A DNA stretch of 40,838 nucleotides. Source: an uncultured Actinomycetes bacterium. Lineage in GTDB: Bacteria > Actinomycetota > Coriobacteriia > Coriobacteriales > Atopobiaceae. Made by a program: the position numbers and the translations under genes. Positions 1 to 40,838 of the stretch are shown one piece after another. The stretch lies in assembly GCA_900318935.1 (NCBI GenBank), contig ONMP01000005.1, positions 1 through 40,838 of the forward strand, in the 5' to 3' direction. The notes beneath the pieces are model-generated. The model saw only the letters and a list, made by a program, of their open reading frames with translations, did not search any database and was not told the DNA's origin. How positions within the stretch are numbered: position 1 is the first letter of the stretch; every line of letters begins with the position of its first letter.

Positions 1-54
1 TAGTATGGTCGCAAGGCGCATATGCGCACGATAACAGGATACTGGAGGCTCACA

Positions 55-480
55 ATGAAGTTGATAAAGTATGCACTCGGTGCTGTCGCCGGCGTAGCCG
101 CAGGCTTTGCCGCAGGTGTTATGCTTGCACCTCGTTCCGGGGCGGAGTCGAGGGCCATGGCATCGGATGCCGTCAACGACGCTTGGGATTCGGCAGTGGA
201 CACCTATGAGCGTGGACAGCAGGCCATGAGCGAGCGCTTCAGCGCTATGCGTCCCAATGCTGATGCAGACAACAACAGCGATGAGCTCCGTGCGAAGGTT
301 GACCTTGCACGTGAGCGCATGGATCAGCTGCGTGACTCCCTCTCGAACGTGGCAGAGCCCGCCGAGGAGGCTGTCGAGGCTGAGGAAGCGGTCGAGGCCG
401 ACGCAGATTCCATCGTACTCAAGGTCGTGGAGGCCGAGGAAGAAGAGGCCGAAGCTGACGCTGAGGAAGACGAAGAGTAG
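55..480 (+). CDS. YtxH-like small membrane-anchored protein
   Basis: A 141-residue protein. An N-terminal hydrophobic Ala/Gly/Val-rich segment (about residues 5-25) runs into a LAPRSGAE motif typical of YtxH-family proteins. The rest is a charged helical region that turns into an almost entirely Glu/Ala tail over the last 35 residues. The start is ATG 55, preceded by GGAGG at 44-48. An earlier in-frame ATG at 22 has no ribosome binding site and would spoil the membrane segment. YtxH proteins are linked to general stress or envelope stability, but no biochemical role is established. The next gene follows after 14 nt, so the two are probably cotranscribed. Confidence in the family is good; function is unknown. 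Confidence 0.8.
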   Translation: MKLIKYALGAVAGVAAGFAAGVMLAPRSGAESRAMASDAVNDAWDSAVDTYERGQQAMSERFSAMRPNADADNNSDELRAKVDLARERMDQLRDSLSNVAEPAEEAVEAEEAVEADADSIVLKVVEAEEEEAEADAEEDEE

Positions 481-494
481 GTCTTGCTTTCATC

Positions 495-1229
495 ATGCTA
501 CGAGTGAGTCAACTCATGCGTGTGCCGGTGCTAGTACCCAAGAAGGGTCGCAAAGGTGACCCGAGGAAGCTGGCGCCGGCAGATTTGTCTACCGTGGGAG
601 AGATACATCAAGTGGTTTTCGCCCCGGAGGGCGATCGCGTGGTGGGATATCTCGTTCGTCGTCCCGACGTGGGCGGCATGATCAAGCGGGAGGACGCCTT
701 CGTAGCCCTTGATGCGTGCGTGGCAAACAACGAGGGTCTTGTTGTGTCGGGGCCGGACGGACTTGATGATGACGCTCGCGAGCGTCTAGGCTTGGAATGG
801 GACGCATGCCTCATCTGGACTGGCATGGATGCGCGAACGAGCGATGGCAAGGAACTCGGCTGGGTTTCTGACGTTGAGTTCTATCCAAAGAGCGGCAAGG
901 TGAAATCGTTCTTTGTGGGGGATGGTAGCATCGCCAAGTCCCTGGTCGGTGACATGGTAATACCTGCCGATATGCTGCGCGGCTATCGTGACGGGTACAT
1001 GATTGTGGCGCCCGAGGCGGCACAACTGCAGCTGGCAGGAGGTCTTGCGGCAAAGGCTGGCGAAGGTTATGCAAAGGCGAAGCTAACTGGCAAACAAGTA
1101 GCACAGAAGGGTGCACGTGGGCTGGGCAGCATGCTAGGAAAGGCCAAAAAGAAGGGCAAGAAGCAGATCAACGGCACCAAAGGAATGTTTGGTTCCTTTA
1201 TGGATGAGTACAAGAAAGCCAGCAAGTAA
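495..1229 (+). CDS. PRC-barrel domain protein
   Basis: A 244-residue soluble protein with two successive PRC-barrel-like beta units. The first spans about residues 1-85, with STVGEIHQVVFAPEGDRVVG resembling the usual 'dG+v..v..d...g.v.gf.v' pattern. The second spans about residues 95-175, with a similar GKELGWVSDVEFYPKSGKVK stretch. A Gly/Lys-rich, strongly basic tail of about 60 residues follows. PRC barrels occur in RimM and in photosynthetic and RNA-processing proteins and generally serve as interaction modules. The basic tail would suit binding to nucleic acid or acidic polymers, which is inference. It lies directly downstream of the YtxH-like gene and converges on lemA with only 4 nt between stop codons. 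Confidence 0.75.
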   Translation: MLRVSQLMRVPVLVPKKGRKGDPRKLAPADLSTVGEIHQVVFAPEGDRVVGYLVRRPDVGGMIKREDAFVALDACVANNEGLVVSGPDGLDDDARERLGLEWDACLIWTGMDARTSDGKELGWVSDVEFYPKSGKVKSFFVGDGSIAKSLVGDMVIPADMLRGYRDGYMIVAPEAAQLQLAGGLAAKAGEGYAKAKLTGKQVAQKGARGLGSMLGKAKKKGKKQINGTKGMFGSFMDEYKKASK

Positions 1230-1233
1230 CCGC

Positions 1234-1752
1234 CTAACTGGTTAGTTGCTGGCGTGCGGTGTCTCCCACGGCATCGAAGCTTTGTCGCGCCAGAAACCTC
1301 CCACGGGCGATGAGGCTTTCTGGCAGCGTAATAATCGCCTGATTGTAGTTGTATACGCACTCATTGTAGCTCGCGCGGGCATAGGTGAGCTTTGCGTCGA
1401 TGTCATCGAGTTCCTCCTTGAGCTCCGGTTGCATTTCCAAAGACGGAAGCACGGAGTTGAGTACGCTGGTCAGCTCGGCAGAAGCGGACATCTTTGATTC
1501 GGGAGTGGTCGCGCTGGTGACGGCGGCTTGCATGCGTCCAAGGTAAGAAAGCGCCTCCGCCTGTTCGTCGTTCTGTGGCACCGTACCTTCGATGAGCTTT
1601 GGTATGAGTGCGCTCCGGCGTTCGAGCTGCTCGTCAAGGTCTTCCCATGCCTTCTCGCAAAGATTGTCTTTGCTTACGAGGTCCGTGTTTGTGCGCGTGT
1701 ACACTATGTACAACGCGGCGGCGACGACAATCACTAAGACAATTACAGCCAT
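1234..1752 (-). CDS. lemA: LemA family protein
   Basis: A 172-residue protein on the minus strand. One N-terminal membrane helix (residues 2-17) is followed by a long helical domain. The LemA hallmarks are visible: an early AWEDLDEQLERRSALIPKLI segment and a late YNECVYNYNQAIITLPESLI stretch. LemA proteins are membrane-anchored with the helical domain outside the cytoplasm; their precise role is unsettled. The length matches the family. The gene stands alone between the PRC-barrel gene, which converges on it, and a tRNA on the same strand upstream. Confidence 0.85.
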   Translation of the reverse strand: MAVIVLVIVVAAALYIVYTRTNTDLVSKDNLCEKAWEDLDEQLERRSALIPKLIEGTVPQNDEQAEALSYLGRMQAAVTSATTPESKMSASAELTSVLNSVLPSLEMQPELKEELDDIDAKLTYARASYNECVYNYNQAIITLPESLIARGRFLARQSFDAVGDTARQQLTS

Positions 1753-1818
1753 GAGATGTTCCTCCCACGGATGGTGACGAGAGCTGTGTAGCAGGGCACC
1801 CTTCTAGCGCAGTAAAAA

Positions 1819-1906
1819 TGGCGGAGGGGGCGGGATTCGAACCCGCGAGACCTTTCGGCCCGGCGGTTTTCAAGACCGCTGCATTCAACCACTCTGCCAC
1901 CCCTCC
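1819..1906 (-). tRNA. tRNA-Ser(UGA)
   Basis: Read on the minus strand, the acceptor stem GGAGGGG pairs with CCCCTCC, followed by discriminator G and an encoded CCA (1821-1819). The anticodon stem-loop is GCGGT-CTTGAAA-ACCGC with anticodon TGA. A long variable arm built around GGGCCGAAAGGTCTC follows, as expected for the type II serine tRNAs. The T-arm contains GTTCGAATC. The gene is followed on its own strand by a short T-run, consistent with simple termination. Confidence 0.95.
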
Positions 1907-1922
1907 GCAAGGGCGCAACGCT

Positions 1923-1930
1923 ATTATAAT
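1923..1930. promoter_or_regulatory. Overlapping divergent -10 elements (tRNA-Ser / hpt)
   Basis: The 8-nt palindrome ATTATAAT supplies a perfect TATAAT on the plus strand (1925-1930, towards hpt) and another on the minus strand (1923-1928, towards tRNA-Ser). Neither side has a convincing -35 at 17 nt. The minus-strand start would leave a tRNA leader of only about 10 nt. Assigned on position and sequence alone. Confidence 0.45.
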
Positions 1931-1968
1931 ACGATATGTTCACGCATGCATCAACGAAAGGAGTCCTC

Positions 1969-2520
1969 ATGTCCACACGCGTGCATCCCGACGTCGAAAC
2001 CGTCCTGCTCACGCAGGAGGACATCCAGTCCATCGTCACGCGCCTCGGTACGCAGATTTCGCAGGATTACGTGGACAAAAATCCCCTGATAATCACGGTC
2101 CTGCGTGGCGCCTTCGTGTTTACCGCCGATTTGCTTCGTGCGGTGACGGTACCCTGCTCTGTAGATTTTATGGCGGTATCAAGCTATGGTGATGGTGTGA
2201 AGAGCTCGGGTGTCGTGCGCATCGTCAAGGACCTTGACACAAAGGTCGAGGGTCATCACATCATCATCGCCGAAGACATTCTGGACTCTGGTCTGACGCT
2301 CTCATACCTGATTGGGCTTCTCAAGGCACGCAATCCGGCATCTGTCGAGATCGTCGCGTTTGCCGTCAAGGATATCCCGGGCAAGTCGGCATCCGTCGAT
2401 CCGCGATATGTCGGCACGCATGTGCCCAACGAGTTCATCGTAGGATACGGACTCGATTACGCCGAGCGTTATCGCAATCTTCCCTACGTCGGTATCCTCA
2501 AGCCCGAGGTCTACTCGTAA
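1969..2520 (+). CDS. hpt: Hypoxanthine phosphoribosyltransferase
   Basis: A 183-residue purine salvage enzyme that converts hypoxanthine (and usually guanine) plus PRPP to IMP or GMP. The PRPP-binding motif is clear as HIIIAEDILDSGLTL (the acidic pair followed by DSGxT), and the C-terminal FIVGYGLDYAERYRNLPYVG block is typical of bacterial HPRT. The start is ATG 1969, preceded by AAAGGAG at 1957-1963. An upstream in-frame ATG at 1936 lacks such a site. hpt next to ftsH is a widely conserved arrangement in Gram-positive bacteria and Actinobacteria. Confidence 0.95.
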   Translation: MSTRVHPDVETVLLTQEDIQSIVTRLGTQISQDYVDKNPLIITVLRGAFVFTADLLRAVTVPCSVDFMAVSSYGDGVKSSGVVRIVKDLDTKVEGHHIIIAEDILDSGLTLSYLIGLLKARNPASVEIVAFAVKDIPGKSASVDPRYVGTHVPNEFIVGYGLDYAERYRNLPYVGILKPEVYS

Positions 2521-2654
2521 GTCGTATCGTGAACAGCGGCTTCCTACGGTAGCTTCCCAATTTGACGATTCTCTAGCGGCGAGTTGGGTGGGGTTTCTCT
2601 TGTGCCCCAAACGGGTAAGATGTCCCCTATATGCCTATTTGACAGGAGAGTCTC

Positions 2655-4556
2655 TTGCCCGAAGATAACAACAACCACAACTTTCCCGAGCTTACGCCGC
2701 AGGGGCGCAAGCGCGGATTCGTCTACATCGCCATCCTATTGGTTTTTTTCGCCTACTTGATCATCTCACGTGGTCAGGTCTTTGGCGCGCGGCAGCCTGA
2801 CGTTCTCGCCACCAGCGAGTTCGTCACGGCCGTCAAGGAAGACCGCGTCAAAGAGGTCACATACAAGGTCGAGAACAAGTCGCTTTCTGGCAAGTACTAC
2901 AAGACCTCGGGCGACAAAGAGGGTGGCAAGGTCTCCGAGTTCAGGTCCACGTATGTGGGTGAGGACAATCTCGACGAGCTCATGGCCCGCCATACCGACG
3001 TGCGCTTTGATGTGGACGCAACCACCAGCGAGCTCTGGGAGACGTTGCTCATCTCGGTGCTGCCCACCGTGATCATGATTGCCATCATCGTCTACTTCAT
3101 GAATCAGATGCAGGGTCAGAACGGACGTGCCATGAACTTCGGTCGGGCTCGCGTAAAGAATGACGAAGGGTCGCGGCCTGATGTCAAGTTCGAGGATGTG
3201 GCCGGTATCGACGAGGTAGTTGAGGAGCTCAAGGAGGTGCGTGACTTCCTCGCGGAGCCAGAGCGCTTCCAAAAGATGGGCGCAAAGATTCCTCGCGGCG
3301 TGCTTCTCATGGGCCCTCCGGGCACGGGCAAGACATTGCTCGCCAAGGCAGTAGCCGGCGAGGCAGGTGTGCCGTTCTTCTCGATATCCGGCTCCGACTT
3401 CGTGGAGATGTTCGTGGGTGTCGGTGCCTCACGCGTGCGCGACCTCTTCAAACAGGCCAAGGACGCATCCCCCTCCATCATCTTCATCGACGAGATCGAC
3501 GCGGTGGGACGGCAGCGCGGAGCGGGCCTTGGTGGTGGCCACGACGAGCGCGAGCAGACGCTCAACCAGCTGCTCGTCGAGATGGACGGTTTCGAGGACA
3601 ACACCGCCGTCATCCTCATCGCCGCTACGAACCGCCCCGACATCCTCGACCCCGCACTTCTTCGCCCGGGGCGCTTTGATCGACAGATCACCGTGGATCG
3701 ACCCGACGTGAAGGGGCGCGAGCAGATTCTACATGTGCATTCGGAGCATAAGCCACTCGAGCCAAACATCGATTTTGCGGCCCTTGCCAAGCTCACACCA
3801 GGCTTTACGGGCGCTGACCTCGCAAACCTTATGAACGAGGCCGCGCTACTGGCCGCGCGTCGTCACAAGAGCGCCATCTCGATGACCGAGATCGAGGAAG
3901 CTATGGAGCGCGTTATCGCAGGACCAGAAAAGAAGTCCCGTGTCATGACGGAGACGGAGCGACGCACGATCGCCTACCACGAGTGCGGCCATGCACTCGT
4001 GGGACATGTGCTCGAGAACTCCGATCCCGTGCACAAGATCAGCATCATCTCGCGCGGACGGGCGCTTGGCTACACGCTTCAGCTGCCCGAGGAGGATCAT
4101 TTCCTCGAGACGCGCAACGGCATGCTCGACCAGATTGCCGTGCTGCTCGGCGGTCGTACGGCAGAGGAGCTCTTCTGCGATGACATCACGACGGGCGCCA
4201 GCAACGACCTCGAGCGCGCGACGAAGATGGCGCGCGAGATGGTGACGCGCTACGGCATGAGTGAGGAGCTGGGCACCCAGGTGTTCGGCGAGGCACAGCA
4301 TGAGGTATTCCTTGGCCGCGACTGGGCGAACCACAATGACTTGGCGGCTGAGACCTCCAAGCGCATCGACGACGAAGTCGAGCGCATCATGCGTGAGGCA
4401 CACCATCGCGCGGAGGACGTCCTCTCTGAGCGTCGCGATCAGATGAATACGATGGCGGGCGTACTCCTTGAGCGTGAGACGGTCGAGGGCGAGATCGTCC
4501 AAGCCCTGCTTGACGACACCTGGAACGAGTACCGGGCGACACATCCCACCGTCTAA
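2655..4556 (+). CDS. ftsH: ATP-dependent zinc metalloprotease FtsH
   Basis: A 633-residue membrane protease for quality control of membrane and regulatory proteins. Order of domains: membrane helix at about 22-40; extracytoplasmic domain; second helix at about 127-148 ([19 protein letters not shown]); AAA ATPase; peptidase domain. Walker A is GPPGTGKT with Lys226, Walker B is IIFIDEID, and the second region of homology contains [20 protein letters not shown]. The zinc site is HECGH (His442, Glu443, His446), with Cys where most FtsH proteins have Ala. The start is TTG 2655 behind AGGAG at 2644-2648; no better ATG exists. Length and order are normal for FtsH. Confidence 0.97.
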
Positions 4557-4673
4557 TGGTTGGCGCGCATGGCTTCCTTATACGATGTCTGCTTTTTGTT
4601 GTCTTATGCAGCAAAGACACGCCTTGTGCTAGCATTGGTAGTTCCGTGAACGACGAGGAATTCGGAGAAACAC

Positions 4674-4817
4674 ATGAAGAATCGCACCCACAAACTCCTT
4701 GCGCTTGTTCTGGCCATCACCTTGGGCTTCGCGTCCCTGAGCCTCACGGGCTGTGGCGGCTCGAAGCAGGAGCAGGATAACTGCTACGGCGAAGACATGC
4801 CCGTCATCAACCAATAG
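4674..4817 (+). CDS. Micro-lipoprotein at the head of the dlt operon
   Basis: A 47-residue open frame. It has a basic N-terminus (MKNRTHK), a hydrophobic stretch, and a lipobox LTGC at about residues 24-27, then only about 20 mature residues (GGSKQEQ, DNCYGEDMPVINQ). This fits a lipid-anchored exported peptide. GGAGAAA lies 7-10 nt upstream of ATG 4674, and dltA begins 8 nt after the stop, so it is probably the first gene of the dlt operon. I do not recognise a family. Its position is where some Firmicutes carry dltX, but the true dltX here is at the other end of the operon. Confidence 0.65.
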   Translation: MKNRTHKLLALVLAITLGFASLSLTGCGGSKQEQDNCYGEDMPVINQ

Positions 4818-4825
4818 GAACCTAC

Positions 4826-6366
4826 ATGTTTGGCAGCGAGCTCGTTGACGCCATCGACGGTCAGGCGCGTGTGCATCCCGATCGCGTGGCATTTTGCAAC
4901 AGCGAGGGCGAGCGCATCACCTATGTCGAACTGAGCGACAGATCCAATGCGCTCGCGTGCTGGTTGGCTGATTCCGACCATGTGGCACCGGGCGTCCCTG
5001 TCGTGCTCTTTGGTCACAAGTCGCCCTTCATGCTGACGTGCATCCTTGCGTGTGCGAAGTCAGGACATCCCTATGCACCGGTAGACACGGTGTATCCGAC
5101 TGATCGTGTGGCGCGTATCGTGGAGCAGGTGGGGAATACCCTGCTCATAGACACGACGGCTAATGACGCGGCCAGGGCTGCCGCGGTGGCGGCCCCGCGC
5201 GTCTCGCTTGACGACCTGTGCGACATCTGCGCGCAGACGGTCACACAGGAAGCGGTCGAGGCACTGCCCGGCACGAGACGTGACCGGACCTTCTATATAC
5301 TCTTTACCTCTGGCTCAACGGGCGATCCTAAGGGTGTGGAGATTACGGGCGAGTGCGTGGATGAGTTCTCGCGCTGGATGATGAGCGACTACGTCTTTGA
5401 GGAGGATGGTGTGCGTACGTGGTTCAACCGCACTCCTTACTCCTTCGACGTGAGCATCACAGATCTCGTCTGCGGTACCACACGCGGTGATACCATGTTC
5501 GCTCTTGAGGCCGAGGCCGATGCCAGCCTGGCAAAGACCTTCGAGGCGTTGGCTGATTGCGATGCTACCGATTGGGTATCAACACCTTCGTTTGTGGAGC
5601 AGTGCTTGGCTGACGCTGCGTACGACGCGACACTGATGCCTCGCCTCAAGCGCATGCTGCTGGCGGGTTAAACGCTGCGTCCTGCCACCGTGCGCGAAGT
5701 CAAGCGTCGCTTCCCTGGGATTCATGTCTACAACGGCTATGGCCCCACCGAGTCGACCGACCTAGTGACCCTCTGCGAGATTACCGACGAGATGCTGGAG
5801 AACGACCTTGCTCTGCCCATCGGCTACGCAAAGACGGGATCCGACCTCGTGGTACTTGAGGAGAGCCGGGAGAGCTGTTTGTCGCGGGTAACACCGTTGC
5901 GAGAGGCTACTACGGAAGGCCTGATCTCACTCAGGCCGCCTTTGGAGTGTGTCCGGAATCGCTTGCTCAGGGACGCCGCTCGTATCGCACGGGTGACGAG
6001 GTGACTCGTGAGTCGAACGGGCTCTACTATTTCCATGGCAGGCTCGATTTGCAGATTAAGCTCCATGGTTACCGCATCGAACTGGGCGACATCGAGTCGA
6101 CGCTCGTGTCGACGCCGCTTGTCCACATGGCGTGCGTGCTGCCTGTCGTGCGCGACGGATCGATTCACCATCTCACGGCGTTTGTCGTACCTACAGAGGC
6201 GGCTACTGGCCGTGGGCTCAAACTCACCCGTCAGATCAAGTCGTTGGTGCGTGGCATGCTTCCTTCATATATGATTCCACGAACCTTCAGGTATCTGGAC
6301 GAGATGCCGCTCAATACCAACGGCAAGGCTGACCGCAAAGCTCTTTCGGCTCTCATTGACGCATAG
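4826..6366 (+). pseudogene. dltA: dltA, D-alanine--carrier protein ligase, two disabling lesions
   Basis: DltA adenylates D-alanine and loads it onto DltC. The protein is recognisable end to end: the FTSGSTGDPKG ATP loop, WFNRTPYSFDVS, NGYGPTEST, YRTGDE, and a C-terminal NTNGKADRKAL with the conserved Lys. It is not one open frame. A TAA at 5669-5671 interrupts LLAG-[stop]-TLRPATV where DltA normally reads GE; one base change (GAA to TAA) would explain it. A second lesion at about 5871-5874 (GAGAG, apparently a 2-nt duplication) shifts the frame, after which ELFVAGNT...ARGYYGRPDL continues in another frame to the stop at 6366. The total span, about 513 codons, is normal for DltA. Sequencing error cannot be excluded for either lesion alone. 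Confidence 0.88.
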
Positions 6367-6375
6367 GCGGCACGC

Positions 6376-7469
6376 ATGGACTTTTTCGTCGAGCCAGCGT
6401 TCTTTGTGCTCTGTTTGCCCATCGTCGCAGTGGCGTTCGTGCTCGGCGTCTTGGGTAGGCCGCTCGGACGCTACGCACTTGGTGCGTCGGTTCTCATGCT
6501 GTTCCTGCTCTTCTTCCGCACGCCAGCGGCGCTCATTTATGCCGTGGCATATCTGGTCGTTTCGTTAGGATTGTACAGATTCTGCCGCTCGTGGCATACA
6601 AGGTGGGGGTGCTCATCACGCCGGACTTCCCCGGTTTCTTGGGCATCTCCTATATCACCTTCAAGGCGACGCAGGTGCTGCTCGAGGTGCATGACGGCCT
6701 TATCGACGATATGACGACGCTCGAATACCTTGGCTTCTTGTGCTTTTTCCCCACCTTTACGTCGGGACCAATCCAGCGGAGTCGGACTTTCGTGCAGGAC
6801 CTCCGCACACCGCTCACTCGAGACGCCTATCTAGAGAGGTTCTATCGGGGGGCAGGTTGGTTCGTGGTCGGTGCGCTTTACAAGTTCGTAGGCGCGGCAC
6901 TTGCGCAGTGGTTTATGTGGTTTGTGCCTGCCGCGGTGGGGCAGGGAGCACTCGGTTGGCTGATCGAGGTGCTCGGCTACGGGCTGTACCTGTTCTTTGA
7001 CTTTGCCGGTTACTCGGACATGGCGATGGGTCTGGGCCTTGCGCTGGGCGTCGAGGTGCCGCGCAACTTCCGGGCGCCGTTCGTGGCGACAGACATCAAG
7101 GAATTCTGGGATCGCTGGCACATCTCGCTCTCCACGTGGCTGCGCGATTTCGTGTTCATGCGCTTCTCTCAGTTTGCCCTGAGCCGGAAGCTCTTTAAGT
7201 CACGCGTCACGACGGCCTGCGTGGGCTTCATGATCAACATGACGCTCATGGGCCTCTGGCATGGCATAACCTTGGATTACTTCGTGTACGGCATCTATCA
7301 CGGTCTGCTCTTGGCCGGATGTCACTACATGCAAAAGAACTGGAAGTTCTACAAGCAGCATCGTCGCGATCGTTGGTTCCGCGTGACGTCGTGGGCCGTG
7401 ACCATGGTGGCGGTGTTCTTTGGCTTTGCGTTGTTTGGCGGATACGTAATCAGTCCGTTGCTTGGCTAA
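6376..7469 (+). pseudogene. dltB: dltB, MBOAT D-alanyl transferase, internal deletion and frameshift
   Basis: DltB is the membrane-bound O-acyltransferase that passes D-alanine from DltC across the membrane. The N-terminal helices start at ATG 6376 in one frame (MDFFVEPAFFVLC...) and reach LGLYRF. The rest (LPLVAYKVG, LGISYITFKATQ, FFPTFTSGPIQRS, FDFAGYSDMAMG, EFWDRWHISLSTWLRDF, LMGLWHGIT with the catalytic His) lies in another frame from about 6579 to 7469. Compared with family members, some 20-40 residues are missing at the junction (6576-6581), so a deletion not divisible by three is the likely cause. Translation from GTG 6591 would give only a DltB lacking its first helices. It begins 9 nt after dltA. 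Confidence 0.85.
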
Positions 7470-7496
7470 GGCGCGGACTTTCGAGAGGAGAAACTT

Positions 7497-7736
7497 ATGG
7501 CGGACATTCGACAGCAGATTATCGACCTCGTAGCCGATATCACCGACGAGCCGGACGTAGCGGACGAGCCGGATCTGGATCTCTTTGAAGAGGAGATTTT
7601 GGATTCCATGGCGGCAATCGAGCTGCTAGTGGCCATCAAGGACGAGTTTGGTGTATCCATCGCGCCGACCGAGCTCGAGCGTTCCGAGATGAATACGCTC
7701 AACAAGATCGTAGCGCGTGTGAGCGAGCGCCTGTAG
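7497..7736 (+). CDS. dltC: D-alanyl carrier protein DltC
   Basis: A 79-residue acidic carrier protein. The 4'-phosphopantetheine attachment site is ILDSMAAIELL with Ser37, and the length is exactly that of known DltC. It receives D-alanine from DltA and presents it to DltB. The start ATG 7497 has GAGAGGAGA just upstream. The frame is intact although both upstream partners are broken, so as annotated it could not be charged by the local DltA. Confidence 0.95.
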   Translation: MADIRQQIIDLVADITDEPDVADEPDLDLFEEEILDSMAAIELLVAIKDEFGVSIAPTELERSEMNTLNKIVARVSERL

Positions 7737-7744
7737 GGGAGCGC

Positions 7745-8908
7745 ATGGATTCACGCGTCTTGCATGGAAGGCTCATCGCCTTTGCCGGAGGTGTCGCGAT
7801 AGCGCTTGTGGTCGTGGTGGGATACTCCGTGGCGTTGCCCGCCCAGTCGGAGCATGACGAAAGTGTCGACTATGGGTACGTGTACTCGGGGACCAAATCT
7901 TCGAGTGTGGACTTCGTGCGGGCAAACCTGCGGGACGATTCGCTGCTGGTGTTAGGCTCCTCTGAGTTTTCCACGCCAGCACGTCAGGTGCCGCAGGTAC
8001 CCTCCCAGGTGATTGGTGCGCATAACTATGGCCTGCGTCTCATGCTGGTTGGAGAGGCATTCGACCAATGCCTCTGGCACTCCATTGCGATAGGCGCGCT
8101 TTCCGATGGGGGGCTTCCGCACAACAAGGTCGCGCTCATCGTAGGCCTCGGTCAGTACACCGACGGCGGTCTGGACAACGCAAGCTTCGGCGAACGTTTC
8201 TCGTATCCCCTGTACGAGGCGTTTTGTGCCAACGAAGCCGTGCCTGAGGAGGCTCGTACCTATGTGCGACGCCGCCTTGAGGAGCAGGGCATCGATGAGG
8301 CGACCCTGCGTGCAGCATCGCCGGCCGATCCCCTGTCCAGCGTCGACGGGCATGTCTTTGACGCCATGGGTGATTTGCGCTTGCGCAACGACCTGGATGG
8401 CGTACGCTCACAGGGCATCCCGATGGCGCAGGGCACACTCGAGCAGCCTGACTGGGATGCGATGCGTGCGGAGGCGTTAGTCACTGCCCAGACCATGAGC
8501 ACGACTAACGACTGGGGAGCGGAGGACGAGTTCTATACCACGCAACTTGGCCCCGCTCTCGACTCGCTTGCAGGTGCCCGTGCAGGGGAGACCTACACCG
8601 ATACGCCGGAGTACGATGACCTGAACTGCTTCCTCGACGTGTGCGATGCTTGTGGCGTGCAGCCCCTCATCGTCATCGAGCCGGTCATGGGACCCTACTA
8701 CGATCACATTGGCATCAATCTCGAGACGCGTACTGCCGCCTACCAGCGCATTCGCGACGTGGTGGCGGCACATCCCAGTGCGCGGCTTGCGGACTTCTCA
8801 GACAGGGAGTACGAGAAGTACTTCCTCTTTGACATCGTCCACTTTGGTTGGACGGGATGGATTGACGCTCAAAGAGCTCTCTACGAGTTTGCCACGGAGG
8901 TGGGCTAA
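7745..8908 (+). CDS. dltD: DltD, final transferase of teichoic-acid D-alanylation
   Basis: A 387-residue SGNH-like protein with an N-terminal membrane anchor (residues 9-31); the rest is extracytoplasmic. The nucleophile motif is LGSSEFS (residues 70-76) and the C-terminal Asp/His pair is DIVHFGW (His366), which match the Ser and His of characterised DltD. DltD takes the acyl group from DltX and moves it to lipoteichoic acid. The gene is open and begins 8 nt after dltC. Confidence 0.93.
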   Translation: MDSRVLHGRLIAFAGGVAIALVVVVGYSVALPAQSEHDESVDYGYVYSGTKSSSVDFVRANLRDDSLLVLGSSEFSTPARQVPQVPSQVIGAHNYGLRLMLVGEAFDQCLWHSIAIGALSDGGLPHNKVALIVGLGQYTDGGLDNASFGERFSYPLYEAFCANEAVPEEARTYVRRRLEEQGIDEATLRAASPADPLSSVDGHVFDAMGDLRLRNDLDGVRSQGIPMAQGTLEQPDWDAMRAEALVTAQTMSTTNDWGAEDEFYTTQLGPALDSLAGARAGETYTDTPEYDDLNCFLDVCDACGVQPLIVIEPVMGPYYDHIGINLETRTAAYQRIRDVVAAHPSARLADFSDREYEKYFLFDIVHFGWTGWIDAQRALYEFATEVG

Positions 8909-8909
8909 C

Positions 8910-9092
8910 ATGGCGCGCAAGGCAAAGAAGCGGACTACTCGAGACCGTTTCGACGCATGGACGGCGAAGAATCCGATGCTCGCGAATACTCTCGTGGGCC
9001 TCTCGGTCGCTGGCGGCCTGATAGGGCTGTTCCTCTTTGTGACATTCTCGGGGTTCGGCTCGTCGGCAGAGTTCATCTACAATCAGTTCTGA
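8910..9092 (+). CDS. dltX: DltX, acyl-shuttle microprotein
   Basis: A 60-residue single-pass protein. The basic cytoplasmic N-terminus (MARKAKKRTTRDRF) is longer than in Firmicutes DltX. A membrane helix follows at about 28-48 and then the extracytoplasmic end FIYNQF (residues 55-60, Tyr57). This C-terminal hexapeptide is the hallmark of DltX: in S. aureus and S. thermophilus its tyrosine carries the D-alanyl group from DltB to DltD. ATG 8910 lies one base after the dltD stop, with GGAGGTGGG at 8896-8904 as ribosome binding site. DltX is usually upstream of dltA or beside it; here it closes the operon. Confidence 0.88.
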   Translation: MARKAKKRTTRDRFDAWTAKNPMLANTLVGLSVAGGLIGLFLFVTFSGFGSSAEFIYNQF

Positions 9093-9187
9093 TGTTGGCG
9101 GAAGTGTTCGGCCAGCTTTCGTGAGTCAAGAGTTACGTGCGCATATCGGATTTGCGCAAATGAAAGATAGGCGGATTAGGCAAAGAA

Positions 9188-10276
9188 ATGAGCAATACGA
9201 ACCAGGGAGATAGCCGTTCAGCACGGCGATCCGAAACAACCACAGCACAACCGCAGCGCCGACGCACGGCTCAGCCTCCGCAAGGACAGAACCGTCGCCC
9301 AACCCGTCGAACTGGTCAGCCGATGACAAGGACAACGGTCCGGCGCAGCACTCAACCAGCCCGATCGACAGTACGTGCTGATGCGGTGCACGACCGCCCC
9401 TCACGGCAGTCGGACTATCGGGAGTCCCAAGCACCGAACCGCGAGGTATCCGCACGTCGTGGTGGCGCGAGAATACCTCTAGCTGCTGCGCTTGCCGTAT
9501 GGATTATCAGTATCGTCGCATCAGTCATCGTGACAAGGTTCGTGATCTTGGGCACTAGTGGCCAGCCAGTTGACGTGGCGGGTGTCGAGAGTGCCCAGAC
9601 TGCCTCTTCGGCATCGGAGGCATCGGGTACACGGAAATCCCAGACGCTTACGGAAACCACAGACGATGCGAGAAGCGCGTCAGAAGACGTGACGACGATA
9701 GGTGATGACGAGGACGAATCCGATACGACGTCAAGCTCCGAAAGCTCGAGCTCGTCCACAAGCTCAAAAAGCCAAACAAAGACCTCGAGCGGGGTAAAGA
9801 GTCCATGGACGGATTCCGGCACCTTCGCCACGGGTGACGCCTCGCTCGATGAGGACGTCAAGGAGTTCTGCGATGGGATCGCCACCACGGACATGGACAA
9901 CGAAACAGCTCTTCTCGAGGTCTACAAAGGGGTCGCATGGTCGGAATACGTGGAGCGTGACGACGCTCAGCATCCCTCAGGGAAGGATTGGCGCATCGAG
10001 TATGCTCACAAGTATTATGACCACGACTGCAGTGGCAACTGCTATGAGTTCGCCGCGTTCCTGAGCTACTGCCTTCAATACATGGGGCTCGAAGACGCGC
10101 ATGCCGAAGGGATTGTCCTCGAGTTGCAGAGTGGTGGCTGGGGCGATCATGGTATCGTGCTCGTCACAAATACCGACGGGGAGGCATGCCTGTGCGACAC
10201 ATCCCTAGGCACAAATGGTTGGATGTTGCCTGAGACGGCGTACAACATGCAGATTCAGGACTTTGAGAATGCATAA
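9188..10276 (+). CDS. Membrane-anchored transglutaminase-like protein (triad intact)
   Basis: A 362-residue protein. Residues 1-90 are Arg/Gln/Thr-rich and probably cytoplasmic, one helix lies at about 95-121, a Ser/Thr/Asp linker at about 125-205, and a globular C-terminal domain follows. That domain has the papain/transglutaminase order Cys-His-Asp: SGNCYEFAAF (Cys285), WGDHGIVLV (His321) and CLCDTSLG (Asp337). It ends in GWMLPETAYN. The domain would be outside the cell. It is clearly homologous to the protein at 13500-14678 over SPWTDSGTF through GWMLP. The exact reaction (crosslinking, amidase, protease, acyl transfer) cannot be told from sequence. The ribosome binding site is weak. It opens the second envelope module, 95 nt after dltX. 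Confidence 0.75.
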   Translation: MSNTNQGDSRSARRSETTTAQPQRRRTAQPPQGQNRRPTRRTGQPMTRTTVRRSTQPARSTVRADAVHDRPSRQSDYRESQAPNREVSARRGGARIPLAAALAVWIISIVASVIVTRFVILGTSGQPVDVAGVESAQTASSASEASGTRKSQTLTETTDDARSASEDVTTIGDDEDESDTTSSSESSSSSTSSKSQTKTSSGVKSPWTDSGTFATGDASLDEDVKEFCDGIATTDMDNETALLEVYKGVAWSEYVERDDAQHPSGKDWRIEYAHKYYDHDCSGNCYEFAAFLSYCLQYMGLEDAHAEGIVLELQSGGWGDHGIVLVTNTDGEACLCDTSLGTNGWMLPETAYNMQIQDFENA

Positions 10277-10336
10277 CATGTAACCCCTGTTTTACCATCT
10301 ACAACATTTGATTACGTATCCATAAGGACATACGCC

Positions 10337-11758
10337 ATGGTATTCTCCAGTCTCGTGTTTCTCTTTGCGTTTCTCGCATTGCACCTACTCGTGTACGCTG
10401 TCGTGCCGGAGCGCGCAAAGAACCCCGTTCTGCTCGTGTCGTCTCTCATCTTCTATGCATGGGGAGGGCCGCGGTATGTGGTGCTACTCATGGGCGAGAC
10501 GGCTGCGAGCTGGTTGTTTGCTCTGATGATTCAGTATGCTCCGACGCAGGCACGCCGTCGTGCTGCCCTTGTCGGGGAATGCGTGGTGCTGCTCGGATTG
10601 CTGGCGTTCTTCAAATATGCCACGTGGGTGCTCGGTATGGTGCAGGGGGTCTTTGGCGTACCAGCCGAAATCCCGCAGATCGTACTGCCCATCGGCATCT
10701 CGTTCTACACCTTCCAGCTCATCAGCTATGTCTGCGACGTGTATCGCGGCAAGGTTGAGGCACAGCCCGTGTACTGGAAGCTGCTTCTCTACTCATCGCT
10801 CTTTCATCAGTGCATCGCCGGCCCTATCGTGCGATATCAGACCGTCGCGAACGAGATTGAGCATCGTCGTGTGACGCAGACCGATAGGTATGTGGGTGTT
10901 CGTCGTTTCTGTGTGGGCCTTGCAAAGAAGACACTGCTTGCCAACGCATGTGCCGCAGCTGCCGATGCGCTTGTGCCTGTGGGCTCTGACGCGCTTGCCG
11001 GCCAATCCGTTGCTGGCTACTGGCTGGGGATGCTCTTCTACATGCTGCAGATATACCTGGATTTCTCAGCGTATTCTGACATGGCCATCGGCTTGGGTCG
11101 CATGATCGGCTTCCACTACTTGGAAAACTTCGACCATCCCTACCTTGCCTCGTCGGTGCAGGACTTCTGGCGGCGTTGGCACATCTCGCTCTCGAGCTTT
11201 TTCCGTGATTACGTGTACATCCCGCTCGGCGGTAGCCGCTGCTCCATACCTGCCTACGTGCGCAATATGGCTGTCGTCTGGTTTCTCACGGGCCTTTGGC
11301 ATGGGGCAAGTTGGAACTACATCCTGTGGGGCCTGTACTTCCTCGTTTTTCTGCTGCTCGAGCGTTTCGTCATCCGTGACCACATGCCAAAGGTGCTCGG
11401 TCACCTGTGCGCATTGCTTGTCGTGTATTTCGGCTGGGTGCTCTTCCGGTTCGAGGATTTCGGCGAGCTCGCGACGGTGGTCAAGGGTATGGTCGGCTTC
11501 GGTGGAGGTGGGCTTACCAACCTTACCGTACGGACAGTGCTGTTGCAGAACGTTTTCCTCGTTCTGGTCTCCATCGTTGCTTGCACTGACGTGGGGGTGC
11601 GACTACGCAAATGGCTCTATGGCAGAACGCGTGGCAACAACGTCGTACTCGCGGTGTTTGGCGTTCTCGAGGCAGCGACGCCCCCTGTCTTGCTCGTGCT
11701 CTCCGTGATTGCCTTGGCAGGTGCGAGCTACAACCCCTTCATCTACTTCCAGTTCTAG
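10337..11758 (+). CDS. AlgI/PatA-type MBOAT with fused acyl-shuttle hexapeptide
   Basis: A 473-residue polytopic membrane O-acyltransferase. Family signatures are SFYTFQLISYVCDVYRG, HQCIAGPIVRY, YLDFSAYSDMAIGLG, FWRRWHISLSSFFRDYVYIP and FLTGLWHGASWNY, the last with the catalytic His322. AlgI/PatA proteins take acetyl or another acyl group from a cytoplasmic donor and export it for modification of polysaccharide. The protein ends in FIYFQF (residues 468-473, Tyr470), the same C-terminal hexapeptide as DltX at 9075-9089. This marks it as the fused type in which the MBOAT carries its own acyl shuttle. It precedes a DHHW protein by 59 nt, the usual partner. ATG 10337 follows AAGGA at 10323-10327. 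Confidence 0.92.
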   Translation: MVFSSLVFLFAFLALHLLVYAVVPERAKNPVLLVSSLIFYAWGGPRYVVLLMGETAASWLFALMIQYAPTQARRRAALVGECVVLLGLLAFFKYATWVLGMVQGVFGVPAEIPQIVLPIGISFYTFQLISYVCDVYRGKVEAQPVYWKLLLYSSLFHQCIAGPIVRYQTVANEIEHRRVTQTDRYVGVRRFCVGLAKKTLLANACAAAADALVPVGSDALAGQSVAGYWLGMLFYMLQIYLDFSAYSDMAIGLGRMIGFHYLENFDHPYLASSVQDFWRRWHISLSSFFRDYVYIPLGGSRCSIPAYVRNMAVVWFLTGLWHGASWNYILWGLYFLVFLLLERFVIRDHMPKVLGHLCALLVVYFGWVLFRFEDFGELATVVKGMVGFGGGGLTNLTVRTVLLQNVFLVLVSIVACTDVGVRLRKWLYGRTRGNNVVLAVFGVLEAATPPVLLVLSVIALAGASYNPFIYFQF

Positions 11759-11817
11759 CGGCGAAGACGGCATGGGCTCTATGAGCATGTCACGTTTTCG
11801 TGAGAGAGGCGAATTCC

Positions 11818-13362
11818 ATGGCTGAGGAACAAAGGCGGCAACGTAGGCGTGCGGAGCAAGGTCGGACGGCTAGGCGTCCCGACGATCAAGCTCGGCGACG
11901 CGGCGAAGAGCACGGGCCGCGACGCAGCGCAGAACGCGGGCCGCAGCGCAGATCTCGGCGCAGGTCGCGCGAGCAGGCGGCGCGTATGCGAAAGGTTGGA
12001 GCGTATCGTCGGGTTGGCGTTGCCGCGAGTGCGGTTGTGCTTGCAGCGGGGGCAGTGGTCGGCCTGCTCTTCTTTGCGCGTCCCACGACCTCGGAGGTCG
12101 AGAAGCGTACGCTCACGGCCATGCCGCAGCTCACATGGAGCGGATTCTGGAGTGGCGAGTACTTCTCGGATCTCGCCCTCTGGTACAGCGACACCTATCC
12201 GCCGCGCGAACAGCTCGTAGCGGCTGACCAGGCGTTAGACGGACTACATGGGATTCAGACTGAGACGCAGATGATTGGTGGCACAAAGCGGGCTGACGAG
12301 TTGCCTCCCGCTAGCAGCTCAACGACGGACGGGACCTCCGACGGCGAATCTAATGATTCTGATACGAACGCGAGCGCGGACACATCGAAGGGCGGGACTG
12401 GTTCGAAGGCGCGTCGCGAGCGTGGCAGGGTGGAAGTGCCTGCGCAAGAGGTCATGGCTGAGGCGATACAGGACCAGGTGCTCGATGGACTCTACGTCAA
12501 GGGCGATGCCGCCTACAATATCTACTATTTCGATCAAGATGCCGTGCAGGAGTATGCCGACGCCATGAATGCTGCTGCGGAGGAACTGTCGGGTGAGGCC
12601 ACGGTCTACTCGCTCGTCGCTCCCAACGCCTCGGGCATCCTGCTCTCGGACCAAGAGGTCAAGGATCTCGGTGGGACCAACCAGATAGACGCCATCGAGT
12701 ATTATTACAGTCTCTACAACGATGACGTCCATCCTATCGATTCTGTGCCCGAGCTAAAAGCGCACGACGACGAGTATATCTTCTTCCGCACAGACCACCA
12801 CTGGACCGCGCTGGGTGCTTACTACGCCTATGTGGCGTTCTGTAAGGAGAAGGGCATCGAACCTGAGAATCTCGACGACATGAAGCACATCAACATGGGC
12901 GACTTCCTCGGGTCGCTATACGCGCAGTTGAATAGCGATGCGATGGCGGCGAATCCAGACTACGTGGAGGCGTGGATACCCAACGGAACCAACAAGATGC
13001 GCCTTTGGGATCAGGACGGCACGGTGAGCGATGACTACAACGTGATTACCGATACCTCCGACTGGGACGTGACAGGCAAAACCATGGGATTCATCATGGG
13101 TGACCAACCTCTGCAAAAGATTGAGAATCCAAAACTCGACGATGGTTCGGCCTGCCTGCTCATAAAGGACTCCTTCGGTGACTTCTTCGCCCCATGGCTG
13201 GTTGACCACTACCAGACCGTCTACGTGGGCGACTTCCGCTATTTCGAGAGCAACATCGATGACTTCGTTCGCCAGAACGACATCGACGACCTTATCTTTT
13301 GCAACAACATCACCCTTGCCGGTGGCGGCGTGGTAGCTCCGGCAATCCTTGGTCGCCTGTAG
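11818..13362 (+). CDS. DHHW/AlgJ-like extracytoplasmic acyltransferase
   Basis: A 514-residue protein. A very Arg-rich N-terminal 60 residues is presumably cytoplasmic. One helix lies at about 70-90, and an extracytoplasmic SGNH-like domain follows. The DHHW motif is FFRTDHHWTALGAYY (Asp326, His327, His328, Trp329) and the likely nucleophile is Ser452 in LLIKDSFGDFF. Such proteins receive acyl groups from an AlgI-type MBOAT and place them on a polymer, so this is the probable final transferase for the preceding gene. A Ser/Asp/Thr-rich insert at about 160-205 looks disordered. ATG 11818 is preferred over an upstream GTG at 11800, which overlaps the GAGAGAGGCG binding site. The polymer acceptor is unknown. 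Confidence 0.85.
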   Translation: MAEEQRRQRRRAEQGRTARRPDDQARRRGEEHGPRRSAERGPQRRSRRRSREQAARMRKVGAYRRVGVAASAVVLAAGAVVGLLFFARPTTSEVEKRTLTAMPQLTWSGFWSGEYFSDLALWYSDTYPPREQLVAADQALDGLHGIQTETQMIGGTKRADELPPASSSTTDGTSDGESNDSDTNASADTSKGGTGSKARRERGRVEVPAQEVMAEAIQDQVLDGLYVKGDAAYNIYYFDQDAVQEYADAMNAAAEELSGEATVYSLVAPNASGILLSDQEVKDLGGTNQIDAIEYYYSLYNDDVHPIDSVPELKAHDDEYIFFRTDHHWTALGAYYAYVAFCKEKGIEPENLDDMKHINMGDFLGSLYAQLNSDAMAANPDYVEAWIPNGTNKMRLWDQDGTVSDDYNVITDTSDWDVTGKTMGFIMGDQPLQKIENPKLDDGSACLLIKDSFGDFFAPWLVDHYQTVYVGDFRYFESNIDDFVRQNDIDDLIFCNNITLAGGGVVAPAILGRL

Positions 13363-13365
13363 ATT

Positions 13366-13431
13366 TGACCGCTAGCCCACAGTGGGATCGTGGTCAAAAA
13401 TGACCACGATCCCACTGTGGGCTAGCGGTCA
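13366..13431. repeat. 66-nt perfect palindrome with nested dyads
   Basis: Two 31-nt arms (13366-13396 and 13401-13431) are exact reverse complements, separated by AAAA. It starts 3 nt after the stop of the DHHW gene. Each arm is itself symmetric: TGACC, 5 nt, CCCAC, 1 nt, GTGGG, 5 nt, GGTCA. The RNA could therefore fold as one 31-bp hairpin or two short ones. There is no U-run after it, so it is not a canonical intrinsic terminator, although position and strength would suit a 3'-end stabiliser or terminator. It could also be a repeated extragenic element. Confidence 0.9.
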
Positions 13432-13456
13432 GGTGGCATTCGGCTTCCCGTGCTAG

Positions 13457-13462
13457 TAGAAT
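13457..13462 (+). promoter_or_regulatory. Possible -10 for the second transglutaminase-like gene
   Basis: TAGAAT lies 38 nt before the start codon and just after the palindrome. A -35 is not evident. It suggests that the downstream gene can be transcribed independently of the MBOAT genes. Weak evidence. Confidence 0.3.
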
Positions 13463-13499
13463 GTTGCAACACCGCTTTTTCGCAAGGCTGGAGGATTTC

Positions 13500-14678
13500 A
13501 TGGCACGAAGAGATGAGAACGCGCGAGATCGGCGCGAGCCAAAGAAACGCTCGGTGCTGCTCGACATAGTGGCTTGTCTGCTGCCTATAGTGAGCCTGGC
13601 TGGTTCGCTTGCGTTGGCGACCTTTATCTTTCGTCATGTGGACAATGCGGTCAAGGTCTCGCAAGAAGCACTTGCCGGAGCTGCGCCGGACACTGGTACC
13701 GGTGAAATAGCTCCGCAGACGGTGTACGCAGGTGTTGCCGACCCGTGGAACGCCTCTGGGAGCTTCACGGTCGAAGACGAAGAACTCGATGCGTACATAC
13801 GCGACTATTGCGACGCGCATACCATGGAGGGTGACACTGCCGAGCAGGCCGCCGAGCGGACATATGACGATGTCGTTCAGAGCTCCTATCTCTATCGCGT
13901 GGACAAGCCTATGGGACTTGACTGGGTGGCGCGATCTGCGCGTGAGTTCTTCCGCTCGGGAGCCGAGACGGGCGAATACCAGGGTGATGCGTACGAATTC
14001 TCAGCGGTCATGGCCCTGTGCCTGCGTTACTTCGACTATGGGGATGCGATTGCTGTGCCCATAGTATATTCGGAGTCAGAGGAAGGCCAAGAAGGGAGTG
14101 CTCTCTGCTTGGTGACGGACAAGACTACGGGTATGCAGTGCGTGTGCGATCCCACATTGGGAACGGAAGGATGGATGCTTCCTCGCACTGGATACAGCAT
14201 CCTCGTGGATGACATCGGACAGAATCTCGACCCCGCAAGGGGCCTCGGTCTGCGAATCCAGGAGAAAGACGAGACGCCAAAGAATCCTGATGGAACCGAT
14301 GCGGTGAATCCTATGGGTGGAACCAACGGTTACACGGGCATGGGTTCCGGGTATGGCGAATATGGTACGGAAAGCGATTACGGAACGGAAACTGGCTACG
14401 GCACGAGCAACGGCTACGGGACGGGGACCAGTAACGGCGCGGGTAACGGCTATGGCTCTAATGGATACGGATCGTCGGGTGGCTACGGCACGGACGGGTA
14501 CGGTGACACGGGCTCCAACGGCTATGGTTCTTCTGGGACAAGTGGCAGGACGAGCAGCGGGAGTGGCACGAGTGGCACGACGGGAGGGAGTAGCCCCTAC
14601 GGTGGCACGGGATACGGGAGCAATGCTGATTCGTACGACGAGTACGACTCCTATGGTTACGACGACGCGAGCTACTGA
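13500..14678 (+). CDS. Inactive transglutaminase-like paralogue with Gly/Tyr/Ser tail
   Basis: A 392-residue protein. It has a basic N-terminus, one helix at about 20-45, then a domain that aligns closely with the C-terminal domain of the protein at 9188-10276 (DPWNASGSF to GWMLPRTGY). The catalytic Cys is replaced by Ala164 (GDAYEFSAV), the His by Ser200 (QEGSALCLV), and only the Asp is kept (Asp217, CVCDPTLG). It should therefore lack thiol catalysis and may bind the same ligand or regulate its paralogue. Residues about 275-392 are a low-complexity tail of GYG, NGYG and SSG units with many Tyr, ending in acidic DSYDEYDSYGYDDASY. ATG 13500 has CTGGAGG at 13488-13494. Confidence 0.75.
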   Translation: MARRDENARDRREPKKRSVLLDIVACLLPIVSLAGSLALATFIFRHVDNAVKVSQEALAGAAPDTGTGEIAPQTVYAGVADPWNASGSFTVEDEELDAYIRDYCDAHTMEGDTAEQAAERTYDDVVQSSYLYRVDKPMGLDWVARSAREFFRSGAETGEYQGDAYEFSAVMALCLRYFDYGDAIAVPIVYSESEEGQEGSALCLVTDKTTGMQCVCDPTLGTEGWMLPRTGYSILVDDIGQNLDPARGLGLRIQEKDETPKNPDGTDAVNPMGGTNGYTGMGSGYGEYGTESDYGTETGYGTSNGYGTGTSNGAGNGYGSNGYGSSGGYGTDGYGDTGSNGYGSSGTSGRTSSGSGTSGTTGGSSPYGGTGYGSNADSYDEYDSYGYDDASY

Positions 14679-14697
14679 TATCGGGCGGATAACGCAA

Positions 14698-14733
14698 CAG
14701 GCCACCGGGCGGAAGGAGGAACCCGATGGCCTG
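14698..14733 (+). terminator. Stem-loop after the envelope module
   Basis: A 12-bp stem with one C-A mismatch (14698-14709 with 14722-14733) lies 19 nt after the stop codon. There is no clear U-run, so assignment as a terminator is tentative. The following stretch up to 14889 shows no convincing gene. Confidence 0.45.
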
Positions 14734-14889
14734 TAGCTTACTTCAGACAGGGTACGCGCTGGCCTCGCGTACGAAGGAAGGAGAGTCGGCGATGCTGCTT
14801 TCCGCTATCGCCTGTTTATATTGTCTCCGCTTCTACGGCCTGCCAAACCCACAAATTGTCAGTCACAAGCACTCCACCGCCCACACACG

Positions 14890-14919
14890 TTGCGTACATA
14901 ATTGCCCTAGGCGTACAAT
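14890..14919 (+). promoter_or_regulatory. Promoter of the aminotransferase gene
   Basis: TTGCGT (14890-14895), 18 nt, TACAAT (14914-14919), located 30 nt before the start codon. It is the best sigma-A-like pair in the 14734-14948 intergenic region, which otherwise appears empty. Confidence 0.5.
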
Positions 14920-14948
14920 GTGCCCCACGCAACAGATAGGAGATTACT

Positions 14949-16130
14949 ATGAGCATCAACGAGCAGAGCTACGCCTATGGTGCCTCGAAGTCGAGCATCC
15001 GCGAGATTGCTGCCTACGGCGCGGCGCGTAAGGCACAGATAGGTGCAGAGAACGTCTATGATTTCTCACTGGGCAATCCAAGCGTGCCCGCTCCCGATGC
15101 CGTACGCGACTCCATTGCCCATGCGCTCACGCTTCCCGCCACGGCGCTTCACGGTTACACGCCAGCCAACGGTCTGCCGGCCGCTCGTGAGGCTGTGGCC
15201 AAGTCGCTCAATCGCCGCTTTGGCACGGCGTATGACCCCGGTGACCTCTACCTTACCTGTGGGGCAGCTGCGTCCATCTCCATCGTGCTCAACGCTCTCT
15301 GTAACGACGGGGACCAAGTCATCGTCATTGCGCCATATTTTCCCGAGTATGCCGTGTTCATCCAGAACGCCGGAGCCGAGTGCGTGGAGGTTATGGCTGA
15401 TGAGGCGACCTTCCAGATAGACGTGGCGGCTGTGGAGGCCGCCATCACATCGAGCACTAAGGCCGTGATGATCGACTCGCCGAACAATCCCGTCGGTGCG
15501 GTATACGCGCGAGAGAACCTCGAAGCCCTCGCCGAAGTGCTGAGCGCAAAGAGTGTCGAACTCGGTCAGCCCATCTACCTCATCTCCGACGAGCCGTATC
15601 GTGAGATTGCCTACGACGTCGAAGTCCCGTGGGTGCCCGACATCTACAAACGCACCATCGTTTGCTATTCGTACTCGAAGTCGTTGAGCCTGCCTGGCGA
15701 GCGCATCGGTTGGGTGCTTGTGCCGGGTACGAATCCCGAGCACGACCTGCTCGTTCCCGCCGTTGCCGGTGCGGGGCGCAAGATGGGATTCGTGTGCGCA
15801 CCAGCGCTCTTTCAGCGCGTGCTCATCGACTGTGTGGACGAGCCGACGAACATCGACGCCTACACGCGCAATCGCAAAGCCCTCACCGAGGGTCTGAGTC
15901 GAATCGGTTATGAGTTCGTGGAGCCGCAAGGCGCGTTCTATCTATGGATGCGCGCTCTCGAACCTGATGCGAATGCGTTCTTTGAGCGGGCAAAGGGCTT
16001 TGAGTTGCTGCCTGTCCCTAGCGACTCCTTTGGCTGCACGGGTTGGGTGCGCGTGGGTTACTGCGTGAGTTATGACACAATCGTGAACTCCATGCCCGCC
16101 TGGCAAGCTCTCTGGGACAGTTATCGATGA
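14949..16130 (+). CDS. Pyridoxal-phosphate-dependent aminotransferase, class I/II
   Basis: A 393-residue fold-type I aminotransferase. Seen are DFSLGNPSVPAP near the N-terminus, an early substrate or cofactor segment TCGAAASISIVLNAL, DSPNNPVGAVY (the Asn of the NPxG motif), ISDEPYREIAYD (Asp and Tyr cofactor ligands), and YSYSKSLSLPGERIGW with the Schiff-base Lys. The C-terminus carries an Arg in GWVRVGYCVS. It is most like aspartate/aromatic-type aminotransferases; substrate specificity cannot be fixed. ATG 14949 follows TAGGAG. It has its own promoter and a strong stem-loop behind it, so it is monocistronic. Confidence 0.9.
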   Translation: MSINEQSYAYGASKSSIREIAAYGAARKAQIGAENVYDFSLGNPSVPAPDAVRDSIAHALTLPATALHGYTPANGLPAAREAVAKSLNRRFGTAYDPGDLYLTCGAAASISIVLNALCNDGDQVIVIAPYFPEYAVFIQNAGAECVEVMADEATFQIDVAAVEAAITSSTKAVMIDSPNNPVGAVYARENLEALAEVLSAKSVELGQPIYLISDEPYREIAYDVEVPWVPDIYKRTIVCYSYSKSLSLPGERIGWVLVPGTNPEHDLLVPAVAGAGRKMGFVCAPALFQRVLIDCVDEPTNIDAYTRNRKALTEGLSRIGYEFVEPQGAFYLWMRALEPDANAFFERAKGFELLPVPSDSFGCTGWVRVGYCVSYDTIVNSMPAWQALWDSYR

Positions 16131-16136
16131 TGACAC

Positions 16137-16171
16137 GCCACGGGGGTACTCCTTCCTTGTGCCCCCGTGGC
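16137..16171. terminator. Bidirectional stem-loop between convergent genes
   Basis: A 13-bp stem with one G-U pair (16137-16149 with 16159-16171) around a CTCCTTCCTT loop, placed between the aminotransferase stop and the stop of the minus-strand GNAT fusion. Neither side has a long U-run. Confidence 0.6.
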
Positions 16172-16191
16172 ATAGTCAGCGCTTTGCTGCA

Positions 16192-17478
16192 TTACCACAG
16201 CGTGAGTTCGTAGACGTAGTCATCCATCTGGAAGCCGCCGCCGATGTCGGTGCAGAGTTCGCCCACGCGACGATACCCGAGGTGCTCATAAGCCAGAATG
16301 GCTTGGTAGTTGGTGCGATTGACGCGCAGGGTCACATGGTCACATCCCAACTTGCGTGCCCGCTGCGCCACGAAGGATGTCATTGAGCGCGCATAGCCCT
16401 TGCCACGCTCCTCTTTTGTGAGATAGAACTTCGAGAGATTCAGCTCTCCGTCATCCTGTGCGCGTATGGCGAGGAAGCCGATTGGTGCATTGCGGTTCTG
16501 ACTGTCACGTGTTCTGGGCGGATACACGTAGTAGTACTCGAAGCCATCGGCGATCTGCGCGGCTATGGCCTCGGGGGTCTGGTTGCGGGCCATCATGTAA
16601 TCGTTTTGCTCAACACCCACGATGGGGTCGAAGTGCTCACGCACGATGCGCGTAGCCAGAGATGACATTCTGCGGATGTCCGCGTCATTGCCGTCGGAGA
16701 GACGAAGAAACCTGCAGCGTGGCCTCGTCTGACGAGAGTCGTTCGACGAGGTCGCCGCGTTGCTGATTCGCCGCTTGTTCAGCGCTGAGGAATCATCGGA
16801 CGTGGTCGTGTGCACTGACGGCTTGCGGAAATGCTTTCCCCTGCGTACGGGTTCGCCCGTTTCCATGCGTTCGTCTACAGGTGTGGTTGCCGATACCTCG
16901 TTTGTTGATGCATTGTCCGTAGAGCCCGAGCGAAGCGACTTCGCCATCTGTACGGACTCACGGAGCTGCTGTGCCTGGGCCGTACGCTGCGCCTTGTTTG
17001 ACCCAGCATATGTCTTTGCGCGTACCATCTCCTCCGCCTTGGACAAGGCGTCGTCATCGGTCGGGTGCAGAGAGACTCCGGTCGAAATGTCATCCGCATT
17101 CACGTTGGCAAGACGCAAGATACCCATGCGAAAGAGCATCAGTTCAATGATGTTGAAGAACGCATACCCCGCACATAGGCCGACGAAGATGACGATGGCG
17201 TTAATCTCACACACTTGCCTGAGCAGCACCATGATGCCCACGGCGGCAACGGTCGCCACAAAGAATGTGGCGGTTATTGTCCACGACGGACGGGGATAGA
17301 ACGATGCCCCGCACTCTTTGCAGGAGTTTGGGATGCGAAGACCTAGGTTGACGGGAGTACCACAGTTCTTGCATTGGTGTGCAGAGGTCTTCGCGGATCG
17401 CTTGCTGCGTCGATGGGACTCGTTAGATGCCCGGCTCGTCTGAGAGGTTCTTTTTGTCGGTTGCGTACTTGTTGACAT
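16192..17478 (-). CDS. Zinc-ribbon / two-helix membrane / GNAT acetyltransferase fusion
   Basis: A 428-residue protein. A Ser/Thr/Lys-rich N-terminus leads into a four-cysteine zinc ribbon (CKNC at 36-39, CKEC at 53-56). Two membrane helices follow (about 68-88 and 93-115), then a long charged Ser/Asn-rich linker. The C-terminal domain (about 290-428) has GNAT features: IGFLAIRAQDDGELNLSKFY, the acetyl-CoA loop EERGKGYARSM, and NYQAILAYEHLGYRRVGE. The zinc ribbon and GNAT would both face the cytoplasm if the helices form a hairpin. The start at 17478 is chosen for its AGGGGAAC binding site and because upstream codons overlap exonuclease III in another frame. The acetyl acceptor is unknown. 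It lies 20 nt after xth, probably in one operon. Confidence 0.8.
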   Translation of the reverse strand: MSTSTQPTKRTSQTSRASNESHRRSKRSAKTSAHQCKNCGTPVNLGLRIPNSCKECGASFYPRPSWTITATFFVATVAAVGIMVLLRQVCEINAIVIFVGLCAGYAFFNIIELMLFRMGILRLANVNADDISTGVSLHPTDDDALSKAEEMVRAKTYAGSNKAQRTAQAQQLRESVQMAKSLRSGSTDNASTNEVSATTPVDERMETGEPVRRGKHFRKPSVHTTTSDDSSALNKRRISNAATSSNDSRQTRPRCRFLRLSDGNDADIRRMSSLATRIVREHFDPIVGVEQNDYMMARNQTPEAIAAQIADGFEYYYVYPPRTRDSQNRNAPIGFLAIRAQDDGELNLSKFYLTKEERGKGYARSMTSFVAQRARKLGCDHVTLRVNRTNYQAILAYEHLGYRRVGELCTDIGGGFQMDDYVYELTLW

Positions 17479-17498
17479 GGTGTTCCCCTGCATAGACC

Positions 17499-18299
17499 TT
17501 ACAGCTCGATCATCAGCTCCACGGGACAGTGGTCCGACCCGTACACTTCGTTGAGGATTGCCGCGCCGGTCACTTGGTCGGCGATGGATTCGCTTACGAG
17601 GAAGTAGTCGATGCGCCAGCCAGCGTTGCGCGCCCGTGCTCGCATGCGATAGCTCCACCAGCTATAGGCGCCCTCAAGGTCAGGGAAGCGGGAGCGGAAT
17701 GTGTCAACGAGACCGGAGTCGAGCAACTTGGTGAAGCTCTCGCGCTCCTCGTCCGAGAAGCCGGCGTTGCCGCGGTTGGGGCCGGGGTTCTTGAGGTCGA
17801 TCTCCTCGTGGGCAACGTTGAAGTCTCCGCAGGTTATCACAGGTTTCGTCTGTGCCAGCTCACCAAGGAACTCACGATAGCGAGCGTCCCAGGCAAGCCG
17901 CACGTCGATGCGTTTGAGCTCGTTCTGTGCATTGGGCGTGTAGACGTTGACGAACCAGTACTTGTCAAATTCCAGCGCGCACACACGGCCTTCATCGTCG
18001 GCTACCTCGCAGCCGGTGTGGCGGATGACTTGGATTGGCTCCTCACGGCACCATACGGCTGTCCCTGAGTAGCCCTTGCGTTCGGCGAAGCTCCAGACCT
18101 GGTGGTAACCCTCGAAGTCAAGGCCTAGTTTGGCGCGCTGGTCATCCTGGAGCTTGGTCTCTTGGATGGCAAAGACGTCGGCGTCAAGTGCGCGGAATAT
18201 CTCCTCGAAGCTCGGGTCTTTCTTGAGCACGGCGCGAAGACCGTTGACGTTCCACGAGACGAGGCGCAGCTCCTGCCGCGCGGGGGAATCGGTTGCCAT
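17499..18299 (-). CDS. xth: Exodeoxyribonuclease III
   Basis: A 266-residue AP endonuclease/3'-5' exonuclease of base excision repair. Motifs of the EEP fold are all present: LVSWNVNGLRAVL, FAIQETKL (metal-binding Glu), SGTAVWCRE, VNVYTPNAQNE, CGDFNVAHEEIDL, WRIDYFLVSESI and a C-terminal YGSDHCPVEL with the catalytic Asp/His. Length is normal. The ATG at 18299 has AAGGAGCC upstream. It sits between a PHP phosphoesterase and the GNAT fusion on the same strand. Confidence 0.95.
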   Translation of the reverse strand: MATDSPARQELRLVSWNVNGLRAVLKKDPSFEEIFRALDADVFAIQETKLQDDQRAKLGLDFEGYHQVWSFAERKGYSGTAVWCREEPIQVIRHTGCEVADDEGRVCALEFDKYWFVNVYTPNAQNELKRIDVRLAWDARYREFLGELAQTKPVITCGDFNVAHEEIDLKNPGPNRGNAGFSDEERESFTKLLDSGLVDTFRSRFPDLEGAYSWWSYRMRARARNAGWRIDYFLVSESIADQVTGAAILNEVYGSDHCPVELMIEL

Positions 18300-18385
18300 G
18301 GGAAGGCTCCTTGTCTACCGATGGTCGGATGCTTCCCTACTCTACCACGTAGCGGTGTGCTGTGGGGATATGCTTCCATGGCGCC

Positions 18386-19189
18386 TCATGTGCCGAGGGC
18401 GTTGTCGAGCGTGTCGAGGAACGTCTTGGCGTCGCGTGTGGCCACCAGCTCTGGTGGGAAGTGGATTTCTTTGAGCATGGCATCGGTGTGATCAAATCGC
18501 CCGACGTCACAGGCTATGTGAGCGTCGGTGCCGGTGGATATCGTGACCCCGAGTTCGGCGCAACGCTCGGCAATGTGACGACATGCGCGTTGGGTGTGTT
18601 CCCCATAGTGAGGTTCGAAGCTGTGCTCGTTGATTTCGATGAGCTTGCCGCGCTCCTTTGCGGCAAGCAGCACCGTGTCCACGTCGAAACGGACGCCTGC
18701 CCGTCCCGTATGGCCGAGGATGAGCACTTTGGGGTCGTCAAGCGCGCCTACATACATGTCGGTGGTCTGGCCGATTGTCGCGTCTTCGGCAAAGGTCTGG
18801 TCGTGGATGCTGGCGATGACGTAGTCGAGGCCGCGCCATACGTATTCCTTGAGTGTCAGCTCTTGGCGAAACGCCCGTCCGGTGATGCCCTCTCTCAGGG
18901 TCATGTCCCAACCAAAGAGGTGCCCACCGAGGTCCACGATGTCGGCTTCCACACCGCGCATTACCTGCACGCCATCCCAGATGCGTGGCCACATTGCGAA
19001 GTTGATGAAATGCTGGTAGTCGCGCACGTGCAGAGTGGGGCTTATCATGCATGAGTAGTGATCCGTTGAGCCGATAAGCTCGAGGCCGGCCTCGCGTGCC
19101 GCCGTCACGCATTCCCCGATAGTCGAGTATGCATGACGCGAGAACAACGTGTGCGTGTGAACGTCGCAGGCGAAGGGCGGGCGTGGCAT
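18386..19189 (-). CDS. PHP-domain phosphoesterase (histidinol-phosphatase-like)
   Basis: A 267-residue protein of the PHP family. The metal-binding motifs are visible in order: CDVHTHTLFSRHAYST, GSTDHYSC, GVEADIVD, IASIHDQTF, ILGHTGRAG, EINEHS and STGTDAHIACDVGR. This pattern fits YcdX-like or histidinol-phosphatase-like phosphoesterases; no other histidine genes are near, so the substrate is open. The start at 19189 (AAGGAGAT behind it) is preferred over a much longer frame that extends into the divergent sirtuin gene. Confidence 0.85.
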   Translation of the reverse strand: MPRPPFACDVHTHTLFSRHAYSTIGECVTAAREAGLELIGSTDHYSCMISPTLHVRDYQHFINFAMWPRIWDGVQVMRGVEADIVDLGGHLFGWDMTLREGITGRAFRQELTLKEYVWRGLDYVIASIHDQTFAEDATIGQTTDMYVGALDDPKVLILGHTGRAGVRFDVDTVLLAAKERGKLIEINEHSFEPHYGEHTQRACRHIAERCAELGVTISTGTDAHIACDVGRFDHTDAMLKEIHFPPELVATRDAKTFLDTLDNALGT

Positions 19190-19276
19190 GGGATCTCCTT
19201 CCGTGGGCTGCATGCCATTGTATACCTTGGTTGACAGGTGGCGTATCATGTGACCATCCGGAGAAAGGAGCACGAC

Positions 19277-20014
19277 ATGGGACGGACGATAACCGATGCG
19301 CGAGAGGCAGCGCAGGCTTTGAAGGAACGAGTTGACCGAGCGGGTAGTGTCGTCTTCTTTGGTGGGGCGGGGGTGAGCACGGCGAGTGGCATCCCTGACT
19401 TTCGTTCGCCGGATGGACTGTACCATCAGCGCTTCAAGTATCCACCCGAGACGATGCTCTCACGGAGCTTCTACGACACGCACACCGAGGAATTCTTTGA
19501 CTTCTACCGGACAAAGATGATCGCTCTTGGGGCTAAACCCTGCCAGGCGCATCGCAAGCTGGCCGAGCTCGAAGCCGAGGGCAAGGTAAGCGCGGTCGTC
19601 ACGCAAAACATCGATGGCCTGCACCAGCTTGCCGGCTCGAAGCGTGTGTGGGAGTTGCACGGCTCCGTTCATCGCAACATATGCCGTCGCTGCGGTGAGG
19701 TTTACTCAGCAGAGTGGGTGCTGGGTACCAAAGGTGTGCCGCATTGCGAAAAATGTGGCGGCGAGGTGAAGCCCGACGTGGTTCTCTACGAAGAAGGACT
19801 CGACGAGCGCGTGATAGACGGGGCCGTGCGTGCCATCGCATCGTGCGACCTGCTCATCATCGGAGGCACGTCACTCGTGGTGTATCCGGCGGCAGGTCTT
19901 GTGCGCTACTTCCGAGGTAGTGACCTCGTGATCTGCAACCTGCAGCCCACTGGGCAGGATTCGTCGGCCGACCTCGTGCTCGCTTGCGATATCGCAAAAG
20001 CTTTCGACTGGTAG
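19277..20014 (+). CDS. cobB: NAD-dependent protein deacylase (sirtuin)
   Basis: A 245-residue Sir2-family enzyme removing acyl groups from lysine with NAD. It has the NAD motif FGGAGVSTASGIPDFRSPDG, TQNIDGLHQLAGS, the catalytic His in LHGSVHRN, a four-Cys zinc site (CRRC...CEKCGG), KPDVVLYEE, and IIGGTSLVVYPAAGL. It resembles class U/M bacterial sirtuins. ATG 19277 follows AAAGGAG at 19264-19270. It is divergent from the PHP gene. A GNAT domain is encoded 2 kb away, but no functional link is shown. Confidence 0.93.
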   Translation: MGRTITDAREAAQALKERVDRAGSVVFFGGAGVSTASGIPDFRSPDGLYHQRFKYPPETMLSRSFYDTHTEEFFDFYRTKMIALGAKPCQAHRKLAELEAEGKVSAVVTQNIDGLHQLAGSKRVWELHGSVHRNICRRCGEVYSAEWVLGTKGVPHCEKCGGEVKPDVVLYEEGLDERVIDGAVRAIASCDLLIIGGTSLVVYPAAGLVRYFRGSDLVICNLQPTGQDSSADLVLACDIAKAFDW

Positions 20015-20034
20015 CCGCAGCGTATCATTTTTAA

Positions 20035-20065
20035 GTGCGCAAAAGGAATAGCACCTTTTGCGCAC
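20035..20065 (+). terminator. Stem-loop after the sirtuin gene
   Basis: A perfect 12-bp stem (20035-20046 with 20054-20065) with a 7-nt loop lies 20 nt after the stop codon. It contains AAAAGG/CCTTTT but is not followed by a U-run. A terminator in either direction is plausible. Confidence 0.6.
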
Positions 20066-20114
20066 CTCACCATTGCCTCTATGTCACGTTTGTCGTATTT
20101 TCTATACGGAAAAT

Positions 20115-20143
20115 TTGGCCTTACGCACAAAAAGCGCTAGAAT
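20115..20143 (+). promoter_or_regulatory. Promoter of the folP-folK fusion
   Basis: TTGGCC (20115-20120), 17 nt, TAGAAT (20138-20143), 33 nt before the start codon. Good spacing and position in an AT-richer stretch. Confidence 0.55.
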
Positions 20144-20176
20144 CACACGGATTGTACCAAATCCGAAGGGCACGGG

Positions 20177-21601
20177 ATGCTACGCGACAACTACAACAGC
20201 TGGCGGTGCGCACGCCACGATATATCGCTTGCAAGGCCACGCATCATGGGCGTGCTCAATGTCACGCCTGACTCGTTCTCCGATGGTGGCGACCATATGG
20301 ACGTCGAGGCGGCCATAGCTCATGGGCTTGCCATGCTCGATGACGGGGCCGACATCATCGACGTGGGTGGCGAGTCTACGCGCCCTGGTCATGAGCCGGT
20401 TGATCCCGAAGTCGAGCTTGACCGCGTGGCGCCTGTTGTGGAGGCTTTGTGCGAGCGGGGTGCCATCGTGTCGATAGACACGCGCCATGCTGAGGTCGCA
20501 CAGACTTGTCTGGAGCTCGGAGCTTCCATCGTCAACGACGTCTCCGGCTTTACGGAGCAGGACATGGTCGATGTCGTGGCGGAGTGGGACTGTGGTGTCA
20601 TCGTCATGCACTGGAACCAGAAGTCCGGTCGCAACTCCCGGCGTTCCGTGCGCCTCGACACGAGTCTGCCCGCGCGGCGGCAGGTGCCCAGCGCACGACG
20701 CTTTACGCTCCCCGACGAGATGCCCGTGATGCGTGATGTCATGGGTTTCTTGGGCGACCAGGCACGTACGCTGTTACGTGCGGGCGTTGCTCATGATCGC
20801 ATCTGTATCGACCCCGGTGCGGGCTTCCAAAAGTCCACGGACGAGGATGTCATCATTCAGCGCAATACAAGGAAGCTCGTCTCCATGGGCTATCACGTGA
20901 TGTGTGCCGTTTCTCGCAAGCGCTTCGTGGGGGCTGTCACGGCTACCGATGAGGCCCTGGAGCGCGATGCGGCGACCATGGGCATGTGCCTCTCCGCGGT
21001 GGAGTGCGGGGCGCGTGTGCTGCGCGTGCATGATGTAAAGGGCGCATTCAAGGCGCTCACGTCGTATTGGGCGGTCTCACGCGCCGATCAGAGGCAGGGG
21101 TTCGTGGCGCTGGGGTCGAATGTCGGCAATCGCTTGGAAAACCTCGCCGAGGCGGCGCGGCGCATCGACAAGGTGCCACTGACCTGCGTGGTTAACGTCA
21201 GCAATGCCTACGAAACGGAGCCCGCGTATGGCATTGCCACGCCAGTGGCCAACGCCATGGCGGAGATTCGCACTGAGCTGCATCCACTTGTCTTGCTCGA
21301 CCACCTGCTCCGCATAGAGGACGAGATGGGACGCACGCGCGATCCCAAGGAATCCGGACATGGGCCACGAACCATCGATTTGGATTTGTGCTGGGTTCAA
21401 GGTGAGGAGCATCACGGTGCGCGGCTTGCCCTCCCACATCCGAGACTCGGTGAGCGGGAGTTCGTTCTCGTGCCGATGGATGACCTCATGCCTGATCCGG
21501 TACGATTCCTCACACATTCAGGTGTCGTGGTGCAGCCTGAGGAGCTGCGCGTGGGCAAGGTCATTGCGGAGCTTGGCCTCGTCGAGTGGCAGAACGACTA
21601 G
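20177..21601 (+). CDS. folP: Dihydropteroate synthase-HPPK fusion
   Basis: A 474-residue bifunctional folate enzyme. The N-terminal part (about 15-300) is dihydropteroate synthase: GVLNVTPDSFSDGG, DVGGESTRPG, VSIDTRHAEV, IVNDVSG, IDPGAGFQKS, SRKRFVG and a final RVHDVKG. The C-terminal part (about 305-470) is 6-hydroxymethyl-7,8-dihydropterin pyrophosphokinase (folK): VALGSNVGNRLENL, NAYETEPAYG, IEDEMGRTRDPKE, GPRTIDLDLCW and LPHPRLGEREFVLVPMDDL. Together they catalyse two successive steps, with HPPK acting first, so domain order is opposite to reaction order. Binding-site strength at ATG 20177 is modest. It converges on coaX with 11 nt between. Confidence 0.95.
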   Translation: MLRDNYNSWRCARHDISLARPRIMGVLNVTPDSFSDGGDHMDVEAAIAHGLAMLDDGADIIDVGGESTRPGHEPVDPEVELDRVAPVVEALCERGAIVSIDTRHAEVAQTCLELGASIVNDVSGFTEQDMVDVVAEWDCGVIVMHWNQKSGRNSRRSVRLDTSLPARRQVPSARRFTLPDEMPVMRDVMGFLGDQARTLLRAGVAHDRICIDPGAGFQKSTDEDVIIQRNTRKLVSMGYHVMCAVSRKRFVGAVTATDEALERDAATMGMCLSAVECGARVLRVHDVKGAFKALTSYWAVSRADQRQGFVALGSNVGNRLENLAEAARRIDKVPLTCVVNVSNAYETEPAYGIATPVANAMAEIRTELHPLVLLDHLLRIEDEMGRTRDPKESGHGPRTIDLDLCWVQGEEHHGARLALPHPRLGEREFVLVPMDDLMPDPVRFLTHSGVVVQPEELRVGKVIAELGLVEWQND

Positions 21602-21612
21602 CGTATCTGCGC

Positions 21613-22389
21613 TCAGTGCGTGCGAACCCAGTGCCAGATGTCGCGAATGCCGCGAAGCGTGAGATCGGGATCTATCGCGTCAAAGAGGTCAGTCGCTACG
21701 CCTACGGTGCGCGCAAGACCGCCCGTTCCCACCACGGCGGCATCCTCGATGGCGAGTTCCGCCTTGATGCGCGACACCAAACCTTCAGCCTGCGCGGCAG
21801 CACCAATCACGAGTCCCGACTGCACGGCGGTCTCGGTGGAGTCGCCTAGTGCATGCGCGGGAGCTTCTATGGGGACGCTCGCAAGCTTTGCGGCCCGCGC
21901 GAAGAGCGCATCGGCCGAGAGCATAACGCCCGGGGCGATGGTGCCGCCCCTATACGCGCCGTCTCGGTCCACGACATCGATATTCGTTGCCGTGCCGAAG
22001 TCCACGACGATGACGGGTGCCCCATAGGTGCGTAGTGCGGCGATGGCGTTGGCGATGCGATCGGCGCCGACGCGTGCAGGATTTTTGAGTAGAAGCGGCA
22101 TGTCGCAAGAAGTGCCCGGGCTTATGAGCAGGGGATCGCGTCCAAACATGCGTTGGAAGCAGCGCATCCAAGCGCGCGAGAGGACGGGAACGACACTGGC
22201 CACGGCGGCATCGTCGACACTGCTGATGTCAAAGCCATCCATAGCGAGGTAGCCATAGAGTCTCGATCTGAGGCTGTCGGAGGTGTCCGTATGTAGGGTG
22301 GGCATGCGCCAGCCCATAAGGTTCGTACCATCCTCGTCAAAGAGTCCGATGGTTGTCTGCGTGTTGCCTACGTCAACGGAGAGAAACAC
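21613..22389 (-). CDS. coaX: Type III pantothenate kinase
   Basis: A 258-residue ASKHA-fold kinase for the first step of coenzyme A synthesis. Seen are SVDVGNTQTTIGLF (phosphate-1 loop), KNPARVGADRIANAIAA, VIVVDFGTATNIDVVD, YRGGTIAPGVMLSADAL and VVGTGGLA. The start is taken as GTG 22389, because TAGGAGGCACGAA precedes it at ideal spacing. An ATG eight codons earlier has no such site. CoaX enzymes are insensitive to feedback by CoA and do not need ATP at low Km. Confidence 0.92.
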   Translation of the reverse strand: MFLSVDVGNTQTTIGLFDEDGTNLMGWRMPTLHTDTSDSLRSRLYGYLAMDGFDISSVDDAAVASVVPVLSRAWMRCFQRMFGRDPLLISPGTSCDMPLLLKNPARVGADRIANAIAALRTYGAPVIVVDFGTATNIDVVDRDGAYRGGTIAPGVMLSADALFARAAKLASVPIEAPAHALGDSTETAVQSGLVIGAAAQAEGLVSRIKAELAIEDAAVVGTGGLARTVGVATDLFDAIDPDLTLRGIRDIWHWVRTH

Positions 22390-22500
22390 TTCGTGCCTCC
22401 TATGGGTGTGCAAGATTGTTCTCTAACTAGCCCTGCTTAGCATACATGAATACAAAAATCAACGTCTGACCACTCACCAAATAAGTTACAGATTTAAAGC

Positions 22501-22587
22501 TTGTTAAGCTTGCGAAGGTCTATACTCATCAAATGTCGCTTCACCTGTGAGAAGTGGACACATTTCCTCTTTTCAAATGTGGTGAAG
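22501..22587 (+). promoter_or_regulatory. Promoter region and structured leader of the PTS operon
   Basis: The AT-rich gap 22414-22696 holds a TATACT -10 (22521-22526). Upstream is TTGTTA (22501-22506, 14 nt, short spacing), inside the inverted repeat AAGCTT-GTT-AAGCTT. Immediately downstream an imperfect nested stem can form: CTTCAC (22539-22544) with GTGAAG (22582-22587), and CACATTT (22559-22565) with AAATGTG (22575-22581). A further 7-bp stem is at 22648-22666. A regulated leader is plausible; no known RNA class was recognised. Confidence 0.4.
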
Positions 22588-22696
22588 AGATGTAATTTAG
22601 GAGTAAGGCATGTCGTAAGGAGCAAAGGCATGCACTTATGTAGGCATGCCCGGACGCCGTTCGGGCAGTAGGAAGCAAGGGAAAGGAAGTACCATT

Positions 22697-23005
22697 ATGC
22701 TCACCATCCGTTTGTTCTGCGCCGCTGGCATGTCCACCAGCCTCCTCGTCCGCAAGATGGAGGAAGCCGCTGCCGCTGAGGGCACCGAGGTCGATATCAT
22801 CGCCTTCCCCGTGGGCGAGATGGATCAGCACCTTGACGGCGTCGACGTCGCTCTGCTCGGACCCCAGGTTGGCTACATGAAGGCTCAGATGCAGAAGACC
22901 GCCGCTGCCAAGGGCGTTCCCTGCGACGTCATCCCCATGGCCGACTACGGCATGGTCAACGGCAAGAACGTTCTCGCCTTCGCCAAGAAGCTCGCCAACA
23001 AGTAA
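22697..23005 (+). CDS. PTS lactose/cellobiose-family IIB component
   Basis: A 102-residue cytoplasmic phosphocarrier with the P-cysteine loop LFCAAGMSTSLLV (Cys8). Phosphate passes from IIA to this Cys and on to the sugar. Length and the GPQVGYMKAQMQKTAA segment are typical of the cellobiose/chitobiose IIB type. ATG 22697 follows AAGGAAG. It starts the PTS cluster and is the only IIB gene in the window. Confidence 0.95.
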   Translation: MLTIRLFCAAGMSTSLLVRKMEEAAAAEGTEVDIIAFPVGEMDQHLDGVDVALLGPQVGYMKAQMQKTAAAKGVPCDVIPMADYGMVNGKNVLAFAKKLANK

Positions 23006-23101
23006 GTTACTCACTCGCGCATATAGCGAATACCACTTTACCTACTGAAAGCGATTGGCCGACTGGCCCGGCCAGATCTTGATTGAAAGGAAGGAGTTAT
23101 C

Positions 23102-24526
23102 GTGGGCGATTTCATTCAGAATAATATTCTCCCCGCGTTTATGAAATTCGTAAACACGCGCGGCGTCCGTGCGATTAAGGACGGCATGATGTTCACCATG
23201 CCGCTCATCATCGTTGGTGCTGTGTACCTGCTGCTGTTCCAGCTGCCCATTCAGGCTGCTGCAGACTTCATCACGAGCCTTGGCATCGTACCGTTCCTGT
23301 CTCACGGCTACACCTCCACGTTCCAGATCATCGCTATGGTCTGCGCCGTGGGCGTCGGCTACACTTGGGCAAAGAACGATGGCTGGGAGCCGCTGTCCGC
23401 TGGCGTCATCTCCCTCGCCGTGTTCCTCATCTTCATCCCCGACTACGTTGGCCTCACCATTGATCCCTCCGCTGAGGGTGGCATTGCTGCTGGTATCGCT
23501 GCCGTCGATACGAACGCTGCTGCTGAGGCTGCCGCAAGCGCAGCCGAGGGTGGCAAGGTCGTTGCCGCAAGCGTTTCTGGTCTGAACAAGACCTGGCTGG
23601 CTGGCCAGGGCATGATCGGCGCAATTCTCGCTGGTCTTCTCAGTGGCTTGATCTACAGCATGTTCATGGCCAAGGACATCCGCATCAAGATGCCCGAGGG
23701 CGTGCCTGATGGCGTTGCCGCTGCATTCACCGGCCTCATTCCTGCTGCCGTCATCTGCACCGGCGCTGTTGTAGTCTTTGGTCTTTGCGAGGCTATCGGT
23801 GGCGTTACCCCGATTGAGGTTATCTATCGCTTCGTCCAGACGCCGCTCCAGGGCCTCGGCGACTCGCTGCCTGGCGTCATCATCTTTGAGGCTCTTATTC
23901 CTATCCTGTGGTTCTTCGGCGTCCACGGCGCAACGGTCGTTGGCTCCGTTACCCAGCCCATCGGTCTTGCCAACCAGGCAGAGAACGCCGAGATCTTCAA
24001 GCGCCTTGTTGACTCTGGTGTTCCTCGCGACCAGGCTGTCTTCCAGATTGGTGCTGAGGGTGGCCACATCTTCACCGAGGCATTCTGCAACTGCTTCCAG
24101 GCCATCTCTGGTTCCGGCATCACGCTCGGTCTCGTTATCTTCATGACCTTCATGGCGAAGTCTGCTCAGATGAAGCAGGTTGGTAAGCTCGGCCTCGGCT
24201 GCGGCATCTTCAACATCAACGAGCCCGTTCTCTTCGGTACCCCGATCGTTCTTAACCCCAAGCTGATCGTCCCGTTCGTGGCCGCTCCGCTCGTGTCCAA
24301 CATTGGCGCGTACATCCTCACCGACATCGGCTTCATGCCTTATACGATGGGCGTTACGGTTCCTTGGACCACGCCTCCCATCCTTTCCGGTCTCCTCTGC
24401 ATCGGCTGGCAGGCCGCTGCATGGCAGGCACTCACGCTGGTTGCCTCGTTCTTCATCTACCTGCCGTTCGCACGCTCGGTAGATGCTGAGTACCTGGCGA
24501 TGGAGCAGGGTCAGGACGCCGCGTAA
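23102..24526 (+). CDS. PTS cellobiose-type IIC permease (first copy)
   Basis: A 474-residue permease with about ten membrane helices. Family motifs are FWFFGVHGATVVGS-like (LWFFGVHGATVVG), EGGHIFTEAF and FNINEPVLFGTPIVLNP. An Ala/Glu/Gly-rich insertion at about residues 120-160, with repeated AAEAAAS-like units, is unusual and probably forms an external or cytoplasmic loop. The start is GTG 23102 with AAGGAG 7 nt ahead. Codon use (many GCT, CTC, TTC) looks strongly biased, suggesting high expression. It lies 96 nt after IIB and is followed by a good terminator before IIA. Confidence 0.93.
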   Translation: MGDFIQNNILPAFMKFVNTRGVRAIKDGMMFTMPLIIVGAVYLLLFQLPIQAAADFITSLGIVPFLSHGYTSTFQIIAMVCAVGVGYTWAKNDGWEPLSAGVISLAVFLIFIPDYVGLTIDPSAEGGIAAGIAAVDTNAAAEAAASAAEGGKVVAASVSGLNKTWLAGQGMIGAILAGLLSGLIYSMFMAKDIRIKMPEGVPDGVAAAFTGLIPAAVICTGAVVVFGLCEAIGGVTPIEVIYRFVQTPLQGLGDSLPGVIIFEALIPILWFFGVHGATVVGSVTQPIGLANQAENAEIFKRLVDSGVPRDQAVFQIGAEGGHIFTEAFCNCFQAISGSGITLGLVIFMTFMAKSAQMKQVGKLGLGCGIFNINEPVLFGTPIVLNPKLIVPFVAAPLVSNIGAYILTDIGFMPYTMGVTVPWTTPPILSGLLCIGWQAAAWQALTLVASFFIYLPFARSVDAEYLAMEQGQDAA

Positions 24527-24540
24527 GGTTTTGTCTACTT

Positions 24541-24573
24541 GCCGGTGACGCCGTTGTTCGTCACCGGCTTTTT
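24541..24573 (+). terminator. Intrinsic terminator between IIC and IIA
   Basis: A 10-bp perfect stem (24541-24550 with 24559-24568) with an 8-nt loop is followed by TTTTT. This is a textbook rho-independent terminator placed inside an otherwise continuous PTS gene cluster. Confidence 0.85.
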
Positions 24574-24614
24574 ACAAGGCTTTTGTAATAATTTCGACAT
24601 AAGGAGGTTTAAGC

Positions 24615-24929
24615 ATGACAGAAGAGATGGAGCTCATTTGCTTCCAGGTCATTAGTTCCGCTGGTGGTGCCAAGTCCAACTACATCTCGGCCATTCAGGC
24701 TGCCAAGGAGGGTCGCTTCGACGAGGCCCGCGAGATGATTAAGAATGGCGATGACATGATGGTCGTGGCTCATGAGCCGCACAACAAGCTCCTCATGTGG
24801 GAGGCCCAGGGCCGCACCGACATCGTGTGCGTCCTCCTCATCCACGCCGAGGACCAGATGATGAGCTGCGAGGTCTTCAAGCAGCTTGCCGTCGAGCTCA
24901 TCGACCTCTATGAGAATCACTTCAAATAA
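24615..24929 (+). CDS. PTS lactose/cellobiose-family IIA component
   Basis: A 104-residue trimeric helical phosphocarrier. The active His is His77 in LLIHAEDQMMS, with the neighbouring Asp80 that normally helps bind the metal. It takes phosphate from HPr. AAGGAGG stands before ATG 24615. It comes after a strong terminator, so its level may be lower than that of the IIB and IIC, or it may have a separate start. It is the only IIA in the window and probably serves both IIC proteins. Confidence 0.95.
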   Translation: MTEEMELICFQVISSAGGAKSNYISAIQAAKEGRFDEAREMIKNGDDMMVVAHEPHNKLLMWEAQGRTDIVCVLLIHAEDQMMSCEVFKQLAVELIDLYENHFK

Positions 24930-24952
24930 GAAGTAGGCAAAGTGAGCTCTAG

Positions 24953-24985
24953 GGCGGGGAGGACTGCGGTTCTCCCCGCCTTTTT
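24953..24985 (+). terminator. Intrinsic terminator after IIA
   Basis: GGCGGGGAG (24953-24961) pairs with CTCCCCGCC (24972-24980), followed by TTTTT. Confidence 0.85.
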
Positions 24986-25020
24986 GCATATACGGAGGAA
25001 TCTCCTAAGGAAGGGGAAAG

Positions 25021-26208
25021 ATGACCAGACTGGGCATTTCGGTGTTTCCCGACATGCGGCCGCTCTCAGAAATTCAGGAGTATGTGGCCTTGGCTGCACA
25101 CCATGGCTTCACGCGTGTCTTTAGCAGCATGTTTTCCGTTGATGGCACATCCGAGGAAGTACTGTCGCTCTTTGCCGAACTCAATGCGTGCGCACATAAA
25201 CACGGCATGGAGGTTTCTCTTGACATCAATCCTGAATGCATGGAGCGCCTTGGTGCAATGCCTCATGACCTACGCGTATTTGCTGACATCAAGTGCGACA
25301 TACTACGGATGGACGGGGCTTACGGCCAAGACGACAATCTCGCGATGCTTGGAAATCCCTATGGCATGAAGATAGAGTACAACGCAAGCGCGCTCGCGCC
25401 TGAGCATATAGAAGCTCTTGTCGAGCGTGGAGCAAGCAGGGACCAAATCCTTGCGTGTCACAACTTCTACCCGCAGCGCTACACAGGATTTCGTTGGGAC
25501 AAGTATTGCGAGGTGAACCGGCGCCTCCAAGCTGCTGGCGTGCGCATCGGTGCGTTCGCCGCATCGCAGGCACCGGGAACGCATGGTGTATGGGATGCCC
25601 AGTGTGGGCTTCCGACTGTCGAGCGGCTGCGGGATTACCCGGCTGAGCTTCAGGCGCGCATACTGGTGGCAGGGGGTGCTACCGAAGTGTTCTTTGGTAA
25701 CGCCTATGCTAGTGAAGAGGAACTTGAAGCCGTGCATGAGGTTTTGACGCCCGTTGAGCCCCATTACCTGAGTGACGCGCATAGAGCGATGGTCGAGGAG
25801 ATCTTTTCCTATCTGGGAAGCAGGCTTGATCTTATGACGCAAAAGAAGGTGCGTGTCGAGCCAGTGTTCGATCTCACTTCTGTGGAGAAGACCATTCTCT
25901 TTGAATACTTCCCGCATGTGGATATGGGCGACTCTTCGGAGTGGATTTGGCGCTCACGTGGCCCTCGTTCGTTCTTTGCGAGCGAAACCATCGCACCGCG
26001 TCGCTATGACGGGGAGTATTTCGCGGTTGGCGATGTGGTCATGGTCAACGACAACTATAAGCACTATGCGGGCGAGGTGCAGGTGGTGCTCAAACCCATC
26101 GAGAATGACGGCACGCGCAATCTCGTGGGACGTCTCAGCGGGGGAGAACTCTTGATGTTTGACGTCATTGAAGATGGCGACATCGTAGTCTTTATTCCGA
26201 GTCGATAG
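25021..26208 (+). CDS. DUF871 / MupG-like glycosidase
   Basis: A 395-residue protein of the DUF871 family. An N-terminal TIM-barrel (about 1-240) starts GISVFPDMRPLSEI and includes SLDINPECMERLG, DILRMDGAYG and CHNFYPQRYTGFRW. A C-terminal cyclophilin-like beta domain (about 265-395) contains NDNYKHYAGEVQVVLKP and VEDGDIVVFIPSR-like endings (IEDGDIVVFIPSR). MupG of S. aureus in this family is a 6-phospho-N-acetylmuramidase acting on PTS-imported MurNAc-6P disaccharide. Here there is no murQ-like etherase beside it, so another 6-phospho-disaccharide imported by the neighbouring PTS is equally likely. ATG 25021 follows AAGGGGAA. Confidence 0.85.
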   Translation: MTRLGISVFPDMRPLSEIQEYVALAAHHGFTRVFSSMFSVDGTSEEVLSLFAELNACAHKHGMEVSLDINPECMERLGAMPHDLRVFADIKCDILRMDGAYGQDDNLAMLGNPYGMKIEYNASALAPEHIEALVERGASRDQILACHNFYPQRYTGFRWDKYCEVNRRLQAAGVRIGAFAASQAPGTHGVWDAQCGLPTVERLRDYPAELQARILVAGGATEVFFGNAYASEEELEAVHEVLTPVEPHYLSDAHRAMVEEIFSYLGSRLDLMTQKKVRVEPVFDLTSVEKTILFEYFPHVDMGDSSEWIWRSRGPRSFFASETIAPRRYDGEYFAVGDVVMVNDNYKHYAGEVQVVLKPIENDGTRNLVGRLSGGELLMFDVIEDGDIVVFIPSR

Positions 26209-26226
26209 TGTATGGAGGTCGTAACC

Positions 26227-26718
26227 ATGAGCATGAAGACGAGGGTGGTTAGCGCGCTGCTCACAAACATACCCATCTGCATCGTTTTGTCATTCCTGTC
26301 GTGCTGGCTTGGCATGCGAAATGCCAATGTTCCACAGGAAGTATTCGCGCGCGTTTACCTTGTCTCGGCACTCCGGAGCTGCGTGATTTCATATGTGGTG
26401 GGATGTGCGGTCGGTATCCTGCTGCCTCTGCCAAAATGGGGTATGGCAGTTGCGGGAAGGCTTGGGCTTACACCTCGAGACGGCTTGAAGTTTGGTCTGG
26501 TGATGACAGCCTTTATCAATCTGGTGTACGTGCTCATCCTTTCGGCCGTGCTTACCTACGTGAATGTAATCGTGATCAACGGGGCACCGATTCAGGTGTT
26601 TCCGGGAGCTTATCTCAGCAGTCTTCTACCCTGCTATATTGTGAGCTTCATCATATCATTCTTATGGGCGCACCGCGCAGAGGAGATTGCGCGTGGCATA
26701 TGCCATGACGCTCGTTAG
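26227..26718 (+). CDS. Small four-helix membrane protein, unknown function
   Basis: A 163-residue protein with four predicted membrane helices (about 8-26, 40-62, 83-107, 124-146). It is organised as two similar helical pairs, reminiscent of DUF2798-type proteins, but I cannot assign it firmly. The start is ATG 26227 with GGAGG at 26214-26218; ATG 26212 would overlap this site. It follows the DUF871 gene by 18 nt, so it is probably cotranscribed and could assist sugar uptake or efflux. That is a guess from context. Confidence 0.65.
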   Translation: MSMKTRVVSALLTNIPICIVLSFLSCWLGMRNANVPQEVFARVYLVSALRSCVISYVVGCAVGILLPLPKWGMAVAGRLGLTPRDGLKFGLVMTAFINLVYVLILSAVLTYVNVIVINGAPIQVFPGAYLSSLLPCYIVSFIISFLWAHRAEEIARGICHDAR

Positions 26719-26725
26719 ACATGTA

Positions 26726-26760
26726 GTGGGTCATCGGGAGAATATCCCTGATGGCCCACC
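26726..26760. terminator. Bidirectional stem-loop between convergent genes
   Basis: GTGGGTCATCGGGA pairs with TCCCTGATGGCCCAC (one bulge, one G-U) around GAATA. It sits between the membrane-protein stop (26718) and the GntR regulator stop (26764). Confidence 0.65.
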
Positions 26761-26763
26761 GCA

Positions 26764-27486
26764 CTAATGCGTACTGACGACGTAGAACTTGTAATCGCCC
26801 GCATGATGCGTCGTGGAGTATTCGAAGGGCGTACCATCATCGAGATAGGCAACTTGATGCACCTCAAAGAGGGGTTGGTCTGGCCCGATGCGAAGCCAAG
26901 CGCATTCCTCATCGCTCGGCATGACGGCGCAGAGCACGCGGTGGGCACTCGATATCTTGAATCCCAGATCTTCCTCTAGGTAGCGATAGATACTTCCATG
27001 GAGGTGCTCTTCCAAAAGCCCTGGGACAAGGTTGATTGGCATGTACGTATACTCGACGTTTTTGGGTTTCCCGTCGACGAGACGTGTGCGACAAATCCGG
27101 TAGACGAATTCTTCGGTGCGCAGGTCAAGGGCATCCGCTACTTCTGGCGTGGGATGCTCTATGCAAAACTCATGTACCTCGCTCGTAATCACGGTGTCGG
27201 TCTCGGCGTACTCAGCGGTGAGACCAGACATCTGACCTGAGGTACTCACACTGTCTTTCTGGCTCTTTCGCAAAGAAGCGATGCTCTTGACGTAGATGCC
27301 CGACCCTCGGCGACGTGCGATTAGGCCGAGATCCTCGAGCTCATCGAGAGCCTTCTTTACCGTGGTATTGCTGACGCCATAGATCGAGCAGAGTTCAGAC
27401 GTTGTGGGGAGACGAGAACCTGTCTCATACTCTCCGCTCTCTATAGCATTGCGCAGTGATTCGGCGAGGTCTTGGTATTTGCTCAT
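26764..27486 (-). CDS. GntR-family (HutC/UTRA) transcriptional regulator
   Basis: A 240-residue repressor-type protein. The N-terminal winged helix (residues 1-70) reads GSRLPTTSELCSIYGVSNTTVKKALDELEDLGLIARRRGSGIYV. The C-terminal UTRA ligand domain includes FVYRICRTRLVDGKP, YTYMPINLVPGL and the final STTHHAGDYKF. UTRA proteins usually sense a phosphosugar. It is divergent from the GH1 gene and convergent with the DUF871 operon, so it is the likely local regulator of both sugar operons. The start at 27486 follows AAGGAAC; a start five codons earlier is possible but lacks a site. Confidence 0.92.
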   Translation of the reverse strand: MSKYQDLAESLRNAIESGEYETGSRLPTTSELCSIYGVSNTTVKKALDELEDLGLIARRRGSGIYVKSIASLRKSQKDSVSTSGQMSGLTAEYAETDTVITSEVHEFCIEHPTPEVADALDLRTEEFVYRICRTRLVDGKPKNVEYTYMPINLVPGLLEEHLHGSIYRYLEEDLGFKISSAHRVLCAVMPSDEECAWLRIGPDQPLFEVHQVAYLDDGTPFEYSTTHHAGDYKFYVVSTH

Positions 27487-27546
27487 GATTGTTCCTTGCA
27501 AGCGATCAGGTCATCTCAGTATATATCATCTGTCAAAGTTAATGCC

Positions 27547-27570
27547 ACTCGCGCGAGTATAACGACCGTT
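27547..27570. promoter_or_regulatory. Candidate operator dyads between gntR and the GH1 gene
   Basis: A perfect 12-bp palindrome ACTCGCGCGAGT (27547-27558) is followed closely by AACG-AC-CGTT (27561-27570). Both lie just upstream of the GH1 promoter and within the divergent intergenic region. Assignment to the GntR protein is inference from location only. Confidence 0.35.
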
Positions 27571-27591
27571 TACAGATGCAAAAATAAACGC

Positions 27592-27620
27592 TTGCAAATA
27601 AAAGTAAGAGCACTTAATCT
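27592..27620 (+). promoter_or_regulatory. Promoter of the GH1-IIC operon
   Basis: TTGCAA (27592-27597), 17 nt, TAATCT (27615-27620), 32 nt before the start codon, in an AT-rich stretch. Confidence 0.5.
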
Positions 27621-27651
27621 AAACACAACGAGCAACAGAAAGGACTGCACT

Positions 27652-29061
27652 ATGAGTGTTGTGCATGACAAGCTGCCAGACGACTTCTTCTTTGGGGCTG
27701 CGCTCTCGGGACCGCAGACCGAGGGGATGTGGCAGCGAATGGGCAAGCTGGAAAACCTGTGGGACACGTGGTCGAATCTCGACCTTGGTGCGTTTCATAA
27801 CCGCGTGGGTTCCTATGCGGGCAATGACATGGGAGCTCGTTTTGCTGAGGATTGGCAGACGTTTGCGAGCTTGGGATTCACGTCAGCTCGAACGTCTATC
27901 CAATGGTCGCGTCTCTTGGACGCCGATGGCAAGCTCAACCCCGAAGGTGCGGAATTCTACCATAGGCTCTTTGCAGCGGCGCGCGAGGCAGGCGTGGAGC
28001 CCTTCGTGAACCTATACCACTTCGACATGCCAGCATACCTTTTCCGCCGTGGAGGATGGGAGAGCCGTGAGGTCGTGGAGGCATACGCGCACTACGCAGC
28101 TACGGCATTTGCGGAGTTTGGCCAAGAGATCGAGCGTTGGTTTACGTTCAACGAGCCTATCGTCGAGCCCGAGCAGCGCTACGAGCATGGCAACTGGTAC
28201 CCCTTCCTGCACGATTATCAGCGTGCGCGTTCGGTGCAGTACGGCATCAGCCTTGCCCATTCGCTGGCAGTCAACGCGTTTCGTGAGGCACAGGCGGCGG
28301 GTGTCGTGCGTCCCGACGCTCGAATCGGCCTCATCAACTGCTTCACACCGCCGTATACGCGCGAGAACCCAAGCGATGCTGACCTTGAGGCTGTTCGCAT
28401 GACCGATGGCATCTGCAATCGCTGGTGGCTTGACCTCGTCACTTGCGGCACACTGCCGACAGACGTCATCGAAACTCTGTCGGAGCGAGGAATCGAGCTG
28501 CCCACTCGTCCTGGGGATGAGCAGATTCTGGCCCAGGGCAAGGTCGACTGGCTGGGTTTCAACTACTACCACCCCGCACGCGTGCAGGCTCCGGCGAGCG
28601 ATGTGGACGAGTATGGTCAGCCTGTCTTTGCTCAGGAATACATTTGGCCCGATGCCGTGATGAATGAGTCGCGCGGTTGGGAGATCTATCCTCAGGGCAT
28701 CTACGACTTCGCGATGACGATGGCGCGTGACTATCCCGATCTCGAGTGGTTCGTCTCCGAGAACGGCATCGGGATCGAAGAGGACCAAGCGGAGCGCGAC
28801 GAGCAAGGTCGCATCTGTGACACGGCGTATCGTGTGCCGTTCGTGCGCGAGCACCTCCGCTGGATTGCACGCGCCATCGACGAAGGTGCCAAGTGCCGAG
28901 GTTATCACTACTGGGGCGCCATCGACTGTTGGAGCTGGAACAACGCCTACAAGAATCGCTACGGCTTCGTGGAAGTCGACCTCGCGCATGGCTACATGCG
29001 CCGACCGAAGGAGTCCGCCGCTTGGATTGCAGAGGTCGCACGCACCCACCGTATCTCATAA
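27652..29061 (+). CDS. GH1 family 6-phospho-beta-glycosidase-like enzyme
   Basis: A 469-residue family 1 glycoside hydrolase. The acid/base Glu is in WFTFNEPIVE and the nucleophile Glu in WFVSENGIG. N-terminal FFFGAALSGPQTEG and WSRLLDADGKLNPEG are typical. Between two PTS permeases it most likely cleaves a phosphorylated disaccharide. The phosphate-binding loop reads SWNNAYKNRYGF where phospho-enzymes usually have S...K-R-Y: Ser and Tyr are kept but Asn stands at the Lys position, with a Lys one residue earlier. Specificity may thus differ. ATG 27652 follows GAAAGGA; the frame is open further upstream but without binding site and through the promoter. Confidence 0.9.
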   Translation: MSVVHDKLPDDFFFGAALSGPQTEGMWQRMGKLENLWDTWSNLDLGAFHNRVGSYAGNDMGARFAEDWQTFASLGFTSARTSIQWSRLLDADGKLNPEGAEFYHRLFAAAREAGVEPFVNLYHFDMPAYLFRRGGWESREVVEAYAHYAATAFAEFGQEIERWFTFNEPIVEPEQRYEHGNWYPFLHDYQRARSVQYGISLAHSLAVNAFREAQAAGVVRPDARIGLINCFTPPYTRENPSDADLEAVRMTDGICNRWWLDLVTCGTLPTDVIETLSERGIELPTRPGDEQILAQGKVDWLGFNYYHPARVQAPASDVDEYGQPVFAQEYIWPDAVMNESRGWEIYPQGIYDFAMTMARDYPDLEWFVSENGIGIEEDQAERDEQGRICDTAYRVPFVREHLRWIARAIDEGAKCRGYHYWGAIDCWSWNNAYKNRYGFVEVDLAHGYMRRPKESAAWIAEVARTHRIS

Positions 29062-29133
29062 CGGCATTCACGCTGGATGTAAAGCAAGGAAGTGACGTGC
29101 GGGAGGCGCACGCCCACATAGGAAGGAGAAGCA

Positions 29134-30465
29134 ATGTCAGAAGAAGTCGAAAGCAAGCCATCGTTCCTCGACAAGTTTGCCGAGATATCCGGAAGGATCG
29201 GCTCGGAGGTTCACCTGCGCAGCCTACGCGATGCCTTTGCCACCATCATGCCGCTCTATATCCTGGCCGGTATAGCGGTACTGATCAACAACGTCGTCTT
29301 TCCGCTGTTCCTCGCCGATGAGGCTCTCACCAATGTCCAGTATTGGGGCAATGCGCTGACCCTCGGCACACTCAACATCTCGGCCATCCTGCTTGCGGGC
29401 GTCGTAGGCTACTGCCACGCGCACAACATGCGCTACGAGCGCGACATCGCCTGCGTGGTCGTTGCCATCTCGGCTTTCTTTGTCACCATGCCTCAGAGCG
29501 TGGAGGTCGTCGTAGATGACGTGACGGGTATGGCGACCGGCGTCTTCTCGACGGCAAACACTGGCACGAACGGACTCTTTGGTGCCATCATCATCGGCCT
29601 GCTCGCGACGGCTCTCTTCATCAAGCTCTCGAGCATCGACAAGCTCAAGATCAACCTCGGCGAGGGCGTTCCGCCCGCGGTCGCTGGTTCCTTCAACGTC
29701 ATGATCCCCATGTTGCTCACGCTCTCCATCTTTGGCCTGCTCTCGGCAGTGCTCTTCGTCGGATTCCACACCGACCTCTCCACCCTCATCAAGCTCTTTG
29801 TGCAGACGCCGCTGCAGAGCCTCAACTCCAACATCTGGGGTGTCGTGATCATCTACACCTTCGCAAACCTTCTCTTCTGCCTGGGCATCCATCAGTCCGC
29901 CATCTCCGGCGTGCTCGCTGAGCCCATGCTCACCATCCTCATCACCGAAAACATGGCGGCCTACGCTTCCGGTGGTTTCGCAGCCATCCAGCCCGACCAC
30001 TATATGAACATGCAGATCGTCAACACCTTCGGTCTCATCGGCGGCTCTGGTTGCACGCTCTGCCTGCTCATCGCCACGTTCCTCTTCTCAAAGAACAAGA
30101 CGAGCAAGACCATCGCATCGCTCGCAGCCGGCCCTGGCATCTTCAACATCAACGAGCCTGTCATCTACGGCTATCCCATCGTGTACAACCTGCCGCTCAT
30201 GGTGCCCTTCGTGCTCATCCCCGACCTCTTTATGATCATCACTTACTTCGCCACCACCATGGGCCTCATCAATCCCTGCGTCGTCATGGTGCCGTGGACG
30301 ACTCCCGTGGTCCTCTCTGGCTTTCTCGCGACCGCAGGCGATTTCCGCGCTGCGATTCTGCAAGTCGTCCTCGTGGTGCTCGGCGTGCTCATCTATTTGC
30401 CCTTCATGAAGGTGCATGAGCGCGTCCAGGCTCAGCAGGCCGAGGCCGAGGCCGACGCTGCGTAA
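29134..30465 (+). CDS. PTS cellobiose-type IIC permease (second copy)
   Basis: A 443-residue permease with the family segments LRDAFATIMPLYILAG, FCLGIHQSAISG and FNINEPVIYGYPIVYNLP. It has only low similarity to the first IIC at 23102-24526 and lacks its Ala-rich insertion. No IIA or IIB is near, so it would depend on the components encoded at 22697 and 24615 or elsewhere. It follows the GH1 gene by 72 nt in one operon, which suggests it imports the GH1 substrate. AGGAAGGAGAA precedes ATG 29134. Confidence 0.92.
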   Translation: MSEEVESKPSFLDKFAEISGRIGSEVHLRSLRDAFATIMPLYILAGIAVLINNVVFPLFLADEALTNVQYWGNALTLGTLNISAILLAGVVGYCHAHNMRYERDIACVVVAISAFFVTMPQSVEVVVDDVTGMATGVFSTANTGTNGLFGAIIIGLLATALFIKLSSIDKLKINLGEGVPPAVAGSFNVMIPMLLTLSIFGLLSAVLFVGFHTDLSTLIKLFVQTPLQSLNSNIWGVVIIYTFANLLFCLGIHQSAISGVLAEPMLTILITENMAAYASGGFAAIQPDHYMNMQIVNTFGLIGGSGCTLCLLIATFLFSKNKTSKTIASLAAGPGIFNINEPVIYGYPIVYNLPLMVPFVLIPDLFMIITYFATTMGLINPCVVMVPWTTPVVLSGFLATAGDFRAAILQVVLVVLGVLIYLPFMKVHERVQAQQAEAEADAA

Positions 30466-30489
30466 TCGAGTCAAGCCCTTTCCTTCAGG

Positions 30490-30519
30490 GGCGAGGGGGT
30501 GGCCAGCCCCCTCGCCTTT
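30490..30519 (+). terminator. Terminator after the second IIC
   Basis: A 10-bp GC-rich stem (GGCGAGGGGG with CCCCCTCGCC, 30490-30499 and 30507-30516) around TGGCCAG, followed by TTTA. Confidence 0.75.
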
Positions 30520-30560
30520 ATGACTTTGTAAGTGTGTCGTAGCATGAGAGGAGAAGAAAA

Positions 30561-31433
30561 ATGAACCGCATTGGTATGGACATCGGAGGCACGCAGCTGC
30601 GTGTGGCCGCCTATGACGATGAAGGCAGGCAGCTAGCCAGAGAGGTCTTTGCGCATGATCACGAGGTAGGTCCCGAGGCAAACCTCGATAAGCTCGTGGC
30701 TGCCATCTATGAGTGGGGTTTGGAATACGAGGGCATCGGTGTGGGGTGCCCAGGACCGCTTGACTTTGCAACTGGTACCGTGCTGAACCCGCCAAACCTT
30801 CCAGGCTGGGAGAACTTTGGGGTAGCCGACTACCTCTCGACGCGCACAGGTCACCGTGTCCTCATCAACAATGACGCCAACGTGGCGGGATTGGCAGAAG
30901 CTCTCGTGGGTGCTGCCGCTGGCATGGAATCGGTATTTTACTTCACGGTTTCCACGGGCGTCGGCGGTGCATACATCTATCGCGGTGAGGTCGTAGGTGG
31001 GGCAAATTCGTGTGCGGCCGAGGTCTTCAACATGATGGTCTCGGACGACCCATTCCACAGGCCAGGCATGAACCCGGGTGGTCTCGAGGATCATGCCAGC
31101 GGAACGGCCATCGCACGTATGGGAAGCGATGCGTTGGGACACAAGGTTGACGCGGCTGAGGTGTTTGCGCTTGACGCGGCGGGTGACGAGAAGGCCCATG
31201 CTGTCATCGAGATGGCTGCCGATGCGTTGGCACGTGCAGTGGCGTGCGTGAGCTTCGTCGTAGATCCCAACTGTTTCGTGTTCGGTGGGTCAGTGGCGCT
31301 CTACAATCCTGGCTTCATCGATTTGGTACACGAGCGTGCATGCGGATATGTCCTCAATCCCACGACGCTTGACTTTGCTTTGGCACAATGCGGCGGAGAC
31401 GCCGGTCTTATTGGCGCTTCATTATTGATATAA
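30561..31433 (+). CDS. ROK-family sugar kinase
   Basis: A 290-residue kinase of the ROK/ASKHA fold. It has the phosphate loop GMDIGGTQLRVA, GIGVGCPGPLDF, NNDANVAGLAEA (catalytic Asp) and STGVGGAYIYRG. The zinc-binding Cys cluster found in most ROK kinases after the conserved GH motif is absent; the region reads NPGGLEDHASGTAI. It probably phosphorylates glucose or a related hexose released from the PTS sugars. Strong AGGAG before ATG 30561. It is separated from the IIC by a terminator, and manA follows after about 140 nt. Confidence 0.87.
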   Translation: MNRIGMDIGGTQLRVAAYDDEGRQLAREVFAHDHEVGPEANLDKLVAAIYEWGLEYEGIGVGCPGPLDFATGTVLNPPNLPGWENFGVADYLSTRTGHRVLINNDANVAGLAEALVGAAAGMESVFYFTVSTGVGGAYIYRGEVVGGANSCAAEVFNMMVSDDPFHRPGMNPGGLEDHASGTAIARMGSDALGHKVDAAEVFALDAAGDEKAHAVIEMAADALARAVACVSFVVDPNCFVFGGSVALYNPGFIDLVHERACGYVLNPTTLDFALAQCGGDAGLIGASLLI

Positions 31434-31571
31434 GCTCTGCGCCCATCATCCATTTGCCTTGCGGACGAGGAGACGCCGACTGCGTCTTCATGGTCGGGAA
31501 TTGGTGCAAAGTTGGTGTATGGTGGGATTTGGCGTGTACGTTTGGTTGAAAGCATTTGAAGGAGTATGGCA

Positions 31572-32522
31572 ATGAACGATCTGATTTTCTTGCGTCCGGT
31601 TTTGCAGGGGAAGCTGTGGGGAGGACATCGTCTGCACGATGACTATGGCTACGACGTGCCTGAGGGGCCAGTCGGCGAGTGCTGGGCCATCAGTGCGCAC
31701 CCTCACGGGGACTGCCGCGTGGTAGGTGGCGCATGGGACGGAAAGTTCTTCTCTGAGCTGTGGGCTGACCACCGTGAGCTGTTCGGCGGCTTGGAGGGTG
31801 ACGAGTTCCCGCTGCTCATCAAGATCATCGATGCCGAGGACGACCTCTCCATCCAGGTGCATCCGGATGACGAGTATGCCAACGAGCATGAGAACGGCTC
31901 GCTGGGCAAGCGTGAGTGCTGGTATGTGATTGATGCACGCGAAGGTGGCAACATCGTCGTCGGACAGCGCGCGCAGAGTCGCGCAGAATTCGCGCAGATG
32001 ATCGAAGAAGGGCGCTGGGATGACCTGCTGAATCGCGTGCCCATCCAGAAAGGCGACTTCTTCCAGATTGACCCTGGAACGGTACATGCCATTCTGGGCG
32101 GGACCCTCATCCTCGAGACACAGCAGTCGTCTGACGTGACATATCGCGTGTATGACTTCGATCGTCGTCAGGATGACGGATCGCTGCGCGAGCTTCACAT
32201 CCAGCAGGCCATCGATGTGGTGGACTTCGACGTGAAGGCTCCGACGACGGGCAAGGTGACTGCCCCTGAGGTCGACGGTGTGACGCGCTTGGTCGAGACG
32301 CCGAACTACGTGGTCGATCGCATCGTCGTGAAGTCCGATGCACCCGTGACCTATGCGCAGCCGTGGCCGTTCCTCAACGTGAGCGTGATCGAGGGCGCTG
32401 GCTCTGTCGTAGCGAATGACGCGACGTATGACCTGCCCAAGGGCACGCACTTCGTGGCTCCTGCCGATTCTGGCGACCTTGCCTTTGCGGGAGACATGAC
32501 GCTCATCGTCTCGCATCTGTAG
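31572..32522 (+). CDS. manA: Mannose-6-phosphate isomerase, class I
   Basis: A 316-residue zinc isomerase interconverting mannose-6-P and fructose-6-P. It has LIKIIDAEDDLSIQVHPDD (zinc ligands Gln and His), LGKRECWYVIDA (Glu), and DFFQIDPGTVHAILGGTLILE (His) followed by a cupin-like C-terminal half. It is the short Gram-positive form. ATG 31572 is preferred over ATG 31566, because AAGGAG at 31558-31563 stands 8 nt before the former and only 2 nt before the latter. It channels mannose-type sugars into glycolysis. Confidence 0.93.
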   Translation: MNDLIFLRPVLQGKLWGGHRLHDDYGYDVPEGPVGECWAISAHPHGDCRVVGGAWDGKFFSELWADHRELFGGLEGDEFPLLIKIIDAEDDLSIQVHPDDEYANEHENGSLGKRECWYVIDAREGGNIVVGQRAQSRAEFAQMIEEGRWDDLLNRVPIQKGDFFQIDPGTVHAILGGTLILETQQSSDVTYRVYDFDRRQDDGSLRELHIQQAIDVVDFDVKAPTTGKVTAPEVDGVTRLVETPNYVVDRIVVKSDAPVTYAQPWPFLNVSVIEGAGSVVANDATYDLPKGTHFVAPADSGDLAFAGDMTLIVSHL

Positions 32523-32543
32523 CACTGTCACTACCTTTGCCCA

Positions 32544-32602
32544 GAATGCCCCGCGGAATCGGACGGATAGGTTGCCTAACCGTCCGCCCCCGCGGGGCAT
32601 TC
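32544..32602 (+). terminator. Terminator after manA
   Basis: GAATGCCCCGCGG (32544-32556) pairs perfectly with CCGCGGGGCATTC (32590-32602); an inner CGGACGG/CCGTCCG pairing extends the stem. No long U-run follows. Confidence 0.65.
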
Positions 32603-32631
32603 GACTGTTAACGTTTCCATGAATGAAAGAG

Positions 32632-32661
32632 GCGCGGAAGGGAATCGCTTCCCTTCCGCGC
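32632..32661 (-). terminator. Terminator of the PepSY gene
   Basis: A perfect 13-bp stem (32632-32644 with 32649-32661) with a TCGC loop, downstream of the PepSY gene on the minus strand and followed on that strand by CTCTTTC. Confidence 0.7.
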
Positions 32662-32686
32662 GCATGCGGTTCTTTTACCGTCCCTC

Positions 32687-34102
32687 TTATGCTTCGGTGT
32701 TTACTTCCACGTCCGCGTCGTCATAGTACGTATCTTGTTGCTGGGCCTCGGTGCCTTCGCCGTCCTCATCCTCATAAGTGGCGTCTTCGTCGTCGGCGTT
32801 GTTGCCCTTCTTCGTGGTGTCGGCCTTGCCCTTGGCGCTGGCATCATTGCCCTTCGTGGTGTCGGTCGCCTTGGCCTTGGAGCCGTTGCTCGGCTGCACG
32901 CTCCACACGGCGCCGGTGTAGGCATCGACCGAGACGGTGTAGGTTACGCCATCGGAACCGTTGAGGGTCACCACGTAGTGGGGGGCGTCACCGCCGGTCA
33001 CGAGCTGAGCGGATGCGCCGCTCGTCTGGCAGCCCACGCTCGACGCTGCGGCGTCGATGGCTGCGCTGGAGCCGATCATGCTGGAGTTGGTGGTTTCCTG
33101 CTGAAGCTGTGTGGGGGTCGTTTCTGCCTCACCGGTCTCGCCCTGCTTCGGCTGCGCGGAAGTCGCTTCGGCCTCGTCGTCTGTGCGCTTTGTGACATCG
33201 CTGGTGGTGCCGTCGTTGAAAATGGCGGTTGCGTACCACACAGAGCCGTCACGTGCGCCGACTTTCACCAGGTAGTCCGCGTCGTCGAAGTGGAAGGTCA
33301 CCACGTAGCGGGGCTCGGTGCTGACGGAGCTGAGCTCGCAGGCCACGTTGGAGACGTTGTTGTCACCGGCCACGTAAGAGGTCGCGATGGCGATGGCGTC
33401 CTGCTGAGAGATGAGGTCCGAGGTGGGAGCGGTCTCCTGCGGCTGGGTTTGCTGCTGCGCGGGCGCCTGCTGCTGGGTCGTCTGCGTGGGAGCGGCCTGA
33501 CGCTGAGGATCGGCGTTGGCGTCGCGAATAGTCCTCGCGAGGCGTGCGGCGTCATCGCGGCTCATCGCCATCTCTTCGCCACCGAGGCCCTGCCAAGTGA
33601 TACCGTACTCCACGGACCCGTCTTTCCACGTGATGACCGTTGCGGAGTCTTGGGTGTTGCCGAGGGCGGTAAGGCGGAGGCCGTCGACATCAATCTCATA
33701 CTCCCAGGCGAACTCGGCCTCGGTGCGGTCTGTGAGCGGAGCTTCGTGCGCGCCGATATTGGCCTTGCGTACAACGAGTGCGGTAGCGCCGGTCTCGTAG
33801 GTTGCCTGTGCGACACCGCCAGCCCAGGAGAACGCGGGGTCAGCATAGCCGAGGTCGCGGATGGTGACCTGAGCTGGCACTCCGAACCTCGCGAGTCCGA
33901 CGGCCTGAGCTGCGTCAGCCGCGCTCGCGACCCTCGTCCAGTTCCACGAGACTTGCTGCGTGGTGGCGTACGTGGCGTCGAGGGCCATGGCGGGCCTAGC
34001 GGTGAGGATGGCGCCGCTACCGAGGGCGAGGGAGAGAGCTGCGGCCACGATGAAGGCCTTCTTGCCGAGGTTGGTGCTGGTGATGTTGGTGTTCTTCTTC
34101 AT
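32687..34102 (-). CDS. Secreted PepSY-domain protein
   Basis: A 471-residue exported protein. The signal peptide covers residues 1-40 (KKAFIVAAALSLALGSGAIL, cleavage near RPAMA-LDA). The N-terminal domain (about 45-195) has a fold-like pattern similar to DUF4367 (VSWNW at the start and TVITWKDGSVEYGITWQGLGG-like strands: ITWKDGSVEYGITWQG). A Gln/Pro linker follows, then two PepSY repeats (about 230-295 and 350-410), e.g. QDAIAIATSYVAG and HYVVTLNGSDGVTYTVSVDAYTG-like segments ending in TGAVW. The tail is Lys/Asp/Glu-rich. PepSY domains often inhibit or bind peptidases in the envelope; the precise role here is unknown. GAAAGGAAG precedes ATG 34102. Confidence 0.82.
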   Translation of the reverse strand: MKKNTNITSTNLGKKAFIVAAALSLALGSGAILTARPAMALDATYATTQQVSWNWTRVASAADAAQAVGLARFGVPAQVTIRDLGYADPAFSWAGGVAQATYETGATALVVRKANIGAHEAPLTDRTEAEFAWEYEIDVDGLRLTALGNTQDSATVITWKDGSVEYGITWQGLGGEEMAMSRDDAARLARTIRDANADPQRQAAPTQTTQQQAPAQQQTQPQETAPTSDLISQQDAIAIATSYVAGDNNVSNVACELSSVSTEPRYVVTFHFDDADYLVKVGARDGSVWYATAIFNDGTTSDVTKRTDDEAEATSAQPKQGETGEAETTPTQLQQETTNSSMIGSSAAIDAAASSVGCQTSGASAQLVTGGDAPHYVVTLNGSDGVTYTVSVDAYTGAVWSVQPSNGSKAKATDTTKGNDASAKGKADTTKKGNNADDEDATYEDEDGEGTEAQQQDTYYDDADVEVNTEA

Positions 34103-34306
34103 GGTGTTGCTTCCTTTCGTATTTGGTGCCAGGTTCTCGTCCCGGCTCGTTTTCTGTCCACGCTAGTCATACGCGGGCAGCACCACGCCATCCCACCCTC
34201 TCGATCGTCACACATCTCCTTCACAACTGCTAGCGATAAGTGCTCTAACGGATCGAGAAGTCTTTAGGAGGTTCCGTCCGTTTGTCCTGTGAAGTCAGTT
34301 ACGTTC

Positions 34307-34335
34307 TTGCAGCGCTCCAACGGTTACGCTATCCT
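34307..34335 (+). promoter_or_regulatory. Promoter of rpmE
   Basis: TTGCAG (34307-34312), 17 nt, TATCCT (34330-34335). It places the start of transcription just before the structured leader. The rest of the 34103-34434 gap towards the PepSY gene shows an 8-bp inverted repeat (TCTCGATC/GATCGAGA) but no clear minus-strand promoter. Confidence 0.5.
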
Positions 34336-34342
34336 AGTGCAG

Positions 34343-34434
34343 ATTGACCGTCGGGGCGGCAGGCGTCCTGCCCTGTGCCCGGACGGAGAAACCCTGCTCT
34401 GGTCGGAAACCAGGGCCTACGTAAGGAGTCCCAT
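34343..34434 (+). ncRNA. Structured 5' leader of rpmE (putative L31 autoregulatory leader)
   Basis: The untranslated leader can fold into an extended hairpin: CCGTC (34348-34352) with GACGG (34382-34386), GGGC with GCCC, and an apical GGCAGG-CGT-CCTGCC. A second imperfect stem follows (CCCT...GGT with ACC-AGGG, about 34392-34414), and then the TAAGGAG binding site. L31 leaders that bind the L31 protein are known as several distinct classes, including in Actinobacteria and Coriobacteria. Class membership is inference from position and fold. Confidence 0.55.
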
Positions 34435-34848
34435 ATGAAGCAAGGCATCCATCCCAACTACATGGAGTGCACCGTTCGCTGCTCCTGCGGCAACACGTGG
34501 ACGACGCGTGCAACCGTTCCGAGCATGAGGCTTGACCTTTGCGACAAGTGCCACCCGTTCTACACCGGTACGCAGAAGCTCGTCGACACCGGCGGACGCG
34601 TCCAGCGCTTTGCCGACAAGTTCGGTGGCGCCGCTGCCGCTCAGCTCGCTCGCGCTGCCGCTGCCAAGGAAGCTCGTGCAAAGAAGGCCGCCGAGCAGGC
34701 CGCAGCAAAGAAGGCCGCTGCAGAGGCTAAGGCTGCCGCCAAGGCCAAGCGTGCTGCTGAGTATGCCGAGCGCGCAAAGGCGGAGGCTGCAAAGAAGGCC
34801 GCCGAGGAGGCTGCAGAGGCTGCCGCCGCTGACGCTGCTGCCGAGTAA
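34435..34848 (+). CDS. rpmE: Ribosomal protein L31 with Ala/Lys-rich C-terminal extension
   Basis: A 137-residue protein. The first 70 residues are zinc-type bL31: [20 protein letters not shown], with zinc ligands Cys16, Cys18, Cys36 and Cys39 ([11 protein letters not shown]) and [16 protein letters not shown]. The remaining 67 residues are a repetitive Ala/Lys/Glu helix ([16 protein letters not shown]-like), about doubling the normal length. Such a tail resembles histone H1-like or poly-Ala coiled extensions and could reach over the ribosome's central protuberance or bind RNA. AAGGAG lies before ATG 34435; the longer upstream frame runs through the leader. Confidence 0.93.
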
Positions 34849-34867
34849 CTCAAGCATTTGAATTGAC

Positions 34868-34910
34868 AAGGGGGACGCCCGATGGCTTTGAGCCGTCGGG
34901 CGTCCCCCTT
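34868..34910. terminator. Strong bidirectional terminator after rpmE
   Basis: A 20-bp stem with one G-U pair (34868-34887 with 34891-34910) and a TTG loop, between rpmE and the convergent trigger-factor-like gene. Confidence 0.8.
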
Positions 34911-34930
34911 TAGCGTATCTTTTAGCGCAC

Positions 34931-35764
34931 CTATACGAGTTTGAGGTGTGAGCGGCTGTTGGCCTTGCGCCTCTGCGCCTGCGCCTGCATCTGTGCCTCC
35001 AGCGTGCGACGTGTCTGGGCCGCGCGTTTCTGTGCCTGTGCGGGCGTCTCGTGCCGATAGGTGCAGGACGCTTCTGCCATGACGATGCTCATGCCTTTGT
35101 TGCGCAGGGCAAACGTGCGCGCTGATTCGTACTGTCCGCTTCGATGCAAGTCGTAGAGTAGCTTGGTCGTGTCCTCAGTGGGAGGCATGCCCGCATATTG
35201 CGGAATCTCTTCGTCGCTTATCTGAAGGTTGCGATGCTCGATCCATGCATCGATGGCCGCCTCCTGCTCAGCCACATCTTTTGCCTGCGTGGCAAACATA
35301 GCCTGTAGGTCGCTTGTGCGCATGCCAGTCTGGATCATAAAATCGTTCTCTGTGACACCCTGTTCTTGAAGACCCATGGCAAATGACTGCTCGACCATCT
35401 GCCGTGCGCGTGCGACGGAGGATTGCGGGACGGCTTGTACGAGGCGTTTAGCGAGCTCCTTCGCACACTTCTGCACCTTCTGCTGCTCAGCCGCCTGGCC
35501 GTTCATGGCCATAAGCTCTTGACGCACGAGTTCGCGCAGCTCAGACGCATTATGCAACCCCTCGAAGTTCTCTCGGATCCAAGCTTCGTCGGCGAGCTCG
35601 GCAGGGCCGCCGCCCAACTGCATGACGGACATCTGCACGGCAAGCTCAACGTCTTCGTCGGTTGTTGAGGCAACGTCTATCACGATGGAGACGGGATCGT
35701 AGGACGTGAGGGTGTAGTGGGCGCGTCCACTGATGATTAGCGGTTCGGGTTTGACGAGTTCCAT
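34931..35764 (-). CDS. Trigger-factor C-terminal-like protein
   Basis: A 277-residue soluble, helix-rich protein. Residues about 40-200 resemble the chaperone arm of trigger factor/SurA: ELADEAWIRENFEGL, a basic KVQKCAKELAKRLVQAVP block ('P...' before a helix), SFAMGLQEQGVTENDFM, and QAKDVAEQEAAIDAWIEHRNLQISDEEI, which is typical of the arm's long helices. The ribosome-binding and prolyl-isomerase domains are absent. The C-terminus is Gln/Ala/Arg-rich. It could be a stand-alone holdase. ATG 35764 follows AAAGGAG; an earlier in-frame ATG lies over the promoter. Confidence 0.6.
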   Translation of the reverse strand: MELVKPEPLIISGRAHYTLTSYDPVSIVIDVASTTDEDVELAVQMSVMQLGGGPAELADEAWIRENFEGLHNASELRELVRQELMAMNGQAAEQQKVQKCAKELAKRLVQAVPQSSVARARQMVEQSFAMGLQEQGVTENDFMIQTGMRTSDLQAMFATQAKDVAEQEAAIDAWIEHRNLQISDEEIPQYAGMPPTEDTTKLLYDLHRSGQYESARTFALRNKGMSIVMAEASCTYRHETPAQAQKRAAQTRRTLEAQMQAQAQRRKANSRSHLKLV

Positions 35765-35796
35765 AACGGCTCCTTTGTCAGGCGCAAAACATTCCC

Positions 35797-35847
35797 ATTG
35801 TACCCCAGCCAAGATGAGACACCCAATGGCGCGCATTCATCTATAAT
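35797..35847. promoter_or_regulatory. Divergent promoters (trigger-factor-like / deformylase-like)
   Basis: On the minus strand TTGGGT (35826-35821), 18 nt, TACAAT (35802-35797) reads towards the trigger-factor-like gene. On the plus strand a consensus TATAAT (35842-35847) precedes the deformylase-like gene by 37 nt, but no good -35 is seen. Confidence 0.45.
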
Positions 35848-35883
35848 GAGCGCGTATCACCAAAGACACGAAAGGACAGGCTC

Positions 35884-36303
35884 ATGATTCGCGAGCTTAT
35901 TCACGACGACGAAATTCTTTCCCAGCCCTGCGAGCAGGCGACGGCGGACGACGCCGACCTGGCTCAGGACCTCTTGGACACGTTGGCCTCCATCGAGGAC
36001 GGTGGCTGCATCGCCGCCAACCAGATAGGCGTGACCAAGGCGGTGGTGGCATTCGTGGATGACAAGGGCAATCCCCACGTGATGTTCAACCCAAAGATTT
36101 TGATGGGCCTGCGTGCCGCGCGCGTCGTGGAGGGCTGCCTTTCGCGTGATGAGACCGTAAAGGTTCGGCGCTACGCCAAGGTCAAGGTCCAGTTCGACGA
36201 GCTCGTCGACGGCAAGCTCGTGACGCGCAAGCGCGACTACATGGGTTGGGTCGCCCAGATGATCCAGCACATGGTAGACCACTGCAACGGCAAGCTGGTG
36301 TAG
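35884..36303 (+). CDS. Peptide-deformylase-like protein lacking the catalytic Glu
   Basis: A 139-residue member of the deformylase fold. Motif 1 is GGCIAANQIG (family GxGxAAxQxG), motif 2 is VEGCLSRD (metal ligand Cys85), and motif 3 is QHMVDHCNG (His129, His133). In active deformylases motif 3 is HExxH; here the catalytic Glu is Met130. All three metal ligands remain, so metal binding is likely, but deformylation by the known mechanism is not. A separate active def is expected elsewhere. GAAAGGA before ATG 35884. The TATAAT at 35842 is its likely promoter. Confidence 0.8.
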   Translation: MIRELIHDDEILSQPCEQATADDADLAQDLLDTLASIEDGGCIAANQIGVTKAVVAFVDDKGNPHVMFNPKILMGLRAARVVEGCLSRDETVKVRRYAKVKVQFDELVDGKLVTRKRDYMGWVAQMIQHMVDHCNGKLV

Positions 36304-36327
36304 TGCATAACTGTGTGCGTCAGTCTG

Positions 36328-36425
36328 TATGTGATACAACGACCGTTATGTGATACAACTTGAACGCGGTTGTTTATGTTACACTTCTCACCATACATGA
36401 GATAACGTGTCGATATGTGATATAC
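36328..36425. repeat. Three TATGTGATA direct repeats upstream of the ATPase gene
   Basis: TATGTGATACAAC occurs at 36328-36340 and again exactly at 36347-36359 (19-nt phase). A shorter match, TATGTGATATAC, lies at 36414-36425, close to the start codon. An inverted-looking GTTGTTTATGTTACAC occurs in between (36369-36384). Their arrangement suggests binding sites for a regulator, possibly autoregulation. Confidence 0.65.
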
Positions 36426-36439
36426 GGAGCACACTTGGC

Positions 36440-37621
36440 ATGCACGACAACCCGTTCTATCCTTCATTCACACTCAGGCCAAACCAGTTCTTTGGGCGCG
36501 AAGATTATCTTATGCCGTTTGAAAGGGCTCTTTTCAACGAGAATTCTCCTGACATCAGCTTCATTCTCACGGGGACGAGAGGCTGTGGCAAGACGTCGCT
36601 TCTCCATCAGTTTGCCATCCTTGCACAACGTGAGCACATGGACGTCATCGAGGCCACGAGTGCTGATGCCCTGGAGAGGCTAAGGGACTATGCAGGCATG
36701 CGGGGAGGAACCACCACAAAGCAATCCATTTCACCGTCTCTGGCTATCGGTGGCATAGGCAGTGCCAGTCTCGAAGAGATTAGTAGGACGACGGCATCTG
36801 GTAGTGAGCGTGAGCCAGATGCCTTGCTGGGTAAGAACCTCTGCGCTAAGCTATCCCGTTTTCGATTGAAAAGCGGTCTGCTCGTCATTATCGATGAAGC
36901 TCAGAAGATATCAGACACTTCACTCGTGACGATTGGCAACGCAGTTCAACAGGCCATAACCGCCGATCATCGGGTAGGCCTCATTCTCGGCGGCCTTCCC
37001 CAGTGCTATACCAAAGTCAGAGCAGTGAAGAGCTGCACGTTCCTTCATCGCCTCAAGCGGGTTAATCTCTGGTGCATGGGAGTGAAGGAGACCATTGCGT
37101 TCTTGGAGACCATGTTTGCTCGTGTGCCCGAGATTGGCCTTTCAGAGAAACAGGTTTACGAGGCGGGGGAGTTTACGGGAGGTCAGCCGTACCTCATGCA
37201 ATTGTTCGGCGATGCCCTCTATGTCACCGTGAGCCGAGAACTTAATCCCATCGACGGTACCGTAGTTGCCGTGAGTGAGGACATGCTGCGCCAGGCAGAG
37301 AGGATGGCACTCAGGTCTTACAAGGATAACGTGCTTGACAACGTGCTGAGTGGTACACGCGAGATGACTCGTCGATACATTCGTGCGGCATACGAGGAGC
37401 GGCGCGATGACGGTCTCGCAAGTACGAGAGAGATAGCCAAGCGACTTGGCATGACGACTCGTGAAGCGAATCCAGTGAGAATGTATGCCCTCAACACACA
37501 GGTGATTCAGCGGGAGGGTAGAGGGTTTGTGAGCTTTGCACTGCCACAGTGCAGGTACATCTTTGAGCCGTATGAGTATGAGGAACGCCCAAAACCTCGT
37601 GTCGAGCGTTGGCGATACTAG
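36440..37621 (+). CDS. AAA-type ATPase with C-terminal winged helix
   Basis: A 393-residue STAND/archaeal-ATPase-like protein. Walker A is LTGTRGCGKTSLLH, Walker B is LLVIIDEAQ, and sensor-like residues lie in GLILGGLPQC. The middle helical part includes FTGGQPYLMQLFGDALY, typical of this ATPase group. The C-terminal winged helix (about 320-385) has STREIAKRLGMTTREANPVRMYAL. It resembles Orc/Cdc6-like ATPases found as single genes in many bacteria, often linked to mobile or defence loci; function is unknown. ATG 36440 follows CGGAGC; a GTG at 36407 would be inside the repeat region. The last codons lie in a long inverted repeat. Confidence 0.7.
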   Translation: MHDNPFYPSFTLRPNQFFGREDYLMPFERALFNENSPDISFILTGTRGCGKTSLLHQFAILAQREHMDVIEATSADALERLRDYAGMRGGTTTKQSISPSLAIGGIGSASLEEISRTTASGSEREPDALLGKNLCAKLSRFRLKSGLLVIIDEAQKISDTSLVTIGNAVQQAITADHRVGLILGGLPQCYTKVRAVKSCTFLHRLKRVNLWCMGVKETIAFLETMFARVPEIGLSEKQVYEAGEFTGGQPYLMQLFGDALYVTVSRELNPIDGTVVAVSEDMLRQAERMALRSYKDNVLDNVLSGTREMTRRYIRAAYEERRDDGLASTREIAKRLGMTTREANPVRMYALNTQVIQREGRGFVSFALPQCRYIFEPYEYEERPKPRVERWRY

Positions 37622-37661
37622 CGAATAAGCTCAACCCAGCGACGACATGAGGTTTTGGGCG
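37586..37661. repeat. Inverted repeat spanning the end of the ATPase gene
   Basis: Arms of 19 nt (37586-37604 and 37643-37661) match at 18 positions, with an inner CGTTGG/CCAGCG pairing. The left arm lies within the last codons of the ATPase, the right arm between it and the convergent purH. It could form a hairpin terminator for either gene. No U-run. Confidence 0.65.
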
Positions 37662-37687
37662 TAAATCAGAATTTGGGACACCAACTC

Positions 37688-38869
37688 CTAGTGGTGGAAG
37701 AGGCGCATGCCGGTGAAGGCCATGGCGATGCCGTAGCGGTCGGCCGTCTCGATGACGTTGTCGTCGCGAATGGAGCCGCCGGGCTCGGCGATGTAGCTTA
37801 CGCCGGACTTGTGGCAGCGCTCGACGTTGTCGCCGAAGGGGAAGAATGCATCAGAGCCGCAGGTTACGCCCGTCTGCGTGGCGATCCAGTCAGCTTTCTC
37901 TTCGCGAGTAAGAACTTCGGGTCGCACCGCGAACCACTTCTGCCACTCGCCGTCGCGCAGCACGTCGTCGTGCTCGTCGGAAATGTACACGTCGATGGCG
38001 TTGTCGCGGTTGGCGCGGCGGATGCCCTCGACAAACTGTAGGCCGAGTACCTTGGGGTGCTGACGCAGGTACCAGGTGTCGGCCTTGTTGCCGGCGAGAC
38101 GCGTGCAGTGGACGCGGCTCTGCTGGCCGGCACCGACGCCGATGGCCTGGCCGTCCTTGACGTAGCACACCGAGTTGGACTGCGTGTACTTGAGCGTGAT
38201 GAGGCTGATGATCATGTCGCGGATGGCGGCGTCGGGTACCTCGCGGTTCTTGGTCACGAAGTTCGAAACAAGCTCGCGATCGATGCAGAAGTTGTTGTGA
38301 CCCTGCTCGAAGGTGATGCCAAAGACATCCTTGGTCTCGAGTGGCGCGGGTGTGTAGTCGGGATCGATTTGCACTACGTTGTAGTTGCCGCCTTTCTTCT
38401 GCGCCAGGATTGCAAGCGCCTCGTCAGTGTAGCCCGGCGCGATGATGCCGTCGGAGACCTCGGGCTTGAGGTAGGTGGCGGTGTCGGCGTCACAAATCTC
38501 GCTGAGTGCCGCCCAGTCGCCGTAGCTGCTCATGCGGTCGGCACCGCGCGCGCGAATGTAGGCGCAGGCGATAGGGGAGGGGTCGGGCAGATTGTCCCCT
38601 ACGAAGTAGATCTGGCGGTCGATGTCGGAGAGCGGCGTGCCCACGGCGGCACCTGCGGGCGAGACGTGCTTGAAGCTCGCAGCCGCGGGAAGTTCCGTTG
38701 CCTCGGCGAGTTCGCGCACGAGCTGCCAGGAGTTGAGGGCGTCGAGGAAGTTGATAAAGCCGGGCTTGCCCTGAAGCACCGTGATGGGCAGGTCGGACCC
38801 ATCTCGCATAAAGATGCGCGACGGCTTTTGGTTGGGGTTCATACCATACTTGAGCTCTAGTTCGTTCAC
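37688..38869 (-). CDS. purH: Stand-alone AICAR transformylase (PurH C-terminal type)
   Basis: A 393-residue enzyme that formylates AICAR (ZMP) with 10-formyl-THF, the ninth step of IMP synthesis. It starts LKYGMNPNQKPS, the usual beginning of the transformylase part, and includes SFKHVSPAGAAVG (catalytic Lys-His), YGDWAALSE, LKYTQSNSVCYVKDGQAIGVGAGQQSRVHC and DAFFPFGDNV...GVSYIAEPGGSIRDD. The N-terminal IMP cyclohydrolase domain of normal PurH is absent. Its job is supplied by the upstream gene at 39084. The start is GTG 38869 with AAAGGA. It is second in the ZTP-riboswitch operon. Confidence 0.94.
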   Translation of the reverse strand: MNELELKYGMNPNQKPSRIFMRDGSDLPITVLQGKPGFINFLDALNSWQLVRELAEATELPAAASFKHVSPAGAAVGTPLSDIDRQIYFVGDNLPDPSPIACAYIRARGADRMSSYGDWAALSEICDADTATYLKPEVSDGIIAPGYTDEALAILAQKKGGNYNVVQIDPDYTPAPLETKDVFGITFEQGHNNFCIDRELVSNFVTKNREVPDAAIRDMIISLITLKYTQSNSVCYVKDGQAIGVGAGQQSRVHCTRLAGNKADTWYLRQHPKVLGLQFVEGIRRANRDNAIDVYISDEHDDVLRDGEWQKWFAVRPEVLTREEKADWIATQTGVTCGSDAFFPFGDNVERCHKSGVSYIAEPGGSIRDDNVIETADRYGIAMAFTGMRLFHH

Positions 38870-38891
38870 TTTGGTTCCTTTCGTTGTGGTC

Positions 38892-38977
38892 GGGAAGAGG
38901 CGGGAGGACGAGCGTCACGCTCAAACAGCTGCTTTGCAGAACTCGCGTGCCTTACTCGTCCTCCCGCCCCTTCCCTT
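38892..38977 (-). other. Long intercistronic stem between the two purine genes
   Basis: GGCGGGAGGACGAG (38898-38911) pairs perfectly with CTCGTCCTCCCGCC (38957-38970), and flanking GGAAG/CTTCC-type bases extend it, around a loop of about 45 nt. It lies shortly before the purH start on the minus strand. No U-run; it may set relative expression through RNA stability or partial termination. The rest of the gap 38978-39083 shows only a short GCGCCG-AA-CGGCGC hairpin. Confidence 0.6.
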
Positions 38978-39083
38978 GCCGAATTGCCTGCTTGTCGTTC
39001 CTGGCCTCGCTGCGGGGTGACCCAAAAGCCGATTACTCGCAGGAGGGCGGGGGGAGATTTTGTGCGCCGTTCGGCGCGTTTTG

Positions 39084-39740
39084 TTAGTCGCCGAGGTGCT
39101 TGTTGTAGAGGCGGACATCGCCGCCGACATTGGTGTAGAGGCTGATCTTGTTGTCGGCATCGAGGGCAGCCCAGACGGTGTCGGGATCGGCCATCGAGAC
39201 CTCGATGGGCTCTCCTTCGAAGCTTGGCAGCGGGTTGCCGTCGCCCACGTAGGTGGAGAGGAAGTAGCCCGTGCCCGCATCGGCACCCTCGTAGCAGAAG
39301 AACTCGCGTAGGCAGCGACTGCCCTTGCCATCCTGGCTCTTTAGGATTGAGAGTGCGAACGACTCGTCTGCATTGAGGATAGCGCTGATGCGTGGGGTGA
39401 AGTTCGGCGCGTCTGGCTCGAATTCGCGCGCGAGGCAACCAGCCACGAAGTCACCCTTCTCAACGATGGTGTCGGTCTGGTCGCCGTTGGTGACGACGAG
39501 GGCGTCTCCCATCGTGCGCACGGGATGGTAGATGATGAGGCTAGGGTCCTCAACGAGCTCGGGTTTGTAGGCTTCGGTGCGGATGCCGTCGTCGGTGGCG
39601 GAAAAGATGCGGTTGCGGCTGTTTGCGCTACGGCCCATGATCCAGTAGTACACGACGGGCTGGTTGGCATCGTTCTTGCCCACCACGATGCCGCGACCGG
39701 GATAGGGGTTGGATTCGAGCAACTTGACGAGGTCTTGCAT
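39084..39740 (-). CDS. purO: IMP cyclohydrolase, PurO-type
   Basis: A 218-residue protein of the archaeal-type IMP cyclohydrolase family, an N-terminal-nucleophile-hydrolase-like fold. Seen are NPYPGRGIVVGKN near the start, VVYYWIMGRSANSRNR, IIYHPVRTMGDALVVTNGDQTD, FEPDAPNFTPRIS and YVGDGNPLPSFEGEP. It closes the ring of FAICAR to IMP, the last step of the pathway, thus complementing the cyclohydrolase-less purH downstream. The start at 39740 has AAGGAG directly before it; ATG 39761 overlaps this site. It is controlled by a ZTP riboswitch. Confidence 0.9.
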   Translation of the reverse strand: MQDLVKLLESNPYPGRGIVVGKNDANQPVVYYWIMGRSANSRNRIFSATDDGIRTEAYKPELVEDPSLIIYHPVRTMGDALVVTNGDQTDTIVEKGDFVAGCLAREFEPDAPNFTPRISAILNADESFALSILKSQDGKGSRCLREFFCYEGADAGTGYFLSTYVGDGNPLPSFEGEPIEVSMADPDTVWAALDADNKISLYTNVGGDVRLYNKHLGD

Positions 39741-39762
39741 GCGGTTTCTCTCCTTACGCAAA

Positions 39763-39797
39763 GGGCAAGCCTCCCGCGATGCGAGAACGGCTTGCCC
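39763..39797 (-). terminator. Riboswitch expression-platform terminator
   Basis: On the minus strand GGGCAAGCC (39797-39789) pairs with GGCTTGCCC (39771-39763), followed by TTT. The 5' arm shares GGGC with the last bases of the ZTP aptamer, so ligand binding and hairpin formation are mutually exclusive: ligand would favour read-through. Confidence 0.75.
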
Positions 39798-39858
39798 AGA
39801 CGGTCGGCTCCTTGTATGTGTGCTGCTTCCTCGTGGTGATCCACGCTATCCGTCAGTC
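39794..39858 (-). promoter_or_regulatory. ZTP (ZMP/ZTP, pfl) riboswitch
   Basis: The minus strand upstream of purO has the two conserved blocks of the pfl RNA. The 5' block is GACUGACGGAU followed by a GUGG-AUCA-CCAC-GAGGAAGC hairpin (39858-39826). The 3' block is GCCGACCGUCUGGGC (39808-39794), whose CCGUC pairs with the GACGG of the 5' block. This agrees with published ZTP riboswitches. The ligand is the substrate (ZMP/AICAR) of the enzyme encoded in this operon, so low formyl-folate would raise ZMP and turn the operon on. Confidence 0.88.
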
Positions 39859-39966
39859 ACAGCACGCGCGCAACTCTAGCACAACGCAACGACACGGAAA
39901 AGAGAACCACTCTTTCTGCACGGCACCAGCACCTCTTATGGGCATGGTTGTATTTTATTGGCAACC

Positions 39967-40671
39967 TCAGAGTTGTTGAAGCGTTCGTTGGCAGTGGGCC
40001 TCAAGGCGTGGCAGAAGTCGTTCTGCAAGCTCCTCCGCTCCCTCGATTCCGAGTGCTACTGCCTCTTCCATGACCTGGCTTGACTGAGCCATGATACGCG
40101 TACAAAGATTTGCCATGAGGTTGAAGCACGAGGCGGGTGCGATGCCGGCAGACACAGCAAATCGCTCAATGTGCTCGCGACCCACGAAGCCAAGGCGGTT
40201 CTCTCCTCCGATTGACATGGCAAGTCGCAGAGGTCGGTTCCCTGTGAGGTCGTATGGCAGTCCAGATGCAACGTCGTAGAGGGGTGCGAGTACACAGTCT
40301 GTTGTACCCATGTGCAAAAGGGAGTAATTCTTTGCGTGTACATCCGGCGCTCCCATCAGATAGTTGAAGAAGAGCATTGCAGTAAAGCCCTGTATCGACA
40401 TCTGTGGGTCGCTCGTTATGCGTAGTATGCGCAACACGTCGGGGGTGCTTGGTCCACCATCCTCGGCGTACTTCTTATCGGGAGTTACAGACATGGCTTG
40501 GCAAAGATCCTCCTGATGTATACGCACAACACCCACATCTGTGACGCGACGGTCGTAGCGTGTTGCCACGATAGCTGGAACGCCACAGAACGTATGGTAT
40601 TCGACGTGCTCAGAGGGTATTCCGCACGCCTGTGCAATGCGCATGGTCAGATATTTGTTAGCGTCGGGCAT
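39967..40671 (-). pseudogene. HipA-like kinase, N-terminal half missing
   Basis: A 234-residue frame covering the C-terminal lobe of HipA-type serine/threonine kinases: ATRYDRR, VRIHQEDLCQA, a catalytic loop MGAPDVHAKNYSLL (Asp and Asn), and LAPLYDVASGLPY (metal-binding Asp). Full HipA proteins are about 400-440 residues. The N-terminal subdomain and the glycine-rich ATP loop with its Lys are not encoded upstream; stop codons and a tandem repeat lie there instead. No ribosome binding site precedes ATG 40671. It is therefore probably a remnant, though a split HipA cannot be excluded. A hipB-like antitoxin is not within the window. Confidence 0.7.
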
Positions 40672-40730
40672 ATTTAACCACTGTCAGTCAGACATATTTG
40701 ACCAATTCCAGTCGGCTTAATTTAGCCAAT
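40659..40730. repeat. Three imperfect 24-bp tandem repeats
   Basis: Units 40659-40682, 40683-40706 and 40707-40730 share a core CATATTTRACCA-like block (third copy TTAATTTAGCCA) and a preceding GTC. Adjacent units match at 16 and 15 of 24 positions. They overlap the first codons of the truncated hipA. The remaining 108 nt to the window end show no gene. Confidence 0.6.
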
Positions 40731-40838
40731 GCGCCGTCGATTGATTTCATTACTTAGATTGGAACGCTGCGGCCTATATGCCCGTCTGCCGCATGCCCCT
40801 CGTCTTCGTCACCTGCGGCACCGCCTCAACCGAGTAGG

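Follow-up and report, generated by a model that had tools for sequence, protein, structure and literature searches.

A putative PatA/PatB1-type acyltransferase pair with a fused acyl-shuttle motif, relocated beside the dlt genes of an uncultured gut actinobacterium

Introduction

The closest described relatives of the locus analysed here are envelope acylation systems in which an MBOAT protein works with a final transferase of the SGNH type. In the PatA/PatB system for peptidoglycan O-acetylation, known from C. jejuni and N. gonorrhoeae, PatA carries a C-terminal FxYxxF motif on extra membrane helices (PMC12148441). PatA auto-acetylates the tyrosine of this motif, and an acetylated FIYANF peptide donates its acetyl group to PatB (PMC12148441). 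The shuttle mechanism, including the form fused to the MBOAT, is therefore already published (PMC12148441 and work cited there). In the Dlt D-alanylation pathway the motif is found on a separate microprotein, DltX; the work on DltX (doi 10.1038/s41564-023-01411-0) is considered here as far as it is described in PMC12148441. According to the same paper, the non-Dlt MBOAT/SGNH pathways operate without a carrier protein. In Bacillus cereus, PatA1 and PatB1 are involved in O-acetylation of the secondary cell wall polymer, and the Ser, DxRY and DHHW blocks of the DHHW/PatB1 family have been defined (PMC9487903). An MBOAT/DHHW tandem is also present in the clostridial cellulose synthase locus, in which CcsH and CcsI were proposed to O-acetylate a polysaccharide (PMC7710045).

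We have analysed a stretch of 40,838 nucleotides (the window) from an uncultured member of the Atopobiaceae, in which an AlgI/PatA-type MBOAT gene and a DHHW gene are located close to a dlt operon. The pair resembles PatA/PatB in the FxYxxF tail on additional helices, the conserved histidine and the separate SGNH transferase, but its SGNH partner is of the DHHW type instead of a Gram-negative PatB, and it occurs in a gut actinobacterium whose nearest named relatives are Coriobacteriaceae/Atopobiaceae. The pairing of an MBOAT gene with a DHHW gene is as in B. cereus PatA1/PatB1 and clostridial CcsH/CcsI. With the Dlt pathway, the window has in common the dltABCDX gene order and a FIYNQF microprotein, whereas this assembly has interrupted copies of dltA and dltB and a transglutaminase-like gene, named here TG1, is added after dltX. 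We think, with a probability of roughly 0.82, that the MBOAT-DHHW pair is a complete PatA/PatB1-type MBOAT-SGNH acyltransferase of the envelope with its shuttle fused to the MBOAT, and that it came to lie beside dlt through relocation.

Results

Gene organization and the two shuttle motifs

The genes follow the order ftsH, dltA, dltB, dltC, dltD, dltX, TG1, MBOAT, DHHW, TG2 and aminotransferase, all of them on the + strand and with intergenic gaps of 59–98 bp (Table 1). Scans for promoter and terminator patterns gave counts close to the shuffled expectation.

Table 1. Positions of the features of the locus in the window.
Feature	Positions	Strand	Profile or conservation
dltA, interrupted: in-frame TAA at codon 282 and 28-nt deletion near 5860 (reference: intact G009)	4826..6366	+	
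dltB, interrupted: 64-nt deletion near 6573 (reference: intact G009)	6376..7469	+	
dltC, carrier protein (PP-binding), intact	7497..7736	+	
dltD, SGNH-type final transferase of the Dlt pathway, intact	7745..8908	+	PF04914 225 bits; TIGR04092 above cut-off
dltX, 60-aa membrane microprotein	8910..9092	+	
DltX C-terminal hexapeptide FIYNQF (Tyr57)	9072..9089	+	invariant in 14 distinct DltX
TG1, transglutaminase-like, one likely membrane helix; C285, H321, D337	9188..10276	+	C285, H321, D337 conserved across TG1 group
AlgI/PatA-type MBOAT, 473 aa	10337..11758	+	PF03062 92.6 bits; His322 invariant
MBOAT C-terminal hexapeptide FIYFQF (Tyr470)	11738..11755	+	
DHHW-family SGNH transferase (PatB1-like): Ser452 in KDSFGD, GDFRYF from 471, DHHW at 326-329	11818..13362	+	
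TG2, TG1 paralogue without Cys and His (likely pseudoenzyme), Gly/Ser/Tyr-rich tail	13461..14678	+	

The hexapeptides that end DltX and the MBOAT are identical in five of six positions. The window contains 599 stop-to-stop frames of 40 aa or longer, and exactly two of them, those of DltX and the MBOAT, end in F.Y..F. Chance is therefore an unlikely cause of the match; it was dismissed also in view of the conservation of both motifs. The preliminary description had placed the two motifs correctly, including their 5/6 identity and their separation by a single gene (9188-10276), and it had rightly assigned to each system a final transferase of its own, DltD and the DHHW protein.

Conservation, fold and topology of the MBOAT

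Relatives of the MBOAT were collected from the genus, the family, the order, Clostridia and other groups, giving 108 distinct full-length sequences. An FxYxxF end is present in 106 of them, and the other two end in FLYFRY and LIYFGF. In an alignment of 47 MBOATs, 40–97% identical to the query, F468, Y470, F473 and His322 are all invariant. The DltB proteins of the same family have other C-termini, and FIYNQF is kept without change in the DltX proteins of the genus. This type of MBOAT is single copy in the source genome (G000), which rules out a recent duplication.

The AlphaFold model of the MBOAT has a pLDDT of 91 and a pTM of 0.90, and its closest solved fold is that of DltB (6bug, E 1e-10, TM 0.63). 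Helices are predicted at 396-415, 419-429 and 435-462 of the C-terminal part. The tail is predicted to be extracytoplasmic by the positive-inside rule, because R422, R424, K425, R430 and R432 precede the last helix and neither K nor R occurs after residue 435. This orientation agrees with the description of PatA (PMC12148441), and a cytoplasmic C-terminus was rejected on the predicted topology. The preliminary description had made its shuttle proposal depend on a hexapeptide conserved in orthologues and on a C-terminus outside the cytoplasm; the former is observed and the latter predicted.

The DHHW partner and the putative acyl transfer

The DHHW gene starts 59 bp downstream of the MBOAT gene, and its product is recognised by PF14286 with 319 bits (E 5.5e-95). 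It matches B. cereus PatB1 (5v8d/5v8e) and the Eubacterium siraeum structure 4nzk, and it carries all three blocks of the family: KDSFGD at 450, the DxRY-type GDFRYF at 471 and DHHW at 326. An SGNH gene lies directly downstream of the MBOAT in 101/108 relatives, being DHHW- or AlgX-like according to profiles built in this analysis, whose matches overlap. Inspection of the open frames gave no recognisable cellulose synthase gene beside the pair or at the usual site of the orthologues. SLH-domain proteins were found neither in the source genome nor in its near relative G009 (both draft genomes), and an S-layer or B. cereus-like secondary-polymer context is thus unsupported.

Most likely, the pair acts as an O-acetyltransferase of an envelope polymer. 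At the usual site of the pair, the neighbouring genes include no recognisable ligase or carrier gene, and for this reason acetyl-CoA is the likely donor, as it is for PatA. In the proposed scheme, the MBOAT would use a cytoplasmic acyl thioester, most likely acetyl-CoA, with the participation of His322, and would acylate Tyr470 of its own extracytoplasmic FIYFQF tail. Ser452 of the DHHW protein would then accept the acyl group from the tail, and the DHHW protein would transfer it onto an envelope polysaccharide; Dlt would rely for this chemistry on DltX, a separate microprotein. We infer the acyl-Tyr intermediate, the acceptance by serine and the acetyl cargo from published work on relatives, while the motifs, their conservation, the predicted fold and topology, the gene pairing, the relocation and the lesions come from the present analysis. 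If DltA and DltC of the neighbouring operon are active, the second pair could in principle receive D-Ala as well.

Relocation of the pair to the dlt locus

In G014 and G012 the locus reads ftsH-dltABCDX-TG1-TG2-AAT with TG1 adjoining TG2, and G011 has the same order with a short gap between TG1 and TG2. The MBOAT-DHHW pair is located elsewhere in these relatives: it sits between a beta-lactamase-like gene and fruR in G010, G014 and G012, and the beta-lactamase-like flank is shared by G011. In the source genome 144 bp separate the beta-lactamase-like gene from fruR and the pair is absent from this site, and G009 agrees with this closed site, there at a contig edge. The pair has therefore moved as a unit, leaving the usual fruR site for the dlt locus between TG1 and TG2 in the G000/G009 lineage. 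In this genus the dlt locus includes the intervening gene, TG1. An ancestral membership of TG1 in the second system was dismissed, as TG1 follows dltX also in relatives without the pair.

Among 140 family genomes, DltX and an FxYxxF MBOAT lie within 5 kb of each other only in G000, G009 and G003, a count that amounts to two events and from which contig breaks could hide others. DltX follows dltD directly and is 93% identical between G000 and G009. In G003, from another lineage, a different pair (MBOAT and AlgX) is found directly 3' of TG1 at dlt, as an independent parallel; its MBOAT is 65% identical to the second MBOAT type of the genus.

Lesions in dltA and dltB

Compared with G009, which has the same gene order with all genes intact, the source genome carries three lesions in dltA and dltB (Table 1). 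The remaining genes, ftsH, dltC, dltD, dltX, TG1, MBOAT, DHHW, TG2 and aminotransferase, are intact, and a second copy of dltA or dltB was not found in the draft genome. Against G009, the broken genes have dN/dS values of 0.02–0.08, and therefore the lesions are either very recent or assembly artefacts. The latter could be the case because the source genome is a draft, 88% complete with 5.7% contamination. As a separate observation, dltD is frameshifted in G003 (L123 7903-9056).

Transglutaminase-like genes linked to the shuttles

The Cys-His-Asp residues of TG1 are conserved, while TG2 keeps only the Asp. Most genes of the locus evolve more slowly than TG2. The AlphaFold model of TG1 (pLDDT 93.6) has as top folds PeiP (pseudomurein endoisopeptidases), TglA, LapG and NAT (arylamine N-acetyltransferases), with modest TM values of about 0.5; a PDB search with the TG1 sequence gave nothing useful. 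Of the 140 family genomes, the 20 with a strong TG1 match (E 3e-55 or better) are also the 20 with a close DltX match (E 1e-13 or better); they are mostly of one genus and so do not represent 20 independent observations. In G010 the two genes are on separate contigs, and G006 has a weaker TG-like match, with its dlt contig ending soon after dltD.

TG-like genes are also located 9–52 bp upstream of fused-tail MBOATs at eight loci (L016, L017, L018, L027, L078, L086, L107 and L123). This arrangement spans Clostridia and Coriobacteriia, and several of the upstream neighbours have choline-binding or ChW repeats. In a set of 35 upstream neighbours, enriched by choice so that the fractions are not frequencies, 10 match Transglut_core and 9 match the choline-binding repeat.

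A third shuttle system in the genus

A further system is present in the source genome (contig C261; L134, 3-4319) and in relatives (L161-L165, L169-L174). Its MBOATs have fused tails of the FxYAN[YF] type (FMYANY, FLYANF or similar) and there is no DltX. An SGNH-like gene was assigned by position and length, having no Pfam match. The AMP-forming ligase is closest to amino-acid adenylation domains, with 313 bits against a cut-off of 317. Most complete loci also encode a small protein of 80 aa with an LDSFD motif, which aligns weakly with DltC (26% identity, E 1e-4) and scores below the Pfam cut-off for carrier proteins; the contig of the source genome ends inside the ligase, and the carrier-like gene is not seen there. 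Judged from these sequences, the third system would be fed by a carrier and yet have its shuttle fused. This combination disagrees with the published account, in which non-Dlt MBOAT/SGNH pathways lack a carrier, and is outside that dichotomy. A PLP-dependent decarboxylase/racemase-like gene adjoins the ligase (L171 916-2112; L163 6018-7229), and it may supply the amino acid or amine of this system.

Discussion

The acyl-shuttle reading of the preliminary description is well supported for both motifs. Its picture of two designs side by side is weakened by the damage to the DltX system in this assembly, by the assignment of the intervening gene to the dlt locus and by the lineage-specific nature of the adjacency. 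The interrupted dltA and dltB, the relocation, the link of TG1 with DltX and the third system had escaped the preliminary description. For the adjacency itself, we give about even chances to a neutral accident of rearrangement, each system acting separately: adjacency occurs in 3/140 family genomes, through two events, the pair exists in one copy and was transferred as a whole, and an association of DHHW-type MBOATs with a TG gene was seen in G000/G009 only. This explanation has to face that two different MBOAT-SGNH pairs were inserted at the same point, immediately 3' of TG1, and that the order TG-MBOAT-SGNH recurs in Clostridia. The same two independent insertions (DHHW in G000/G009, AlgX in G003) would favour instead a recruitment to the dlt locus, with the same polymer or a common D-alanyl supply and TG1 as a shared accessory; the single strand and short gaps of the window genes and the TG-like genes directly upstream of fused-tail MBOATs elsewhere point in the same direction. 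In variants of this idea, the fused-tail MBOAT would take D-Ala from DltC or add an alternative ester on the D-alanylated polymer. We think that recruitment is very unlikely, since the pair is at another locus in most of the genus, so that proximity to dlt is not needed, G000 has interruptions in dltA and dltB and G003 has a frameshift in dltD, and DltC would need to fit a PatA-type MBOAT.

It might also be that Dlt is genuinely being lost in the source organism, so that working envelope acylation at this locus would be left to the relocated pair. Three separate lesions hit dltA and dltB while the neighbouring genes stay intact, and no second copy of either was found in the draft genome; however, G009 shares the arrangement with both genes intact, the low dN/dS would make any loss very recent, and the assembly is a draft. 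For these reasons we consider a genuine loss doubtful.

Returning to the relocated PatA/PatB1-type pair with a fused shuttle, it adds a member to a known class, and neither the mechanism nor the fused form is new. The third system and the co-occurrence of TG1 with DltX are fresher than the original motif finding. We tentatively raise, as a proposal still rather unlikely to hold as a whole, that acyl-shuttle systems have in TG1 a dedicated partner and that the genus has a third, carrier-fed fused design. TG1 would then be an extracellular protein, perhaps a Cys-dependent transferase or esterase with the acylated polymer as its substrate, which Dlt and the fused-tail system would have in common at this locus. 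A literature search for transglutaminases in connection with MBOAT or DltX found nothing relevant.

Conclusions

The DltX-linked transglutaminase-like gene and the carrier-fed fused shuttle lend themselves to testing, and the literature searched contains no description of them. Having a separate and a fused shuttle in one locus provides a natural comparison between both forms. As the relocation shows, the MBOAT-SGNH pair acts as a module in its own right, and it carries published acyl-shuttle chemistry into a family of gut actinobacteria.
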